Source: Arthrobacter sp. SLBN-112 (GTDB lineage Bacteria; Actinomycetota; Actinomycetes; Actinomycetales; Micrococcaceae). From it: a stretch of 64,000 nucleotides of DNA. Position numbers and translations under genes: made by a program. The first letter of the stretch is position 1; each line of letters starts with the position of its first letter. Of the stretch, positions 1-64,000 are shown one piece after another. The DNA lies in the NCBI RefSeq assembly GCF_006715225.1, contig NZ_VFMU01000001.1, positions 2,356,001 to 2,420,000 of the forward strand, read 5' to 3'. Under the pieces are notes generated by a model. It made no database searches, had not been told where the DNA came from, and was given only the letters and a program-made list of their open reading frames with translations.

Positions 1-240
1 CTGCATCGAGAAGGCCTCCGCCACCGGCTCCAGCGCGGCACGCAGTTCGGACTTGGCAGCCGCCGTGGTTACCTCAACCCGCATGAAGAAGTTTCCGGTT
101 GAAGGGCTGCCGTACTGCTGCGAATCCGTGATGTTGCAGCCTGCCGCCAGCAGTGCCCCGGCCACCGCGTGGACGATTCCGGGACGGTCCGGGCAGGACA
201 GGGTTACAACGTACGCTTGGTTCAGCTGCTCTTCATTCAC
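1..240 (-). CDS. purU: Formyltetrahydrofolate deformylase, N-terminal part
   Basis: PurU hydrolyses 10-formyl-THF to THF plus formate, balancing the one-carbon pool in the cytoplasm. Only the first 80 codons are present; the gene runs off the left edge. The translation starts [20 protein letters not shown] and continues with [21 protein letters not shown], the N-terminal ACT domain typical of PurU. The GTG start at 240 lies 7 nt after a TAGGCT hexamer (253-248 on the minus strand), so the mRNA is probably leaderless. It is divergent from glyA-folD, a second one-carbon unit. The catalytic domain lies outside the window, so the call rests on the ACT domain and the neighbourhood. Confidence 0.85.
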
Positions 241-247
241 GCGTAAT

Positions 248-284
248 AGCCTACCCGCGCTGCGGGCGCTGGTTTTGGTAGGCT
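248..284. promoter_or_regulatory. Divergent promoters for purU and the glyA leader
   Basis: Two TAGGCT -10 hexamers face away from each other. One, at 253-248 on the minus strand, serves purU with a 7-nt gap to its GTG. The other, at 279-284 on the plus strand, would start transcription near 290, just at the 5' edge of the riboswitch. The -35 boxes are not convincing. Confidence 0.55.
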
Positions 285-287
285 GGG

Positions 288-366
288 ATGGTCGCAACTG
301 GCGTTGGGTGGCTAACCACCAGGGAGCGGCAATCACGAAGACCACGGATCGTACGCCTGGGCCGAG
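288..366 (+). promoter_or_regulatory. ZTP riboswitch (pfl motif) upstream of glyA-folD
   Basis: The leader carries the hallmarks of the pfl/ZTP aptamer: AACTGGCG near 296-302, a hairpin GGTGG/CCACC (307-311/316-320) followed at once by GGGAGCG (322-328), and a distal conserved CGCCTGGGC (354-362) able to pair with GGCG. ZTP riboswitches are known to control glyA, folD and purine genes in response to the AICAR-derived alarmone ZTP, which fits the downstream genes. From 367 to 504 I see no further ORF or clear terminator, so the expression platform is unresolved. Confidence 0.75.
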
Positions 367-515
367 GGTCATGTCTTGCCGGAATTGGGGCTGCACCTGC
401 GCCAGCAGATCAGAGCCCTGGCCGCACTTTCACGTCTCGTCATATGGGGGTGTGAAGTTGCGTAAGCCGGTAGCCTGACCTAAGCAGTGCCCGTATCCCT
501 AGCCAGGAGTTCTTC

Positions 516-1814
516 GTGACTACTACAGCCACCTCAACAACCGCCGTCAGCAATCAGCCGCTGGCTGAGCTTGACCCCGAAATCGCCGCCGTCCTGGACC
601 AGGAGCTCGGCCGCCAGCGGGGCACGCTGGAAATGATCGCCTCCGAGAACTTTGCACCCCGCGCCGTGATGGAGGCCCAGGGCTCCGTCCTCACCAACAA
701 GTACGCCGAGGGCTACCCGGGCCGCCGCTACTACGGCGGCTGCGAATATGTTGACGTTGCCGAGCAGTTGGCCATCGACAGGGTCAAGGCCCTTTTTGGC
801 GCCGAATACGCCAACGTCCAGCCGCACTCGGGCGCACAGGCCAACGCTGCAGCGCTTTCCGCGATGATCACCCCGGGCGACAAGATCCTGGGCCTGTCCC
901 TGGCCCACGGCGGGCACCTCACCCACGGCATGAAGCTGAACTTCTCGGGCAAGCTGTACCAGGTCGCCGCGTACCAGGTCGAGGAAGGCAACTTCCGCAT
1001 CGACATGGACAAGCTCCGCGAGCAGGCCATTGCCGAGAAGCCTCAGGTGATCATCGCCGGCTGGTCCGCCTACCCGCGCCACCTGGACTTCGCGGCCTTC
1101 CGCTCCATCGCCGATGAAGTGGGCGCCCTGCTCTGGACCGACATGGCACACTTCGCCGGCCTGGTGGCCGCCGGACTGCACCCGAGCCCGGTGCCGCACT
1201 CCGACGTCGTTACCTCCACCGTGCACAAGACCCTGGCCGGTCCCCGCTCGGGTGTGATCCTGGCCAAGGAGCAGTGGGCCAAGAAGCTGAACTCCAACGT
1301 CTTCCCGGGCCAGCAGGGCGGGCCGCTGATGCACGTCATCGCCGCCAAGGCCGTGGCCTTCAAGATCGCCGGCACCCAGGAATTCAAGGAGCGCCAGGAG
1401 CGCGTCCTCGAAGGTGCCCGGATCATCGCCGACCGCCTCAACCAGGCCGACGTATCAGAAGCCGGCGTCTCCGTCCTCACGGGCGGCACGGACGTCCACC
1501 TGGTGCTGGTGGACCTGCGGAACTCGCAGCTGGACGGCCAGCAGGCAGAAGACCTGCTGCACTCGGTGGGCATCACGGTCAACCGCAACGCCGTCCCGTT
1601 CGACCCCCGCCCGCCGATGGTCACCTCCGGCCTGCGCATCGGCACCCCGGCCCTGGCCACCCGCGGTTTCGGTGCTGCCGAATTCACCGAGGTTGCCGAG
1701 ATCATCGCCACCGCCCTCAAGGCCGGCAACAGCACCGACGTCGAGGCCCTGCAGGCACGCGTGGACAAGCTGGCAGCCGACTTCCCGCTCTACCCGCAGC
1801 ACGAGCAGTGGTGA
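516..1814 (+). CDS. glyA: Serine hydroxymethyltransferase
   Basis: This PLP enzyme interconverts serine + THF and glycine + 5,10-methylene-THF, the main entry to the one-carbon pool. The 432-residue protein has the full family length, with EMIASENF near residue 40 and the PLP-lysine motif [13 protein letters not shown] (K238). The GTG start at 516 is preceded by AGGAG at 505-509. It lies downstream of a ZTP-type riboswitch and 4 nt upstream of folD, forming a one-carbon operon whose expression should rise when 10-formyl-THF is short. Confidence 0.97.
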
Positions 1815-1818
1815 TCCC

Positions 1819-2721
1819 ATGACTGAAACCACCACCGCACAGATCCTTGACGGCAAGGCTACCGCCGCCGCCATCAAGGCGGAGCTGAGCGAACGCGTCG
1901 CTGCACTCAAAGCCCGGGGCGTCACTCCCGGCATCGCCACCGTACTGGTGGGCGCGGACCCTGCCTCGCAGCTGTACGTTTCCATGAAGCACAAGCAGTC
2001 TGAGCAGATCGGGATGAACTCCATCCAGCGCGAGCTCCCGGCTGATGCCACCCAGGAGCAGGTGGAGGCCCTCATTGATGAACTCAATGCGGACCCGGCC
2101 TGCCACGGCTACATCGTGCAGTTGCCGCTGCCCAAGCACCTGGACCAGGACGCCATCCTGGAGCGCATCGATCCCGCGAAGGATGCCGACGGCCTGCACC
2201 CGACCAACCTTGGCCGGCTCGTGTTGAACGTCAACAACAAGATCGACACGCCGCTGCCGTGCACGCCCCGCGGGGTCATCGAGCTCCTGGAGCGGAACGG
2301 CTACAGCCTGGCAGGCAAGCACGTTGTGGTGGTGGGGCGCGGCGTCACCATCGGCCGCTCGATCGGCCTGCTGCTCACGCGGCGGGACGTGAACGCCACC
2401 GTGACCCTGACGCACACCGGCACGAAGAACCTGTCGGAGCTGTTGCGGCAGGCGGACGTCATTGTGGGTGCCGCCGGTGTGAAGCACATCGTCAAGGCCT
2501 CGGACGTGAAGCCCGGCGCGGCGTTGCTGGATGTCGGGGTTACCCGCGAGACCGATCCGGAGACGGGCAAGAGCCGCGTCTACGGCGACATCGATCCCGC
2601 CGCGGCCGACGTCGCCGGCTGGATTTCGCCGAACCCCGGCGGCGTGGGTCCCATGACCGTGGCGCTGCTGATGACCAACGTCGTGGAGGCCGCGGAACGC
2701 GCGGCAGCCCACGCGGGCTAG
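1819..2721 (+). CDS. folD: Bifunctional methylene-THF dehydrogenase / methenyl-THF cyclohydrolase
   Basis: FolD oxidises 5,10-methylene-THF with NADP and hydrolyses the methenyl intermediate to 10-formyl-THF. The 300-residue protein shows [14 protein letters not shown] around residues 53-66 (catalytic Tyr/Lys), the signature [13 protein letters not shown] and a Rossmann segment [14 protein letters not shown] near 170. The ATG at 1819 is 4 nt after the glyA stop, so the two are co-transcribed and folD shares the riboswitch. A hairpin follows. Confidence 0.96.
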
Positions 2722-2739
2722 TCCCGGCATTTAGCGCCC

Positions 2740-2786
2740 GACGGCGGTACGGCACCTTTCGCATGGAAGGCGCCGTGCCGCCGTCG
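2740..2786 (+). terminator. Terminator hairpin after folD
   Basis: Arms CGACGGCGGTACGGCACC and GGCGCCGTGCCGCCGTCG pair with two mismatches around a loop centred near 2762. The U-tract is weak (CGTTTAAAAAG follows). The stem belongs to a group of hairpins built on the same CGACGGCGG core seen elsewhere in the window. Confidence 0.7.
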
Positions 2787-2850
2787 TCCGTTTAAAAAGG
2801 AAACTGCAAGCACACTTCCAGATGCGTCCCGCCTCCACTAGTCTGCTCAG

Positions 2851-3825
2851 GTGCACAACCACGCCCTGACCCCCTCCGGGACGCTGACCGCAGGCCCGCA
2901 GTCCGGCCCCGTCATCTCCGCCGAGAACCTGACCAAGACCTATGGTGACGCGGCGGCTGTGGACGGGATCTCCTTCACCGTGCCCGCAGGGGAGTCCTTC
3001 GGGCTGCTGGGACCCAACGGAGCGGGCAAATCCACCACCATGAAGATGATCGGCGGCGTGACCCGCCGGACCGCCGGGCGGCTCAGCATCATGGGACTGG
3101 ACCCGGACACGCACGGGCCCGAGGTGCGCGCCCACCTGGGCGTGGTGCCGCAGCAGGACAACCTGGATGAGGAACTGCGCGTCCGCGACAACCTCCTGGT
3201 TTACGGCCGCTACTTCGGCCTGCCCATGAGCTACCTGAGGCCGAAAGCGGACGAACTGCTGGAGTTCGCCCAGCTGACGGACAAAGCCAAGTCCAAAGTG
3301 GACGCACTCTCCGGCGGCATGAAGCGCCGGCTCACCATCGCCCGCTCCCTGATCAACGAGCCGCGGATCCTGCTCCTGGACGAGCCCACCACCGGACTGG
3401 ATCCGCAGGCCAGGCACATCCTGTGGGACCGCCTGTTCCGGCTCAAGGAGCAGGGCGTCACCCTGATCCTCACCACCCACTACATGGATGAGGCCGAGCA
3501 GCTCTGTGACCGGCTGGTCGTGGTGGACAAGGGCCGGATCATGGCGGAGGGTTCGCCCGCGCAGCTGATCCGGCAACATTCCACCCGGGAGGTGGTGGAG
3601 CTGCGTTTCGGTTCGGAGCGGAACGCCACCATCGGGGCCCAGCTGGAAGGGATCGGGGAGCGTCTTGAGGTGCTGCCGGACCGGGTGCTTGTCTACGCGC
3701 ACGACGGCGAGTCAGCCCTTGAGCAGGTAGCGGCCCGCGGCCTGAGGCCGCTGACATCACTGGTCCGCAGGTCGTCGCTGGAGGACGTGTTCCTTCGGCT
3801 CACCGGCAGGAGCCTCGTTGACTGA
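2851..3825 (+). CDS. ABC-2 type exporter, ATP-binding protein (DrrA/NodI-like)
   Basis: ATPase subunit of a drug- or polyketide-exporter-type ABC system. It has Walker A GPNGAGKST near residue 55, signature LSGGMKRRL near 152, Walker B LLLDEPTTGLDP near 175 and the H-loop TTHYMDEAE. The 324 residues include a C-terminal extension typical of the DrrA/NodI group. GTG 2851 lies 6 nt after TAGTCT (2839-2844), which suggests a leaderless mRNA. Two permease genes follow with overlaps, completing the transporter. The substrate cannot be read from sequence. Confidence 0.92.
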   Translation: MHNHALTPSGTLTAGPQSGPVISAENLTKTYGDAAAVDGISFTVPAGESFGLLGPNGAGKSTTMKMIGGVTRRTAGRLSIMGLDPDTHGPEVRAHLGVVPQQDNLDEELRVRDNLLVYGRYFGLPMSYLRPKADELLEFAQLTDKAKSKVDALSGGMKRRLTIARSLINEPRILLLDEPTTGLDPQARHILWDRLFRLKEQGVTLILTTHYMDEAEQLCDRLVVVDKGRIMAEGSPAQLIRQHSTREVVELRFGSERNATIGAQLEGIGERLEVLPDRVLVYAHDGESALEQVAARGLRPLTSLVRRSSLEDVFLRLTGRSLVD

Positions 3826-4663
3826 GGACACGTTGGCGGCCGGGGCCACCCGTGCCCACAGCCCTGCCGTCGCGGCTGCGAAGGCGCGGCGCTGGGGCGC
3901 CTTCTACTATGCCGAGCAGGTGCTGCGGGTGATGAAGGGCTATACCTGGTCCATCCTCATGTACAGCGTGGGCCAGCCGGTGGCCTACCTCTTCGCCATG
4001 GGCGTGGGCCTGGCCACCCTGGTGGATACCGGCAACACGGCGTTCGGCGGGGTGTCCTACCTGGTCTTCATCGCCCCTGCGCTGCTGGTGTCGGCCGCCG
4101 TGATGACTGCAGCCAACGAGTTCACGTTTCCGGTGATGGCCGGATTCAAGTGGCGCCGGACGTACTTCGGGCCGCACGCCTCGCCGCTCACCCCGGGACA
4201 GATCGCCGCCGGGCACATCATGGCCGTGACTCTGCGCCTGGTCCTGCAGTCAGCCCTGTACTTTGCCGCGGTGGCACTGTTTGGGGCCTCGCCCTCAGGC
4301 TGGGGCTGGGCCGGGATCCTGGTGGCCACCCTGACGGGACTGGCCTTCGGGCTGCCCCTGATGGCGTACTCCGCCTCGATCACGGAGGACAAGGGCCAGT
4401 TCGCGCTGGTGATGCGGTTCATCGTGATGCCGCTCTTCCTGTTTTCCGGGACATTCTTTCCGCTGGACAACCTGCCGCCGGCCGTCCGCTGGGTGGGGTG
4501 GGTCTCGCCCATCTGGCATGGCACGGAACTGGGCCGGGTGCTCAGCTTCGGATACGGGGAACCGGGCCTGCTCATGGTCCTGCACGTTGCCGTCCTGACG
4601 GGGATGGCAGCCATTGGCTGGGTCCTGACGCGGCGCCGGTTTGCCTTGAGGATGGGCCAGTGA
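3818..4663 (+). CDS. ABC-2 type exporter permease, first subunit
   Basis: A 281-residue ABC-2 membrane protein with six predicted membrane segments, including YSVGQPVAYLFAMGVGLATL near 45 and LVFIAPALLVSAAVM near 80, plus the family feature MPLFLFSGTFFPLDNLP near 205. The TTG start overlaps the ATPase gene by 8 nt and the stop overlaps the next permease, so the three are translationally coupled. It should pair with the second permease as a heterodimeric export channel. Confidence 0.85.
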   Translation: MTEDTLAAGATRAHSPAVAAAKARRWGAFYYAEQVLRVMKGYTWSILMYSVGQPVAYLFAMGVGLATLVDTGNTAFGGVSYLVFIAPALLVSAAVMTAANEFTFPVMAGFKWRRTYFGPHASPLTPGQIAAGHIMAVTLRLVLQSALYFAAVALFGASPSGWGWAGILVATLTGLAFGLPLMAYSASITEDKGQFALVMRFIVMPLFLFSGTFFPLDNLPPAVRWVGWVSPIWHGTELGRVLSFGYGEPGLLMVLHVAVLTGMAAIGWVLTRRRFALRMGQ

Positions 4664-5475
4664 GCGCCGCCACCGAACAGGCCCGCAACCGCACGTTCGG
4701 GCCCCTGTATTCGCACAATGCCAGGGCGGTCATTGCCCGCGGCCTGATGGCCACACGGAGCAGCAACTGGCTGGTGATGGTGTCCGGGTTCTTCGAACCG
4801 GTGCTCTTCCTCATTTCCATGGGGGTGGGACTGGGCGGCATCGTGGGGGACATCCAGGGGCCGGACGGAACCACCATCAGCTATGCGGCCTACATCGCAC
4901 CGGCACTGCTGGCCGTCTCCGCGATGAACGGCGCAGTCTATGACTCCACTTGGAACGTGTTCTTCAAGATGAACTTCGCCAAGCTCTACCAGGGGATGCT
5001 GTACACGTCGCTGGGTCCGCTGGATGTGGCGCTGGGCGAGATCTTCCTGGCCCTGCTGCGGGGGATGCTCTACGCCACCGGCTTCACGGCGGTCATGGGC
5101 GTCATGGGACTGATCACCACGCCGTGGGCGGTGTTGATGATTCCTGCGTCGGTATTGATCGCTTTTGGTTTCGCCAGCCTGGGCATGGGCATCACCAGTT
5201 TCCTCAAGACCTTCCAGCAGATGGACTGGATCAACTTCATCCTGCTGCCCATGTTCCTCTTCAGCGCCACGTTCTACCCGCTCAGCGTCTACCCGCAGCC
5301 CATCCAGTGGTTCATCCAGGCCATGCCGCTCTGGCACGGCGTGGAACTGCTGCGGCAGATCAGCGTCGGCAGCTTTACGGCGGCCACCCCGGTGCATGTT
5401 GGCTACTACCTGGTGATGACCGCCGCCGGCATGCTGCTGACCACCCTGCGCCTGCGGAGCCTGTTCCTGAAGTAG
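4660..5475 (+). CDS. ABC-2 type exporter permease, second subunit
   Basis: A 271-residue ABC-2 permease, GTG start overlapping the previous TGA (GTGA). Membrane segments are clear, for example MVSGFFEPVLFLISMGVGLG near 35, and it carries the same motif class as its neighbour, FILLPMFLFSATFYPLSVYP, near 200. Sequence similarity to the first permease indicates an ancient duplication. It is the last gene of the three-gene exporter operon; only 61 nt separate it from the next gene. Confidence 0.88.
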   Translation: MSAATEQARNRTFGPLYSHNARAVIARGLMATRSSNWLVMVSGFFEPVLFLISMGVGLGGIVGDIQGPDGTTISYAAYIAPALLAVSAMNGAVYDSTWNVFFKMNFAKLYQGMLYTSLGPLDVALGEIFLALLRGMLYATGFTAVMGVMGLITTPWAVLMIPASVLIAFGFASLGMGITSFLKTFQQMDWINFILLPMFLFSATFYPLSVYPQPIQWFIQAMPLWHGVELLRQISVGSFTAATPVHVGYYLVMTAAGMLLTTLRLRSLFLK

Positions 5476-5536
5476 CCCTGTTCGCCCGGGGTGGAAGGCG
5501 GCGGGAGCAGGGTCCGTCGTTTGAGACAATAGCTGC

Positions 5537-6100
5537 ATGCGAACTTTGGGCAGCTCCTCGTCATCCGCCAAACCCGTCCGGGGCGGCTTTTCGATGTTCC
5601 GGATCAGCGGGCCGGGCCTGATGGTCCTGGTGACGGCATTCATCGTTGCCGTCATCTTCGCGGCGAACCAGAACGACGTCGTAGGCTGGGTTGTCGCCAT
5701 CATCGCCGCCTTCTGGTTGGCGCTGGCTGCGTTCGTGGTCTTCAGCATCCAGCGTGCCGCCAAGAAGGCGGGCGCCAAGCTGTCCGAGGCCCAGAGCGCC
5801 TTCAACACGGCGACCGGCCGGGCGCCGGCGCGCCAATCCGCCGACCACGGCGGCACCCGGGTGGTGTACGAGCGTTCCGAGGCCGACGAGGTGCGGGACC
5901 TGAAGCTGGACCACTCCTTCAAGATCGTCCAGGTGCAGGTCCGCGTGGTGGAGGAGGAGCGCGCCAAGGGCGCCGCCGCCAACCAGGACACCATCAACCG
6001 AGCCCTTGAGACCATCGAGATCACAGCCACCAACGCCAGGGACATGATCAAGTCCGCCGGCGGCAGCGGGGAGCCGGTGACCGGAACCATCATCGACTAG
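5537..6100 (+). CDS. Conserved membrane protein of unknown function
   Basis: I do not recognise a named family. The 187-residue protein has a short cytoplasmic N-terminus, two adjacent hydrophobic segments (about 30-45 and 50-72) and a charged C-terminal half with alternating helices (AAKKAGAKLSEAQSAFN; VRVVEEERAKGAAANQDTIN) that could form a coiled coil in the cytoplasm. The ATG at 5537 lies 6 nt after GACAAT, a possible -10 for a leaderless transcript. It sits between the exporter and xth. Confidence 0.7.
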   Translation: MRTLGSSSSSAKPVRGGFSMFRISGPGLMVLVTAFIVAVIFAANQNDVVGWVVAIIAAFWLALAAFVVFSIQRAAKKAGAKLSEAQSAFNTATGRAPARQSADHGGTRVVYERSEADEVRDLKLDHSFKIVQVQVRVVEEERAKGAAANQDTINRALETIEITATNARDMIKSAGGSGEPVTGTIID

Positions 6101-6110
6101 AGTGGAGCGG

Positions 6111-6944
6111 GTGAGCTCGGCATTGAAGAAGGACCACCTTCGCATCGCATCCGTTAACGTAAACGGCCTCCGGGCTGCCTACAAGAACGGCATGGCGGCC
6201 TGGCTGGAGCCGCGCGAAGTGGACATCCTCTGCCTGCAGGAAGTCCGCGCACCTGATGCCATCGTCCGGCAGCTGCTGGGGGAGGGCTGGCATATCCTGC
6301 ACGCCGAGGCCGAAGCGAAAGGCCGTTCCGGCGTTGCCATAGCCTCCCGGGAAGAGCCGCTGGACACCAGGAACGGCATCGGGGACGACTACTTCTCCAC
6401 CGCCGGACGCTGGGTCGAAGCAGATTTCCGCGTCCGCGACACCGCAGGAAATCCGGTGCAGCTCACGGTTGCCAGCGCCTACGTGCACTCCGGTGAAGTA
6501 GGGACTCCCAAGCAGGACGACAAATTCCGTTTCCTGGACGTGATGAGCACCCGCCTGCCCGAGCTGACCAAGCACAGCGACCATGCATTGGTGGTGGGAG
6601 ACCTGAATGTTGCCCACACGCCACGGGACATCAGGAACTCCAAGGGCAACCTGAAGAAGGCCGGGCACCTGCCGGAAGAACGTGCCTACTTCGACCGGTT
6701 CTTTGGCGAGGAGATCGGCTGGCACGACGTCCACCGGAACCTTGCCGGCGATATCGACGGGCCGTACACGTGGTGGTCCTGGCGCGGCAAGGCATTCGAC
6801 AATGACACAGGCTGGCGCATCGACTACCACCTCGCCACTCCCGAACTGGCGGCATCCGCCATTTCGGCAGTCGTGGACCGTGCAGCCTCCTGGGATACCC
6901 GCTTCTCCGATCACGCCCCGCTGGTAGTGGACTACCAGCTCTAA
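6111..6944 (+). CDS. xth: Exodeoxyribonuclease III (AP endonuclease family)
   Basis: Base-excision repair nuclease of the EEP fold, cutting at abasic sites and trimming 3' ends. Motifs in order: [13 protein letters not shown] near residue 10, [10 protein letters not shown] (metal-binding Glu), [12 protein letters not shown] near 165, and the closing [12 protein letters not shown] and [11 protein letters not shown] with the catalytic Asp-His pair. I prefer GTG 6111, which lies 7 nt after TAGAGT (6098-6103) in a leaderless arrangement; an in-frame GTG at 6102 is the alternative. It ends 16 nt before trpS. Confidence 0.9.
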
Positions 6945-6960
6945 GCCCGAAAGTTTTTCC

Positions 6961-8004
6961 ATGACCAGCCAGACTTCCCCCACTGCCAAGAAGCGCATTC
7001 TTTCCGGCGCCAAGCCCACCGCCGATTCCCTGCACCTGGGCAACTACATCGGTGCCGTGCGCAACTGGGTGGACATGCAGGCGGAGTACGACGCCGTCTT
7101 CTTCATCCCGGACCTGCACGCCATCACGGTGGACTTCGACCCCGCCGAACTGGCCAAGCGGACCCGCATCGTGGCTGCACAGTACATCGCTGCAGGCATC
7201 GACCCGGACAAGAGCATCTTCTTCGTCCAGTCCCATGTCCCCGAGCACGCGCAGCTGGCCTGGGCGCTGAACTGCATCACCGGGTTTGGCGAGGCCTCCC
7301 GGATGACCCAGTTCAAGGACAAGACCCAGAAATCCGGCGCGGACTCCGCCACGCTGGGTCTTTTCGCCTATCCCACGCTCATGGCCGCGGACATCCTCCT
7401 CTACCAGAGCGATCTCGTGCCTGTTGGCGAGGACCAGCGGCAGCACCTGGAACTCACGCGGAACCTGGCGCAGCGTTTCAACACCCGGTTTGGCCACACG
7501 TTCACGGTTCCTGAGGCCACGATCGTCAAGGAAAGCGCCAAGATCTACGACCTCCAGAACCCCAGCGCCAAGATGTCCAAGACGGGGGAGTCCCCCAACG
7601 GTGCCATCCAGCTGCTGGAGGATCCCAAGATCGCGGCCAAGCGGATCAAATCGGCAGTGACCGACGCCGGCACGGACATCCGCTTCGACCCCGAGGAAAA
7701 GCCCGGGGTGTCCAACCTGCTGACCATCTACTCGTCCCTCACCGGCAAGTCGGTGGCGGATCTTGAAGCTGAGTACCAAGGCAAGATGTACGGCCACCTC
7801 AAGGTCGACCTCGCCGAAGTGGTGGTGGACTTCGTTACCCCGCTCCGCAACCGGACCAATGAGCTGATGGCCGATCCCGCCGAGCTTGACCGGTTGTTGG
7901 CCCTGGGCGCGGAACGGGCCCGCGAGATTGCCTCCGTAACCCTTGGCCAGGTGTACCAGCGGATGGGCTTCCTGCCGTCCCTCAGCCTCGCAGGTGTCCG
8001 CTAG
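6961..8004 (+). CDS. trpS: Tryptophanyl-tRNA synthetase
   Basis: Class I aminoacyl-tRNA synthetase charging tRNA-Trp. The 347-residue protein carries the HIGH-type motif HLGN at 25-28 (preceded by GAKPTADSL) and the KMSKS-type motif KMSKT starting at K204. Length and both catalytic loops are normal. The ATG start at 6961 follows the xth gene by 16 nt, so the two may share a transcript. Confidence 0.97.
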
Positions 8005-8008
8005 CGCC

Positions 8009-8713
8009 ATGTCTTCGGGAAACGTCACCGCCAGGGGAGGTGCCTGCTCTGCCGGCCAGGTGGAGCCGACCCGGGCCGACCGCTTCGAAGACAAGTCGGG
8101 CCGGAGCGCGGCCACGGACCGTGAGGTTGCGGGTAGCGACGAAATCAGCGTTGGCGTCATTCTTGGTTTCCCAGCCGAGATCGCCGAGGAACTGCAGCGC
8201 TGGCGGGCGTCCTTTGGCGACCCCCTGGCGGACGTGGTCCCGGCGCACATCACGCTGGTCACCACCACCCCCACCCAGGACTGGGAAGCAACCCGCCGCC
8301 ACGTCCGCGAGGTTGCGCGCTGCCAGAGTCCCTTCATGGTGACCATCGCCGGGACCGGAACCTTCCGCCCGGTCTCTCCGGTGGTCTTCATTAACGTGGA
8401 GGATGGGTTCGATGAGTGCGTGGACCTGCACCGCAGGCTCCAGCAGGGCCCGCTCCGCCGCGAACTGCCCTTTGCCTACCATCCGCACGTCACCATTGCC
8501 CACGACGTCGCCCCGGAAAGCCTGGATGAGGCCGAAACGGTGCTGAAGAGCTACAGGGCGACCTTCCCCGTGGTTAGCATGGGACTCTACGAGCATGATG
8601 CGGACGGCATCTGGCAGCTACGGGAAGAGCTGGACTTTGGGACCGAAACTGACAACCACGCCGGCACCCGCTTCACGGACGCTGCCGCGGACTCCGCAAC
8701 CGAAGGCGGCTGA
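8009..8713 (+). CDS. 2'-5' RNA ligase / cyclic phosphodiesterase-like protein
   Basis: A 2H phosphoesterase-superfamily protein with both HxT motifs: HITL (about residue 83) and HVTI (about residue 163), which form the catalytic pair in this fold. The first ~45 residues are low-complexity and polar. ATG 8009 is 4 nt after the trpS stop and suggests coupling; starts further upstream would overlap trpS. Bacterial members process 2',3'-cyclic phosphate ends of RNA or nucleotides, but the physiological substrate here is unknown. Confidence 0.8.
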   Translation: MSSGNVTARGGACSAGQVEPTRADRFEDKSGRSAATDREVAGSDEISVGVILGFPAEIAEELQRWRASFGDPLADVVPAHITLVTTTPTQDWEATRRHVREVARCQSPFMVTIAGTGTFRPVSPVVFINVEDGFDECVDLHRRLQQGPLRRELPFAYHPHVTIAHDVAPESLDEAETVLKSYRATFPVVSMGLYEHDADGIWQLREELDFGTETDNHAGTRFTDAAADSATEGG

Positions 8714-8771
8714 CCAGCAGCCGCTGCCCACTGAACACGCCCAGCTGAAATTGGCGGTCATCCAGAAAAGG

Positions 8772-9746
8772 ATGGAATGGGGCAAAGTCAGGAGATCCGG
8801 GGGCGGGCTGTTGCCGAGTCTGATGGCGGCGATCCAGTGGCTGCAGGCCAAGCTCAACACCCTCCGTCCCATGCGGGCGTTCCAGCACTACAACCTCCAG
8901 CACGGCCCCTTGCTGAGCGCCGGCATTGGGTTCCGGATGTTCTTCTCCATCACAGGCCTCCTGACTACCGGCTTCTCGGTTGCCGGGCTTGTCCTCAGAA
9001 GCCAGCCGGCCCTGCTGGACACCATTATTGCCACGGTGGCGCAAAGTGCCCCGGGGCTCCTCAAGGCCGGTAACGGGGAAGGACTGGTGGACCCGAAAGA
9101 CCTCCTGAACCCGGACGGCCTCGGCTGGACCGCGGCGATTGCTGCCGTGGTCACCGTCATCACGTCGCTGGGCTGGATCAACGGCATCAGGGACGGCCTG
9201 CGCGGCGTGCTGCGGATGCCTCCGCCCGTGGTTAATCCCATCCTGATGAAGCTGCGCGACGCCGGAACCCTCCTGCTGCTGGGCGTGGCCCTGGTGATCA
9301 GCGCCGGAGCTTCACTGGTGTTCGGAACGCTGGCCGGGTGGGTAGCGGACTTTCTGAACCTCACCGATGCCGTGGCCGGGCCCCTGACGACGTCGGTCAA
9401 GATCGTTGTTCCGTTGGTCCTGAACTGGGTTACTGCGCTGATCATGTTCCGGCTGGCCGCCGGGCTCAAGCTGTCCCGCCGGGCACTGATTGAAGGTACT
9501 GTCCTGGCCGCCGTGGGCACCACCATTCTGCAGATCTTCAGCACCGAACTCCTTGGCGGTGCCAGCCGCAACCCCATCCTGGCGCCGTTTGCCATCATCA
9601 TCGGCCTGCTCATCTGGTTCAACCTGGTCAGCCAGGTCTACCTTGTCTCCGCGGGCTGGGTTGCGGTCCGCGAGGCGGACCTGGAGGCGGACGGCGTCCC
9701 GCGCAAGACGATCCTGGGCGCACGGCGGACAACACCGCAAACCTGA
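8772..9746 (+). CDS. YihY/virulence factor BrkB family membrane protein
   Basis: Integral membrane protein of the YihY/BrkB family, once thought to be RNase BN. After MRAFQHYNLQHGPLLSAGIG near residue 37 there are about six hydrophobic stretches (for example MFFSITGLLTTGFSVAGLVL and AIIIGLLIWFNLVSQVYLVS), as expected. The start is uncertain: ATG 8772 is chosen because it sits behind AAAAGG and gives 324 residues; ATG 8823 and a TTG at 8751 are alternatives. The cellular role of the family remains poorly defined. Confidence 0.82.
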   Translation: MEWGKVRRSGGGLLPSLMAAIQWLQAKLNTLRPMRAFQHYNLQHGPLLSAGIGFRMFFSITGLLTTGFSVAGLVLRSQPALLDTIIATVAQSAPGLLKAGNGEGLVDPKDLLNPDGLGWTAAIAAVVTVITSLGWINGIRDGLRGVLRMPPPVVNPILMKLRDAGTLLLLGVALVISAGASLVFGTLAGWVADFLNLTDAVAGPLTTSVKIVVPLVLNWVTALIMFRLAAGLKLSRRALIEGTVLAAVGTTILQIFSTELLGGASRNPILAPFAIIIGLLIWFNLVSQVYLVSAGWVAVREADLEADGVPRKTILGARRTTPQT

Positions 9747-9796
9747 GGGGCCGGCATGCCCGCCCAGGGCAGGCGCTAAAGGCCCGGGCTGCCGCG

Positions 9797-10606
9797 TCAG
9801 GCAGGTCCGGCCGCGTCGAGGTACTGGTCGGCCCAGGCGGCGATGATCCGTGCCGCCCGGGCGGCCTGGCCCTTACCTGTCAGGAGGTGGTCGCTTCCCT
9901 CAAGGGAGACGAAGTTCCGCGGATGCCGGGCCGTCTGGAAGATGGTGCTGGCATTCTCGATCCCCACGGTGTTGTCGGTGGGGGAGTGCAGCACCATCAA
10001 CGGCTTGTGCAGCTGTTTGATGCAGTCCGTCAGGTCAGCGTTCTCCAGGTCCTCCACGAAGTGGCGGCGGATCTCCACCCGCTTGCCGCCCAGGTCCACC
10101 TCAGCGCTACCCTCGCTCAGGATCCTGTCCAGGGCCGCATCGAAAACATGGGCCACATGCTTGGGGGAGAAGGGGGCTCCCACGGTGGCAACGGCGTCGA
10201 GCTCGGGAATGTCCCGGGCTGCTGCCAGGACCGCCGCGCCGCCGAAGGAGTGGCCCACCAGCAGGGAGATCTCCTTCCCTTCGCTGCGCATGAACTCCGC
10301 GGCCTTCACGGTATCCGCCACCTTGTGGCTGAACGAGCCGGCGGACCATTCCCCGGCCGAGCCGCCCAGGCCCAGGTTGTCGAAGCGCAACATCCCGATG
10401 CCGCTGTCCGCCAGGGCCTTGCACATCCGGGATGCGGAGGGGCTGTCCTTCCCCAGCGTGAAACCGTGCGAAAAGACGCCCCAGCCCTTGATCGGGCCCT
10501 CCGGGACGTCAATGATGCCGGACAGCACCTCACCGGTGGAACCGGCGAAGGCCACTTTCTCGGAGCGGGACAAGGGGAACCCCTTTCTAGGTACAGCTTG
10601 CTCCAT
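9797..10606 (-). CDS. Alpha/beta hydrolase
   Basis: A 269-residue serine hydrolase with oxyanion segment FSHGFTLGKDS near 60, nucleophile elbow GHSFGG near 137, and acid/histidine residues in HSPTDNTVG and GSDHLLTGKG. It resembles the hydrolase half of bifunctional hydrolase/OsmC proteins, but no OsmC domain follows. I chose ATG 10606 (MEQAVPRKG); an in-frame start 12 codons upstream would lie inside a long inverted repeat that spans the gene start. It converges on the YihY gene. Substrate unknown. Confidence 0.85.
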   Translation of the reverse strand: MEQAVPRKGFPLSRSEKVAFAGSTGEVLSGIIDVPEGPIKGWGVFSHGFTLGKDSPSASRMCKALADSGIGMLRFDNLGLGGSAGEWSAGSFSHKVADTVKAAEFMRSEGKEISLLVGHSFGGAAVLAAARDIPELDAVATVGAPFSPKHVAHVFDAALDRILSEGSAEVDLGGKRVEIRRHFVEDLENADLTDCIKQLHKPLMVLHSPTDNTVGIENASTIFQTARHPRNFVSLEGSDHLLTGKGQAARAARIIAAWADQYLDAAGPA

Positions 10607-10655
10607 CACTTTTGGTTCCCAAAGCGGGCGTTTAGGGACCAAAACTGATGGAGCA
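10599..10655. repeat. Near-perfect inverted repeat across the hydrolase gene start
   Basis: The left arm TGCTCCATCACTTTTGGTTC (10599-10618, then CC) is matched by the right arm GGGACCAAAACTGATGGAGC (10635-10654, then A), with one mismatch and one extra T, around a 14-nt loop. The ATG of the hydrolase gene lies in the left arm, so on its mRNA the start codon would be locked in the stem. It could be an operator, a translational control hairpin or a shared element. Confidence 0.7.
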
Positions 10656-10680
10656 TCTGGCTGGGTTAGCGCTGAAACGA

Positions 10681-10719
10681 CGACGGCGCCGCCACCACAC
10701 GTGGTGAGCGACGCCGTCG
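10681..10719 (-). terminator. Terminator hairpin after sdhB
   Basis: CGACGGCG (10681-10688) pairs with CGCCGTCG (10712-10719), with an inner stem CCACCAC/GTGGTG. It lies 27 nt beyond the sdhB stop on the minus strand. The outer arm uses the same CGACGGCG core as hairpins at 2740, 36762 and 61778. Confidence 0.65.
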
Positions 10720-10745
10720 GCCGTTATTTCTATTGGTGAACGTGC

Positions 10746-11528
10746 CTAGATCTTGCGGGCCAGGATGGCCTGCTTGACCTCCGCGATGGCCTGCGTGACC
10801 TGGATGCCGCGGGGGCATGCCTCGGAGCAGTTGAAGGTGGTGCGGCAGCGCCACACACCTTCCTTGTCGTTCAGGATCTCCAGGCGCATGTCACCGGCAT
10901 CATCACGGGAATCGAAGATGAAGCGGTGTGCGTTGACGATTGCGGCAGGGCCGAAGTACTGCCCGTCCGTCCAGAACACGGGGCAGGAGGACGTGCACGC
11001 GGCGCACAGGATGCACTTGGTGGTGTCGTCAAAACGCTCACGGTCCTCAGCGGACTGCAGGCGTTCCCGGGTGGGCTCGTGGCCCTTGTTGATCAGGAAG
11101 GGCATGACCTCGCGGTACGACTGGAAGAAGGGTTCCATGTCCACGATAAGGTCCTTCTCCACCGGCAGGCCCTTGATGGGTTCCACCGTGATGGGCTTGG
11201 ACGTGTCCAGGTCCTTCAGCAGGGTCTTGCAGGCAAGGCGGTTGCGGCCGTTGATGCGCATGGCGTCCGAGCCGCACACACCGTGGGCGCAGGAGCGCCG
11301 GAAGGACAGCGTGCCGTCCGTCTCCCACTTGACCTTGTGCAGGGCATCCAGGACGCGGTCCGTGCCATACATGGTCAGGTGGAAGTCATCCCAGGTGGCT
11401 TCCTCGGAAACCTCCGGGTTGTACCGGCGGACGCGCAGGTGGACGTCGAACGTGGGGATTTCCCCGCCCCCGCCAACGCCGGCAGGAAGTTCAACCTTTG
11501 AGGCTGGCTCAGCGATTTCAGCGGTCAT
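10746..11528 (-). CDS. sdhB: Succinate dehydrogenase iron-sulfur subunit
   Basis: Electron-transfer subunit of respiratory complex II, passing electrons from SdhA-FAD to quinone. The 260 residues hold the [2Fe-2S] cluster segment CAHGVCGSDAM...RLACK near 95-120 and the two cysteine groups CILCAACTSSCPV and CSEACPRGI near 180 and 235 for the [4Fe-4S]/[3Fe-4S] clusters. It is the last gene of sdhCDAB, 1 nt after sdhA, on the cytoplasmic face of the membrane. Confidence 0.97.
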   Translation of the reverse strand: MTAEIAEPASKVELPAGVGGGGEIPTFDVHLRVRRYNPEVSEEATWDDFHLTMYGTDRVLDALHKVKWETDGTLSFRRSCAHGVCGSDAMRINGRNRLACKTLLKDLDTSKPITVEPIKGLPVEKDLIVDMEPFFQSYREVMPFLINKGHEPTRERLQSAEDRERFDDTTKCILCAACTSSCPVFWTDGQYFGPAAIVNAHRFIFDSRDDAGDMRLEILNDKEGVWRCRTTFNCSEACPRGIQVTQAIAEVKQAILARKI

Positions 11529-11529
11529 C

Positions 11530-13329
11530 TTAGTACTTCCTCACCATCGGCTCGTAGCGGGTAAAGACAACCGGCTTCGTGGCCAGGCGGATGCCGGCGA
11601 TTGATTCCGCCGATCCGTCAGCCGGCGCATGGTCATCCTTGTACGCCATGGAGTGCTTCATGAATTTCTCGTCGTCACGCTCGGGGAAGTCCTCGCGGAA
11701 GTGCCCGCCACGCGATTCCTCGCGGTGCAGGGCGGCCACGGTCATGACCTTGGCCAGTTCCAGCAGGAAGCCGAGTTCAACGGCTTCGAGCAGGTCCAGG
11801 TTGAACCGCTTGCCCTTGTCCTGGACGTTGATGCGCTTGTACCGCTCCTCGAAGGATGCGATGTCGCGCAGCACCTGGTTAAGGGTCTCGGCCGTACGGA
11901 ACACCTGCATGTTGGCGTCCATCGTGTCCTGCAGCTCCTTGCGGATCTGCGCCACCTTTTCGTCGCCGGTGCCGTTGCGGGCAATGTCCAGCAGTTCGGT
12001 GGTGTAGGCCAGCGGGTTCTCCGGCAGCTCCACGAACTGGGCGGTCTTGGCGTATTCGGCCGCGGCGATGCCGGCCCGCTTGCCGAACACGTTGATGTCC
12101 AGCAGCGAGTTGGTGCCCAGGCGGTTGGAGCCGTGGACGGACACGCAGGCAACCTCACCGGCGGCGTAGAGCCCCGGGACCACGGTGTCGTTGTCCTGGA
12201 GGACCTCGGTGGTGATGTTGGTAGGGATGCCGCCCATGGCGTAGTGCGCGGTGGGGAACACGGGCACCGGCTCGGTGTACGGCTCCACACCCAGGTAGGT
12301 GCGGGCGAACTCGGTGATGTCCGGCAGCTTCGCGTCGATATGCGCCGGCTCCAGGTGGGTGAGGTCCAGGAGGACGTAGTCCTTGTTCGGACCGCAGCCG
12401 CGGCCTTCACGGACCTCGTTGGCCATGGAGCGGGCCACGATGTCACGGGGCGCCAGGTCCTTGATGGTGGGGGCGTAGCGCTCCATGAACCGCTCACCCT
12501 CGGAGTTGCGCAGGATGGCACCTTCACCGCGGGCGGCCTCGGACAGCAGGATGCCCAGGCCGGCCAGGCCTGTCGGGTGGAACTGGAAGAACTCCATGTC
12601 CTCCAGGGGGATGCCGCGGCGGAAGGCGATGCCCATTCCGTCACCGGTGAGGGTGTGGGCATTGGACGTGGTTTTGAAGACCTTGCCGGCGCCGCCGGAG
12701 GCGAACACCACCGACTTGGCCTGGAACACATGCAGTTCACCGGAGGCGAGGTCGTAGGACACGACGCCGGCGACGCGCTTCTGCTTGTACGGCGTGCCGT
12801 CCTCGCGGACTGCGTCCTCTTCAACGGTCAGCAGGTCAAGGACGTAGTACTCGTTGTAGAACTCAACGTTGTGCTTGACGCAGTTCTGGTACAGGGTCTG
12901 CAGGATCATGTGGCCGGTGCGGTCGGCGGCGTAGCATGCGCGGCGGACCGGTGCCTTGCCGTGGTCGCGGGTGTGGCCGCCGAAACGGCGCTGGTCAATG
13001 CGGCCTTCGGGCGTGCGGTTGAAGGGCAGGCCCATCTTTTCCAGGTCCAGCACGGCGTCGATGGCTTCCTTGGCCATGACTTCGGCGGCGTCCTGGTCAA
13101 CCAGGTAGTCGCCGCCCTTGACGGTGTCGAACGTGTGCCATTCCCAGTTGTCTTCCTCGACATTGGCAAGGGCTGCACACATGCCACCCTGTGCCGCACC
13201 CGTGTGCGAGCGGGTGGGGTAGAGCTTGGTCAGTACTGCTGTGCGCGCACGCTGACCGGATTCGATCGCGGCGCGCATGCCAGCGCCACCGGCACCGACG
13301 ATGACGACGTCGTACTTATGGACCTGCAT
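11530..13329 (-). CDS. sdhA: Succinate dehydrogenase flavoprotein subunit
   Basis: Oxidises succinate to fumarate with covalently bound FAD. The 599-residue protein has the dinucleotide fold VVIVGAGGAGMRAA (8-21), the FAD-linking histidine in YPTRSHTGAAQGG (H42) and substrate-site segments such as HPTGLAGLG and RLGTNSLLDI. I start it at ATG 13329 (MQVHKYDVV) rather than seven codons earlier, because the former matches the usual N-terminus. It is followed directly by sdhB. Confidence 0.97.
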   Translation of the reverse strand: MQVHKYDVVIVGAGGAGMRAAIESGQRARTAVLTKLYPTRSHTGAAQGGMCAALANVEEDNWEWHTFDTVKGGDYLVDQDAAEVMAKEAIDAVLDLEKMGLPFNRTPEGRIDQRRFGGHTRDHGKAPVRRACYAADRTGHMILQTLYQNCVKHNVEFYNEYYVLDLLTVEEDAVREDGTPYKQKRVAGVVSYDLASGELHVFQAKSVVFASGGAGKVFKTTSNAHTLTGDGMGIAFRRGIPLEDMEFFQFHPTGLAGLGILLSEAARGEGAILRNSEGERFMERYAPTIKDLAPRDIVARSMANEVREGRGCGPNKDYVLLDLTHLEPAHIDAKLPDITEFARTYLGVEPYTEPVPVFPTAHYAMGGIPTNITTEVLQDNDTVVPGLYAAGEVACVSVHGSNRLGTNSLLDINVFGKRAGIAAAEYAKTAQFVELPENPLAYTTELLDIARNGTGDEKVAQIRKELQDTMDANMQVFRTAETLNQVLRDIASFEERYKRINVQDKGKRFNLDLLEAVELGFLLELAKVMTVAALHREESRGGHFREDFPERDDEKFMKHSMAYKDDHAPADGSAESIAGIRLATKPVVFTRYEPMVRKY

Positions 13330-13437
13330 ACCAGACGCTCTTTCTCTCAAAATTCGCTATGAAACAACGGGGCGGCTTTGCCTGCTCCGCAAAACAGGGC
13401 CCGCGGAAAAGCCCGCGGGCCCGGGGTTGTGCCAGTG

Positions 13438-13899
13438 CTAGGCAGGGCAGAAGCCACCAGGAAGGGCAACACCGTTCACCACGGGGCACGGGTTGAAGGT
13501 GAAGATCACCAGCGTGCCCAGGAGGATGATGACGACGGCGGCCGCGTACAGGACGGTCTTCAGCCACCGGCGGGTGGACGTCTTCTCGGCGTAGTCATTG
13601 ATGATGGTCCGCACGCCGTTGGTGCCATGCAGCATGGCCAGCCAGAGCATGGCGAGGTCCCAGAACTGCCAGAACGGGTCCGCCCACTTGCCGGCGACAA
13701 AACCGAAGTCGATGGCGTGGATGCCCTCGCCCACCATGAGGTTCACGAACAGGTGGCCGAAAATGAGGACCACCAGCACCACGCCGGAGAGGCGCATGAA
13801 CAGCCAGGCGATCATCTCGAAGTTGCCCCGGGAGCCGCCGCTGCGGCGGTACTGGGGGGCGATCCGCCCGCTGCGGGGGCTCTCGATCGTTGCAGTCAT
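13438..13899 (-). CDS. sdhD: Succinate dehydrogenase membrane anchor subunit
   Basis: A 153-residue anchor with three hydrophobic helices: about 42-62 (FMRLSGVVLVVLIFGHLFVN), 85-103 and 120-145. Histidines in the first helix (GHLFVN) and in MLHGTNGVR are candidates for haem or quinone contacts. The first ~30 residues are polar and cytoplasmic. It is the second gene of the operon, 3 nt after sdhC; a gap of 108 nt separates it from sdhA, with no clear terminator. Confidence 0.9.
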   Translation of the reverse strand: MTATIESPRSGRIAPQYRRSGGSRGNFEMIAWLFMRLSGVVLVVLIFGHLFVNLMVGEGIHAIDFGFVAGKWADPFWQFWDLAMLWLAMLHGTNGVRTIINDYAEKTSTRRWLKTVLYAAAVVIILLGTLVIFTFNPCPVVNGVALPGGFCPA

Positions 13900-13902
13900 G
13901 GC

Positions 13903-14283
13903 TCAGTGACCTCCGAGGGCGAGGGACAGGTGGCGGATGGAGAAGGCGACCATGGTCACGACCCACAGGGCCAGGACTGCCCACAGCATCTGCCGCTGGT
14001 ACTTGGCGCCCTTCTTCCAGAAGTCGACCGCAATGATCCGCAGGCCGTTGAAGGCGTGGAACACGATGGCGGCAACAAGGCCGGTCTCGCCCAGCGCCAT
14101 CAGGGGGTTCTTGTAGGCGCCGATCACAGCGGTGTAGGCCTCCGGTGACACACGCACCAAGGAGGTGTCCAGGACGTGGACCAACAAGAAGAAAAAGATC
14201 ACTACACCGGTAATGCGGTGTCCTACCCAGGACCACATGCCTTCACGGCCGCGGTACAAGGTGCCAGCTGGTTTTGTCGGCAC
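13903..14283 (-). CDS. sdhC: Succinate dehydrogenase cytochrome b556 subunit
   Basis: The large anchor subunit, 126 residues, with the family motif WSWVGHRITGVVIFFFLLVH near 17-36 (axial-histidine region) and two further membrane helices near 65-85 and 100-120. GTG 14283 is chosen because GGGAGG lies 8 nt upstream; the frame is open further back, but the extra residues do not look like this family. It is the first gene of the sdhCDAB operon, with a strong promoter upstream. Confidence 0.92.
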   Translation of the reverse strand: MPTKPAGTLYRGREGMWSWVGHRITGVVIFFFLLVHVLDTSLVRVSPEAYTAVIGAYKNPLMALGETGLVAAIVFHAFNGLRIIAVDFWKKGAKYQRQMLWAVLALWVVTMVAFSIRHLSLALGGH

Positions 14284-14371
14284 TGATAAACCTCCCTGCA
14301 ACACAGCGGCGCTGGCATGAGATCCATGCGGGGGGAACGCCTGCTGCGAGAGCACTCGTAGCTCAGGCCTA

Positions 14372-14400
14372 AATCTAGGCTCCGCTAACAGCTTATTCAA
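14372..14400 (-). promoter_or_regulatory. Promoter of the sdhCDAB operon
   Basis: Read on the minus strand, TTGAAT (14400-14395) and TAGATT (14377-14372) are separated by exactly 17 nt, close to the housekeeping sigma consensus. The transcript would begin near 14365 and carry an ~80-nt leader to the GGGAGG ribosome site of sdhC. It is the best-matched -35/-10 pair I found in the window. Confidence 0.7.
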
Positions 14401-14559
14401 TTTAGGAGTTTCTTGGTGCCCAGTACTGGAGCGGATTTTCCGGGGAAATGAGACGAACGCCACATCCGTGCACGCTTTTGGTCGGTACGGTCCCGCAAAA
14501 TGCGGGTCTGGTGCGTCTCCAAAGGAACCCGTTGCGGCCCTTCCGCTAAAGTAGCCCTG

Positions 14560-15693
14560 ATGAGTACAGACAAAGTGACAAGCCCGGCTTCACCCCTTGA
14601 CCGCTTCATTGCGGTGATTCCGGCAGGCGGAGTGGGGACCCGCCTCTGGCCCCTGTCACGTGCAGCAGCTCCCAAGTTCCTTCACGATCTCACGGGATCG
14701 GGCAGCACCTTGCTGCGCGCCACCTATGACCGGCTGCACCCGCTGGCAGACAGCCGGATGCTGGTAGTCACTGGCAAGGCGCACCGCGAAGCCGTGTGCC
14801 GGCAGTTGCCCGAGCTTCTGGATTCGGACCTGGTGCTCGAATCAGAGCCCAAGGACTCCGGTGCGGCCATCGGCCTTGCCGCGGCCATCCTGCACGAGCG
14901 CGATCCCGATACCATCATGGGTTCCTTCGCCGCGGACCATGTGATCAGCCCGGACGACCTCTTCCAGCAGGCGGTCCGCGAAGCCATCCACACCGCTGCC
15001 GCCGGCAAGATCGTGACCATTGGCATCAAGCCCACGCACCCGTCCACCGGGTTCGGCTACATCCGTTCCGGCAAGGCATTGCACATCGACGGTGCCCCCA
15101 GTGCCCACGACGTCGTGGAGTTCGTCGAAAAGCCGGACGAAGAGGTGGCGCAGCAGTATGTGGACAGTGGTGACTACGTGTGGAACGCCGGAATGTTCGT
15201 GGCGCCGGTGGCGCTGATGCTCAAGCACCTGGAAGCGAACCAGCCCGAGCTGTTCCAGGGCCTGCAGGAAATCGCCCGCGCGTGGGACACCCCGGAGCGC
15301 GACGAGGTCACGGCGCGCGTCTGGCCAACACTGCCGAAGATCGCCATCGACTACGCCGTGGCCGAACCCGCCGCCGAAGCCGGGGACGTCGCCGTCGTAC
15401 CCGGGACCTTCCGTTGGGACGATGTTGGTGACTTCGCCTCCGTGGGGCGCCTCAACAGCGCCAAGGAAGTGGACGACGTCACGGTCCTCGGCGAAGGCGC
15501 CCGGGTGTTCACCGAGAACTCGAGCGGTGTTGTGGTCACCGACACCAAGCGCGTGATCGCCCTGATCGGCATCCAGGACGTTGTCATCGTGGATACGCCG
15601 GACGCTTTGCTGGTGACCACCATGGCCAATTCCCAGCGCGTCAAGGCTGCCGTTGACGCACTCAAGGCAAGCGGCGACACGGACGTTCTCTAA
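14560..15693 (+). CDS. manC: Mannose-1-phosphate guanylyltransferase
   Basis: Makes GDP-mannose from mannose-1-phosphate and GTP, the mannosyl donor for cell-envelope glycans. The 377 residues include the nucleotidyltransferase signature IPAGGVGTRLWPLSRAAAPK near 22-41, the FVEKPDEEVA segment near 190 and WNAGMFV near 208. It is the short, single-domain form without the isomerase domain. ATG 14560 lies 7 nt after TAAAGT (14547-14552), which suggests a leaderless message. It is divergent from sdhCDAB. Confidence 0.93.
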   Translation: MSTDKVTSPASPLDRFIAVIPAGGVGTRLWPLSRAAAPKFLHDLTGSGSTLLRATYDRLHPLADSRMLVVTGKAHREAVCRQLPELLDSDLVLESEPKDSGAAIGLAAAILHERDPDTIMGSFAADHVISPDDLFQQAVREAIHTAAAGKIVTIGIKPTHPSTGFGYIRSGKALHIDGAPSAHDVVEFVEKPDEEVAQQYVDSGDYVWNAGMFVAPVALMLKHLEANQPELFQGLQEIARAWDTPERDEVTARVWPTLPKIAIDYAVAEPAAEAGDVAVVPGTFRWDDVGDFASVGRLNSAKEVDDVTVLGEGARVFTENSSGVVVTDTKRVIALIGIQDVVIVDTPDALLVTTMANSQRVKAAVDALKASGDTDVL

Positions 15694-15698
15694 CCCTG

Positions 15699-15729
15699 AA
15701 CCTGCCGGCTCAACGCGTGCCGGCAGGTT
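15699..15729 (+). terminator. Hairpin after manC
   Basis: AACCTGCCGG (15699-15708) pairs perfectly with CCGGCAGGTT (15720-15729) around an 11-nt loop. No U-tract follows, as is common in this genome, so it may act as a weak or factor-assisted terminator. Confidence 0.6.
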
Positions 15730-15792
15730 CCGGGATGTAATGAGGCGTCAGTGAATGGGCACTAAAGCCAACACCCTCGCTAGAGTGAAGCA

Positions 15793-17010
15793 GTGCGCAA
15801 TTACACTACTGAAGCCGAGCCCACCGCCCTGGTGGCTCCCTGGCTTGAACCGCTTTTGCCGGAACTGATCGAATTCCGGCGGGACCTGCATGCGCACCCG
15901 GAGCTGTCCTTCAAGGAGTTCCGCACCACGGACAAGCTCGCCGAGCGGCTCGAAGCCGCCGGCCTGAGCCCCCGCCGCCTGGAAGGCACCGGGCTGACGG
16001 TCGACGTGGGCGAAGGCCCCATCGCCACGGCGCTTCGCGGCGACATCGATGCCCTGCCCATCATCGAGGAGACCGGGCTGCCGTTCGCGTCGAAGAACCA
16101 CGGCGTCACCCACGCCTGCGGCCATGACGTGCACACCACCACCATGCTGGGCATCGCCCTGGTCCTGCACCGGATGCACCAGGAATCACCCCTCGGCGCC
16201 ACCGTCCGGATCATCTTCCAGCCCGCTGAGGAGACCATGCCCGGCGGCGCGCATTCCTGCATTGAACAGGGTGTGCTGGACGGCGTCCCCCGGATTTTGG
16301 CGCTGCACTGCGACCCCCGAATTGAAGTAGGCAAGGTGGGAACCCGCATCGGTGCCATCACCTCGGCGTCGGACACCATCCGGATCGAGCTCTCCGGCCG
16401 CGGCGGCCACACCTCCCGCCCGCACCTGACCGAAGACCTGGTGTTCGCGCTGGCCCAGATTGCGGTCAACGTGCCGGCCGTGCTGTCCCGCCGGGTGGAC
16501 GTCCGCAGCGGCGTGTCCATGGTGTGGGGCCAGATCACCGCAGGCTCGGCACCCAACGCCATCCCCGGCAGCGGCTACATGGCCGGGACCATGCGCTGCC
16601 TGGACCGGGACGCCTGGCACGCTGCCGGCGAACTCCTTGACGAAGTGGTCCACCAGGTGGCCGCGCCCTACGGCGTGGACGTCCACCTGGAGCACACCAG
16701 GGGAGTGCCGCCGGTGGTGAACTCCGAACACGAGACGGCCATCATCGAGGCCGCCGCGCGGGCCGAAATCGGCGAAAGCGCCGTCGTGCTGACCCCGCAG
16801 TCCATGGGCGGCGAGGATTTCGCGTGGTTCCTCGCGGAACTTCCCGGCGCCATGATGCGCCTGGGCACCAAGACGCCGGGCGGGGAGGACTACGACCTCC
16901 ACCGCGGCGATTACATCCTGGACGAGCGCTCACTGGGCCTGGGCATCCGGGTCCTCACCGCAGCGGCGCTGCGCACCATCCGCGACCTGGAGCAGACCCA
17001 GGCTTCCTGA
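15793..17010 (+). CDS. M20 family amidohydrolase (N-acyl-amino-acid or hippurate type)
   Basis: A zinc/manganese metallo-amidohydrolase of peptidase family M20, of the hippurate/IAA-amino acid hydrolase subgroup. Motifs: RRDLHAHPELSFKE near 34, LRGDIDALPI near 83, THACGHDVHT near 107 (metal ligands), FQPAEETMPGG near 143 and a closing SMGGEDFAWFL near 337. The 405 residues are complete. GTG 15793 lies 6 nt after TAGAGT (15781-15786), so it is probably leaderless. The substrate within the family cannot be specified. Confidence 0.9.
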   Translation: MRNYTTEAEPTALVAPWLEPLLPELIEFRRDLHAHPELSFKEFRTTDKLAERLEAAGLSPRRLEGTGLTVDVGEGPIATALRGDIDALPIIEETGLPFASKNHGVTHACGHDVHTTTMLGIALVLHRMHQESPLGATVRIIFQPAEETMPGGAHSCIEQGVLDGVPRILALHCDPRIEVGKVGTRIGAITSASDTIRIELSGRGGHTSRPHLTEDLVFALAQIAVNVPAVLSRRVDVRSGVSMVWGQITAGSAPNAIPGSGYMAGTMRCLDRDAWHAAGELLDEVVHQVAAPYGVDVHLEHTRGVPPVVNSEHETAIIEAAARAEIGESAVVLTPQSMGGEDFAWFLAELPGAMMRLGTKTPGGEDYDLHRGDYILDERSLGLGIRVLTAAALRTIRDLEQTQAS

Positions 17011-17027
17011 CAACCCTTGCCTGGTAG

Positions 17028-17046
17028 CCCCGCCTCCCCGGCGGGG
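17028..17046 (+). terminator. Short hairpin after the amidohydrolase gene
   Basis: CCCCGCC (17028-17034) pairs with GGCGGGG (17040-17046) around a 5-nt loop, starting 18 nt after the stop codon. It is followed by ATACC, without a U-run. A second palindrome CCGGGG-CAG-CCCCGG lies at 17101-17115, just ahead of the ohrR promoter. Confidence 0.5.
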
Positions 17047-17121
17047 ATACCGGGCATCGCTGTTCCAGGACACCAAGGAAAGTACGACGACGGCGGCGAA
17101 CCGGGGCAGCCCCGGCCATGG

Positions 17122-17154
17122 TAAGTTGTGCACAACTTAGTTGTGGACTATTGT
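17122..17154 (+). promoter_or_regulatory. ohrR promoter with palindromic OhrR operator
   Basis: TAAGTTGTGCACAACTTA (17122-17139) is a perfect 18-bp palindrome. Its centre overlaps a -35 box TTGTGC (17126-17131), which lies 17 nt before the -10 TATTGT (17149-17154). A further half-site, GTTGTG, lies at 17140-17145. Placement over the -35 directly upstream of an OhrR-type gene fits peroxide-sensitive autorepression. Confidence 0.75.
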
Positions 17155-17161
17155 TTTATTC

Positions 17162-17596
17162 ATGACCGAAGCACCCCGCCTGGACCGGCAAGTCTGTTTT
17201 GCGCTGTACTCGGCCTCCCGCGCCGCTACCGCTGTCTACCGGCCTGTCCTGGACGAACTGGGACTCACCTACCCGCAGTACCTCGTGATGCTGGTCCTGT
17301 GGGAAAACGAACCCCGGGGCGTAAAGGAACTTGGCGGGGAGCTTGGCCTTGACTCGGGCACCCTGTCGCCACTCCTGAAGCGGCTGGAAGCGCTGGGGCT
17401 TGTGGAACGGCGGCGCTCCGGCGAGGACGAACGCCGCGTTGCCATCCACCTGACCTCCGCCGGGCGAAGCCTCAGTGGCCCGGCAAGTTCCATTCCGCAG
17501 CGGCTGGCCGACGCCGCCGGTCTCTCCCTCGACGAACTTGAACAATTGCGGACCACGCTGGGCAAGCTCACGGCTGCCCTGCATGAATCGCTGTGA
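17162..17596 (+). CDS. ohrR: OhrR-type MarR family organic-peroxide sensor
   Basis: Winged-helix repressor of the MarR family. The N-terminal segment LDRQVCFALYSASRA holds C12 in the position of the peroxide-sensing cysteine of OhrR, and LTYPQYLVMLVLWE follows as in OhrR. I see no other cysteine, so it should be the one-Cys type that relies on a small thiol (mycothiol here, by inference) for inactivation. The winged helix spans about 50-100. ATG 17162 lies 7 nt after the -10, so the mRNA is leaderless. It heads an operon with ohr. Confidence 0.9.
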   Translation: MTEAPRLDRQVCFALYSASRAATAVYRPVLDELGLTYPQYLVMLVLWENEPRGVKELGGELGLDSGTLSPLLKRLEALGLVERRRSGEDERRVAIHLTSAGRSLSGPASSIPQRLADAAGLSLDELEQLRTTLGKLTAALHESL

Positions 17597-17639
17597 CCCC
17601 AAATACTGCACCAACCCACCAACAGGACGGATATCTTTC

Positions 17640-18071
17640 GTGAAGACTCTCTACACCGCCGAGGCCCTGGCCTCGGGCGAAGGCCGTGACGGCGCTGCAC
17701 GCAGCAATGACGGCAAACTGGCAGTGGCCCTCGCCAGCCCGGTCGAACTCGGTGGCAGCGGCCAGGGCACCAATCCCGAACAGCTCTTTGCCGCCGGGTA
17801 TGCCGCCTGCTTCCACTCCGCCCTGCGCCTGGTGGGCCGCAAGGCAGGAGCCGACCTGACGGATTCGGCAGTGGCGGCGAAGATCCACCTGGGGCAGCTG
17901 GACGGCGGTGCCGGCTTCGGACTGGCCGCCGAGCTCGAGATCGCCCTGCCCGCGCTGGACCTCGCTGCCGCCGAAGAGCTGGTGGCCAAGGCACACGAGG
18001 TCTGCCCCTATTCAAATGCCACGCGCGGCAACATCACCGTTGACCTCAAGATTCTGGAGTACGCAGCATGA
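17640..18071 (+). CDS. ohr: Organic hydroperoxide resistance protein
   Basis: Ohr/OsmC-fold thiol peroxidase that reduces organic hydroperoxides. The 143-residue protein has the two catalytic cysteines in AACFHSAL (C57) and EVCPYSNATRGN (about C126), and the N-terminal KTLYTAEALASGEGRDG typical of Ohr rather than OsmC. GTG 17640 follows ohrR by 43 nt; AGGA lies 13 nt upstream. It is co-transcribed with its repressor and with the oxidoreductase gene that overlaps its stop. Confidence 0.95.
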   Translation: MKTLYTAEALASGEGRDGAARSNDGKLAVALASPVELGGSGQGTNPEQLFAAGYAACFHSALRLVGRKAGADLTDSAVAAKIHLGQLDGGAGFGLAAELEIALPALDLAAAEELVAKAHEVCPYSNATRGNITVDLKILEYAA

Positions 18072-19084
18072 GCACAGCCCTTGCAACCACCACCCGTGAA
18101 ATCCGGCTGGCCTCCCGTCCCGTGGGACGACCCTCCGGCGAAAACTTCGTACTTGCCGAGTCGCCGCTGCCCGCACGTGAAGACGGCCAGATCCTGGTCC
18201 GCAACCTCTTCATGTCCGTGGACCCCTACATGCGGGGCAGGATGAACGACGTCAAGTCCTATTCGGCACCCTTCGCTGTGGGCAAGGCGCTCGACGGCGG
18301 TGCGGTGGGTGAGGTGATCGCGTCCCGCTCATCCGCACACCAGGAGGGCGACGTCGTCGTGCATTCCCTTGGCTGGCGCGAGTACGCGGTGGTGGACGGC
18401 ACTGCCGCCACCCCGGCCCGCACCGACCTGGCCCCTGCTTCCGCTTTCCTCGGCGCGCTGGGCATGACCGGACTCACCGCCTACTCCGGCCTGTTGAAGG
18501 TCGCCGAATTCAAGCCGGGGGACGCTGTATTCGTTTCGGGTGCAGCCGGTGCGGTGGGCTCCCTGGTGGGACAGATCGCCAAGGCCATGGGCGCCTCGCG
18601 GGTCATCGGCTCCGCCGGCTCGCCGGCCAAGGTGGCACGGCTCCTGGAGCTCGGCTTCGACGCCGCGTTCGACTACCACGACGGCCCGGTTGTGGAGCAA
18701 CTGGAGAAGGCGGCCGGCCCGGCCGGCATCGACGTCTACTTCGACAACGTGGGCGGCGAGCACCTCGAGGCGGCCCTGGCAGTCCTGAACGTGGGCGGCC
18801 GGGTGGCCATGTGCGGTGCCATCGCACAGTACAACTCAACCGAACCCACACCCGCACCCCACAACCTGATGCAGGCCATCGGCAAGCAACTGACCCTGCG
18901 CGGTTTCCTGGTGGGCGGGCAGCGGCAGCATACGGCAGAGTTCGCGGAGAAAATGGCCGGGTGGCTCGCGGACGGGACCGTGCGCTACGACGAGACGATC
19001 GTCGACGGGCTGGAGAACGCTCCGCAGGCCTTCATGGACCTCCTGGACGGCGCAAACACCGGCAAAATGCTGGTCCGCCTGTAG
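18068..19084 (+). CDS. NADP-dependent oxidoreductase (CurA / prostaglandin reductase family)
   Basis: Zinc-free medium-chain dehydrogenase/reductase that reduces double bonds of alpha,beta-unsaturated carbonyls with NADPH. The 338 residues include the early SVDPYMRGRMND near 48, the glycine-rich FVSGAAGAVGSLVGQIAK near 157 and VYFDNVGGEHLEAAL near 222, all typical of the CurA/leukotriene-B4-dehydrogenase group. ATG overlaps the ohr stop (ATGA). In this operon it may detoxify aldehydes formed from peroxidised lipids (inference). Confidence 0.9.
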   Translation: MSTALATTTREIRLASRPVGRPSGENFVLAESPLPAREDGQILVRNLFMSVDPYMRGRMNDVKSYSAPFAVGKALDGGAVGEVIASRSSAHQEGDVVVHSLGWREYAVVDGTAATPARTDLAPASAFLGALGMTGLTAYSGLLKVAEFKPGDAVFVSGAAGAVGSLVGQIAKAMGASRVIGSAGSPAKVARLLELGFDAAFDYHDGPVVEQLEKAAGPAGIDVYFDNVGGEHLEAALAVLNVGGRVAMCGAIAQYNSTEPTPAPHNLMQAIGKQLTLRGFLVGGQRQHTAEFAEKMAGWLADGTVRYDETIVDGLENAPQAFMDLLDGANTGKMLVRL

Positions 19085-19103
19085 CCTGCCGGACCATAAA
19101 TCG

Positions 19104-19140
19104 GGAGTAGGGGCACCGCATTGCACGGTGCCCCTACTCC
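19104..19140 (+). terminator. Strong terminator after the ohr operon
   Basis: A perfect 15-bp stem, GGAGTAGGGGCACCG (19104-19118) with CGGTGCCCCTACTCC (19126-19140), closes a 7-nt loop, 20 nt after the oxidoreductase stop. TTGGTAAC follows in place of a full U-tract. Confidence 0.85.
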
Positions 19141-19339
19141 TTGGTAACAACTTGTAAACAATCTCCCGGATGGGCTTCCGCCGTGCTATGGGGACGTGGC
19201 GCAGGCCACTAAAGTAAGTGCCATCAGTGCGCTCCGGCGCAGTGCTGCGTGCCTTCAGTGAAAACAGAATTTCAGCGCCGAAACGGACACTCATTGAATT
19301 CCAGCCCGTAGCGCCACTCGCATCATCCCTGGAGGAAAA
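19141..19339 (+). promoter_or_regulatory. Leader and promoter region of the nucleoside-uptake genes
   Basis: This 199-nt gap has no ORF. It contains TTGTAAACAATC near 19151 and a TAAAGT -10-like hexamer near 19210, and ends in the ribosome site TGGAGG (19330-19335) before the TTG start of the lipoprotein gene. I see no riboswitch class that I recognise. Confidence 0.4.
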
Positions 19340-20449
19340 TTGAAGAAATCACTGCGTGCCAGCTTCAAGCGCGGTTCAATGGCCGGTGTGGCCACCCTCG
19401 GTGCGTCCGCGCTTGTGCTCACCGCCTGCGGTGCAGCCCCCGAAGCCGGCAGCACCTCATCCGCAGGTGCCAGCAACTACACGGGCTGCATCGTTTCGGA
19501 CTCCGGTGGATTCGACGACCAGTCCTTCAACCAGTCCTCCTACGAGGGCCTGAAGAAGACCGAGAAGGACCTCGGCATCAAGGTCAACCAGATCGAGTCG
19601 AAGACCAACAACGACTTCGAACCCAACCTGCGCGCCATGGTCACGGCCGGCTGCAACCTGACCATCACGGTCGGCTTCCTGCTGGGCGACGCCACCAAGG
19701 CCCAGGCCACCGCCAACCCGGACAAGCACTTCGCCATCATCGACTTCGGCTACGACAAGCCCATCAGCAACGTCAAGCCCATCATCTATGACACCGCGCA
19801 GGCGGCCTTCCTCGCCGGCTACCTGGCCGCGGGAACCACCAAGACCGGCACCGTGGCCACCTTCGGCGGCATCAAGATCCCCACCGTGACCATTTTCATG
19901 GACGGCTACGCCGACGGTGTGAAGTACTACAACCAGCAGAAGGGCAAGAACGTCAAGCTGCTCGGCTGGAACAAGGACGCCCAGGACGGCAGCTTCACCG
20001 GTGACTTCGAAAAGCAGGACGTAGGCAAGCAGCTGACCAAGAACTTCCTGGACCAGGGCGCGGACATCGTGATGCCCGTGGCCGGTCCCGTGGGCAAGGG
20101 CGCCGGCGCCGCGCTCAACGAGGCCAAGGCTGCCGGGAAGGACGTCAAGCTGATCTGGGTTGACTCCGACGGCTACCTCACCGCCCCGGACTACAAGGAC
20201 ATCATGCTCTCCTCCGTGATGAAGCAGATGGGCGAGGCCGTGGAGACCGTTGTCACCGAGGACAAGGACGGCAAGTTCAACAACACCCCGTACGTGGGCA
20301 CCCTTGCCAATGACGGCGTGCAGCTGGCACCCTTCCACGACCTCGATTCCCAGGTCCCGGCGGAACTGAAATCCGACCTCGAGAAGATCAAGAAGGACAT
20401 CGTCGACGGCAAGCTGAAGGTTGAGTCCGCAGCAAGTCCCAAGGCCTGA
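19340..20449 (+). CDS. BMP family lipoprotein, nucleoside-binding
   Basis: Substrate-binding lipoprotein of the basic membrane protein (PnrA/BmpA) family, which captures purine and other nucleosides for an ABC importer. A signal peptide ends in the lipobox LTAC (about residue 30-33), followed by a Ser/Ala linker and the BMP domain (SDSGGFDDQSFNQSSYEGL near 52). The TTG start has GGAGG 6 nt upstream. The ATPase, two permeases, cdd, deoA and add that follow support nucleoside uptake. Confidence 0.92.
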   Translation: MKKSLRASFKRGSMAGVATLGASALVLTACGAAPEAGSTSSAGASNYTGCIVSDSGGFDDQSFNQSSYEGLKKTEKDLGIKVNQIESKTNNDFEPNLRAMVTAGCNLTITVGFLLGDATKAQATANPDKHFAIIDFGYDKPISNVKPIIYDTAQAAFLAGYLAAGTTKTGTVATFGGIKIPTVTIFMDGYADGVKYYNQQKGKNVKLLGWNKDAQDGSFTGDFEKQDVGKQLTKNFLDQGADIVMPVAGPVGKGAGAALNEAKAAGKDVKLIWVDSDGYLTAPDYKDIMLSSVMKQMGEAVETVVTEDKDGKFNNTPYVGTLANDGVQLAPFHDLDSQVPAELKSDLEKIKKDIVDGKLKVESAASPKA

Positions 20450-20460
20450 CCCATAACAGG

Positions 20461-20509
20461 AAGCGCCGCCGCCGGTCCGTCACCCACTGGCCGGCCGGTG
20501 GCGCTTTTT
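20461..20509 (+). terminator. Terminator between the BMP gene and its ABC ATPase gene
   Basis: AAGCGCC (20461-20467) pairs with GGCGCTT (20500-20506) with extra internal pairing of GCCGG-rich segments, followed by TTTTT. It lies 12 nt after the lipoprotein stop. It probably ends most transcripts, giving more binding protein than transporter; a separate promoter (TAGGCT at 20562-20567) serves the ATPase. Confidence 0.8.
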
Positions 20510-20628
20510 GCTGGCCGAACGTTTACCGCGCCCGGCCGGCTCCCCCCGGTACTGCAGCCACTAGGCTGGTGCTGCAGCCATATATCCCGTCCGGTCGATC
20601 ACCGGACGCTTCGAGATTGGTCAGAGTT

Positions 20629-22200
20629 TTGAAACTTGAACTCAGAGGGATCACCAAACGCTTTGGCATGCTCCTGGCCAACGACCACATCGACGTGGTG
20701 GTTGAGCCGGGCCAGATCCATTGCCTCCTTGGTGAAAACGGGGCGGGTAAATCCACCCTGATGAACGTGCTGTATGGGCTGTACGAGCCCTCCGAAGGCG
20801 AAATCCTCATCGATGACAAGCCCGTCACCTTCAGGGGTCCCGGTGATGCGATGGCGGCAGGGATCGGCATGGTGCACCAGCACTTCATGCTGGTGCCGGT
20901 CTTCACCGTGGCCGAGAACGTGGCACTGGGGGCCGAACCCACCAAGGCGGCCGGGTTCCTCAACCTGGACCAGACCCGGCAGCGCATCAAGGAGATCTCG
21001 GACCAGTACGGGTTCGACGTGGACCCGGACGCCCTGGTGGAGGACCTGCCGGTAGGCGTGCAGCAACGGGTGGAAATCATCAAGGCACTGGTCCGCAACG
21101 CCAAGGTCCTGATCCTTGACGAGCCCACGGCCGTACTTACCCCGCAGGAGACCGATGAGCTCCTGGACATCATGCGCCAGCTCAAGTCACGCGGAACCTC
21201 CATCGTCTTCATTTCGCACAAGCTGCGCGAAGTCAAGGCAGTCTCGGACACCATCACGGTGATCCGACGCGGCAAGGTGGTGGGCACTGCCGATCCTGCC
21301 GCCTCCACCACCGAGCTTGCCTCGATGATGGTGGGCCGTGCGGTGAACCTGACCCTGGACAAGGCCCCGGCCCAGCCGCGGGAAACCACTTTCGAGGTCC
21401 GCGACCTCACCGTCATCGCGCCCAATGGGCAGCACGTGGTGGACCACCTCAGCTTCCACATCAAGCGCGGTGAGATTCTGGCCATTGCAGGCGTCCAGGG
21501 CAACGGGCAGACTGAACTCACTGAGGCCATCCTGGGCCTGCAGGAGCGGGTCACCGGTTCCATCGTCCTGGACGGCAGGGAACTCGTGGGCCGGTCCGTC
21601 AAGGAAGTCCTGCAGGCCGGCGTCGGGTTTGTCCCCGAAGACCGCAAAGTGGACGGGCTGGTGGGCACCTTCTCCGTGGCGGAGAACCTGGTCCTTGATC
21701 TTTACGACAAACCGCCCTTCGCCAAGGGGATCAGCATGAGCCCCGCGAAAGTCATGGAGAACGCCAAGGCACGCATCGGCGAATTCGATGTCCGCACCCC
21801 CTCGGCCGCGGCGGCCGCCGGAACGCTGTCCGGCGGCAACCAGCAAAAACTCGTGATGGCGCGGGAACTTTCCCGCCCCCTGCGCCTCTTCATTGCTTCC
21901 CAGCCCACCCGCGGCGTGGATGTGGGCTCCATCGAGTTCCTGCACCGGCGGATCGTCGCGGAGCGTGACCAGGGGACCCCGGTGATGATCATTTCCACCG
22001 AACTGGACGAAGTGATGGAACTGGCTGACCGGATCGCGGTGCTCTACAAAGGCAAGCTGGTGGGCACTGTCCCCGCCGGGACAAGCCGCGACGTGCTGGG
22101 CCTCATGATGGCCGGCATCCCGCCCCAAGAACACGCACAGACCCCGCAGGCCGGCACCCCGGCCGCCACCTCCAACGTCGAGGGAGCCGACCATGCCTGA
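20629..22200 (+). CDS. Nucleoside ABC importer, ATP-binding protein (duplicated domains)
   Basis: Energy-coupling subunit with two ABC domains in tandem, about 5-240 and 255-500, as in sugar/nucleoside importers of the CUT2/BMP type. Walker A GENGAGKST near 38 and a degenerate GVQGNGQTE near 290; signature VGVQQRVEI (degenerate) and LSGGNQQKLV; Walker B LILDEPTAVL near 160. The start is uncertain; TTG 20629 (MKLELRG) matches the usual N-terminus, and -10 TAGGCT lies at 20562-20567. It overlaps the next permease gene by 8 nt. Confidence 0.9.
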   Translation: MKLELRGITKRFGMLLANDHIDVVVEPGQIHCLLGENGAGKSTLMNVLYGLYEPSEGEILIDDKPVTFRGPGDAMAAGIGMVHQHFMLVPVFTVAENVALGAEPTKAAGFLNLDQTRQRIKEISDQYGFDVDPDALVEDLPVGVQQRVEIIKALVRNAKVLILDEPTAVLTPQETDELLDIMRQLKSRGTSIVFISHKLREVKAVSDTITVIRRGKVVGTADPAASTTELASMMVGRAVNLTLDKAPAQPRETTFEVRDLTVIAPNGQHVVDHLSFHIKRGEILAIAGVQGNGQTELTEAILGLQERVTGSIVLDGRELVGRSVKEVLQAGVGFVPEDRKVDGLVGTFSVAENLVLDLYDKPPFAKGISMSPAKVMENAKARIGEFDVRTPSAAAAAGTLSGGNQQKLVMARELSRPLRLFIASQPTRGVDVGSIEFLHRRIVAERDQGTPVMIISTELDEVMELADRIAVLYKGKLVGTVPAGTSRDVLGLMMAGIPPQEHAQTPQAGTPAATSNVEGADHA

Positions 22201-23581
22201 CCAGCCTTCCCCTAAACACGCCAAGGACGACCCACAGACTGAAGACAACCGGCACGCCGAGGGCCAGGACAGCCCGGCCGTGGAGGACACGGCCGCCGTG
22301 GTGGCCGTCGATACCGCCGGCGGGGCGATGCAGCCGTCGGCTGTTCCGGCCACGGCCCAAAGCGGGCAGCTGCCCGGCGGCCCCGGGACCGTACTGCGGC
22401 GGATCTTCACTGGAAGCGGCATCGTGTCCGTCCTTGCAGTGCTGCTGGCGCTGATCATCGGCGGCCTGCTCATTGCAATCACGGACAAGCAGGTGGCCAC
22501 CACGGCCGGCTACTTCTTCGCCCGGCCCACGGACATGCTGGCGGCTGTCTGGAATGCCGCCACCCGCTCCTACATTGCCCTGTTCCAGGGTTCAGTGTTC
22601 AACCCGCGCGGCAACGGGTTGGCTGCCCAGTTCGCACCCTTCATGGAGACCCTCACCATCGCCACGCCGCTCATCACCGCCGGCCTGGGCGTAGCGCTGG
22701 CCTTCCGGGCAGGACTCTTCAACATCGGTGCCCAGGGGCAGATCATCGTGGCCGGCATCCTGGCGGCCTGGGTGGGCTTCGCCCTGCACCTTCCGTTCGG
22801 CCTGCACCTGCTGCTGGTGTTGGTGGCCGGCATCGTTGGCGGCGCCCTCTGGGGCGGCCTCGCCGGCCTGCTGAAGGCGCGTACCGGAGCCCACGAGGTC
22901 ATCGTGACCATCATGTTCAACTACATTGCGCTGTACTTCCTGCGCTACCTGCTCAACACCCCGGCGTTCCAGCGGCCGGGGGAGTCCAACCCCATTTCAC
23001 CCATACTGGATCCCAGCGCCGTCTACCCGCAGATCCTGGGAAGCCAGTACCGGCTGCACCTGGGCTTCCTCCTGGCGATCGCCGCCACGGTCCTGGTGTG
23101 GTGGCTCCTCAACCGGTCCACCGTGGGCTTTGAGTTCCGTGCCGTGGGGGCCAACCCCAAGGCGGCGCAGACCGCCGGCATCAACGTCTCCCGCTCCACC
23201 ATCCTGGTCATGGCCATCGCCGGCGGGCTCGCCGGCATGTCAGGGGTGGCCCAGGTGGCCGGCACCGAGAAGGTGCTCACCGATGGCGTCGCCGCCACGT
23301 ACGGCTTTGACGCCATCACGGTCGCCTTGCTGGGACGTTCGACGCCGTGGGGCACCTTCGCTGCCGGCCTGCTGTTCGGCGCCTTCCGCGCCGGCGCGGT
23401 CCAGATGCAGATCCAGACCGGCACCCCCATCGACATCGTCCTGGTGGTCCAGTCCCTGATTGTCCTTTTCATCGCCGCACCGCCGCTGGTCCGGGCCGTT
23501 TTCGGACTGAACCCCCGGCGCAGGAAGCCCGCGCGCGCAGCCAGGTCCGGGCAGGCAGCCACAACCGGAGGTGCCGCATGA
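22193..23581 (+). CDS. Nucleoside ABC importer, permease 1
   Basis: BPD_transp_2-type membrane subunit, 462 residues. A long polar N-terminal extension of ~65 residues precedes about eight to ten helices, starting at GIVSVLAVLLALIIGGLLIA (about 75-94). The family motif GLFNIGAQGQIIVAGILAAW lies near 175, and EFRAVGANPKAAQTAGIN near 310 is the coupling helix that meets the ATPase. ATG 22193 overlaps the ATPase stop; its own stop overlaps the next gene. Confidence 0.92.
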   Translation: MPDQPSPKHAKDDPQTEDNRHAEGQDSPAVEDTAAVVAVDTAGGAMQPSAVPATAQSGQLPGGPGTVLRRIFTGSGIVSVLAVLLALIIGGLLIAITDKQVATTAGYFFARPTDMLAAVWNAATRSYIALFQGSVFNPRGNGLAAQFAPFMETLTIATPLITAGLGVALAFRAGLFNIGAQGQIIVAGILAAWVGFALHLPFGLHLLLVLVAGIVGGALWGGLAGLLKARTGAHEVIVTIMFNYIALYFLRYLLNTPAFQRPGESNPISPILDPSAVYPQILGSQYRLHLGFLLAIAATVLVWWLLNRSTVGFEFRAVGANPKAAQTAGINVSRSTILVMAIAGGLAGMSGVAQVAGTEKVLTDGVAATYGFDAITVALLGRSTPWGTFAAGLLFGAFRAGAVQMQIQTGTPIDIVLVVQSLIVLFIAAPPLVRAVFGLNPRRRKPARAARSGQAATTGGAA

Positions 23582-24903
23582 GCACAACAGTTTCTTCGTC
23601 CAGGCCCGGCAAACCCCAGCCCGGAGGACCCAAGGCAGGCGCTCGTTCCGCAGCGCCGGCTACCAGGCCCGTCAGCTGGAAGACTCCCGTCCTGCTCACC
23701 GTCTTCGCCCTGGTCTCCCTGGTGTTCTTCGGATTCCTGGCCCCCCGCCAGACGGCCAGCTTCGGCATCTCCACCGGCGGCGATTTCTTCCAGCTGCCTG
23801 CACTGGAAATCAACGCGTTCGCCGGCGGCATCGTCTTATCCGTGCTCCTCGTGGCGCTGGCAGGGTACGCCGTTTACCTGAAGACAAGGAACCAGCCGGC
23901 TCCGGGCTGGCTGGCCATCACCTTCATCGTGATCTTCGTGGCCGCCTTCCTCATTTGGGTGGTGGGCGGCGCCCGTACGCCCGCCATCTCGCTGGCGGGG
24001 CTCATCGCCGGGTCCGTCACACTTGCCGTTCCGCTCGTGTTCGGGTCGCTGTCCGGTGTCCTGTGCGAGCGGGTGGGCGTGGTCAACATCGCCATTGAAG
24101 GCCAGCTCCTGGGTGGCGCCTTCACCGCAGCCATCGTCGCCAGCATGACCAGGAACGCGTTCATCGGGCTGCTGGCGGCGGCCATCGCCGGTGCCCTTGT
24201 ATCCATGGTCCTGGCCCTGTTCAGCATCAAGTACCTGGTGAACCAGATCATCGTCGGCGTGGTCCTTAACGTCCTGGTCTCCGGGGTGACGGGGTTCCTG
24301 TTCAGCACCGTCATGCAAGCCAATAAAACCCAGTTCAACTCACCCCCGGGCCTGGACGTCATCGACATTCCCGTCCTTTCCAGCATTCCGATCATCGGTC
24401 CCATCCTCTTCCGCCAGTCGCTGGTGGGCTACCTCATGTACGTGGCGGTCGCCGTGGTCTGGATCGGCCTGTTCAAGACGAGGTGGGGGCTGCGCGTCCG
24501 GGCCGTGGGGGAGCACCCGCAGGCGGCGGACACCCTTGGCATCAACGTCAACGCCACCCGGTTCTGGAACGTGACCCTCGGTGGTGCCGTAGCCGGCATT
24601 GGCGGCTCCTTCTTCACCCTGGTGGCCATCGACAGCTTCACCAAGGAAATTTCCGGTGGCCGCGGCTTCATCGCCCTGGCGGCCCTTATCTTTGGCCGCT
24701 GGAACCCGGTGGGCGCCTTCTTCGCTGCACTCCTGTTCGGCTTCGCCGACAACCTGCAGAGCATCGTGACCATCATCGGCACCCCGGTGCCCAGCCAGTT
24801 CATGGCCATGCTGCCCTATCTGGTGACCGTCCTCGCCGTCGCCGGCCTGGTCGGCAAATCCAGGGGCCCCGCAGCCAGCGGCATCCCTTACGTCAAGGGA
24901 TGA
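23578..24903 (+). CDS. Nucleoside ABC importer, permease 2
   Basis: Second BPD_transp_2 permease, 441 residues, pairing with permease 1. GVVNIAIEGQLLGGAFTAAI near 168 and LRVRAVGEHPQAADTLGIN near 305 match the family's membrane signature and coupling helix. ATG 23578 overlaps the previous stop (ATGA). Codon 87 (23836-23838) is TTA, a very rare leucine codon in a genome of this composition, read by the UAA-anticodon tRNA class. Confidence 0.92.
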   Translation: MSTTVSSSRPGKPQPGGPKAGARSAAPATRPVSWKTPVLLTVFALVSLVFFGFLAPRQTASFGISTGGDFFQLPALEINAFAGGIVLSVLLVALAGYAVYLKTRNQPAPGWLAITFIVIFVAAFLIWVVGGARTPAISLAGLIAGSVTLAVPLVFGSLSGVLCERVGVVNIAIEGQLLGGAFTAAIVASMTRNAFIGLLAAAIAGALVSMVLALFSIKYLVNQIIVGVVLNVLVSGVTGFLFSTVMQANKTQFNSPPGLDVIDIPVLSSIPIIGPILFRQSLVGYLMYVAVAVVWIGLFKTRWGLRVRAVGEHPQAADTLGINVNATRFWNVTLGGAVAGIGGSFFTLVAIDSFTKEISGGRGFIALAALIFGRWNPVGAFFAALLFGFADNLQSIVTIIGTPVPSQFMAMLPYLVTVLAVAGLVGKSRGPAASGIPYVKG

Positions 24904-25316
24904 CCGCCATGGACAAAGCACATACGGTGGACTGGGCGGCCCTCGAGGCAGCCGCCGTCGCCGCCATGCAGAACGCCTACGCCCCATACTCCAAGTTCCC
25001 GGTAGGGGCAGCGGCCCTCACCGGGGACGGCCGGATCGTCAGCGGCTGCAACGTGGAGAACGCCAGCTATGGGCTGACGCTCTGCGCGGAATGCGCCCTG
25101 GTGGGCAACCTCCACATGACCGGTGGCGGCGTGCTGCGGGCGTTCTACTGTGTTGACGGGGCAGGCAACGTGCTTATGCCCTGCGGCCGGTGCCGCCAGC
25201 TGCTGTACGAATTCCGCGCCCCGGACATGCAGCTCATGACGACCCACGGCATCAAAACCATGGACCAGGTGCTGCCCGACGCCTTTGGTCCCGAACACCT
25301 GGAGGAGACCCCGTGA
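24900..25316 (+). CDS. cdd: Cytidine deaminase
   Basis: Zinc enzyme converting (deoxy)cytidine to (deoxy)uridine in pyrimidine salvage. The 138 residues show AYAPYSKFPVGAAAL near 21, SGCNVENASYGLTLCAECAL near 46 (catalytic Glu and first zinc Cys) and PCGRCRQLLYEF near 91 (two zinc Cys). ATG 24900 overlaps the permease stop; ATG 24909 is an alternative. It is co-transcribed with the nucleoside importer, so imported cytidine is deaminated at once. Confidence 0.96.
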   Translation: MTAMDKAHTVDWAALEAAAVAAMQNAYAPYSKFPVGAAALTGDGRIVSGCNVENASYGLTLCAECALVGNLHMTGGGVLRAFYCVDGAGNVLMPCGRCRQLLYEFRAPDMQLMTTHGIKTMDQVLPDAFGPEHLEETP

Positions 25317-26629
25317 CCGAGAGCAGGACCGAGGCGTTCGACGCCGTCGACATCATCCGCACCAAGCGCGACAAGGGAACACTGAGCCCCGAACAAATCG
25401 ACTGGACCATCGACGCCTACACCCGCGGCGCGATCGCGGATGAGCAGATGGCGGCACTGAACATGGCCATCCTGCTCAACGGCATGGACCGGGCCGAGAT
25501 TGCCCGCTGGACCGCCGCCATGATCGCGTCCGGGGAACGGATGGACTTCTCGAGCCTCCGGCGACCCGACGGGGGCCTGAAGTACACCACGGACAAGCAT
25601 TCCACCGGGGGCGTGGGGGACAAGATCACCCTGCCGCTGGCCCCGCTTGTCGCCGTGTTCGGCGTGGCCGTGCCGCAGCTGTCAGGCCGCGGCCTGGGGC
25701 ACACCGGCGGCACCCTGGACAAGCTGGAATCCATTCCGGGGTGGCGGGCCAACCTCTCCAACGAGGAGATCCTGGCCCAGCTCCAGGACATCGGGGCGGT
25801 GATCTGCGCCGCCGGTGCCGGCCTGGCGCCCGCAGACAAGAAGCTCTACGCCCTGCGTGACGTTACCGGCACGGTGGAAGCCATCCCGCTGATCGCGTCG
25901 TCCATCATGAGCAAGAAGATTGCCGAGGGCACCGGGTCGCTGGTCCTGGACGTCAAGGTGGGCAGCGGCGCGTTCATGAAGGACGAGGCAAAAGCCCGGG
26001 AACTCGCCGAGACCATGGTGGCGCTGGGCAAGGATGCCGGCGTCAACACTGTGGCGCTGTTGACCAACATGGACACCCCACTGGGCCTCACCGCGGGCAA
26101 CGCCATCGAGGTGGAGGAATCCGTGGAGGTGCTGGCCGGCGGCGGCCCCGACGACGTCGTGGAGCTCACCGTCCGGCTCGCCCGGGAAATGCTCACCTGC
26201 GCAGGAGTGCACGACGCCGACCCCGCCGCCGCCCTCAAGGACGGCCGGGCCATGGACGTCTGGAACCGGATGATCGCCGCCCAAGGGGGCGACCCCCGGG
26301 CTGCGCTGCCGGTGGCCAGGGAATCCGACGTCGTCTACGCCCCGGCAGACGGTGTGCTGGTGGAACTTGACGCCCTCGCCGTGGGTGTGGCCGCCTGGCG
26401 GCTGGGTGCAGGGCGTGCCCGCAAGGAGGACGCAGTCCAGGCGGGAGCAGGGGTGCGGATGCACGCAAAGCCCGGCGCCACCGTCCGCGCCGGGGAACCC
26501 CTGATGACCCTGCTCACGGACACTCCGGAGCGGTTTGCCCGTGCCAGGGAAGCCCTGGAACACGCCGTGGTCATCGCTCCGGAAGGTTCGCGGCCCGCCC
26601 AGCAGCTCATCATCGACCGCATAGCGTAG
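25313..26629 (+). CDS. deoA: Thymidine phosphorylase
   Basis: Splits thymidine (and often uridine) with phosphate to free base and (deoxy)ribose-1-phosphate. The 438-residue protein has DIIRTKRDKGTLSPEQI near 12, the phosphate/substrate loop TTDKHSTGGVGDKITLPLAP near 84 and SGRGLGHTGGTLDKLESIPG near 125. GTG 25313 overlaps the cdd stop (GTGA). Together with cdd it feeds imported pyrimidine nucleosides into central metabolism. Confidence 0.96.
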   Translation: MTESRTEAFDAVDIIRTKRDKGTLSPEQIDWTIDAYTRGAIADEQMAALNMAILLNGMDRAEIARWTAAMIASGERMDFSSLRRPDGGLKYTTDKHSTGGVGDKITLPLAPLVAVFGVAVPQLSGRGLGHTGGTLDKLESIPGWRANLSNEEILAQLQDIGAVICAAGAGLAPADKKLYALRDVTGTVEAIPLIASSIMSKKIAEGTGSLVLDVKVGSGAFMKDEAKARELAETMVALGKDAGVNTVALLTNMDTPLGLTAGNAIEVEESVEVLAGGGPDDVVELTVRLAREMLTCAGVHDADPAAALKDGRAMDVWNRMIAAQGGDPRAALPVARESDVVYAPADGVLVELDALAVGVAAWRLGAGRARKEDAVQAGAGVRMHAKPGATVRAGEPLMTLLTDTPERFARAREALEHAVVIAPEGSRPAQQLIIDRIA

Positions 26630-26635
26630 CGACCA

Positions 26636-27265
26636 ATGCAGGCCGTCAATGAGTTCATCCTCGCCGCAGCCGGACAACCCTGGGTGCTGGTCCTGGTGCT
26701 GGCCTGCTGCATCATTGACGGCTTCTTCCCGCCCGTCCCCAGCGAATCCGTGGTGGTGGGCCTTGCAGCCGTGGCAGCCACCGCCGATGTTCCCAACCCG
26801 CTGCTCCTGGCCCTGGTTGCGGGGGCGGGCGCCTTCTCCGGTGACAACATCGCCTACCTGCTGGGCCGGCGGGTGGGCACCAGCCGCTGGGCGTGGATGC
26901 GCGGCCCGCGCATGCAGAGCGCATTCCGCTGGGCGGGCCGTGAACTGCGGAAGCGGCCGGCGTCGCTGATCCTGGTGGCCCGCTTTGTCCCCATCGGCCG
27001 GGTGGCCGTCAACTTGACCGCCGGGGCCACCCATTATCCCCATTTGCGGTTCGTGGGCCTGACCATCCTTTCGGCCAGCCTGTGGGCCGCGTACTCGGTG
27101 GCGATCGGACTCTTCTTCGGCCAGTGGTTCGAGGACAACCACGTCCTGGGTGCGGCAATTGCCATTGTCTGTGCGGTGGCGCTGGGCATCCTGGTGGACC
27201 TCGTGATCAACAAATTCCGGGGCAAACCCAACGTTGTGGAACGGATCCGGGAACCCGGCACCTGA
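26636..27265 (+). CDS. DedA family membrane protein, copy 1
   Basis: SNARE-associated/DedA-type membrane protein of 209 residues. It shows an N-terminal re-entrant region CCIIDGFFPPVPSESVVVGLA near 22-43, GDNIAYLLGRRVGTSR near 68 and the catalytic-looking arginine segment ARFVPIGRVAVNLTAG near 118. DedA proteins act in envelope lipid (undecaprenyl phosphate or phospholipid) translocation. It starts 6 nt after deoA and so rides on the nucleoside operon; its paralogue follows. Confidence 0.88.
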   Translation: MQAVNEFILAAAGQPWVLVLVLACCIIDGFFPPVPSESVVVGLAAVAATADVPNPLLLALVAGAGAFSGDNIAYLLGRRVGTSRWAWMRGPRMQSAFRWAGRELRKRPASLILVARFVPIGRVAVNLTAGATHYPHLRFVGLTILSASLWAAYSVAIGLFFGQWFEDNHVLGAAIAIVCAVALGILVDLVINKFRGKPNVVERIREPGT

Positions 27266-27400
27266 CCAGCGCGTTGAACGGGTGATTCCGGGCACAGGGA
27301 CCGTAGCGGATTGGGTCCCCCGCGTGGGACACTTAGGAACGATTTCCGCTTTGGCTGCGGCACTTTAGCTGTGTCATTTTTTGTACAGGAGCAACACCGC

Positions 27401-28126
27401 GTGGAGTTTATTAATGAGGCCGTGCTCCATGCAGCGGGCCAGTGGTGGATTTACCCCGTCCTGCTGGTGTTCTTCTTCGTCGACGGCTTCGCCATGGTGG
27501 TCCCCAGCGAGACCCTCATCGTGGCGCTGGCGGCGTTCTCCCGGCACAGCGGCGAACCCAACCTTTGGATCCTCGGCCTCACGGCCCTGATCGGCGCCAT
27601 CTGCGGCGACAACATGGCCTACCTGCTCGGCCGCAAGATCGGCCTGGACCGGTGGGGGTGGATGCGCCGGCCCAAGGTCCGGAAGGTCTTCGCCTGGGCG
27701 CGCTATGAGCTGGAAAAGCGTGGCGCCGTCCTGATCTTCACCGCCCGGTACATCCCCTGGGGCCGGGTGGCCGTCAACTACGTCGCCGGCAGCACCGGTT
27801 TCTCGCACCGCAGGTTCTTCGTTTTCGACGCCTTCGCCTGCGTCACGTGGGTCGGTTACTCCCTTGGAATCGGCGTTCTTGCCAGCTCGTTCCCCTGGCT
27901 GCACCACAACCCCCTGCTGAGCGCGGGCATCGCCGTCGTGTTCGCCATCGTCCTCGGCATCGTCATCGACCACCTGCTGCGCTGGTGGCACAAACGGCTG
28001 GGCCGGAACGACGCCCCTGATACGGACGGCTGGAGCGATGAAACCCCGACCTCCGGCCATGAGGGGCGGCCCGGCACCCAGGCCCTCGTGGTGCCTTCGG
28101 CGGAGGCCGGCCCCGCGGTCAAGTAG
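27401..28126 (+). CDS. DedA family membrane protein, copy 2
   Basis: A 241-residue DedA paralogue of the preceding gene, sharing FFVDGFAMVVPSETLIVALA, GDNMAYLLGRKIGLDRWGW and ARYIPWGRVAVNYVAGSTG at matching positions, with an added polar C-terminal tail of ~40 residues. GTG 27401 is preceded by AGGAG (27387-27391). The 135-nt gap from copy 1 holds a small GTCCC/GGGAC hairpin near 27315-27331. The pair looks like a tandem duplication. Confidence 0.88.
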   Translation: MEFINEAVLHAAGQWWIYPVLLVFFFVDGFAMVVPSETLIVALAAFSRHSGEPNLWILGLTALIGAICGDNMAYLLGRKIGLDRWGWMRRPKVRKVFAWARYELEKRGAVLIFTARYIPWGRVAVNYVAGSTGFSHRRFFVFDAFACVTWVGYSLGIGVLASSFPWLHHNPLLSAGIAVVFAIVLGIVIDHLLRWWHKRLGRNDAPDTDGWSDETPTSGHEGRPGTQALVVPSAEAGPAVK

Positions 28127-28165
28127 CGGCTGGCTTTGAACTCCGCCCCACCCTAAGGTGGGAAC

Positions 28166-29302
28166 GTGACTGAGCCCATTGTTGACGCCGCCCCTGCCAT
28201 CGATTTTGACCTGAAGAGCCTGCCCAAGGTTTCCCTTCACGACCACCTGGACGGAGGACTCCGTCCGGCCACCATCATCGAACTGGCGGAGGCCGTTGGC
28301 CACACGCTCCCCTCAACAGACCCCGTGGCCCTGGGGCAGTGGTTCCGGGAATCAGCGGATTCCGGATCCCTGGTCCGCTACCTGGAAACGTTCGACCACA
28401 CCGTTGCCGTGATGCAGACCTACGACGGCCTGTTCCGGGTGGCGAAGGAATTCGTCGAGGACCTTGCCGACGACGGCGTGGTGTACGGCGAAGTCCGCTG
28501 GGCCCCCGAACAGCACCTCCAGAAGGGCCTCAGCCTCGATGAAGCCGTCGAGGCAGTCCAGGACGGCCTGGAAGCCGGCGTCGAAGCAGTCTCCGAAAGC
28601 GGCCGCGAAATCCAGGTGGGCCAGCTGATCACCGCCATGCGGCACGCCGACCGTGGCCAGGAGATCGCCGAACTGGCCGTCCGCCACCGCAACAAGGGCG
28701 CCGTGGGCTTTGACATCGCCGGGGCCGAGGACGGCTTCCTGCCCAGCCGCTTCAAGGACGCCTTCACCTACCTCGCCCAGCACAACTTCCCCGCCACGGT
28801 TCACGCCGGCGAGGCCGCCGGGCTGGACAGCATCCAGTCTGCGCTGGTGGACGGCCGGGCCCTGCGTCTGGGACACGGCGTCCGCATCGCGGAGGACATC
28901 ATGGTGGAATTCGACGACGACGAGGACGCCGGCGACACCGTGGGCCTGGTTACCCTGGGGGACCTCTCCAGCTGGGTCCGCGACCGCGGCATCGCCCTGG
29001 AAGTCTGCCCCTCCTCAAACCTCCAGACCGGCGCCATCGCCGAGTTCGGCGAAGGCATCGAAAGCCACCCGCTGGACATGCTCTACCAGCTGGGCTTCAA
29101 CGTCACCATCAACACGGACAACCGCCTGATGAGCGGCGTCACCCTGACCGATGAGTTCAACCTGCTGGTGGAAACCTTCGACTACGACCTCGACGACCTG
29201 CTGGAGCTGACCCTCAACGCCGCCGAGGCATCCTTCCTGCCCCTGGAGGAAAAGGAAGCGCTGGTGGAATACATCAACGACGCCTACGCCAACCTTGGCT
29301 GA
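28166..29302 (+). CDS. add: Adenosine deaminase
   Basis: Zinc hydrolase turning (deoxy)adenosine into (deoxy)inosine. The 378-residue protein opens with LPKVSLHDHLDGGLRP (metal-binding HxH type motif at about 20-33), has the second zinc histidine and Glu in TVHAGEAAGLDS near 211-222, ALRLGHGVRIAED near 232 and the aspartates of NVTINTDNRLMS near 312. GTG 28166 lies 6 nt after TAAGGT (28154-28159), so it is probably leaderless. It extends the nucleoside salvage block. Confidence 0.95.
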   Translation: MTEPIVDAAPAIDFDLKSLPKVSLHDHLDGGLRPATIIELAEAVGHTLPSTDPVALGQWFRESADSGSLVRYLETFDHTVAVMQTYDGLFRVAKEFVEDLADDGVVYGEVRWAPEQHLQKGLSLDEAVEAVQDGLEAGVEAVSESGREIQVGQLITAMRHADRGQEIAELAVRHRNKGAVGFDIAGAEDGFLPSRFKDAFTYLAQHNFPATVHAGEAAGLDSIQSALVDGRALRLGHGVRIAEDIMVEFDDDEDAGDTVGLVTLGDLSSWVRDRGIALEVCPSSNLQTGAIAEFGEGIESHPLDMLYQLGFNVTINTDNRLMSGVTLTDEFNLLVETFDYDLDDLLELTLNAAEASFLPLEEKEALVEYINDAYANLG

Positions 29303-29954
29303 CCAGCCAGCCACTGAAGAACTGGTCACCATCGTCGGGCAGCTGCGCGAGCACTGTCCCTGGATGGGTGCCCTGACCCACGCTTCACTGGTGGAGTACC
29401 TCCTGGAGGAGGCGTACGAGGTGGCCGAGGCCATCGAGGACGGCCACCCGGACGCCGAACTCCGGGGCGAGCTGGGAGATGTCCTGCTCCAGGTGGTGCT
29501 GCATGCCCGGCTGGCGGAGGAGCGGGACGCGTTCACGTTCGACGACGTGGCGCGCGGCCTGGGTGCCAAGATGATCCGCCGCAACCCGCACGTCTTCAAA
29601 CCCGACGGTTCCCTGCAGGACAGCTTCCCGGCGACGGTCGGGGAGATCGAGCAGAAGTGGGATGCGGTCAAGCGGGCCGAACGCCCGGAGCGGCTCAATG
29701 CCTTTGAAGGCATTCCGGACGCGCTGCCTGCGCTGGCCAAGGCCCACAAGTCGCTGGACCGGGCCGCCCGCGGGGGCCTGGGGCTCCCCGAGGGGGCTCC
29801 CGTTCCCAAGAGCGAGGATGAACTCGGAAACCTGCTGCTCGCCGTCGTGCGTTCCGCCCGGGACAACGGAATGGACGCCGAGCGTGCCCTGCGTGCCGCG
29901 GTCCGCCGCTACCAAAGCGACCAGGCTGACCAAAGCGGCCCAGCAGCATCATGA
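29295..29954 (+). CDS. mazG: MazG family NTP pyrophosphohydrolase
   Basis: Hydrolyses non-canonical or excess NTPs to NMP and PPi. The metal-binding helix pair EYLLEEAYEVAEAIEDG and ELGDVLLQVVLHARLAEE lies near 33-78, and a second, weaker MazG-like helix SEDELGNLLLAVVRSARD near 173. The TTG start overlaps the add stop by 8 nt. Position before eno matches the mazG-eno order seen in other Actinobacteria. House-cleaning of nucleotides fits the salvage genes upstream. Confidence 0.9.
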   Translation: MADQPATEELVTIVGQLREHCPWMGALTHASLVEYLLEEAYEVAEAIEDGHPDAELRGELGDVLLQVVLHARLAEERDAFTFDDVARGLGAKMIRRNPHVFKPDGSLQDSFPATVGEIEQKWDAVKRAERPERLNAFEGIPDALPALAKAHKSLDRAARGGLGLPEGAPVPKSEDELGNLLLAVVRSARDNGMDAERALRAAVRRYQSDQADQSGPAAS

Positions 29955-29973
29955 CGTCCCGGCCTTGGCCGGT

Positions 29974-30004
29974 TTGAGTAACCCGGAGCACTCTCGACTA
30001 GGCT
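29974..30004 (+). promoter_or_regulatory. Promoter of eno
   Basis: TTGAGT (29974-29979) and TAGGCT (29999-30004) are 19 nt apart. The predicted start near 30011 gives a ~62-nt leader that ends with AAGGAGC (30060-30066), a strong ribosome site. Confidence 0.6.
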
Positions 30005-30051
30005 GGTCCCTGACGAGTACGTCGAGTTTTCTGCCTGATTCCCCCCGTTAA

Positions 30052-31353
<1,302 letters not shown>

Positions 31354-31372
31354 TAACCGCCTAAACCCATCC

Positions 31373-31414
31373 GCGGTGGCTATGGTTGAAAGACCATAGC
31401 CACCGCTGTTGTTT
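31373..31414 (+). terminator. Terminator after eno
   Basis: A perfect 14-bp stem, GCGGTGGCTATGGT (31373-31386) with ACCATAGCCACCGC (31393-31406), closes a 6-nt loop and is followed by TGTTGTTT. It separates eno from the divIC transcript. Confidence 0.88.
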
Positions 31415-31479
31415 CCAGCAGCATTTGTTTGTCCAGCACAGATAGTGGCGGCCCAGGCAGGCTGCGTTTCAGGAGTGTC

Positions 31480-32163
31480 ATGGCTACCCGCCGCCCCAAA
31501 GTTCCCAAGGTCGCCCCCGCCCGTCCACCCCAGGAAACGGCCGACGACGGATCCTCCGGCCGTGCCGAAGTCATCCGGGCGGATTTCCGCCCGGGCAAGG
31601 GTGGGGACGCCAAGGCGCAGACCGCACCTTCCGGCGGAAAGCAAGGGCGTGGAACCGGGGCCCACACCGCCGGCAAAGCGGGGGAGGCGGCCAAGGCCAG
31701 GCCTTCCGCCGGAAGCAAAGGCAGCAGTTCCGGTGACGGCAAGGCCGCCCGGTCCGGCGAGGAAGAGCAGCAACCGGTCCCGGCCAAGGCGTTCTCCGGC
31801 CGCATGCTGGCACTGGCCGTTGTCATGATCGCCATCACCATCATGCTGGCGCCTACGGTGAAGATCTTCTTCGACAAGAAAGCCGAAATCGACGCGCTGA
31901 ACGCCGATATTGCCGCACGCCAGGCCGAAGGCGACGCCCTCCGGCAGCAGGTTTCGCGGTGGCAGGACCCCAACTACGTCAAACAGCAGGCCCGCGACCG
32001 CATTAACATGGTTATGCCGGGCGAAACCGGCTACTGGGTTTTTGGCAGCGACGAGCCGGCCGGAGAAAGCAGTAGCCCCGCCGGCGCAGCAGCACAAGAC
32101 CCCGCCGATCTGCCGTGGGTGGATTCCCTGTGGGAGTCCATCAGGCGCGCGGCCACAGACTGA
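31480..32163 (+). CDS. FtsB/DivIC family septum protein
   Basis: Bitopic division protein that bridges FtsL/FtsQ at the septum. The 227 residues comprise a long basic/Ala-rich cytoplasmic N-terminus (~105 residues), one membrane helix (MLALAVVMIAITIMLAPTVK, about 109-128) and a short coiled coil (DKKAEIDALNADIAARQAEG) with the FtsB-type closing segment DPNYVKQQARDRINMVMPGE. AGGAG lies at 31471-31475 before ATG 31480. Position after eno matches divIC in related bacteria. Confidence 0.88.
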   Translation: MATRRPKVPKVAPARPPQETADDGSSGRAEVIRADFRPGKGGDAKAQTAPSGGKQGRGTGAHTAGKAGEAAKARPSAGSKGSSSGDGKAARSGEEEQQPVPAKAFSGRMLALAVVMIAITIMLAPTVKIFFDKKAEIDALNADIAARQAEGDALRQQVSRWQDPNYVKQQARDRINMVMPGETGYWVFGSDEPAGESSSPAGAAAQDPADLPWVDSLWESIRRAATD

Positions 32164-32190
32164 ACCGCACAGGAAGGACGGCCCGCGACA

Positions 32191-32862
32191 GTGGAACACA
32201 ACACGGCAGCCGCCCGGGACGAATCCCGCCAACCGACAGCACACGACCTTGAAGTACTGAGCAGGCAGCTGGGACGTCCCGTCCGCGATGTCGTAGAGAT
32301 TCCGGCGCGCTGCGTCTGTGGAAACCCGCTGGTAGCCGCCACCGCACCGCGCCTCAGCAACGGCACTCCCTTTCCCACCACCTTCTACCTGACGCACCCG
32401 GTGATCACGTCCGCGGTCTCCAGGCTCGAAGCGGCAGGCGTCATGAACGACATGAACGATCAGTTGGCAGCCGATGCCGGGCTCGCAGCTGCCTACCGGA
32501 CAGCACACGAGGAGTACCTGGCCGTCCGGGCGGCCATTGGGGAGCGTTCCGGCATCGGTCCGGTGCCTGAAATCGACGGCGTCTCCGCCGGCGGGATGCC
32601 TTCCCGCGTCAAATGCCTGCACGTCCTGGTGGGTCACTCCCTCGCAGCAGGCGGCGGCGTCAACCCCCTGGGGGACCAGGCGCTGGACATGATCAGCGAA
32701 TGGTGGACCGCGGACAGGTGCTACTGCACGGGCGCCTGGGACACCACCGGCGAGGCGCCATCCAGGGACCTCAGCCGCCACGGACCGCAGGGCCTGCCCG
32801 ATATCGTCGGCCGCCCTGCCCCGGTGCGGAAGTCCGCCGGCGCCACGGAGGCCGGCGAATGA
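32191..32862 (+). CDS. DUF501 domain protein
   Basis: A 223-residue protein of the actinobacterial DUF501 family; no biochemical role is known to me. Conserved parts are RCVCGNPLVAATAPRLSNGT near 47, PFPTTFYLTHP near 67 and the C-terminal VKCLHVLVGHSLAAGGGVNP with WWTADRCYC. Cysteines in RCVCG and RCYC could bind a metal (inference). It lies between divIC and ppx and overlaps ppx by 4 nt, as in other Actinobacteria. Confidence 0.85.
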   Translation: MEHNTAAARDESRQPTAHDLEVLSRQLGRPVRDVVEIPARCVCGNPLVAATAPRLSNGTPFPTTFYLTHPVITSAVSRLEAAGVMNDMNDQLAADAGLAAAYRTAHEEYLAVRAAIGERSGIGPVPEIDGVSAGGMPSRVKCLHVLVGHSLAAGGGVNPLGDQALDMISEWWTADRCYCTGAWDTTGEAPSRDLSRHGPQGLPDIVGRPAPVRKSAGATEAGE

Positions 32863-33806
32863 CCCGCGTGGCCGCGATCGACTGCGGCACCAATTCCATC
32901 CGCCTCCTGATCGCGGATATTGACCGCAGCAACGGCAGCCCGGCCCTTACCGATGTTGTCAGGGAGATGCGCGTGGTCCGGCTGGGCCAGGGCGTGGATG
33001 CCACGGGTGAACTGGCCCCGGAGGCGCTGGAACGGACCTTTGCCGCCACTGCTGACTACGCCCGCCTGATCAAGGAACACGGCGCGGAGCGGATCCGCTT
33101 CGTGGCCACCTCCGCAAGCCGCGATGCGCGAAACCGGGACGTCTTCGTGGACGGCATCAGGGACCTGCTGGGAGTGGAACCGGAAGTAATCTCCGGGGAC
33201 GAGGAAGCGGCCTTGTCCTTTGCCGGTGCCAGCAGCGTCCTGCCCATCCTGGACGGCCACCAGGTGCTGGTGGTGGACCTCGGGGGCGGAAGCACCGAGT
33301 TCGTCCTGGGCACCGCCGCCGGGGTTACCGCTGCGAAGTCCGTGGACATCGGCTGTGTCCGCCTGACCGAACGGCACCTGCGTGCCGATCCGCCCACGGC
33401 GGAACAGATTGCCGCCGCGGAAGCCGACGTGGACGCAGCCATGGCCCGGGCAGGACGCGACGTGCCGCTGGAACGCGCCACCGCCGTCGTCGGTGTTGCC
33501 GGCTCCGTCACCACCATCACCGCGCACGCGCTCCGCCTGCCCGAATACTCGCCCGACGCCATCCACGGCGCAGTACTGCCCATCAGGGACGTCCGCGCCG
33601 CCGCCACCGACCTGCTGTCCATGACCCGGGCAAGCCGCGCGGCACTGCCGTACATGCACCCCGGACGTGTGGACGTCATCGGCGCCGGGGGACTGGTGTG
33701 GCGCCGCATCCTGGAACGGATGGGGGAGCTGAGCGGCGGGAGGATCACCGACGCCACCGCAAGCGAACACGACATCCTCGACGGCATCGCGCTAAGCATC
33801 GGTTAG
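32859..33806 (+). CDS. ppx: Ppx/GppA family exopolyphosphatase
   Basis: Sugar-kinase/actin-fold phosphatase acting on polyphosphate or pppGpp. The 315 residues show the first phosphate loop AAIDCGTNSIRLLIAD (5-20), a Glu-containing segment ISGDEEAALSFAGA near 110 and the second phosphate loop VVDLGGGSTEFVLG near 135. It is the short, single-module actinobacterial form without the C-terminal HD-like domain. ATG 32859 overlaps the DUF501 stop. Confidence 0.93.
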   Translation: MTRVAAIDCGTNSIRLLIADIDRSNGSPALTDVVREMRVVRLGQGVDATGELAPEALERTFAATADYARLIKEHGAERIRFVATSASRDARNRDVFVDGIRDLLGVEPEVISGDEEAALSFAGASSVLPILDGHQVLVVDLGGGSTEFVLGTAAGVTAAKSVDIGCVRLTERHLRADPPTAEQIAAAEADVDAAMARAGRDVPLERATAVVGVAGSVTTITAHALRLPEYSPDAIHGAVLPIRDVRAAATDLLSMTRASRAALPYMHPGRVDVIGAGGLVWRRILERMGELSGGRITDATASEHDILDGIALSIG

Positions 33807-33810
33807 GCCC

Positions 33811-35232
33811 ATGTATTCCACCCCAGCTTCCACCCCAGCTTCCACCCCGTTGGTGCCCCGGGCGGCGGCCGCCGCCCTGGCCGTCCTCCTGGCGGCGTGC
33901 TGCCTGTGCGCGGGCCTCTGCACGGCACCCGCTGCAAATGCCGACGAGTGGCGCGACAAGGAATACTGGCTGGCAGACTCCGGCATTACCAAGGCCTGGG
34001 AAGTGTCAAAGGGCGCCGGCGTGAAGGTGGCCGTCATCGACAGCGGCATCGACGCCCAGCACCCGGACCTCAAGGGCGCGGTCGTGGGCGGTTATGACGC
34101 CTCGGGCTCAGGCCAGCCGGACGGCCAGAAAAGCGTCGGCTCCAAGCCCGAACACGGTACCCTGGTGGCCACCATGCTGGCAGGCCGCGGACACCAGCCT
34201 GCAAGCGCAAGCCCCAGCCCCAGTCCGGGGCCGCAGGGCACGCCGCCGGACGGCATCGTGGGCGTGGCGCCGGAAGCACAGCTCCTTTCCGTCTCCACCT
34301 GGCTCGGTTCCGCCAATCCTTCGGGCAAGAGCGACCAGGACCAGATCCCCGAGGCAGTCCGCTGGGCCGTGGACAACGGCGCCAAAGTGATCAACATTTC
34401 GCTGGGCAGCACAACCCCGCAGTGGCCCCAAAGCTGGGATGCCGCGTTCCTGTATGCGGAGCAAAAGGACGTGGTCATCGTGGCCGCCGCCGGAAACCGG
34501 GTGGGCGGCAACACGCAGGTGGGCGCGCCCGCCACCATTCCCGGTGTCCTCACCGTCGCCGGCCTGGACCGCAGGAACCTGGCCAGCGTGGACGCCTCTT
34601 CACAGGGAATCAGCATTGGGGTGGCTGCCCCTGCCGAGAACCTGCTGGGCGGCCTCCCCGGCGGAAGCTATGCGGAATGGGCCGGGACCTCCGGGTCCAC
34701 GCCCATCGTTGCCGGCGTCGCCGCCCTGATCCGGTCGAAGTGGCCCGACATGAGCGCCGAACAGGTGATCAACAGGATCGTCTCCACGGCAAAGGACGCC
34801 GGCGCTCCGGGCAAGGACCCGCTGTACGGCTACGGCATCCTCAATGCAGAGGCCGCGCTGAAGGCCGACGTCCCCCAGGTCTCCGTGAACCCCCTGGGCA
34901 CCGTCGCGGAATGGATCCGGGTGCACCGGCGGGGCAACGCCGCTCCGGCCACCCCGCTGCCCACCGCCACCACTGTGCCCAGCGCGGCACCCACGCTGCC
35001 CGAAGCCACCGTTCCGGCTGCCAAGGCGCCTTCGCAGCGTGACAGTGCCATTGGCGCCGCCGTCGTGATCGGTTTTGCTGTCCTGTTCGTAGCCATCATC
35101 GCTGCTGCTGCCATCCAGCTCCGGCGGGCCGCCCGGAACCCTGCCCTTGCCCGGGAAGAACCGGAAACCGGGGTGGTGGAACGGGTTGATTCGGGCACTA
35201 ATCCGCAGGTTACGGACCGGGGCGCAAGTTAG
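33811..35232 (+). CDS. Membrane-anchored S8 serine protease (mycosin-like)
   Basis: Subtilase with the catalytic triad Asp (VAVIDSGID, about 76-84), His (EHGTLVATML near 115) and Ser (GTSGSTPIVAGVAALIR near 295). A signal peptide of ~44 residues ends before ADEWRDKEYWL, and a Pro/Ala linker leads to a C-terminal membrane helix (AAVVIGFAVLFVAIIAAAAI, about 415-435). This is the layout of mycosins, the proteases of type VII secretion, but no other ESX gene is in view. It starts 4 nt after ppx. Confidence 0.88.
   Translation: MYSTPASTPASTPLVPRAAAAALAVLLAACCLCAGLCTAPAANADEWRDKEYWLADSGITKAWEVSKGAGVKVAVIDSGIDAQHPDLKGAVVGGYDASGSGQPDGQKSVGSKPEHGTLVATMLAGRGHQPASASPSPSPGPQGTPPDGIVGVAPEAQLLSVSTWLGSANPSGKSDQDQIPEAVRWAVDNGAKVINISLGSTTPQWPQSWDAAFLYAEQKDVVIVAAAGNRVGGNTQVGAPATIPGVLTVAGLDRRNLASVDASSQGISIGVAAPAENLLGGLPGGSYAEWAGTSGSTPIVAGVAALIRSKWPDMSAEQVINRIVSTAKDAGAPGKDPLYGYGILNAEAALKADVPQVSVNPLGTVAEWIRVHRRGNAAPATPLPTATTVPSAAPTLPEATVPAAKAPSQRDSAIGAAVVIGFAVLFVAIIAAAAIQLRRAARNPALAREEPETGVVERVDSGTNPQVTDRGAS
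33814..33849 (+). repeat. 12-bp tandem repeat in the protease signal peptide
   Basis: The unit TTCCACCCCAGC occurs about three times in a row at the start of the protease gene, encoding the STPA repeats (STPASTPASTP) of its N-terminus. Twelve-bp units keep the frame, so the N-terminus may vary in length between strains. Confidence 0.75.
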
Positions 35233-35266
35233 TGAAGATTTTCACAAACTGCGCTATCCTTAAACT

Positions 35267-36733
35267 ATGGCAACCACCCCACAGCTCCAGGACCGTCCCA
35301 GGGTACTCGTCGTCGGCGGCGGGTACGTCGGCCTGTACGTAGCACTGAAACTGCAGAAGAAGATCGCGAATGCCGGTGGCATCGTCACCGTCGTTGATCC
35401 CCTGCCCTACATGACCTACCAGCCCTTCCTCCCCGAGGTTGCCGGCGGCAACATTGAAGCCCGCCACGCGGTGGTTTCCCACCGCCAGCACCTCAAGCAG
35501 ACGGAACTGATCCAGGGCCGCGTCACCTCCATCGACCACGAAAACCGCACGGCTGTGGTGGCTCCCGCCGATGGCGGCGAAAACTTCGAGATCCCGTACT
35601 TCGACGTCGTGCTTGCAGCCGGCGCCATCACCCGCACGTTCCCCATCAAGGGCCTCGCGGACAAGGGCATTGGCCTGAAGACCATCGAGGAAGCCGTTGC
35701 GCTGCGCAACAAACTGCTGGAGCGCATCGAGGTTGCCTCCACCATGACGGACCCTGCCGCACGCGCCCGAGCCCTCACCTTCGTGGTGGTCGGCGGCGGC
35801 TTTGCCGGCATCGAATGCATCACTGAGATGGAAGACCTCGCCCGCGCTGCCGTGCGCAACAACCCGCGCATCAAGCAGGAGGAAGTCCGCTTCGTCCTGG
35901 TCGAAGCCATGGGCCGTATCATGCCCGAGGTCACCGCCAAGCAGGCTGACTGGGTGGTTGAGCACCTCCGCAGCCGCGGCATCGAGGTCCTCCTGAACAC
36001 CTCGCTGGACAGCGCCGAAGGCACCCTGAAGCTCATCAACCTGCCGGACAAGACGCCCGCCCAGGAATTCGAAGCCGACACCCTCGTATGGACGGCCGGC
36101 GTGCAGGCCAACCCGATGGTCCGCTCCACCGACTTCCCGCTCGAGCCCCGTGGCCGCGTCCGCGTCCTGCCGGACCTGCGCATCGCCGGTGACGAAGGCA
36201 TCGTGGAGAACGCCTGGGCCGCCGGCGACATCGCCGCTGTCCCGGACCTCACCGGCAAGGGCCTGCCGGACGGCACCTGCGTCCCCAACGCCCAGCACGC
36301 CCTGCGCCAGGCCAAGCGCCTCGCCAAGAACCTGTGGGCTTCCCGCTGGGACAAGCCGCTGGCGGACTACAAGCACAAGAACCTGGGTGCTGTGGCTGGC
36401 TTCGGCGAATGGAAGGGTGTCGCCAACATCAACCTCCTGGGCCGCATCGGCCTCAAGGGCGGACTGGCGTGGCTGGCCCACCGCGGTTACCACGGCATGG
36501 CCATGCCCACGTTTGAGCGCAAGTTCCGCGTCATCCTGAACTGGATCATCGGCTTCTTCGCAGGCCGCGACACCACGCAGCTGATGGACCTGGACAACCC
36601 CCGCGGCGCCTTCGTTTCGGCAGCAACCCCCGCCCCGAAGCCCGCGGCTGCACCGGCAGCCGCTCCGGCGGCCGGATCCGGTTCAACCGCCACTGCCGCT
36701 CCCAAGGAAACGGTGGCGGCCAACGCCAAGTAG
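35267..36733 (+). CDS. ndh: Type II NADH dehydrogenase
   Basis: Single-subunit, non-proton-pumping NADH:quinone oxidoreductase on the inner membrane face. The 488 residues carry two dinucleotide folds: VLVVGGGYVGLYVALKLQ (10-27) for FAD and TFVVVGGGFAGIECITEM near 173 for NADH, then AAGDIAAVPDL near 320 and a hydrophobic/amphipathic C-terminal part. The last ~30 residues are an Ala/Pro-rich tail. ATG 35267 lies 6 nt after TATCCT (35255-35260), so the mRNA is probably leaderless. Confidence 0.95.
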   Translation: MATTPQLQDRPRVLVVGGGYVGLYVALKLQKKIANAGGIVTVVDPLPYMTYQPFLPEVAGGNIEARHAVVSHRQHLKQTELIQGRVTSIDHENRTAVVAPADGGENFEIPYFDVVLAAGAITRTFPIKGLADKGIGLKTIEEAVALRNKLLERIEVASTMTDPAARARALTFVVVGGGFAGIECITEMEDLARAAVRNNPRIKQEEVRFVLVEAMGRIMPEVTAKQADWVVEHLRSRGIEVLLNTSLDSAEGTLKLINLPDKTPAQEFEADTLVWTAGVQANPMVRSTDFPLEPRGRVRVLPDLRIAGDEGIVENAWAAGDIAAVPDLTGKGLPDGTCVPNAQHALRQAKRLAKNLWASRWDKPLADYKHKNLGAVAGFGEWKGVANINLLGRIGLKGGLAWLAHRGYHGMAMPTFERKFRVILNWIIGFFAGRDTTQLMDLDNPRGAFVSAATPAPKPAAAPAAAPAAGSGSTATAAPKETVAANAK

Positions 36734-36761
36734 CGCGTCCGTTCCACCGCTTTACAGCGCA

Positions 36762-36802
36762 CGACGGCGGCCGGCCCCCTTGTGGGGACCGGCCGCCGTC
36801 GG
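36762..36802 (+). terminator. Terminator after ndh
   Basis: CGACGGCGGCCGG (36762-36774) pairs with CCGGCCGCCGTCG, extended inwards by CCCC/GGGG around a short TTGT loop. It starts 28 nt after the ndh stop and shares its stem with hairpins near 2740 and 61778. Confidence 0.8.
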
Positions 36803-36845
36803 CATTTCCAGCCGATGCGCCTTTCACAGGTACCATTGACCCGGC

Positions 36846-36919
36846 GCCCCAGTAGCCCAATTGGCAGAGGCAGCGGACTTAAAATCCGCGTGTTGTGGGT
36901 TCGAGTCCCACCTGGGGTA
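36846..36919 (+). tRNA. tRNA-Leu (anticodon UAA), short variable loop
   Basis: Acceptor GCCCCAG pairs with CTGGGGT (36912-36918), discriminator A36919; D-stem GCC/GGC; anticodon stem GCGGA/TCCGC (36873-36877/36885-36889) around CTTAAAA with anticodon TAA; T-arm GTGGG-TTCGAGT-CCCAC. CCA is not encoded. The variable region is only GTGTT (36890-36894), although leucine tRNAs normally have a long variable arm. Leucine is assigned from the anticodon and A73, so identity deserves a check. Confidence 0.88.
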
Positions 36920-36956
36920 CACATGTTCCGCCATCACGGTGCCGTCACCGACTGTC

Positions 36957-36985
36957 GAAAGCCGCCTGCCGAGCAGGCGGCTTTC
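36957..36985 (+). terminator. Terminator after the tRNA gene
   Basis: GAAAGCCGCCTGC (36957-36969) pairs perfectly with GCAGGCGGCTTTC (36973-36985) around a 3-nt loop, followed by GGCGTTTAA. The A/T ends of the stem allow termination on either strand. Confidence 0.8.
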
Positions 36986-36992
36986 GGCGTTT

Positions 36993-37159
36993 AATGCCCC
37001 ACAGGAAACTACTGTTATAAGGCTGTGACCTCAGTCACTTAGTTTCGTGCCGTCTATGCACTAGCTTGAACCTAAATCAGGAATACCTGGTCCCGCTCCG
37101 GGCGCCACCGCGCCCATTCCGCACCCGCATCGCACGGTCCTGTTTCGGAAGGCAGATTA
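36993..37159 (+). promoter_or_regulatory. Promoter region of the branched-chain amino-acid uptake genes
   Basis: No ORF is seen. The inverted repeat GTGAC-CTCA-GTCAC at 37025-37038 and a -10-like TAGCTT near 37063 could form a regulated promoter for the binding-protein gene. Which regulator would bind is not evident from the sequence. Confidence 0.4.
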
Positions 37160-38392
37160 ATGTACCGAAAGAAAGTCCTCACTTCGTTGGCAGCGGCAGC
37201 CACGTTCAGCATGCTGCTGTCGGCCTGCGCCAACCAAGCAGGCCCCAGCAACACCGAGAGCTCCGGCTCGTCCAACAAAGTAAACATCCCCGCCATTTCG
37301 AAAGTGGACGTCCCTGCCGCCGCTGTAAAGCCCGCCGGCGACGGCAAGGCAACCTGCCCGGCCACCACCACGCTGGCCTACGCCGGTGCACAGACCGGCC
37401 CCAACGCTCAGCTCGGTATCAATATTTTTAACGGCATCCAGCTGGCCATCGACCAGCACAACAAGGCCAACCCGGGCTGCCAAGTCCAGTTCAAGAAGTT
37501 CGATACGGAAGGCGACCCCAACAAGGCCACCGGCCCTGTCACCCAGATGGTGAGCGAACCGGACATCCTGGGCGTGATCGGTCTCCCGTTCTCGGGTGAA
37601 TCAAAAGCCACGGGCAACATCTTCGAGCAGAAGGGCCTGGTCCACATCACGCCGTCGGCCACCAACCCTGGCCTGACGGGTAACGGCTGGAGCACCTTCT
37701 TCCGGGGCCTCGGCAATGACGCCGTGCAGGGCCCGGCGGCCGCCAAGTTCCTCACCGGGAAGCTCGGCGCCAAGAAGGTCTACCTGGTCCAGGATGACTC
37801 CGACTACGGCATCGGCCTGGGAACCTCCACCTCTGCCGGCCTGGGCAGCGCCCTGGCCGGGACGGAGAAGGTGACAACCGGCCAGAAGGACTTCTCGGCC
37901 GTCATCTCCAAGATCATGAACGCCAAGGCTGACGCGGTCTACTACGCCGGCTACTACGCAGAGGGTGCACCGTTTGCCCAGCAGCTCGTGGGCAAGGGGT
38001 TCACCGGCACCTTCGTTGGCCCGGATGGCGTGAAGGATGAACAGTTCATCAAGCAGGCAGGCGATGCTTCCAACAACGCCTACTTCACCTGCCCGTGCCT
38101 CCCAGGTGAACTGATCCCCGATTTCGCCTCGGCCTACAAGGACATTTCCAAGGGCGCAGAACCCGGAACGTACTCCATTGAAGGCTACGACGCCGCAACC
38201 GTCCTCCTGTCCGGGATCGACGCGGGCAAGCAGAGCCGCGCCGACCTGCTGTCCTGGGTCAAGTCGTACGACAAGGACGGCCTGAGCAAGCACTACAAGT
38301 GGGATGCCAAGGGCGAGCTCCAGGCCCCGACCGTGTACGGCTACAAGGTGGAGAACGCGAAGATCGTTCCCGTCGGGCCCATCGGGGAGTAG
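37160..38392 (+). CDS. Branched-chain amino-acid ABC transporter, binding lipoprotein
   Basis: Periplasmic-binding-protein type I lipoprotein (LivJ/LivK family), 410 residues. A signal peptide ends in the lipobox LSAC (about residues 20-23), followed by a Ser-rich linker. The binding domain starts at LAYAGAQTGPNAQLGINIFN near 75 and includes VYLVQDDSDYGIGLGTS near 213. Four transporter genes follow, giving a complete LIV importer. A strong hairpin separates it from livH, which should raise its level over the membrane subunits. Confidence 0.92.
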   Translation: MYRKKVLTSLAAAATFSMLLSACANQAGPSNTESSGSSNKVNIPAISKVDVPAAAVKPAGDGKATCPATTTLAYAGAQTGPNAQLGINIFNGIQLAIDQHNKANPGCQVQFKKFDTEGDPNKATGPVTQMVSEPDILGVIGLPFSGESKATGNIFEQKGLVHITPSATNPGLTGNGWSTFFRGLGNDAVQGPAAAKFLTGKLGAKKVYLVQDDSDYGIGLGTSTSAGLGSALAGTEKVTTGQKDFSAVISKIMNAKADAVYYAGYYAEGAPFAQQLVGKGFTGTFVGPDGVKDEQFIKQAGDASNNAYFTCPCLPGELIPDFASAYKDISKGAEPGTYSIEGYDAATVLLSGIDAGKQSRADLLSWVKSYDKDGLSKHYKWDAKGELQAPTVYGYKVENAKIVPVGPIGE

Positions 38393-38412
38393 CAGCCCGG
38401 CGAAACGCAAAC

Positions 38413-38454
38413 GGCTGTGGGGGCCGGCATCAGCAGGCCCCCACAGCCTTTTCT
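38413..38454 (+). terminator. Attenuating terminator between the binding-protein gene and livH
   Basis: GGCTGTGGGGGCC (38413-38425) pairs perfectly with GGCCCCCACAGCC (38436-38448), followed by TTTTC. It sits 20 nt after the binding-protein stop and 97 nt before livH. Partial read-through would supply the membrane genes; I see no strong separate promoter. Confidence 0.85.
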
Positions 38455-38550
38455 TCGCTTCGGCAGCAGCCCAGGACCAAGTTACGTCACTAGACACAAG
38501 TCCCACGGCCGGGCCCACAAGGCCGCGTGCAACTGGATCAGGATGTTCCC

Positions 38551-39558
38551 ATGCTTCCCTCTCTTGTCCCACTACTCCCCACTGAAAACGACTGGATCAC
38601 CTTCGACATACCGTCCCTGGCCCAGAACTTCTGGAGTGCCACCTTTGACGGCCTAACCTTCGGGGCCATCTACGCGCTCGTCGCCCTGGGTTACACCCTG
38701 GTTTACGGCGTGCTGAACCTGATCAATTTCGCCCACTCAGAAGTGTTCATTGTCGGCTGCTACGCAGTCTTCTTCACCCTCAGCAGCCTGGGCTTCGGCC
38801 CCTCAGTTCCCCGGCTCGACATCTGGGCCATCATCCTGAACCTGCTGCTGGCGCTGGTCCTGGCCATGGTTGCCTCGGCCGTCACAGCCTTCCTGCTGGA
38901 ACGCATCGCGTACAAACCCCTTCGGAAACGGAACGCCCCCCGCCTGGTCTTCCTGATCACCGCCATCGGTGCTTCCTTCACCATCCAGTACCTGATCTAC
39001 CTGTGGCGCGGCCCCAGCCCCGAGCTTGCACTGACAATGTTCCGGCCCACCCCCATCTTCGACGTCTTCGGCACCATCATCGATTCCCAGCAGCTGGTGA
39101 TCATCATCGCCGCGGTGATCATGATGGTGGGCATCGACAGGTTCATCAGCAAGTCCCGCACCGGCCGCGGCATCCGGGCCGTCGCCCAGGACCCTGATAC
39201 CGCAACATTGATGGGCGTCAACAAAGAGCGCATCATTATTACCACCTTCATCATCGGAGGCCTGCTCGCAGGAGCCGCCGCCTTGTTCTACGTCATGAAA
39301 ATCCCTTCCGGTGTCCAGTACAGCGGTGGATTCGTCCTGGGTATCAAGGCGTTCGCCGCCGCTGTGCTCGGCGGTATCGGCAACGTCCGCGGAGCCCTGC
39401 TGGGCGGCCTGCTGCTCGGCCTGATCGGCAACTACGGCCAGATCCTGCTGGGCAACTCGCAGTGGACCGACGTCGTGGCATTCGTGGTGCTGGTGCTGGT
39501 GCTGCTGCTGCGGCCCGAAGGCATCCTGGGAACCTCCCTTGGAAGGAGCAAAGCATGA
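38551..39558 (+). CDS. livH: Branched-chain amino-acid ABC transporter permease (LivH)
   Basis: Membrane subunit with about eight helices; family landmarks are LTFGAIYALVALGYTLVYGV near 31 with INFAHSEVFIVG, RIAYKPLRKRNAPRLVFLIT near 118 and the coupling loop GIRAVAQDPDTATLMGVNKE near 208. I prefer ATG 38551, with AGGA 8 nt upstream, over the in-frame GTG at 38527. It overlaps livM by 4 nt. With LivM it forms the channel through which leucine, isoleucine or valine (or related amides) enter. Confidence 0.93.
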   Translation: MLPSLVPLLPTENDWITFDIPSLAQNFWSATFDGLTFGAIYALVALGYTLVYGVLNLINFAHSEVFIVGCYAVFFTLSSLGFGPSVPRLDIWAIILNLLLALVLAMVASAVTAFLLERIAYKPLRKRNAPRLVFLITAIGASFTIQYLIYLWRGPSPELALTMFRPTPIFDVFGTIIDSQQLVIIIAAVIMMVGIDRFISKSRTGRGIRAVAQDPDTATLMGVNKERIIITTFIIGGLLAGAAALFYVMKIPSGVQYSGGFVLGIKAFAAAVLGGIGNVRGALLGGLLLGLIGNYGQILLGNSQWTDVVAFVVLVLVLLLRPEGILGTSLGRSKA

Positions 39559-40802
39559 GCATGACGGACGGGCCCACACCGCTGCAGACAGCTGCCGCCG
39601 AACAGGCAGCAGAGGAACGCGAAGCGTCATCGAAAGCCGCAGGAAAAAGCGACCTCGCCCAGCGGGGCAGGCGCAAGCCAGGGTACTTCTCCGACCGATG
39701 GCACGCACTGTCCCGGCAACAGCAGTGGGCGTTCCTGATCATCGTTGTGGTACTGGCCTACCTGCTCCCGTTGATGAACCCGCCCATCATCACCACCGAG
39801 CCCGGCAACAACTTCGCCCTGGCCTGCTTCGACATGGCGCGCTTCGCACTCATCGCAGTCGGCCTCAACGTCGTGGTGGGCTACGCCGGTCTCCTGGACC
39901 TGGGATACGTCGCCTTCTTCGCCGTCGGCTCCTACTGCGCAGCGATGCTGACCAGTCCGGACTCGCCCTTCCTGCACATCCCGTACCTGTGGACCATCCC
40001 GATCGCCATGGCGGTCACTATGTTCTTCGGTGTGGTGCTGGGCGTGCCCACCCTCCGCCTCAGGGGCGACTATCTTGCCATCGTGACGCTGGGGTTCGGC
40101 GAAATCGTCCGCATCCTGGCCACCATCATCCCGGCCATGAAGGGCCAGGTGGGCTTCCAGAACGTCGGCCATCCTCCGGGTACCGAGGCTGACGGAACGC
40201 CCATCTTCTCCAATTCGAACGGCGTACCCTGGTACTGGCTGACGCTGACCATCATCATCATCGTCACCCTCCTGGTGGGCAACCTGGAACGCAGCCGGGT
40301 GGGCCGCGCGTGGATCGCCATCCGTGAAGACGAGGACGCCGCTGAGATCATGGGCGTTCCCACCTTCAAATACAAGGTGTGGGCCTTCGCCATCGGCGCT
40401 GCGATCGGCGGCCTGTCCGGGGCCCTCTTCGCCGGCCAGGTGGGGTTCGTCAACAACCAGAAGTTCGACGTCACCACCTCCATCCTGTTCCTCGCCGCCG
40501 TGGTGCTTGGCGGAGCCGGCAACAAGGTAGGCGCCATTCTGGGCGGGGCCCTGGTCAGCTATATCCCGCTCCGATTCACGGCCATCGCGGAATACAAGTA
40601 CCTGATCTTCGGCATCGCCCTGGTGCTGATCATGATCTTCCGTTCCCAGGGGCTGCTCCCGGCACGGCAGCGGTTGCTCGCCTACGGACGGACTGCCCTG
40701 AACAAGGTCACCAGCCGCGACGGCACCGAACCCAAGGACACGGACAATCCATCAGCCGGCCCCGGCACGCGTGCGGCCGGACAGAGAGGAGCGGAGGCAT
40801 GA
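39555..40802 (+). CDS. livM: Branched-chain amino-acid ABC transporter permease (LivM)
   Basis: Second membrane subunit, 415 residues, with a ~55-residue polar N-terminus and helices from WAFLIIVVVLAYLLPLMNPP onward. LNVVVGYAGLLDLGYVAFFA near 108 and GRAWIAIREDEDAAEIMGVP near 250 (coupling loop) are LivM signatures. ATG 39555 overlaps the livH stop and GGAAGGAG lies at 39541-39548. The C-terminal tail is Arg/Thr/Pro rich. It overlaps livG by 4 nt. Confidence 0.93.
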   Translation: MSMTDGPTPLQTAAAEQAAEEREASSKAAGKSDLAQRGRRKPGYFSDRWHALSRQQQWAFLIIVVVLAYLLPLMNPPIITTEPGNNFALACFDMARFALIAVGLNVVVGYAGLLDLGYVAFFAVGSYCAAMLTSPDSPFLHIPYLWTIPIAMAVTMFFGVVLGVPTLRLRGDYLAIVTLGFGEIVRILATIIPAMKGQVGFQNVGHPPGTEADGTPIFSNSNGVPWYWLTLTIIIIVTLLVGNLERSRVGRAWIAIREDEDAAEIMGVPTFKYKVWAFAIGAAIGGLSGALFAGQVGFVNNQKFDVTTSILFLAAVVLGGAGNKVGAILGGALVSYIPLRFTAIAEYKYLIFGIALVLIMIFRSQGLLPARQRLLAYGRTALNKVTSRDGTEPKDTDNPSAGPGTRAAGQRGAEA

Positions 40803-41746
40803 GCTCCGAGGAGAGGCACGGAAGCTCCAGCAGTGTGGACGAGCAGCCGGCAGTTGACGGCTCCGCCGCTGTTGCACCCGAGATCGACATCGAGGCCCTG
40901 GCCGAGGCCGGGGTTGACCAGGAGCTTGCCGAGAAGGTGGCTCCGGACCGTGATATCGCGGTCAAGGTTGGCGACAACATCGTCGAGGTACAAAACCTGA
41001 CCATCAAGTTCGGTGGCCTCGTGGCGCTGGACAACATCAGCTTCAACATCAAGCGGGGCGAGATCCTGGGGCTGATCGGCCCCAACGGCGCCGGCAAGAC
41101 CACCTGCTTCAACGCGATGACGGGCGTCTACAAGCCCACCAGCGGCAAGGTAGTGCTGGAGGGCCAGGTCCTGAACGGCATCAAGCAGCACAAGATCACC
41201 CGCCTGGGCCTGTCACGCACCTTCCAGAACATCCGGTTGTTTGGCGAAATGACGGCCCTCGAGAACGTTGTGGTGGGCCTGGACGCGCGGCACAGGACCA
41301 GCGTTGGCGGGGCGCTGCTGCGCCTGCCCACGCACATCCGGGAGGAGAAGTCAGCCATCGAGCGGGGCATGGCCCTGCTGGACTTCGTCGGCATCGGCAG
41401 CCACGCGCACGTCCTGTCCCGGCAGTTGCCGTACGGCTATCAGCGCCGCCTTGAGATCGCCCGGGCCCTGGCCACCGATCCCAAGGTGCTGTGCCTGGAC
41501 GAGCCTGCGGCCGGCTTCAATCCTGCCGAGAAGGAGGAACTGATGGCCCTCATCCGCACCATCAGGGATGAGGGCTACACGGTGTTGCTGATTGAGCACG
41601 ATATGAAGCTCGTGATGGGCGTGACGGACCGGATCGTCGTGCTGGAATTCGGGAAGAAGATCGCGGATGGGCTGCCCCGCGAGATCCGCGAAGACCCGCG
41701 CGTTATTGCCGCCTACCTAGGAGAGCCCGAAGATGACGTTGCTTGA
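40799..41746 (+). CDS. livG: Branched-chain amino-acid ABC transporter ATPase (LivG)
   Basis: ATP-binding subunit, 315 residues. It has a ~55-residue acidic N-terminal extension before the ABC domain, Walker A GPNGAGKTT near 93, signature-region SRQLPYGYQRRLEIARAL near 207 and Walker B CLDEPAAGFNP near 235. The LivG-specific KITRLGLSRTFQNIRLFGEM segment is present near 132. ATG overlaps the livM stop; the gene overlaps livF by 14 nt. Confidence 0.95.
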   Translation: MSSEERHGSSSSVDEQPAVDGSAAVAPEIDIEALAEAGVDQELAEKVAPDRDIAVKVGDNIVEVQNLTIKFGGLVALDNISFNIKRGEILGLIGPNGAGKTTCFNAMTGVYKPTSGKVVLEGQVLNGIKQHKITRLGLSRTFQNIRLFGEMTALENVVVGLDARHRTSVGGALLRLPTHIREEKSAIERGMALLDFVGIGSHAHVLSRQLPYGYQRRLEIARALATDPKVLCLDEPAAGFNPAEKEELMALIRTIRDEGYTVLLIEHDMKLVMGVTDRIVVLEFGKKIADGLPREIREDPRVIAAYLGEPEDDVA

Positions 41747-42446
41747 ACTTAAGGACGTTTCCGTCCACTACGGCCGCATCCAGGCGCTGCGGAACATCTC
41801 CTTCACTGTGGACGAGGGTGAAGTCGTGGCCCTGATCGGCGCCAATGGAGCCGGCAAGACCACCACCATGCGGACCATCTCCGGGCTCTTGAACTGCTCC
41901 GAAGGCAAGGTCACCTTCGCCGGCCAGGACATCACCAAGATGAAGGCACACATCCGGGTGGTCCATGGAATCTCCCAGGCCCCCGAAGGGCGCGGGATCT
42001 TCCCGGGCATGACCGTCATGGAAAACCTGGACATGGGGACCTTCGGACGCAAGGACCGCAGCGGAGTGGGGAAGGACCTGGACCGTGTGTTCGATCTCTT
42101 TCCCCGGCTTAAGGAGCGGGAAAAGCAGTACGGGGGCACCATGTCCGGCGGCGAGCAGCAGATGCTGGCGATTGGGCGGGCCCTGATGTCCAACCCCAAG
42201 CTGCTGCTGCTGGACGAGCCGTCCATGGGCCTTGCGCCGCAGTTCATCCGCCAGATTTTCAGGATCATCAAGGAGATCAACAACCAGGGCACTACGGTCC
42301 TGATGGTGGAGCAGAACGCCAACCAGGCGCTGGCCGGGGCGCACCGGGCCTTCGTGCTGGAAACCGGGGAGATCACGCACAGTGGTACCGGCAAGCAGCT
42401 GCTGGAAGACCCCTCCATCAAGGAGGCCTACCTGGGGGTGGGGTAG
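41733..42446 (+). CDS. livF: Branched-chain amino-acid ABC transporter ATPase (LivF)
   Basis: Second ATPase, 237 residues, the usual LivF length. Walker A GANGAGKTT near 36, MSGGEQQMLAIGRALMSNP near 136 (signature) and LLLDEPSMGLAPQFI near 156 (Walker B) are clear, with QAPEGRGIFPGMTVMENLDM in between. It ends the LIV operon. All five components (binding protein, two permeases, two ATPases) are present and intact. Confidence 0.95.
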   Translation: MTLLELKDVSVHYGRIQALRNISFTVDEGEVVALIGANGAGKTTTMRTISGLLNCSEGKVTFAGQDITKMKAHIRVVHGISQAPEGRGIFPGMTVMENLDMGTFGRKDRSGVGKDLDRVFDLFPRLKEREKQYGGTMSGGEQQMLAIGRALMSNPKLLLLDEPSMGLAPQFIRQIFRIIKEINNQGTTVLMVEQNANQALAGAHRAFVLETGEITHSGTGKQLLEDPSIKEAYLGVG

Positions 42447-42467
42447 TTGTGGGGTACTTGTCTCGAC

Positions 42468-42523
42468 GGGGCCCGGTGCTTTAAGAGCGCGCAACGGTCA
42501 CGGTTCGGTTGCAACCGGGCCCC
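42468..42523 (+). terminator. Compound hairpin after livF
   Basis: GGGGCCCGGT (42468-42477) pairs perfectly with ACCGGGCCCC (42514-42523). The 36-nt interval holds an inner stem GCAAC/GTTGC (42491-42495/42508-42512). No U-tract follows. It is the likely end of the LIV transcript. A -10-like TAGCGT (42559-42564) for the next gene lies downstream. Confidence 0.6.
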
Positions 42524-42609
42524 ACGGGAACTTTCCCTGCCGCCCCCACGTGGGAATTGGTAGCGTAACAAGAAGCTCATCACCCACATCCACATGGAGG
42601 AATCCCGCA

Positions 42610-43530
42610 ATGGCACTTGGCGGCAACCCGATCTTCAACGGAAAGAGTTTCCGTGGAGCCACCCAGGCACCGCCTGTCCCGCAGGCTCCCTACGGCACTC
42701 CCTATGGCCAGCAGCCTTATGGCGGCCAGGCGCCCTACGGACAGCAGCCTTACGGCCAGCAGGGCTGGGGCACGCAGCCCCAAAGCATGAGCGACGAACA
42801 GCTGCGCCAGATGTACAGCCAGCCGTCGGCCGGCCCCGCGGACACCGGGCGGATGACGTTCGACGACGTCATCATGAAGACCGCTGCCTGCCTCGCCGCT
42901 GTGGTTGCCGGCGCCGCAGTCACCCTTGTGGTGGCGCAGGGCCTGGCCTCCCTGCTGATGATCGTTGGTGCCCTGGGCGGTTTCGTGCTGGCCCTGGTCA
43001 ACACCTTCAAGAAGCAGCCGTCGCCGGCGCTGATCCTCGCCTATGCGGCTCTCGAGGGACTGTTCCTTGGCGGCTTGACCCGGATCCTCGACGGCATGTT
43101 CCCCGGCGTCGGCCTGCAGGCCGTCATCGGCACACTGTCCGTCTTCGCCGTCACCTTGCTGCTCTTCAAGAGCGGCAAGGTCCGCGCCACACCGCGCGCC
43201 ATGCGGTTCTTCATGATCGCAATTATCGGCTACGCCGTGTTTGCGCTGATCAACATGATCATGATGTGGACAGGGGCCGTGCAGAGCCCCTTCGGCCTGC
43301 GCACCAGCGTCGAGATCTTCGGCATCCCGCTGGGCGTCTTCATCGGCCTGCTGGCCATCGGCCTCGCCGCGTTCTCGCTGATCATGGACTTCACCAGCAT
43401 CGAAGAAGGTGTCCGCAGCGGAGCCCCGCAGCGCTTCTCCTGGACAGCCGCCTTCGGCCTGACCGTCACACTGGTCTGGCTGTACGTGGAGATCATCCGC
43501 CTGCTGGCCATCCTGCGGGGCGACGACTAG
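42610..43530 (+). CDS. Bax inhibitor-1/YccA family membrane protein
   Basis: Seven-helix protein of the BI-1-like YccA/YbhL group, 306 residues. The first ~85 residues are a cytoplasmic Pro/Tyr/Gln/Gly-rich region with repeats of PYGQQ; the membrane part begins at TAACLAAVVAGAAVTLVVAQ. The family Asp motif appears in SLIMDFTSIEEGVRSGAP near 260. ATG 42610 has GGAGG at 42594-42598. Relatives are calcium-leak channels or protease regulators; the role here is unknown. Confidence 0.9.
   Translation: MALGGNPIFNGKSFRGATQAPPVPQAPYGTPYGQQPYGGQAPYGQQPYGQQGWGTQPQSMSDEQLRQMYSQPSAGPADTGRMTFDDVIMKTAACLAAVVAGAAVTLVVAQGLASLLMIVGALGGFVLALVNTFKKQPSPALILAYAALEGLFLGGLTRILDGMFPGVGLQAVIGTLSVFAVTLLLFKSGKVRATPRAMRFFMIAIIGYAVFALINMIMMWTGAVQSPFGLRTSVEIFGIPLGVFIGLLAIGLAAFSLIMDFTSIEEGVRSGAPQRFSWTAAFGLTVTLVWLYVEIIRLLAILRGDD
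42694..42772 (+). repeat. Pro-Tyr-Gly-Gln repeats in the BI-1 gene
   Basis: Degenerate repeats encode PYGTPYGQQPYGGQAPYGQQ and following PYGQQ units. This low-complexity, aromatic-rich segment resembles N-terminal extensions common in actinobacterial membrane proteins and may mediate weak self-association (inference). Confidence 0.7.
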
Positions 43531-43567
43531 GCATCCCGGCAGCTTCCGCCGTCGTAAACCAAACAAC

Positions 43568-43598
43568 CGTGGGCCCCACCAGACTGGTGGGGCCCACG
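43568..43598. terminator. Bidirectional terminator between the BI-1 gene and galK
   Basis: A perfect 14-bp stem, CGTGGGCCCCACCA (43568-43581) and TGGTGGGGCCCACG (43585-43598), closes a 3-nt loop between convergent genes. Flanking AAACAAC on the left would give U residues for the minus-strand transcript. Confidence 0.88.
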
Positions 43599-43637
43599 CT
43601 CGTTAACTGCTGCCGGCCTCAGGCCGTTCGGCGCGCG

Positions 43638-44819
43638 CTACGCGACGCGCATGGCTCCGGCGGCAGGGGCGACGGTGAAGATATCCGGCGTCCTGTAGCC
43701 GGCGTCGGCGAAGGCCTTTACGACGGCGGCACGCACCGCCTGCTCGGCGTCCACCGGGGTCAGCGCAATGGCCGCGCCGCCGAACCCGCCCCCGGTCATG
43801 CGGGCGCCGATGGCACCATGGGACCTGGACGTGTCCACGGCCAGGTCCAGCTCGGGGCAGGAGATTTCAAAGTCGTCGCGCATGGAAGCGTGGCTGGCAT
43901 CGAGCAGGGTGCCGATGGCGCTTGGCCCGGCGCCGCCCAGGAGCTCTACGGTCTGGAGCACCCGGTCATTTTCGGTAACCACATGGCGCACCCGCCGGAA
44001 CGTGACCTCATCGAGCAGACCGCTGGCCTCCTCAAGGTCAGCCACCTCGACGTCCCGCAGCGCCTTGACCCCCAGCACCTCCGCTCCCAGCTCACAGGAT
44101 GCCCGGCGTGAGGCGTAGCCGCCGTCGGCGTGGGAGTGCGACACCTTGGTGTCGATCACCAGGAGCACCAGGCCTGCGGGTTCGGTTTCGAAAGGAACCA
44201 GGGTTGCCTTCTGGTCCCGGCAATCGAGGAAGACCGCGTGACCCTTGGCGCCGCGAAGGGACGCCGACTGGTCCATGATCCCCGTGGGTGCACCCACGAA
44301 ATCGTTTTCCGCCCGCTGGGTTGCCAACACCATGTCCTCGGCGGCCAGCCCGGCACCCGTGAGGTCATTCAGTGCCGTGACGACAGCACATTCGATGGCG
44401 TGCGACGACGACAGGCCGGCACCGAGCGGCACGTTCGAGTCCAGGAGCAGGTCCACTCCGGGAACGGTGATGCCCCGCTCCCCGAGGGCCCACATGACGC
44501 CGAGGGGGTACTTGGTCCAGCCCTTCGCTTTGCCGGGATGCAGGGAGTCGAGCGTGGTGGTGACCACGCCCTGGTCGCCATACGTGGACAGGAGCCGCAC
44601 GGTTGAATCCGGCCGGGCGGCGACGGCCACCCGGGCGGTGCGGTCGATGGCGAACGGAAGCACGAAGCCCTCGTTGTAGTCGGTATGTTCGCCGATGAGG
44701 TTCACCCGCCCCGGAGCCTGCCATACGCCGTCGGGTGCGCTTCCGAATTCATGCTCAAAGCGGGCGCTCAGCTCCTGCGGGGCCGCAGGTATGGCCTTGG
44801 CCTGGTCCTGGGTACTCAC
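43638..44819 (-). CDS. galK: Galactokinase
   Basis: GHMP-fold kinase making galactose-1-phosphate in the Leloir pathway. The 393 residues contain the galactokinase signature GRVNLIGEHTDYNEGFVLPF near 38, the phosphate loop VPLGAGLSSSHAIECAVVTA near 130 and the C-terminal GARMTGGGFGGAAIALTP near 341. It is second in the minus-strand galT-galK operon; its start overlaps the galT end by 4 nt. galE is not in the window. Confidence 0.97.
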   Translation of the reverse strand: MSTQDQAKAIPAAPQELSARFEHEFGSAPDGVWQAPGRVNLIGEHTDYNEGFVLPFAIDRTARVAVAARPDSTVRLLSTYGDQGVVTTTLDSLHPGKAKGWTKYPLGVMWALGERGITVPGVDLLLDSNVPLGAGLSSSHAIECAVVTALNDLTGAGLAAEDMVLATQRAENDFVGAPTGIMDQSASLRGAKGHAVFLDCRDQKATLVPFETEPAGLVLLVIDTKVSHSHADGGYASRRASCELGAEVLGVKALRDVEVADLEEASGLLDEVTFRRVRHVVTENDRVLQTVELLGGAGPSAIGTLLDASHASMRDDFEISCPELDLAVDTSRSHGAIGARMTGGGFGGAAIALTPVDAEQAVRAAVVKAFADAGYRTPDIFTVAPAAGAMRVA

Positions 44820-45973
44820 GCGGAGGCTCCTACCGGGGTGGCCGCCATGGCGGCGGCAGGAACGGACGACGGCGGGACGGCAACAGTGCGCAGCCGTTCC
44901 GCCACCGTTTCGGGGGTGGTGTCATTGATAAAGGCGCCCATGGCCGCTTCGGAGCCGGCCAGGTACTTCAGCTTGTCGGCCGCCCTGCGCGGGGAGGTCA
45001 GCTGGAGGTGGAGGTAGCCCGCCGGCCGGAGGAGATCATCCAGCGGCGCCTGGTGCCATGCGGAGATGTAGGGAGTAGGCGTGGGGTAGAGGGCATCCAC
45101 CCGCTTGAGCAGATCGAGGTATACCTGTGCCAGCTCATCCTTCTCCTCTCCGCTCAAGGCCGCCAGGTCCGGAACGTGGCGGTGCGGGACCAGGTGGATC
45201 TCCAGGGGCCACCGGGCCGCGAAAGGCACATAAGCGCTGAAATGCGTGCCTTCCAGGACCATCCTGCTGCCATCCTCCCGCTCGGCCCGCAGCAGGGAGC
45301 CGGTCAGGGTGTCCGTGCCGTCCTGCGCATCGAAGTACTTCCGCGCCGCCACGCCCAGGGTGCCTGCGCGTGGCGTGACATAGGGGTAGGCGTAGATCTG
45401 CCCATGCGGGTGGTGCAGTGTCACGCCGATGTCCGCGCCGCGGTTTTCGAACGGAAACACCTGTTTGATGCCGGTCATGGCGCTCAGGGCGGCGGTGCGC
45501 TGCGACCAGGCCTCAATTACGGTCCGGGACCGCTCTGCGCTGAGGCCACTGAAGGACCCGGTGTGTTCGGGGGTGAAGGACACCACTTCGCAGCGGCCGT
45601 ACGCCGGGCCCTTTGTTCCCCACACTGCATTCTCCGGGACGGGTCCCAGGGCCGGGCCCAGCGAGGGAAACCGGTTTTCAAAGACCACGACGTCGTAGTC
45701 GGCGGCAGGAATTTCGGACGCGTTGGCAGGAGTGGTGGGACAGATGGGGCACTGGTCTGCCGGCGGCAGGTGGGTGCGGGTCTGGCGGTGCGCGGCAACA
45801 GCCACCCATTCGTCCGTCAAGGCATCGAAGCGCACCTCGCCGGGCTCCCCGCGCGCGGGCAGGCCGCGGTGGTCGGTGGTGAGGTGTTCGGCACGGGAGG
45901 TGCTGGTGCTGTCGTCGTCAAAGTAGATCAGCTCCCGCCCGTCGGAGAGTCTGGTGCTGGTAATCCCTGTCAT
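44816..45973 (-). CDS. galT: Galactose-1-phosphate uridylyltransferase
   Basis: Swaps UMP between UDP-glucose and galactose-1-phosphate. The 385-residue protein has a zinc-site CPICPTTP near 75, the segment FENRFPSLGPA near 99 and the active-site HPHGQIYAYPYV around residue 190 with the nucleophilic His. It leads galTK on the minus strand, diverging from galM across an AT-rich 110-nt gap that probably carries the shared control sites. Confidence 0.95.
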   Translation of the reverse strand: MTGITSTRLSDGRELIYFDDDSTSTSRAEHLTTDHRGLPARGEPGEVRFDALTDEWVAVAAHRQTRTHLPPADQCPICPTTPANASEIPAADYDVVVFENRFPSLGPALGPVPENAVWGTKGPAYGRCEVVSFTPEHTGSFSGLSAERSRTVIEAWSQRTAALSAMTGIKQVFPFENRGADIGVTLHHPHGQIYAYPYVTPRAGTLGVAARKYFDAQDGTDTLTGSLLRAEREDGSRMVLEGTHFSAYVPFAARWPLEIHLVPHRHVPDLAALSGEEKDELAQVYLDLLKRVDALYPTPTPYISAWHQAPLDDLLRPAGYLHLQLTSPRRAADKLKYLAGSEAAMGAFINDTTPETVAERLRTVAVPPSSVPAAAMAATPVGASA

Positions 45974-46083
45974 CCAAAAAGTTTCCCATAAACGATCAGG
46001 AATGAATAGTTAACAACAAAAAGTAACAGTGAGGGATGGAAGGGCGCTGCCCGATTCCGGCAGCGGCATGTACGGTAATGCCC
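45974..46083. promoter_or_regulatory. Divergent galT / galM control region
   Basis: The galT side is unusually AT-rich and, read on the minus strand, holds the direct repeat TGTTACT ... TGTTAACT. The galM side has an inverted repeat CGCTGCC-CGATTCC-GGCAGCG (46045-46065) ending 5 nt before the -10 TACGGT (46071-46076). Both are candidate operators for a gal regulator that is not in the window. Confidence 0.5.
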
Positions 46084-47046
46084 ATGACAGCCTCTTCCCA
46101 AGACGGAACTTCCACCCGCTCATCCATCCGTTCCTGCGCCACCGGACGGCAACACGAGCTCCGCCGGGGCGACGCCGTGGCCGTGGTCACCGAGCTCGCC
46201 GCGGGGCTCCGTTCGTTCAGCCGGGCAGGGATCCAGCTGACTGAAACCTATGGTGATGACCAGATCGCTCCCGGCGGGGCGGGCATTACGTTGGCACCCT
46301 GGGCCAACAGGGTGGAGGACGGGGTGTGGTTCCTGGATGGCAGCAAGCAGCAGCTGGACATCACCGAGGTGTCCCGCAACAATGCCAGCCACGGCCTGCT
46401 GCGAAACACCGGCTACGCGGTGGTGGGGGAGTCCCAGGATGCCGTGGCCCTTGAAGCGGCCGTTTTTCCGCAGCACGGCTACCCGTTCCTGGTCCGGCAC
46501 AGGGTGGAGTACCGGATTTCCGAAGACTTGGGACTGCAGGTCCGGCAAAGCCTCACCAATGACTCCGCGGCAGCCGCCCCGTTTGTCCTCGGCGCGCACC
46601 CCTACCTGCGGCTTGGCGACACTCCGGTTGAGGAATTGCAGCTGACCGTTTCCGCCGCCACCCGGCTGGTGACTGATGAGCGGCTGATTCCGCGCAGTTC
46701 CGCCCCTGTCGACGGGGAGGTCGACTTTCGTTCCGGGAGGCACATCGCGGACCTGGCAGTGGACGTGGCGATGACTGACCTCCGCTTCGAGGGCGGCAAG
46801 GCCCGCCACACCCTGGCAGCTGCCGACGGCAGCGCGGTATCGCTCTGGCAGGACGAGACCTGCCGGTACGTCCACATCTACGTGAGCACGGTCTACCCTG
46901 ACCGGAGCCGGGCAGTGGCGGTGGAACCGATGACGGGGCCGGCCAATGCGTTCAACTCCGGCGACGGCCTGCGGTGGCTGCCGCCGGGGGAGTCCTTCAG
47001 CATGGAATGGGGCATCGACTACAAGCCTGGCGCGGCAGGGCAGTAG
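46084..47046 (+). CDS. galM: Aldose 1-epimerase
   Basis: Mutarotase interconverting alpha and beta anomers of galactose/glucose, feeding galactokinase. The 320 residues show WANRVEDGVWFLDG near 80 (substrate-binding Arg), NNASHGLLRN near 101 (catalytic-type His), LGAHPYLRLGD near 178 (second His) and a Glu near VAVEPMTGPANAFNSG. ATG 46084 lies 7 nt after TACGGT and is probably leaderless; ATG 46078 is an alternative. It is divergent from galTK. Confidence 0.9.
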   Translation: MTASSQDGTSTRSSIRSCATGRQHELRRGDAVAVVTELAAGLRSFSRAGIQLTETYGDDQIAPGGAGITLAPWANRVEDGVWFLDGSKQQLDITEVSRNNASHGLLRNTGYAVVGESQDAVALEAAVFPQHGYPFLVRHRVEYRISEDLGLQVRQSLTNDSAAAAPFVLGAHPYLRLGDTPVEELQLTVSAATRLVTDERLIPRSSAPVDGEVDFRSGRHIADLAVDVAMTDLRFEGGKARHTLAAADGSAVSLWQDETCRYVHIYVSTVYPDRSRAVAVEPMTGPANAFNSGDGLRWLPPGESFSMEWGIDYKPGAAGQ

Positions 47047-47082
47047 TTTCCCATTGGGCCACCGCTGGGGAAGTATTGGCAT

Positions 47083-48414
47083 ATGACGCCTAAAGAGGAC
47101 GACGTTACCCTGGCCCACCCCGTCCCCGCGCCTTCGCCGGCGCCGGCTGCTCCGCTGCGGGTCCTGACAGACCGTGAACTGGACAAGGACATACCGTACG
47201 GCATCCGCATCGCGGCCTCCTGGTCCTGGCGGCTGGGCCTGATCCTCCTGATGGTGGGGACGCTTGTCTGGCTGCTCAGCCACATCACGCTCCTGATCAT
47301 CCCGGTCATGGTGGCCGCCCTCCTGGCCGGTCTGCTGAGCCCGGTCACGGCGTGGCTGAAGCGGCACGGGCTGCCTGCAGGCCTGGCCGTTGCCGTGACA
47401 GTCCTCGGGTTCATCGGCGTCATCGTCGGCGCGCTGGCCCTCGTGGGCAGGCAACTCGTGGTTGGTTTCGGCGAGCTCTATTCCCAAGCCCTCGAAGGTG
47501 TACGGCAGGTCCAGGACTGGCTGTCAGCCGGGCCCCTGCACCTGACCGCCGCACAGATCGACCAGTACATCAAGGAAGCCACCGACGCGCTGCAGAACAA
47601 CAGCAGCAGCATCCTCAGCGGCGCCCTGTCCTTCGGCAGCACCGCCGGCCACTTCGCCGCCGGAATGCTCCTCTCGTTGTTCATCCTCATCTTCTTCCTC
47701 CTGGAAGGTGACCGGATCTGGGCGTTCCTGGTCAGGATGCTTCCCCGGAAGGCCCGGGCGGCGACGTTCGGTGCAGGCCGCAAGGGCTGGGCGTCCATGG
47801 TCAGCTACGCCCGCATCCAGATGTTTGTCGCGGCTGTCGACGCGCTTGGCATCGGCGTAGGCGCCGCCATCATCGGTGTCCCGCTGGCGCTTCCCCTGGG
47901 CGTGCTGGTGTTCCTCGGCTCCTTCATCCCCGTGGTGGGTGCCCTTTTGACGGGCGTCGTCGCCATTCTGCTGGCCCTGGTGGCCAACGGCCCCATCAAC
48001 GCCCTGATCATGCTGGCCATCGTCCTGCTGGTCCAGCAGCTTGAAGGCCACATCCTGCAGCCCCTGGTCATGGGCAAGGCAGTATCGCTGCATCCGGTGG
48101 CAGTCATCCTCAGCGTTGCGGCCGGCTCCTACCTCGCCGGGATCCCCGGCGCGCTGTTCTCCGTGCCCATCCTGGCCGTAGCAAACTCGGCTGTTCGCTA
48201 CATCGCCGCAAGAACGTGGGAACATGAACAGGTGCCGGTAATTGCCGGGAAGCCCATTACGGCCGGAGCAGGCGGGGACAACACCATCAAGGACGTTGAA
48301 CCGCCGTCTGCACCTGGTTCGGGGCGGGACGCGGCGTCCGGCACCCCAGCCGAACACCGTGATGCCCGTGCTTCCTCCCCGGAAGGCACCGGAGCAGAAC
48401 CCAGAGGAGAGTAG
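47083..48414 (+). CDS. AI-2E family transporter
   Basis: Membrane protein of the AI-2 exporter superfamily (PerM/TqsA-like), 443 residues. After a ~40-residue polar start there are two helices (WRLGLILLMVGTLVWLLSHI and VMVAALLAGLLSP), a long amphipathic middle (about 115-185) and six further helices including GVPLALPLGVLVFLGSFIPV near 272 and EGHILQPLVMGKAVSLHPVA near 322. The C-terminal ~60 residues are polar. Actual cargo of this family is mostly unknown. It lies 36 nt after galM. Confidence 0.88.
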   Translation: MTPKEDDVTLAHPVPAPSPAPAAPLRVLTDRELDKDIPYGIRIAASWSWRLGLILLMVGTLVWLLSHITLLIIPVMVAALLAGLLSPVTAWLKRHGLPAGLAVAVTVLGFIGVIVGALALVGRQLVVGFGELYSQALEGVRQVQDWLSAGPLHLTAAQIDQYIKEATDALQNNSSSILSGALSFGSTAGHFAAGMLLSLFILIFFLLEGDRIWAFLVRMLPRKARAATFGAGRKGWASMVSYARIQMFVAAVDALGIGVGAAIIGVPLALPLGVLVFLGSFIPVVGALLTGVVAILLALVANGPINALIMLAIVLLVQQLEGHILQPLVMGKAVSLHPVAVILSVAAGSYLAGIPGALFSVPILAVANSAVRYIAARTWEHEQVPVIAGKPITAGAGGDNTIKDVEPPSAPGSGRDAASGTPAEHRDARASSPEGTGAEPRGE

Positions 48415-48417
48415 TCC

Positions 48418-49656
48418 GTGAAGATCCTTGAAACCCTTCCCGTCACACTGGACGATGTCCTTGAGGCGCAGAAGTTGCTTGACGGGATTATTGCGCGCAC
48501 TCCCGTGGAATCGTCGCGGGCGCTGGGGAGCATGGTGGGCGGCGACGTCTATTTCAAATGCGAAAACCTGCAGCGCGCGGGCTCGTTCAAGGTCCGCGGC
48601 GCCTACGTCCGGATGGCGCGGCTCTCCCCGGACGAGAAAAAGAGGGGAGTGGTGGCAGCCTCCGCCGGCAACCATGCCCAGGGCGTTGCCGTTGCCGCCA
48701 AGAGCCTGGGCATCAAGGCCCGGATCTACATGCCGCTGGGCGTGGCGCTGCCCAAACTCGCCGCCACCCGCAGCCATGGTGCCGAGGTGGTCCTGCACGG
48801 GCACAACGTGGATGAGGCGCTCGCCGAGGCCCAGCGCTACAGCAACGAAACCGGCATGGTCTTCGTCCATCCCTTCGACAACGTGGACGTGGTTGCCGGC
48901 CAGGGCACCGTAGGCCTGGAGATCCTGGAGCAGGTTCCCAACGTTGACACGATCCTCATGGGCGTGGGTGGCGGAGGGCTCCTGGCTGGGGTCGCCGTCG
49001 CCATCAAGGCACGTGCCCGGGAACTTGGCCGGGAGATCCGGATCATCGGGGTACAGGCGGAAAACGCTGCCGCCTACCCGCCTTCGCTCGCCGCCGATGC
49101 GCTGGTGCCGCTGAAAAAGGTCTCCACCATGGCGGACGGCATCGCCGTGGGGCGTCCGGGGCAGCTGCCGTTCAGCATCATCCGCGAACTGGTGGACGAT
49201 GTTGTGACCGTCAGCGAGGACTCCCTGGCCCGTGCCCTGATCTTCCTGCTGGAACGGGCCAAGATGGTGGTTGAACCCGCCGGTGCTGTGGGTGTTGCAG
49301 CGCTCATGGACGGCAAGATCGAGAACCCGGGAACCACCGTGGCGGTGCTTTCCGGCGGGAACATTGACCCCATGCTGATGCTGAAGGTGATCCAGCGTGG
49401 CCTTTCCGCCGCCGGCCGCTACATGACAGTGCGGATGATGCTTGATGACCGCCCCGGCTCGCTGGCAACCATTGCCCGGATCATTGCCGAAAACGATGCC
49501 AACGTCACCGGACTGGACCACACCCGCGTGGGAGGCTCCATCAGCATGGGCGACGTCTCCATCACCGTGAACCTGGAAACCAAGGGCCACCAGCATGGGG
49601 AGCAGGTCCTCAGCGCACTCCGTGCCGAGGGCTTCCAGCCGATCGTTGTGCATTAG
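48418..49656 (+). CDS. ilvA: Threonine ammonia-lyase
   Basis: PLP enzyme converting threonine to 2-oxobutyrate and ammonia, the first step to isoleucine. The 412-residue protein has the PLP-lysine motif CENLQRAGSFKVRGAY near 46-61, SAGNHAQG near 82 and the phosphate loop GVGGGGLLAG near 182. A C-terminal ACT-like domain (about 325-412) begins YMTVRMMLDDRPGSLATIAR. The single ACT-type regulatory domain resembles the compact form of the enzyme. GTG 48418 starts 4 nt after the AI-2E gene. Confidence 0.94.
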   Translation: MKILETLPVTLDDVLEAQKLLDGIIARTPVESSRALGSMVGGDVYFKCENLQRAGSFKVRGAYVRMARLSPDEKKRGVVAASAGNHAQGVAVAAKSLGIKARIYMPLGVALPKLAATRSHGAEVVLHGHNVDEALAEAQRYSNETGMVFVHPFDNVDVVAGQGTVGLEILEQVPNVDTILMGVGGGGLLAGVAVAIKARARELGREIRIIGVQAENAAAYPPSLAADALVPLKKVSTMADGIAVGRPGQLPFSIIRELVDDVVTVSEDSLARALIFLLERAKMVVEPAGAVGVAALMDGKIENPGTTVAVLSGGNIDPMLMLKVIQRGLSAAGRYMTVRMMLDDRPGSLATIARIIAENDANVTGLDHTRVGGSISMGDVSITVNLETKGHQHGEQVLSALRAEGFQPIVVH

Positions 49657-49664
49657 GAGCGGCC

Positions 49665-50282
49665 GTGGCCGGACTGATGGGTAACGGGCGCATCCCCGAG
49701 CGGCAGGCCATCGCCTCCCGCGCCAAGGGCGGGCTGGTGGTGCTGGGCGGTTTCGTTGCCCTGCTGTTCGCCATCGAAGTGGTCAACACCCTGATGATGG
49801 GGGCCCTCACCCGGACCTTCGGCCTGCGGCCCAGGAGTGCCGACGGGCTGCTGGACATCTTTACCTTTCCGCTCCTGCACGCGAACCTGGGCCATCTTCT
49901 CTCCAACAGCCTGCCCCTGGTCATCTTCGGCTTCCTGGTGTTCCTCTCCGGGTTGCGTGTGTTTCTCACGGCCCTGGCCTTCAGCTGGCTCGGCAGCGGA
50001 CTGACGGTATGGCTCATCGGGAATGGGGTCACCGTGGGAGCGTCAGGGCTGGTCTTCGGGCTTTTTGCGTTCCTGCTGGTCAGGGGTTTCTTCAACCACA
50101 GCTGGCGCCAGATCCTGCTCGCCGTGGTCCTCTTCATGGGCTACGGGAGCATCCTCCTGGGCGCCCTGCCGTTTGTGGCCGGCTACGTAAGCTGGCAGGC
50201 CCACCTCGGCGGGGCCGTGGGCGGCGTGGTGGCGGCGCTGCTGCTGCGTCCGCGCGGACCCGCGGGTTCGCGGCAGTTTTAG
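49665..50282 (+). CDS. Rhomboid family intramembrane serine protease
   Basis: Membrane protease of 205 residues with six predicted helices. The catalytic serine lies in VTVGASGLVFG (about S126) and the histidine in SWQAHLGGAVGG (about H180); HANLGHLLSNSLPL near 73-86 is the conserved loop/helix-2 histidine region. GTG 49665 follows ilvA by 8 nt, with AGGAGC between. The catalytic dyad is intact, so the enzyme should be active; substrates cannot be predicted. Confidence 0.92.
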   Translation: MAGLMGNGRIPERQAIASRAKGGLVVLGGFVALLFAIEVVNTLMMGALTRTFGLRPRSADGLLDIFTFPLLHANLGHLLSNSLPLVIFGFLVFLSGLRVFLTALAFSWLGSGLTVWLIGNGVTVGASGLVFGLFAFLLVRGFFNHSWRQILLAVVLFMGYGSILLGALPFVAGYVSWQAHLGGAVGGVVAALLLRPRGPAGSRQF

Positions 50283-50313
50283 CACCCGGGACGCAGGCCC
50301 GGCACGTTAAACG

Positions 50314-50350
50314 GAAGCGGCGGCCGTCCCCTGGGGGCGGCCGCCGCTTC
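50314..50350. terminator. Bidirectional terminator between the rhomboid gene and greA
   Basis: GAAGCGGCGGCCG (50314-50326) pairs perfectly with CGGCCGCCGCTTC (50338-50350) around an 11-nt loop between two convergent genes. Flanking sequence has no long T-run on either side. Confidence 0.8.
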
Positions 50351-50391
50351 GTGCCTTTGCGCTGGCTGCTGCGGAGCCGGGCGCCGCGGAG

Positions 50392-50886
50392 CTAGGGGAC
50401 GTAGGGCTTGGCGGAGAGGATCTCCACCTTGATGTCCTTGCCGTTCGGCGCCACGTAGCTGAGGGTCTCGCCCTCCTTGTGGCCCAGGATGGCGGCGCCA
50501 AGCGGCGATTTTTCGCTGAAGACATCCAGGTCCGAGTCGCCCGCGATTTCGCGTGAACCCAGCAGGAAGGTCTCCTCGTCGCCGGCGATCCTGGCCACCA
50601 CAATCATGCCGGGCTCCACGATGCCGTCGTCGGCAGGCGATTCCCCCACATGGGCGTCACGGAGCAGTACCGTCAGCTGGCGGATGCGGGCTTCAATTTT
50701 GCCCTGCTCCTCCTTGGCTGCGTGGTAGCCCCCGTTCTCCTTGAGGTCCCCCTCTTGCCGCGCTGCTTCAATCTTCTGGACGATCTCCGCCCGGCCTGCG
50801 CCGGAAAGGTGGTCCAGCTCTGCCTTCAGGCGGTCAAAAGCTTCCTGGGTGAGCCAGGCTGCAGATGCGCTGTTGGTGGTAGACAC
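50392..50886 (-). CDS. greA: Transcription elongation factor GreA
   Basis: Rescues backtracked RNA polymerase by stimulating transcript cleavage. The 164-residue protein has the N-terminal antiparallel coiled coil with the acidic tip (AARQEGDLKENGGYHAAKEE near 39-58) and the C-terminal FKBP-like domain ending in VAPNGKDIKVEILSAKPYV. GTG 50886 is chosen because AGGAG lies 7 nt upstream. It lies next to DUF4307 and mca, the order also found in mycobacteria. Confidence 0.95.
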   Translation of the reverse strand: MSTTNSASAAWLTQEAFDRLKAELDHLSGAGRAEIVQKIEAARQEGDLKENGGYHAAKEEQGKIEARIRQLTVLLRDAHVGESPADDGIVEPGMIVVARIAGDEETFLLGSREIAGDSDLDVFSEKSPLGAAILGHKEGETLSYVAPNGKDIKVEILSAKPYVP

Positions 50887-51037
50887 GGACTTCTCCTCTA
50901 GTGGTCCTACATGCAAAAGACCCCGCCACGGTGGCCACTTGTGGAACAGTAACCAGCTCAGCGGGGTAAAGGTATCTCCCTATTGTAGTCAATCCTCTGG
51001 AGATAACCCAACACGGAAGCGTCGCACATCACATCCC

Positions 51038-51496
51038 TTAGGACGTCCCGCCGGGAATCCAGCAGCTGTCCACCACACCCGATACGGACTCCGACTCCGT
51101 ACGCAAGGTAACGCGCTGAGCCACCGTCCTGCCGCCGTCGGCCGTTCCATCTGCTGCCGACGGCGGGATGTCCACCACTTTCCAGCCCACCACGGCAAAC
51201 TTCGAATCCAGTGCCTTCACGGCGCATTTGACGGACTTGCCCGGTTCCCGCGTCACCTGGAAGTCCACCTCTGCGAGCGTGGCATCGGAGGTGCTGTAAC
51301 CAACGTCCTTGAACGTCACTCCGGAGAGCGAGTTCGACGTGGTCACCCAGGCAAGGAAGCCGATTCCCGCAGTAAGTGCCAGGCCGATCGCAACCCGGGC
51401 CGCCCTGGGGGAGAGCCGGCGCTTTTTAGCACCATACCGATTGGCTAGGCTAGTGTCTGCGGGCGCGGATTGGGCCGGCTGGTCCGGGGAAGTCAC
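51038..51496 (-). CDS. DUF4307 membrane protein
   Basis: A 152-residue actinobacterial DUF4307 protein. A cytoplasmic N-terminus with basic residues (ANRYGAKKRRLSPRAAR) is followed by one membrane helix (about 36-52) and an extracytoplasmic beta-rich domain with VTREPGKSVKCAVKALDSKF and a C-terminal DSCWIPGG; the two cysteines could form a disulfide. GTG 51496 lies 6 nt after TAAACT (51508-51503, minus), suggesting a leaderless mRNA. Function unknown; divergent from mca. Confidence 0.85.
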   Translation of the reverse strand: MTSPDQPAQSAPADTSLANRYGAKKRRLSPRAARVAIGLALTAGIGFLAWVTTSNSLSGVTFKDVGYSTSDATLAEVDFQVTREPGKSVKCAVKALDSKFAVVGWKVVDIPPSAADGTADGGRTVAQRVTLRTESESVSGVVDSCWIPGGTS

Positions 51497-51629
51497 CAGA
51501 CCAGTTTAGTTCCCTTTTCCGCCTGCCCTTTGCGGTGGCGGCAGCTGCCGATGAGGCAGCGCAGCACCCGCAACAGCATCCACGAGCTGCCACAAGCCGT
51601 CCAAAGAAGAATAAGGAGCCCTCCCCTCC

Positions 51630-52535
51630 ATGACAGCGTCCAGCAACAACCAGGTGCCGCTCCGGCTGCTCGCAGTCCACGCCCACCCGGATGACGAATC
51701 CAGCAAGGGCGCTGCGACCATGGCCATGTATGCCGCTGCCGGCGTGGACGTCCTCGTGGCAACCTGCACGGACGGATCCCGCGGCGATATCCAGAATCCG
51801 GCCGTGGAGGGGGAGCCGCACCCCAAGCGGGATATGGCCGGCGCCCGGAGGCTGGAGATGCAACGCGCCGCTGCCATCCTCGGCATCCGCCAGCGGTGGC
51901 TCGGATTTGTCGACTCGGGCCTGCCCGAAGGGGACCCGCTCCCGCCCCTCCCGGCCGGATCCTTCGCCACCCTTCCCCTGCACCAGGCCGCGGCGCCCCT
52001 GGTACGGCTGGTGCGTTCGTTCAAGCCCCACGTCATCCTCAGCTACGACGAAAACGGCGGCTACCCCCACCCGGACCACATCATGGCCCACCGGGTGGCC
52101 GTGGAGGCCTTCGAAGCCGCAGGCGATCCCGAACGCTACCCGGAGGCGGGGGAGCCCTGGGAGCCGGGCAAGCTCTACTACGACCGCGCGTTCAGCCCCG
52201 AGCGGTTCCGGGCGCTGCACTTTGCACTGGAAGAGGCGGGGCTGCAGTCGCCCTACGCAGAACGCCTGGCCGCATGGCTGGAGTCCGATGCAGAGGGGCA
52301 CACACCGCCGCCGGCCGCGCACGCCACCACCACCCAGATTGACTGCGGGGACTTTTTCGAAGTGCGCGACGACGCCTTGCGCGCCCACCGGACCCAGGTG
52401 GACCCGCTGGGGTTCTTCTTCGCCGTTTCCCCCGACATGCAGCGCCGGGTTTGGCCGTGGGAGGACTATTCGCTGATCCATTCCAGGGTGCCCTCCGAAC
52501 TCCCCGAAAAGGACCTGTTCGCCGGGCTAAGATAG
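51630..52535 (+). CDS. mca: Mycothiol S-conjugate amidase
   Basis: Zinc amidase of the PIG-L/MshB fold that cleaves mycothiol S-conjugates of toxins and antibiotics to mercapturic acids for export. The 301 residues show the metal motif VHAHPDDESSKGA near 16-28, TDGSRGDIQNP near 48 and YPHPDHIMAHRVA near 144 (third zinc ligand). The Mca length and the C-terminal WPWEDYSLIHSRV favour Mca over MshB. AAGGAG precedes the ATG. It shows that the host uses mycothiol. Confidence 0.93.
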   Translation: MTASSNNQVPLRLLAVHAHPDDESSKGAATMAMYAAAGVDVLVATCTDGSRGDIQNPAVEGEPHPKRDMAGARRLEMQRAAAILGIRQRWLGFVDSGLPEGDPLPPLPAGSFATLPLHQAAAPLVRLVRSFKPHVILSYDENGGYPHPDHIMAHRVAVEAFEAAGDPERYPEAGEPWEPGKLYYDRAFSPERFRALHFALEEAGLQSPYAERLAAWLESDAEGHTPPPAAHATTTQIDCGDFFEVRDDALRAHRTQVDPLGFFFAVSPDMQRRVWPWEDYSLIHSRVPSELPEKDLFAGLR

Positions 52536-52558
52536 ACACGGCAGGCTATTTCTATCTT
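52529..52558 (+). repeat. AT-rich inverted repeat at the mca 3' end
   Basis: AAGATAGA (52529-52536) and TCTATCTT (52551-52558) are perfect inverted arms around 14 nt; the mca stop lies in the first arm. A further AGAAGATAGG follows at 52563. It may act as a weak terminator or mRNA-stabilising hairpin; the composition is unusual for this genome. Confidence 0.5.
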
Positions 52559-52633
52559 GCGTAGAAGATAGGCGCGGCGACGGCCGGTCCCGTCCGCTTC
52601 CTGCTTCATCCGCTCCACCAGAAGGTATCAACC

Positions 52634-52975
52634 GTGCAATCTCTGCTCCTCCGCCTCGCCACCACGCCGTCACCGCTGCCTACTCCAACGCTGCGGGAGG
52701 GGATTTCAGAGGACCAGGTGACACCGGGCCTGCTGGGGTTCATCATGACGGCCTTCTTTGTGGTGGCGACCGCCCTGCTCATTGTGGACATGGTGCGGCG
52801 GATCCGCAGGGTGCGCTACCGGGCGCAGGTGGAGGAAGAGCGCCTGGCGGCCGCCGCTGCCGCAGACATTGACGCCGCGGACGCCCAGGACGGGCTCGAC
52901 GGCGGCACGCGGCCCGGAGTGCCCGACTCCGAAGGGAATGGCACGGGCAACGGACACCCGCGGCAGCGCGGGTAG
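52634..52975 (+). CDS. Small single-pass membrane protein, unknown function
   Basis: A 113-residue protein with an outward N-terminus, one strong helix (LGFIMTAFFVVATALLIVDM, about 34-53), a basic stop-transfer run RRIRRVRYRAQVEEERL and an acidic, Gly-rich tail. It occupies the place directly after mca where mycobacteria have the small hypothetical gene Rv1083, so it is likely a conserved partner. GTG start; no clear Shine-Dalgarno. Function unknown. Confidence 0.75.
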   Translation: MQSLLLRLATTPSPLPTPTLREGISEDQVTPGLLGFIMTAFFVVATALLIVDMVRRIRRVRYRAQVEEERLAAAAAADIDAADAQDGLDGGTRPGVPDSEGNGTGNGHPRQRG

Positions 52976-53020
52976 GAGTCTTCCGGTGCGGCAATGCCGG
53001 CCCCGGGCTGTGAAAGGGCT

Positions 53021-53764
53021 TTAGTCAAGGACCGCCATGGCGATCGCCGCGAAGTGCGCCGCGAACGCGAACACGGTGAACGCGTGGAACAGTTCGTGGA
53101 AACCGAAGTGGTGGTAGCTGAAGTTCGGCTTTTTCAGCGCGTAGAAAACAGCGCCCGCGATGTAGAGGGCGCCGCCCAGGCAGATCAGCACGGCTGATGG
53201 CGGACTGGCCTGGAAGAACTGCGGCAGGTAGAACAGCGCGCCGCAGCCCAGTGCGATGTAGATGGGCACGTAGAGCCAGCGGGGCGCGTCCGTCCACAGC
53301 AGCCGGAACAGCACGCCGAGGATGGCCCCTGTCCAGATGACCCACAAGAGAACCACCGCCTGCTGCCGTTCAAGGAGAGTCCAGGCCAGCGGCGTGTAGG
53401 TGCCGGCGATCACCAGCATGATGTTGGTGTGGTCCAGCCGCTTGAGGACGAGCTTGACGCGCGGGGACCAGTTGCCGCGGTGGTAGACGGCGCTGACACC
53501 GAACAGCAAGACGCCGGTGGCGGCATAGATGGCGGTGGTGATCCGGCGGTCAGCCGTGGGGGCCAGGACAATCAGGATGATGCCGGCGGCAAGGGCCAGG
53601 GGGGCCGTGACTGTGTGGATCCAGCCGCGCCACTTCGGCTTGATCATCAGGAGTTCGGCCAGGCGGACGGCGGCGTCATCCACGGCGCTGGTTTCTGGTT
53701 CAGCGCCTGGGTTCGGGTCCTCCGGCTGGGGCCCCCGGGAGGCATGCGGAGAGTCGCTGTTCAT
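53021..53764 (-). CDS. Hemolysin III / PAQR-like membrane protein
   Basis: Seven-helix protein of the HlyIII (TrhA/YqfA) family, 247 residues. Conserved metal-type motifs are SAVYHRGNW near 101, LDHTNIMLVIAGTYTPL near 118 and the paired histidines in FSYHHFGFHELFHAFTVFAF near 215. ATG 53764 is 6 nt downstream of TATTCT (53776-53771), which supports this start over one 27 codons upstream. A 20-bp inverted repeat lies directly on the promoter. Relatives affect membrane lipid homeostasis. Confidence 0.9.
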   Translation of the reverse strand: MNSDSPHASRGPQPEDPNPGAEPETSAVDDAAVRLAELLMIKPKWRGWIHTVTAPLALAAGIILIVLAPTADRRITTAIYAATGVLLFGVSAVYHRGNWSPRVKLVLKRLDHTNIMLVIAGTYTPLAWTLLERQQAVVLLWVIWTGAILGVLFRLLWTDAPRWLYVPIYIALGCGALFYLPQFFQASPPSAVLICLGGALYIAGAVFYALKKPNFSYHHFGFHELFHAFTVFAFAAHFAAIAMAVLD

Positions 53765-53770
53765 GGCACC

Positions 53771-53795
53771 AGAATAACTTACGGACCGGTAAGTT
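53771..53795 (-). promoter_or_regulatory. hlyIII promoter with an inverted-repeat operator
   Basis: AACTTACGGACCGGTAAGTT (53776-53795) has perfect 7-bp arms around a 6-nt spacer. It abuts the -10 TATTCT (53776-53771) and fills the -35/-10 spacer on the minus strand. The form suits a TetR- or MarR-type dimer, but no regulator gene is adjacent. Confidence 0.6.
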
Positions 53796-53874
53796 ACTGG
53801 TGGGTAGCGTTTGAGATAGGTCTCCTGCGGTGCTGGCCGTCCCACCCCGTCCCGGGCGGTAGCCTAGGATGTGG

Positions 53875-54672
53875 ATGTACGTACGGCAGGAAAGTCAGGT
53901 GAGTGGACGCGTGGAGTTGCCCGGGTTCCTCTATGGCTATTACGAACGCCGGCTGCTGAAGGATCTTCCACGTGACCGGATTCCCCGCCACATCGGCGTC
54001 ATGGTGGACGGCAACCGGCGGTGGGCCAAGCAGTTCAACGCACCCACCAGCCAGGGCCACCAGGCCGGAGCGGACAAAATCCACGAATTCCTCGGCTGGT
54101 GCCAGGAGCTGGGCGTCAAAGTAGTGACCCTCTACATGCTGTCCACGGACAACATGAACCGGTCCAGCGAGGAACTGGACCTCCTCATGGGGATCATCGC
54201 CAAAACCCTGGACCGGCTGGATGAAGACGCGAACATCTCCGTGCATGCCATGGGCGCACCCGAACTGCTTCCGGACTACCTCGCCGATCGCCTCAACAAG
54301 CTCACCGCCCGCACTCCCGTCCGGGAAAAGATCCACGTCAACGTGGCAGTGGGGTACGGGGGCCGCCGGGAAATTGTCGATGCCGTGCGGGAGCTCCTCC
54401 ACGACGCCGTTGCCAAGGGCATGGACATTTCCAAGCTTGCGGACGATCTGTGTGTCGATGACATCTCACGCTTCCTGTACACCCGCGGCCAGCCGGACCC
54501 GGACCTGGTGATCAGGACGTCGGGCGAGCAGCGCCTGTCAGGCTTCCTCGTGTGGCAGAGCGCCTACAGCGAGTTCTACTTCTGCGAGGCGCTGTGGCCC
54601 GCGTTCCGCAAGGTGGATTTCCTCCGAGCCCTGCGGGACTACGCCGGCCGCCAGCGCCGCTTTGGCACCTGA
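53875..54672 (+). CDS. Cis-prenyltransferase (isoprenyl diphosphate synthase)
   Basis: UppS-type enzyme, 265 residues, adding isoprene units in Z configuration. The phosphate-binding motif HIGVMVDGNRRWAKQ lies near 39-53, and PDLVIRTSGEQRLSGFLVWQ plus YSEFYFCEALWP near 205-240 complete the signature. By gene order (greA-mca-hlyIII-this) it matches mycobacterial Rv1086, a short-chain Z-farnesyl diphosphate synthase, so it may make the primer rather than the C55 lipid. The start is uncertain (ATG 53869, ATG 53875 or GTG 53899). Confidence 0.87.
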   Translation: MYVRQESQVSGRVELPGFLYGYYERRLLKDLPRDRIPRHIGVMVDGNRRWAKQFNAPTSQGHQAGADKIHEFLGWCQELGVKVVTLYMLSTDNMNRSSEELDLLMGIIAKTLDRLDEDANISVHAMGAPELLPDYLADRLNKLTARTPVREKIHVNVAVGYGGRREIVDAVRELLHDAVAKGMDISKLADDLCVDDISRFLYTRGQPDPDLVIRTSGEQRLSGFLVWQSAYSEFYFCEALWPAFRKVDFLRALRDYAGRQRRFGT

Positions 54673-54806
54673 AACCGTTCGGTTCATAACGAGTTCATAC
54701 ACCTGCAAGGGAAATCGCCGGGTAATGGTTGCGGAAATTACCCCGGGTGGATTTACGTTATATCCATCAGCAGGCAAAACCGCCGGCTGATCGGGGAGGC
54801 CAGTAC
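54673..54806 (+). promoter_or_regulatory. Noncoding leader upstream of phoH2
   Basis: The gap after the prenyltransferase gene holds no ORF of note. It includes GTTCATAACGAGTTCATA (a direct repeat of GTTCATA, 54680-54698), an AT-richer stretch TTTACGTTATATCC near 54752 and an imperfect hairpin CAGC-AGGCAAAACCG-CCGGCTG near 54768-54789. I recognise no riboswitch class. A promoter for the leader ORF and phoH2 is expected here. Confidence 0.4.
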
Positions 54807-54878
54807 ATGGAGCGAAACATCGCACCGGTTGTATGGGAGGCCGGACCCGGCCTCTTGGCCGAGCCGCCTCACCAATAA
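54807..54878 (+). CDS. Short leader ORF before phoH2
   Basis: A 23-codon frame ([10 protein letters not shown] ... EPPHQ, stop TAA at 54876-54878) has the strongest Shine-Dalgarno in the region, GGGGAGG at 54793-54799, 7 nt before the ATG. It ends 34 nt before phoH2. Mycobacterial phoH2 is preceded by a small antitoxin gene, phoAT; this ORF is in the same place but much shorter, so it may be an antitoxin-like peptide, a translational-coupling leader or an attenuator. Expression is unproven. Confidence 0.45.
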
Positions 54879-54912
54879 CAATTCCGGGCTGGCGCCCGGG
54901 GCTGGAGTCGAT

Positions 54913-56331
54913 GTGGCTACTTCTGAACAACTGCCCGAGGTCCTGTTTGGACAGGGCGGAAAAGCTACCTCTCGCGCCGAGCGAGCCACCTCTGAAGCCG
55001 GCGCAGCAATTGATGCTGCGGCCGGTTTTGCTGTCTCCGGAAGGGACGCCGACATCCACACCTTCGTGATTGACACCTCCGTCCTCCTCTCCGATCCGCG
55101 GGCACTCCTGCGGTTCGCTGAGCATGAGGTAGTGGTTCCCGTCGTGGTCATCACCGAACTCGAAGCCAAGCGGCATGACCCCGAACTCGGCTACTTCGCA
55201 CGGAAGGCCCTGCGGCTCCTGGATGACCTCCGGGTCAAGCACGGCGGCCTGAACCAGCCCCTCCCCATCGGTGACGAGGGCGGCACCCTCATGGTGGAAC
55301 TCAACCACATCTCCTCTGAGGTGCTGCCGTTGGGCTTCCGCAGCGGGGACAACGACAGCCGCATCCTCGCCGTCGCCAAGAACCTGGCCAACGAAGGACG
55401 CAACGTCACCGTCGTGTCCAAGGACCTGCCCATGCGGGTCAAAGCCTCCGCCATGGGCCTCACCGCCGACGAGTACCGCAACGAACTGGTCAAGGATTCC
55501 GGGTGGACGGGCGTTGCCGAAATCGAAGCCGATGAACAGGACATAGCCACCCTGTACGGCCACGAACCGGCCTATATCCCGGCGGCCGCCGAACTGCCCG
55601 TCAACACCGGGCTGGTCCTGCTGTCCAACCGCGGTTCCGCGCTGGGCCGGGTGGGCGCGGACAAGCAAGTGCGCCTGGTCAAGGGCGACCGCGACGTGTT
55701 CGGCCTCCACGGGCGGTCGGCTGAGCAGCGGCTGGCCATCGACATGCTGATGGATCCCGCCGTCGGCATCGTTTCCATTGGCGGCCGCGCGGGCACCGGC
55801 AAGTCCGCGCTTGCCTTGTGCGCCGGCCTGGAAGCCGTGCTGGAACGCCGCGAACACCGCAAAGTGATCGTCTTCCGGCCCCTCTACGCGGTGGGCGGCC
55901 AGGAACTTGGCTACCTGCCCGGCTCCGAGTCCGAGAAGATGAATCCGTGGGCGCAGGCCGTGTTCGACACCCTCGGGGCCCTGGTCAGCCAGGAAGTGGT
56001 GGAGGAGGTCATGGACCGCGGCATGCTCGAGGTCATGCCCCTCACCCACATCCGCGGACGCTCACTCCACGATGCCTTCGTGATCGTGGACGAAGCCCAG
56101 TCCCTCGAAAAGAACGTCCTCCTCACCGTCATGAGCCGTATTGGCCAGAACTCCAAGATCGTGCTCACCCACGACGTCGCCCAACGGGACAACCTGCGCG
56201 TCGGACGCCACGACGGAATCGCCGCCGTCGTCGAAACCCTGAAGGGACATCCCCTCTTCGGCCACGTCACCCTGACCCGCTCGGAACGTTCGCCAATCGC
56301 CGCCCTGGTCACGGAACTGCTCGAGGGCTAA
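54913..56331 (+). CDS. phoH2: PhoH2: PIN RNase domain fused to PhoH helicase
   Basis: Sequence-specific RNA helicase/RNase. The N-terminal PIN domain (about 35-165) shows the acidic residues in [12 protein letters not shown] and [12 protein letters not shown]; the PhoH ATPase has Walker [15 protein letters not shown] near 289, [20 protein letters not shown] and Walker [21 protein letters not shown] near 395. GTG 54913 is chosen for GGAG 6 nt upstream and gives 472 residues; a TTG at 54829 is an alternative. Mycobacterial PhoH2 acts as the toxin of a toxin-antitoxin pair. Confidence 0.92.
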
Positions 56332-56343
56332 ATCACCTAAGCA

Positions 56344-56379
56344 AAGGGCCGTGGCCGGGTTCGCCGGGCCGCGGCCCTT
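56344..56379 (+). terminator. Terminator after phoH2
   Basis: AAGGGCCGTGGCC (56344-56356) pairs with GGCCGCGGCCCTT (56367-56379) with one mismatch around a 10-nt loop, 12 nt after the stop. The following GTGCGTG is not a U-tract; it begins the repeated region. Confidence 0.75.
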
Positions 56380-56758
56380 GTGCGTGTCCGTGGCTCCGTC
56401 CGTCCGCACCGAGCGCATCGCCGTCGCTTAGACACCTCCCGGCGTGCGGCTCCGGTCGCTGGGCGACCTGCGCAGCACTCTGGTCGGCGATGCGCTCCTA
56501 TACGAAGCACCCGGTCCGGACGTGTGCAGAGGCGCACCTCAACGCATGGAAGCCCACAAGCCGGGTTGCGGTCCTTCTTGTAGGAGCGCATCGCGGCGCA
56601 TCGGACGCCGCAGGTCGCCCAGCGACCGCAGATGGCCCTGTGCGTTGTAAGCGTCGTCCCGAGGGCCCCGACACGAGCTTGCGAGCGTTGGGAAGGGACC
56701 TACGCGCTAAGCGACGGAGAAGGACCGTGGCCCGGCATACCCAGACACGGACAGGCAC
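56380..56758. repeat. Degenerate long palindrome of unknown kind
   Basis: This 379-nt gene-free stretch contains four blocks that recur inverted and in mirrored order: D, GTGCGTGTCCGTGGCT (56380-56395) against 56758-56743 with 2 mismatches; C, CCGTCGCTTAG (56421-56431) against 56717-56707; A, CGGTCGCTGGGCGACCTGCG (56453-56472) against 56628-56609; B, GCGATGCGCTCCTA (56487-56500) against 56594-56581. Pairs A and B share one centre, C and D another, as if 57 bp had been gained on the right. Block A is itself a hairpin (GGTCGC/GCGACC). A third GAGCGCATCGC lies at 56411. Confidence 0.8.
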
Positions 56759-57406
56759 TCAACGCACGCCAAGGAACTTCGCTGCTGCTTCGTGGCCCTC
56801 TACTTGCAGCTGCCAGTCGGGCCTCTTGAACGTTTGCGGGGTGACGCGGACGTGTTGGAGTGTTTCGACTTTGGGGCCCCAGGCTTTGCGGCTGGTGCCG
56901 TTGAGTTCGTAGCCGAGGGAGCGGGACACGCCCAGGGAAGCGCTGTTCCAGGTGGCGGCCTCGGATTCGGCGGCTTCCGCCCCGAGCCAGTTAAAGGCCC
57001 AAAGGACGACGGCGGCACGCATTTCCTTGCCAAGGCCGCGGCCCTGGACGGACTGCTTGAGCCAGGATCCGGTGGTGACTGTCCGTAGAGCCGTGAAGTC
57101 ACTGGCTCCGACGTCCTGGCAGCCGATGAACTGGCCTTCGTGCCAGATTCCGAGGAGCAGTGTCCAGTTTTCGGGCCTGCATTCAGCGCGGCAACGCCAG
57201 TACCAGCGCGCCATGTTGGGGCCCAGTTCCTCGTCCGGCAGCTCCGTCCAGGGAGTGCTGAACGGATTCCGGCCGGCGTCGTGGATTCCGCCGCGGGCCG
57301 CTGCCACCGCCGCGGGAATGTCCTGGTCGGTAATGGGGCGCAGTTCCAGCCGCGGGGTGGTGAGCGTGAGGTTGAACAGCGGCCAGATGGAGCCCAGGGT
57401 AGTCAT
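56759..57406 (-). CDS. GNAT family N-acetyltransferase
   Basis: A 215-residue acetyltransferase of the RimJ/RimL type: LTTPRLELRPITDQDIPAAV near 15, WTLLLGIWHEGQFIGCQDVG near 80, the acetyl-CoA loop SVQGRGLGKEMRAAVVLWAF near 118 and the C-terminal ATWNSASLGVSRSLGYELNG near 151. ATG 57406 lies 6 nt after TAGGCT (57418-57413, minus), probably leaderless. Its stop codon abuts the outer edge of the long palindrome. The acceptor molecule is unknown. Confidence 0.9.
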   Translation of the reverse strand: MTTLGSIWPLFNLTLTTPRLELRPITDQDIPAAVAAARGGIHDAGRNPFSTPWTELPDEELGPNMARWYWRCRAECRPENWTLLLGIWHEGQFIGCQDVGASDFTALRTVTTGSWLKQSVQGRGLGKEMRAAVVLWAFNWLGAEAAESEAATWNSASLGVSRSLGYELNGTSRKAWGPKVETLQHVRVTPQTFKRPDWQLQVEGHEAAAKFLGVR

Positions 57407-57442
57407 CCGCGAAGCCTAGCCGATGGGCTCCGTGCGCGTTTG

Positions 57443-58243
57443 TCACGCTTTGGCGGGGATGACCCAGGTGATGTGGCGGCGGACGTCGGTGAGATTCATT
57501 GACTCGGCCAGGAACAGGTCGTCGAGCATGTACTCGTCCACGGCGAGGATCCGGAGCCAGTGGCCATATTCCTCTGTTTCCTGCTCCCGCGACTGGCTGG
57601 ACACGCAGACGCCGGTGCCCGTGTCCACCCTGAGGAGGGAACGTCCGGGAAGGCAGAGGGGAGCGGCAGGATCACCTGGACGGTAGGCGGCGTTGGGCGC
57701 CACAACCGCCTCCAGGACCGGCCGGCCCTCGTGTTCTGCGAAACGGACATCCAGGATGTCCAGGGCATTGGTGCCAGGAAACTCGATGGGCACGGGGGCG
57801 CTGCCTGCGAGCTCCACTGGGTCCAGTGCGGCCGAAAACCGTGCGTTCCCGAACCCGGGCTCGCCGTACGCGGCCTCAGGCCGGCGGCGCACCAGACCGG
57901 CGTCGTCGTACACCGGCGTGACCAGGTGCGGAGGCAGGAGCCAGGACTTGCGGGTGGCACTGACGTAGATGCCATCGCGGGAGTCGTTGATTCCTGTGGT
58001 GCTGTGCAGGACGTGGCCGTCCGGGCTTTCAAGGCGGAGCGCCCCGGGACGGCGCAGCCAGGCACGGACGAACGGTGCGCCGGGAGCGGGAGCCGACGCA
58101 AAGGCCTGGTCCCAGTACTCAAAGCGCAAAATCTGCCACTTCCATGGGGAAGACCGGCAAAGGTTCCGGAACATCGCGGCCAGGTCCGTGGGGACGCCAG
58201 GAGGGCCCGGAACCGGCCGGCGCCGGGAGTCCCAGGTCGACAT
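57443..58243 (-). CDS. Hypothetical protein
   Basis: I do not recognise a family. The 266-residue protein looks soluble: no signal peptide or membrane helix, many Trp/Arg/Pro residues early (PWKWQILRFEYWDQAF), a beta-rich middle (GIYVSATRKSWLLPPHLVTP) and a charged end (LFLAESMNLTDVRRHITWVI). ATG 58243 is supported by TAAAAT (58255-58250, minus) 6 nt upstream; a GTG two codons earlier is possible. It lies between GNAT and a divergent prepilin peptidase. Confidence 0.75.
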   Translation of the reverse strand: MSTWDSRRRPVPGPPGVPTDLAAMFRNLCRSSPWKWQILRFEYWDQAFASAPAPGAPFVRAWLRRPGALRLESPDGHVLHSTTGINDSRDGIYVSATRKSWLLPPHLVTPVYDDAGLVRRRPEAAYGEPGFGNARFSAALDPVELAGSAPVPIEFPGTNALDILDVRFAEHEGRPVLEAVVAPNAAYRPGDPAAPLCLPGRSLLRVDTGTGVCVSSQSREQETEEYGHWLRILAVDEYMLDDLFLAESMNLTDVRRHITWVIPAKA

Positions 58244-58302
58244 ATCCACATTTTACGCATGGGTGCTACGGCCGGAATGGTGGATCCAGTAGCATCCGAG
58301 GA

Positions 58303-58848
58303 GTGATCGGACGACTCGGCGAACTCTGGCAGCACACCCCGCTTGCGTTCTGGCTGGTACTGGCTGCCTGCCTCTACTTTGCGGTGATGGCGGTCCGGCT
58401 CACCATCATCGACGTCCGGCACCACCTCCTGCCCAACAGGATCGTTTTCCCGTCCTATGCAGTGGCCGGGGTGCTCCTCCTGGCGGCGGCCGCGGTTGCG
58501 TGGGCCAGCCCCGTTCCGGCCGCCGGTGATGCCGGCGGGCTCCTGGCCATCCCCGCCCTCCGCGTGGTGGCCGGGGCCGCGATCCTGTGGGTGTTCTATT
58601 TTGTCCTGCGGTTCATCTACCCGCCCGGGATGGGTTTTGGCGACGTTAAGCTTGCAGGTGTGCTCGGGATGTACCTGGGCTACCTCAGCTGGGGGCACCT
58701 CTTCGCGGGGACGTTCCTGGCGTTCCTGCTGGGCGGGCTGTGGTCCCTTGCCCTGCTGGCGGCGCGGCGGGGCACCCTGAAGTCAGCCATACCGTTCGGC
58801 CCGTTCATGCTCGCCGGGGCCGCAGCGGCCATGCTGCTGCCTGCCTGA
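58303..58848 (+). CDS. A24 family prepilin peptidase-like protein
   Basis: Aspartic membrane protease of the prepilin/preflagellin type, 181 residues with about five helices. The two catalytic aspartates are visible in TIIDVRHHLLPNRIV near 30-44 and GMGFGDVKLAGVLGMYLGYL near 109. The N-terminal methylase domain of classical PilD is absent, as in the short actinobacterial TadV-like form. GTG 58303 lies 7 nt after TAGCAT (58290-58295). No pilus genes are in the window. Confidence 0.88.
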   Translation: MIGRLGELWQHTPLAFWLVLAACLYFAVMAVRLTIIDVRHHLLPNRIVFPSYAVAGVLLLAAAAVAWASPVPAAGDAGGLLAIPALRVVAGAAILWVFYFVLRFIYPPGMGFGDVKLAGVLGMYLGYLSWGHLFAGTFLAFLLGGLWSLALLAARRGTLKSAIPFGPFMLAGAAAAMLLPA

Positions 58849-58890
58849 GCCGTCCGGGTTGCCGGGGTGGCTTTTCGGTAGGCTGGCGGT

Positions 58891-59361
58891 ATGCCTGCAC
58901 CTGAATACGTCCTGAAGCTGCGCGAAAAGATCGGCAACGATCCCATCTGGGTCCCCGGCGTCCGGGGGGTTGTGGTCGACGACGCCGGCAGGATCCTGCT
59001 GGCCCAGCGGGCAGACAACCGGCAATGGGCGCTCATCAGCGGCATGCTGGACCCGGGGGAACAGCCTGCCCGTGGTCTGGTTCGGGAGATCTTCGAGGAA
59101 ACGGCCGTCGTGGCGGAGGCCGAGCGTGTGGTGTCAGTGGGGGCGGTGGGGCCAGTCACCTACCCCAACGGCGACATCTGCGAATTCCTGGACGTGGTGT
59201 TCCTGTGCCGCTACGTCTCCGGTGAAGCCAGGGTAAACGACGACGAATCCCTTGCCGTTGGCTGGTTCGGCCCGGACGAACTTCCCGACCTCATGCCCGG
59301 CCACCTCACCAGCATCCGCCAGGCGCTGGCACCTTCCGCTGGCGTCCACTTCGAGCCCTGA
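58891..59361 (+). CDS. Nudix hydrolase
   Basis: A 156-residue Nudix protein with the box GMLDPGEQPARGLVREIFEE continuing to TAVV (about 51-74), including the REIFEE catalytic core. The segment WVPGVRGVVVDDAGRILLAQ near 18 is the usual first strand pair. ATG 58891 lies 6 nt after TAGGCT (58879-58884), so the message is probably leaderless. Substrate (a nucleoside diphosphate derivative) cannot be told. It converges on the MFS gene with only 22 nt between. Confidence 0.9.
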   Translation: MPAPEYVLKLREKIGNDPIWVPGVRGVVVDDAGRILLAQRADNRQWALISGMLDPGEQPARGLVREIFEETAVVAEAERVVSVGAVGPVTYPNGDICEFLDVVFLCRYVSGEARVNDDESLAVGWFGPDELPDLMPGHLTSIRQALAPSAGVHFEP

Positions 59362-59383
59362 AAAGCCAAGCGCCCGACGGCGG

Positions 59384-61691
<2,308 letters not shown>

Positions 61692-61707
<16 letters not shown>

Positions 61708-61744
61708 ATAGTAAACTTTTGCACTGAACGACTTATAGTGCAAA
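61692..61744 (-). promoter_or_regulatory. Operator/promoter of the tetR-MFS operon
   Basis: TTTGCACT (61718-61725) and AGTGCAAA (61737-61744) form a perfect inverted pair with an 11-nt spacer. A third TTGCACT lies at 61692-61698 inside the start of tetR. The region is AT-rich (ATATAGTAAACTTTT), fitting a repressible promoter. Confidence 0.65.
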
Positions 61745-61777
61745 TTAATGCCGGTCCGGGAGGCGAAGCTTAAAGTA

Positions 61778-61823
61778 CGACGGCGGCCGGCACCTTTCCT
61801 TCGAAGGGTGCCGGCCGCCGTCG
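61778..61823. terminator. Terminator after fumC
   Basis: A perfect 17-bp stem, CGACGGCGGCCGGCACC (61778-61794) with GGTGCCGGCCGCCGTCG (61807-61823), closes a 12-nt loop, 23 nt beyond the fumC stop on the minus strand. On that strand TACTTT follows. The stem is the fullest version of the recurring CGACGGCGG element. Confidence 0.85.
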
Positions 61824-61845
61824 GGCGTCCAGGAGGTGGTGGGGA

Positions 61846-63273
61846 CTACGCCTTGTGGGCCGGGGCCGTCATGGTGGTGACGTCCAGGGCCTTCTCGAGG
61901 TCGGCCTCGGAGACCTTGCCCTCGCCGTCGCCGACGAAACCGAGCTTCTCCGTGGCCTGGCGGATGGTCAGGCCCTCCTTGACTGCGGTCTTGGCGATCT
62001 TGGCCGCGTTCTCGTACCCGATGTACTTGTTCAGCGGGGTGACGATGGACGGTGACGCCTCGGCCAGGAAGCGGGCGCGCTCCACATTGGCCGTGATGCC
62101 GTCGATCATCTTGTCCGCCATGACGCGGCTGGTGTTGGCCAGCAGGCGGATGGACTCGAGCAGGTTGGCGGCCATGACCGGGATGCCAACGTTCAGTTCG
62201 AAGGCGCCGTTGGTGCCGGACCAGGCGATGGCGGTGTCGTTGCCGATAACCTGGGCCGCCACCATAATGGACGCCTCGCAGATGACCGGGTTGACCTTGC
62301 CTGGCATGATCGAGGAGCCGGGCTGCAGGTCCGGGATGGCGATCTCGCCGAGTCCGGTGTTGGGGCCGGAACCCATCCAGCGAAGGTCATTGTTGATCTT
62401 CATGAACGAGATGGCGATGTTGCGCAGCTGGCTGGACGCCTCGATCAGGCCGTCACGGTTGGCCTGGGCCTCGAAGTGGTCGCGGGCCTCGGTCAGCGGC
62501 AGGCCGGTATCCGTGGCAAGCAGCTCGATAACGCGCTCCGGGAAACCGGCCGGTGTGTTGATGCCGGTGCCCACGGCGGTGCCGCCCAGCGGAACCTCGG
62601 CAACGCGGGGGAGTGAGGCGTTGATGCGCTCGATGCCATAGCGGACCTGCGCGGCGTAGCCGCCGAACTCCTGGCCCAGGGTCACCGGGGTGGCATCCAT
62701 GAGGTGGGTGCGGCCGGACTTCACCACGTCCTTGAACTCCGCGGCCTTGCGCTCCAGCGAGCCGGCCAGGTAGTCAAGGGCGGGGATGAGGTCGTTGATC
62801 AGCGCGGACGTGGCGGCCACATGCACGGACGTGGGAAACACGTCGTTGGAGGACTGCGAGGCGTTGACGTGGTCGTTCGGGTGGACAACCTTGTCGCTGC
62901 CGGCGGCCTTCAGTGCACGGGTGGCCAGTTCGGCAATGACCTCGTTGGTGTTCATGTTCGAGGACGTGCCGGAGCCGGTCTGGAAGACGTCGATGGGGAA
63001 GTCGCCGTCGTACTTGCCGGCAGCCACCTCGTCGGCAGCGTCTGCAATCGCCTTGGCCAGCTCGCCGTCGAGCACGCCCAGTTCTGCGTTGGCCTGGGCG
63101 GCAGCCTTCTTGACCCGGGCCAGCGCCTCAATGTGGGTGCGCTCAAGGGTCTTGCCGGAAATGGGGAAGTTCTCCACTGCCCGCTGCGTCTGCGCGCGGT
63201 ACAGTGCGTTCACGGGGACGCGGACTTCGCCCATCGTGTCATGTTCAATGCGGAACTCTTCAGTGGAAGTCAT
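61846..63273 (-). CDS. fumC: Class II fumarate hydratase
   Basis: Iron-independent TCA enzyme converting fumarate to malate. The 475-residue protein shows [17 protein letters not shown] near 99, the [18 protein letters not shown] segment near 130, [14 protein letters not shown] near 188 and the superfamily signature [11 protein letters not shown] near 318. ATG 63273 lies 6 nt after TAAGCT (63285-63280, minus), probably leaderless. It acts directly after succinate dehydrogenase, whose operon lies 48 kb away. Confidence 0.97.
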
Positions 63274-63325
63274 GGGGCTAGCTTATGGCGATCCGGTGCC
63301 CCATCGAAAACCGTTAAGGGAGCAT

Positions 63326-63352
63326 TGCCGGCGGCCCGCTGGACCGCCGGCA
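63326..63352 (-). terminator. Hairpin after the carbonic anhydrase gene
   Basis: TGCCGGCGG (63326-63334) pairs perfectly with CCGCCGGCA (63344-63352) around a 9-nt loop, 8 nt beyond the minus-strand stop. No U-tract is present. It separates this gene from fumC, which has its own promoter. Confidence 0.65.
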
Positions 63353-63360
63353 TAGGGGTC

Positions 63361-63975
63361 CTAAAGCTCGCCGATTCCGGAAACAAGGTCGGCGCGGCCC
63401 TCAGCCAGCCGATAGGAAAGGCCGACGACGGCGGTGCGGCCGCCTTCGATTGCGTCGGAAATCACACGCGAGCTGTCCGCAAGGCGCTGCGCCGTCTGCT
63501 TGACGTGCTCCACCACCATGTCGTTGACCTCGGGCTGGTCATTGCGCAGGGACGTCAGCACGGAGGGCGTGATGCGCTCCACGAGGTCGCGGATGAAGCC
63601 GGCCGGCATCTCGCCGGTCTCCACGGCGTCCTTGGTGGCGGTGACGGCGCCGCAGCTGTCGTGCCCAAGGATGACAATCAGCGGCACGTTCAGCACGCCG
63701 ACGCTGTACTCGAGGGACCCCAGGACGGCGTCGTCGATGACCTGTCCGGCGGTACGGACCACGAAAACGTCGCCCAGGCCGACGTCGAAAATGATTTCCG
63801 CCGCGAGCCGGGAATCAGAGCAGCCGAAGATCACCGCGAAGGGATTCTGCGTCTCCACGAGCGATGATCGCCGCGACGCATTCTGGTTCGGATGGGAGGA
63901 CTCGCCGTTTACGAAACGTTCATTGCCTTCGCGCAGGCGGCGCCAGGCCAGTGCAGGGGTCAGGTTAGTCGTCAC
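63361..63975 (-). CDS. Beta-class carbonic anhydrase
   Basis: Zinc enzyme hydrating carbon dioxide to bicarbonate, 204 residues. Zinc ligands are in FGCSDSRLAAEIIFD near 49 (Cys, with the Asp-Arg pair) and ILGHDSCGAVTATKD near 104 (His, Cys). GTG 63975 lies 6 nt after TAAGGT (63987-63982, minus), so the mRNA is probably leaderless. It is complete, ending 87 nt before the fumC start on the same strand. Confidence 0.94.
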   Translation of the reverse strand: MTTNLTPALAWRRLREGNERFVNGESSHPNQNASRRSSLVETQNPFAVIFGCSDSRLAAEIIFDVGLGDVFVVRTAGQVIDDAVLGSLEYSVGVLNVPLIVILGHDSCGAVTATKDAVETGEMPAGFIRDLVERITPSVLTSLRNDQPEVNDMVVEHVKQTAQRLADSSRVISDAIEGGRTAVVGLSYRLAEGRADLVSGIGEL

Positions 63976-64000
63976 GGCCCCACCTTACGGCGTGGGGGCC

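Follow-up and report, generated by a model that had tools for sequence, protein, structure and literature searches.

A strongly covarying structured repeat at gene ends in Arthrobacter and related genera, found as a divergent pair between phoH2 and a GNAT acetyltransferase gene

Introduction

Set beside the account given in PMC3733652, REP families are the nearest described kind of sequence to the element reported here. REPs are introduced there as extragenic sequences of 20-40 bp, in high copy, downstream of genes, forming inverted dimers and often tagged with GTAG, and the GTAG-type REPs are hypothesised to be moved by RAYT transposases (PMC3733652). Our element shares with REPs and BIMEs its extragenic position, mostly downstream of genes, and its frequent arrangement in inverted pairs (as at the 18 paired phoH2 loci that were fetched). 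An unpaired GTAG is also present in 50/81 parsed elements, but it lies inside the element between two stems. The element differs in its length of ~123-180 nt here (124 positions in the model), its number of only five copies, its conserved internal loop and the lack of a RAYT in its own genome, and the REP-like candidate of the initial annotation thus falls outside the REP definition.

With intrinsic terminators the element has in common its slot at gene 3′ ends and an RNA-like G-U polarity (43:5 in the control hairpins described below). In contrast to them, it contains a conserved internal loop and an apical domain, and its folded strand is in most cases the antisense strand of the gene that it faces. 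No T run 3′ of the element was seen by eye in the flanks examined, where the sequence is often CCCAACCACGG; it is therefore not a classical intrinsic terminator. The candidate structured ncRNAs of Rfam likewise show covarying stems around nearly invariant loop nucleotides, but our element reaches no family's gathering score: between positions 56200 and 56900 of the window (the whole 64,000-nt stretch of Arthrobacter sp. SLBN-112 DNA that was analysed) the sole match, a weak one, is cold-seep-1, with 19.1 bits against a cut-off of 125.8, and over seven loci only a tRNA reaches gathering score.

Integron attC sites are folded from the bottom strand, lie just after a stop codon and carry the core sites GTTRRRY / RYYYAAC. 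The folded strand and the placement after a stop codon are common to both, whereas many copies of our element stay with the same neighbour genes and no integron integrase (TIGR02249) is above cut-off in 61 genomes. Weaker TIGR02249 matches occur in 61/61, and none of 14 control genomes passes the cut-off either, so this search is without a positive control. MITEs are also small, dispersed and of inverted symmetry, but a search for transposons with PF01797 and TIGR02249 gave the element no partner transposase, and neither a TIR family nor a target duplication was recognised; within this scope the earlier suggestion of a MITE relic finds no support.

As far as these searches reach, the element is an uncatalogued structured intergenic repeat and candidate structured RNA; no published description of it was found among the titles and abstract openings of the open-access papers listed. 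It is well defined and strongly covarying, and sits at gene ends across a common soil genus.

The phoH2-GNAT locus

The initial annotation described mirrored blocks in this intergenic region, three of them exact, with two centres, and this description is accurate. The 20-bp block (56453-56472 / 56609-56628) and the 14-bp block (56487-56500 / 56581-56594) are exact, inverted and centred on 56540.5, while the exact, inverted 11-bp block (56421-56431 / 56707-56717) and the outer D block (56380-56392 / 56746-56758; 12/13 matching) are centred on 56569. One block is itself a hairpin, as had been noted, and the extra occurrence of a block sequence was also recovered: GAGCGCATCGC is found on the plus strand at 56584-56594 and again at 56411-56421, with an inverted site at 56487-56497. 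The segment has 35 start positions of exact 11-mers with an inverted copy, a count reached in 0/2000 first-order simulations (mean 0.74, maximum 14). A repeat search returned a 77-nt inverted repeat at 74%. On folding, which had been proposed for both strands, the region is far more stable than its shuffles, with z-scores of -4.8 and -3.6.

Two resources were used to delimit the parts of the locus: alignment A1, made of 34 elements from loci found by DNA similarity (BLAST), and the covariance model R1, with 124 positions and 45 pairs. The parts are the following.

54829..56331, plus strand: phoH2 (PIN and PhoH domains; Pfam PF13638, PF02562), ending upstream of copy 1
56344..56379, plus strand: plain terminator-like hairpin adjoining phoH2, outside the element (16-nt arms, 88% complementary)
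56399..56521, minus strand (the folded strand): copy 1 (arm 1, 'type II' core); model match 110.9 bits, E 2.2e-20, structure from alignment A1
56428..56435, minus strand: internal loop of copy 1, 3′ side, GTGTCTAA on the minus strand
56454..56468, minus strand: apical hairpin P3 of copy 1, matched exactly, in inverted form, by P3 of copy 2
56487..56493, minus strand: internal loop of copy 1, 5′ side, GCATCGC on the minus strand
56502..56521, minus strand: outer stem P1 of copy 1, 5′ arm, partner 56402-56421 (A1 columns 1-20 with 159-178)
56560..56739, plus strand (the folded strand): copy 2 (arm 2, 'type I' core), with module C inserted; model match 107.1 bits, E 1.5e-19
56560..56579, plus strand: outer stem P1 of copy 2, 5′ arm, partner 56717-56736 (alignment and covariation; also a pair in the repeat search)
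56588..56594, plus strand: internal loop of copy 2, 5′ side, GCATCGC
56613..56627, plus strand: apical hairpin P3 of copy 2, GGTCGC CCA GCGACC (alignment A1 and covariation)
56650..56706, plus strand, with ends uncertain by a few bases: module C (the 57-bp gain), a small hairpin repeat with conserved loop GAGCTTGCGA; absent from copy 1
56707..56717, plus strand: CTAAGCGACGG, internal loop 3′ side and inner stem of copy 2 (alignment A1; exact inverted block)
56759..57406, minus strand: GNAT acetyltransferase gene, convergent with phoH2 (Pfam PF13302)

The 3′ end of copy 1 faces the phoH2 stop codon and that of copy 2 faces the GNAT stop codon. Comparison between loci shows that the locus is two divergently oriented copies of a structured element and not one decayed palindrome; the earlier proposal of two inverted copies of one element was right in this respect. 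The 57-bp gain that it placed in one copy is module C, itself a repeat, which sits within copy 2, on the internal loop's 3′ side, and accounts for the 57-bp offset between the block centres. The D pair, which had been counted as part of the repeated element, falls outside both covariance-model matches, i.e., in flanking sequence.

Module C also occurs on its own, as a strongly conserved hairpin repeat, both in the same genome (L340 and L341, near 3094580 and 3217987) and elsewhere in the genus (L325-L339). By eye, its stem letters change together (GACGC/GCGTT, GAACC/GGTTT, AATC/GATT) around the loop GAGCTTGCGA.

Structure and covariation

The element is composed of a variable outer stem, an internal loop GCATCGC / GTGTCTAA, a variable second stem and a GGTCGC..GCGACC hairpin. 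Across the 34 elements of A1, 31/45 pairs change on both sides, and none of 500 shuffles reaches any of the five covariation measures; versions of the structure slid along the alignment give 0.05-0.10 compared with 0.39 for the element. The signal comes from the outer stem (18/20 pairs) and the second stem (13/14), while helix 2 (4/5 pairs invariant) and the apical hairpin (5/6 invariant) offer no covariation support either way. The architecture of stem, internal loop, stem and hairpin is maintained by this covariation. The structured RNA proposed in the initial annotation, for which it had named covariation as a check, is supported in this respect. The gaps between blocks, read there as unconserved, are mostly stem arms that change together. 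As the stems vary while the pairing persists, the reading of a diverged relic that retains some of its blocks is too simple.

The inner stem pairing GCATCGC with GCGACG, which is part of R1 and of the covariation test, was replaced after copies from other loci had been compared. In these copies the four bases that precede GCATCGC are paired with the four that follow CTAA (e.g., GCGA, GGGA, GGGG), and the conserved part is therefore an internal loop. This 4-bp inner pairing is Watson-Crick in some copies and contains a tandem G-A mismatch in 64/81; the counts of inner pairings and of GTAG are based on the 81/135 elements that fit a strict text pattern, the other 54 not being used. The loop itself is kept to a high degree, with GCATCGC in 125/127 elements and GTGTCTAAG, GCTAAG or CCTAAG in 123/127. 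In other genera of the family the part above the internal loop is replaced by short unrelated hairpins and the loop stays. Across genera, the preserved part is the internal loop GCATCGC / GTGTCTAA enclosed in its stems, and together with R1 this loop provides a concrete basis for functional testing.

In one short copy (L086, 3028-3118) the loop letters change on both sides at once, from GCATCGC to GCCTCGC and from CTAA to CGAA, hinting at a possible A-U pair inside the internal loop.

Folding strand

The two strands of the element are not equivalent. In the outer stems of the 34 elements from BLAST loci, the modelled strand has 70 G-T against 9 A-C oppositions, and 27 elements have more G-T, none more A-C and 7 are ties. 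The phoH2 locus supplies 55:5 of this total and the other loci together 15:4. Among the model-found elements, 126/127 could be scored (one has too few pairs) and give 253:39, with 102 elements in favour, 6 opposed and 18 tied; the model may favour copies with a G-T bias in this larger set, whereas the 34 came from blastn loci. By locus group, 7/8 lean to G-T, and the two-element group L142/L149 gives 0:1. Hairpins near phoH2 served as a positive control: the best one within 75 nt of the gene, read on the sense strand at 20 loci, gives 43:5 for G-T vs A-C, and the sense strand folds better in 19/20. The modelled strand of the element is the more stable on folding in 34/34 and in 127/127 cases.

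Since G-T exceeds A-C on one strand and the same strand folds better, a folded single strand, either RNA or ssDNA, is likely the selected form; no such strand bias would be expected of a cruciform in duplex DNA. The polarity would be accounted for by ssDNA as well as by RNA.

Distribution

The recurrence of the block arrangement, a check named in the initial annotation, was observed both in the same genome and across the genus. In the genome itself BLAST identified another pair, almost complete, at a distance of 48 kb (2460629-2460965), together with pieces at 879079, 3094580 and 3217987, and R1 gives five matches. In the genus, the DNA search has matches in 133/150 genomes and R1 in 32/41, with 0-8 matches per genome. 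In the family, R1 matches 26/197 genomes in 7/32 genera, or 19 genomes in 6/32 genera after eight weak matches with a different core are dropped. With stricter filters in the phylum it matches 2/396 genomes, namely the present genome and another member of the genus. The short form was searched for with an exact pattern, designed such that the long genus form is missed; this pattern is found in 4/396 genomes of the order, all of the same family and including one genus outside the six, and the reversed control pattern once. Because few candidates were scored per genome (4 in the genus DNA search, 8 in the phylum and 18 in the family), absences in the whole-element searches are soft. Among the matches listed for the long form (at least 117 stretches), 77/80 records are from Arthrobacter, Pseudarthrobacter (a member of the Micrococcaceae) and Paenarthrobacter; the remaining three, from metagenome bins of unrelated groups, are probably due to chance.

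Scanning 100 loci with R1 gave 175 matches, of which 40 were dropped as opposite-strand shadows of stronger ones. Eight of the 135 kept (L087, L089, L091-L096; 36-42 bits, other genera) were left out for their different core, and 127 elements remained. A closer inspection of the eight showed that L089 and L092-L096 (the latter at about 3030-3160), from another genus, share the GGTCGC..GCGACC hairpin around a differing core (GGAGCGGGGATGGATTT ... AAATCTTACTG) and are possibly a sister family. The weak matches L087 (3022-3125) and L091 (3010-3114), from two genomes of one genus, have the same apical hairpin and lie between genes that are rpoB-like and rpoC-like by protein sequence.

Genomic context

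The element recurs at several orthologous sites: between phoH2 and the GNAT gene, by a two-domain ABC ATPase gene beside a TetR gene, and at a siderophore-interacting protein gene. Further sites are a DHDPS-family / ROK pair, a SpoU methylase / nitrilase-like pair and a Crp-like gene, and there are also singletons. With simple gene calls, 114/127 elements have the 3′ side of their folding strand towards a gene 3′ end and 13/127 towards a gene 5′ end, several of the latter resting on doubtful gene calls. At most loci the neighbouring genes converge, and there an element would be expected to face a gene 3′ end whichever way it is oriented. The informative tandem loci mostly agree, e.g., siderophore-interacting protein / GDSL lipase, where the folding strand is antisense to both neighbours; the exceptions include L101, L085 and L129.

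Occupancy differs between close species, with copies present or absent between related ones. In a set of 20 phoH2-GNAT loci, taken from genomes chosen mainly for lacking DNA matches, 18 are without the element, and by eye 17/18 of these spacers hold another hairpin, either a plain GGCCGTGG-type or a second repeated hairpin, with remnants of the element in L167 and L175; the phoH2 spacer of L169 is about 20 bp and has no hairpin. Hairpins similar to the plain one at 56344..56379 occupy the same place in genomes without the element. At siderophore-interacting protein loci the element is present in 10/25 and missing in 15/25. As it is missing at so many orthologous sites (18/20 of the chosen phoH2 loci and 15/25 of the siderophore-interacting protein loci), the element is dispensable. 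Between convergent IclR and Rieske genes (Pfam) it occurs in 1/30 loci, L342, which is the same place in genome G019 as L134; the 30 loci come from 38 genomes with a Rieske gene, and 23 have an alignable IclR match. By eye, most of the other IclR-Rieske loci have a different, unrelated plain hairpin and two have almost no spacer.

The second repeated hairpin of the phoH2-GNAT slot was seen in L159, L160, L164, L165, L171, L173, L176 and L177, all from genomes without the element. Its outer stem varies, whereas its core (CTCTGCGTGC ... GCACGCTGCCGG, shortened in L165) is conserved.

Inversion of the paired copies

In 7/18 paired phoH2 loci the two copies are in one order, and in the other 11 this order is mirrored. 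When the two orientations and absence are treated as three states on a 55-row tree of phoH2 proteins, 20 changes are required, as against 26.3 on average after shuffling. G037 and G051, which are sister genomes (support 100/98), have opposite orientations, and their spacers match better when one is inverted (266/321) than in the same direction (231/307). The spacers of L018/L021 give 383/463 inverted vs 319/410 in the same direction, and those of L013/L099 261/331 vs 251/330. The simplest reading is that the phoH2-GNAT cassette has truly been inverted, more than once; replacement by another copy can mimic inversion in the weaker case. Overall, the element indicates that gene-end structures are exchangeable at a locus and invertible as a unit, a point of relevance to the insulation of convergent genes in bacteria and to the origin of REP-like repeats.

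Possible role and alternative explanations

We tentatively favor a role at transcript ends, in which the element may act as an RNA structure that limits read-through between neighbours. An RNA polymerase arriving from the far side would transcribe the folding strand just before entering the neighbour gene antisense, and the folded structure would end, process or stabilise the read-through transcript, so that the neighbour is spared antisense transcription. At convergent genes, each of the two copies would lie at the border of one gene and act there on the transcript coming from the other, more distant gene, and a protein or another factor may make contact at the conserved internal loop. The covariation, the G-T polarity, the folding strand, the position at gene 3′ ends and the slot shared with other hairpins all count in support of this role. 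Against it stand the lack of a T run, the plain terminator-like hairpin retained beside the element at phoH2, the many orthologous sites without the element and the 13/127 elements facing gene 5′ ends, which do not fit. At the tandem loci whose folding strand is antisense to the gene on either side, the transcript has to come from a different promoter.

A bolder form of the transcript-end reading, which we regard as distinctly unlikely, is that of an exchangeable and invertible transcript-end RNA class in the Micrococcaceae that blocks antisense run-in to the neighbour, with the loop as candidate active site. Its two-sided loop (NNAG - 4 bp - GCAUCGC / GUGUCUAA - 4 bp - CG) would be self-cleaving or bind a dedicated factor, everything above the loop would be replaceable, and another RNA hairpin could be inserted into the loop.

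A regulated attenuator, with the outer stem set against the terminator hairpin, was also considered; by eye it fits phoH2 and L146 and does not fit L143, L103 and L112, and was dropped as a general rule.

Of the alternatives, a non-autonomous mobile element survives best and is still an unlikely explanation. The folded single strand, ssDNA or RNA, would here be needed for movement, the element would land at terminators or gene ends, and structure, polarity and position would reflect mobility and not a service to the host. This would agree with copies at several unrelated loci that are absent from orthologous sites in other species, with the presence of another repeat, module C, within copy 2, and with the largely fixed polarity relative to the adjacent stop codon, as in attC sites. 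The 5′ outer-stem arm of the IclR-Rieske copy L134 matches that of copy 2 of the window in 18/20 letters, an indication that the stem moves together with the element; L125, the copy at phoH2 in that genome, is a weaker match to copy 2. However, the copies are few (five here) and many stay at the same orthologous loci across the genus, there is no Y1/RAYT transposase in 60/61 genomes including the present one (PF01797 matched in 1/61, and in 5/14 control genomes), no integron integrase passes the cut-off in the 61 genomes, and a target duplication was not recognised, the element-free sites differing too much from the filled ones to show a clean insertion. A search of plasmid and phage collections, as possible origins, returned no match in either at E 1e-5.

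We consider it very unlikely that the element is a small regulatory RNA gene that would be transcribed from its own promoter, antisense towards the neighbour's 3′ end, and act in cis or in trans. Its RNA-like polarity and covariation could be explained in this way, as could the siderophore-interacting protein / GDSL lipase tandem loci with their folding strand antisense to both neighbours. On the other hand, the 5′ ends of paired copies are only 4 nt (L102) or 38 nt (L013) apart, with larger gaps elsewhere, leaving little room for two promoters; by eye, no conserved promoter-like sequence is present upstream, solitary copies included, and occupancy varies between close species.

Slightly less probable again is a decayed REP/BIME pair without present function, whose pairing would be kept by templated correction between the arms. 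The inverted arrangement at gene 3′ ends and the GTAG adjoining a stem do recall REP dimers, but the loop letters are kept in 125 and 123 of 127 elements while the stems change, and correction between arms would not by itself be expected to keep unpaired bases or to favor G-T on one strand. Length, copy number and the absence of RAYT do not fit either. Finally, chance similarity in unconstrained GC-rich DNA, the outcome that the initial annotation had named as its refutation, is practically negligible, given that the block count was reached by none of the 2000 simulations and that DNA matches are present in 133 of the 150 genus genomes.

Other repeats at gene ends

The intergenic regions of the element also contain clusters of direct repeats of the GTGAGNGAGCGTT type (reverse AACGCTCNCTCAC), seen in L144, L148, L098, L141, L194 and L172, where they sit upstream or in place of the element, and gene ends in the genus therefore look like mosaics of several repeat families. 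Terminator-like hairpins or repeats with sequence of the GTCGAGCTTGTCGA type or the GGTTGAGC type also recur at gene ends of several genomes, in L343, L348, L351, L106 and L083.
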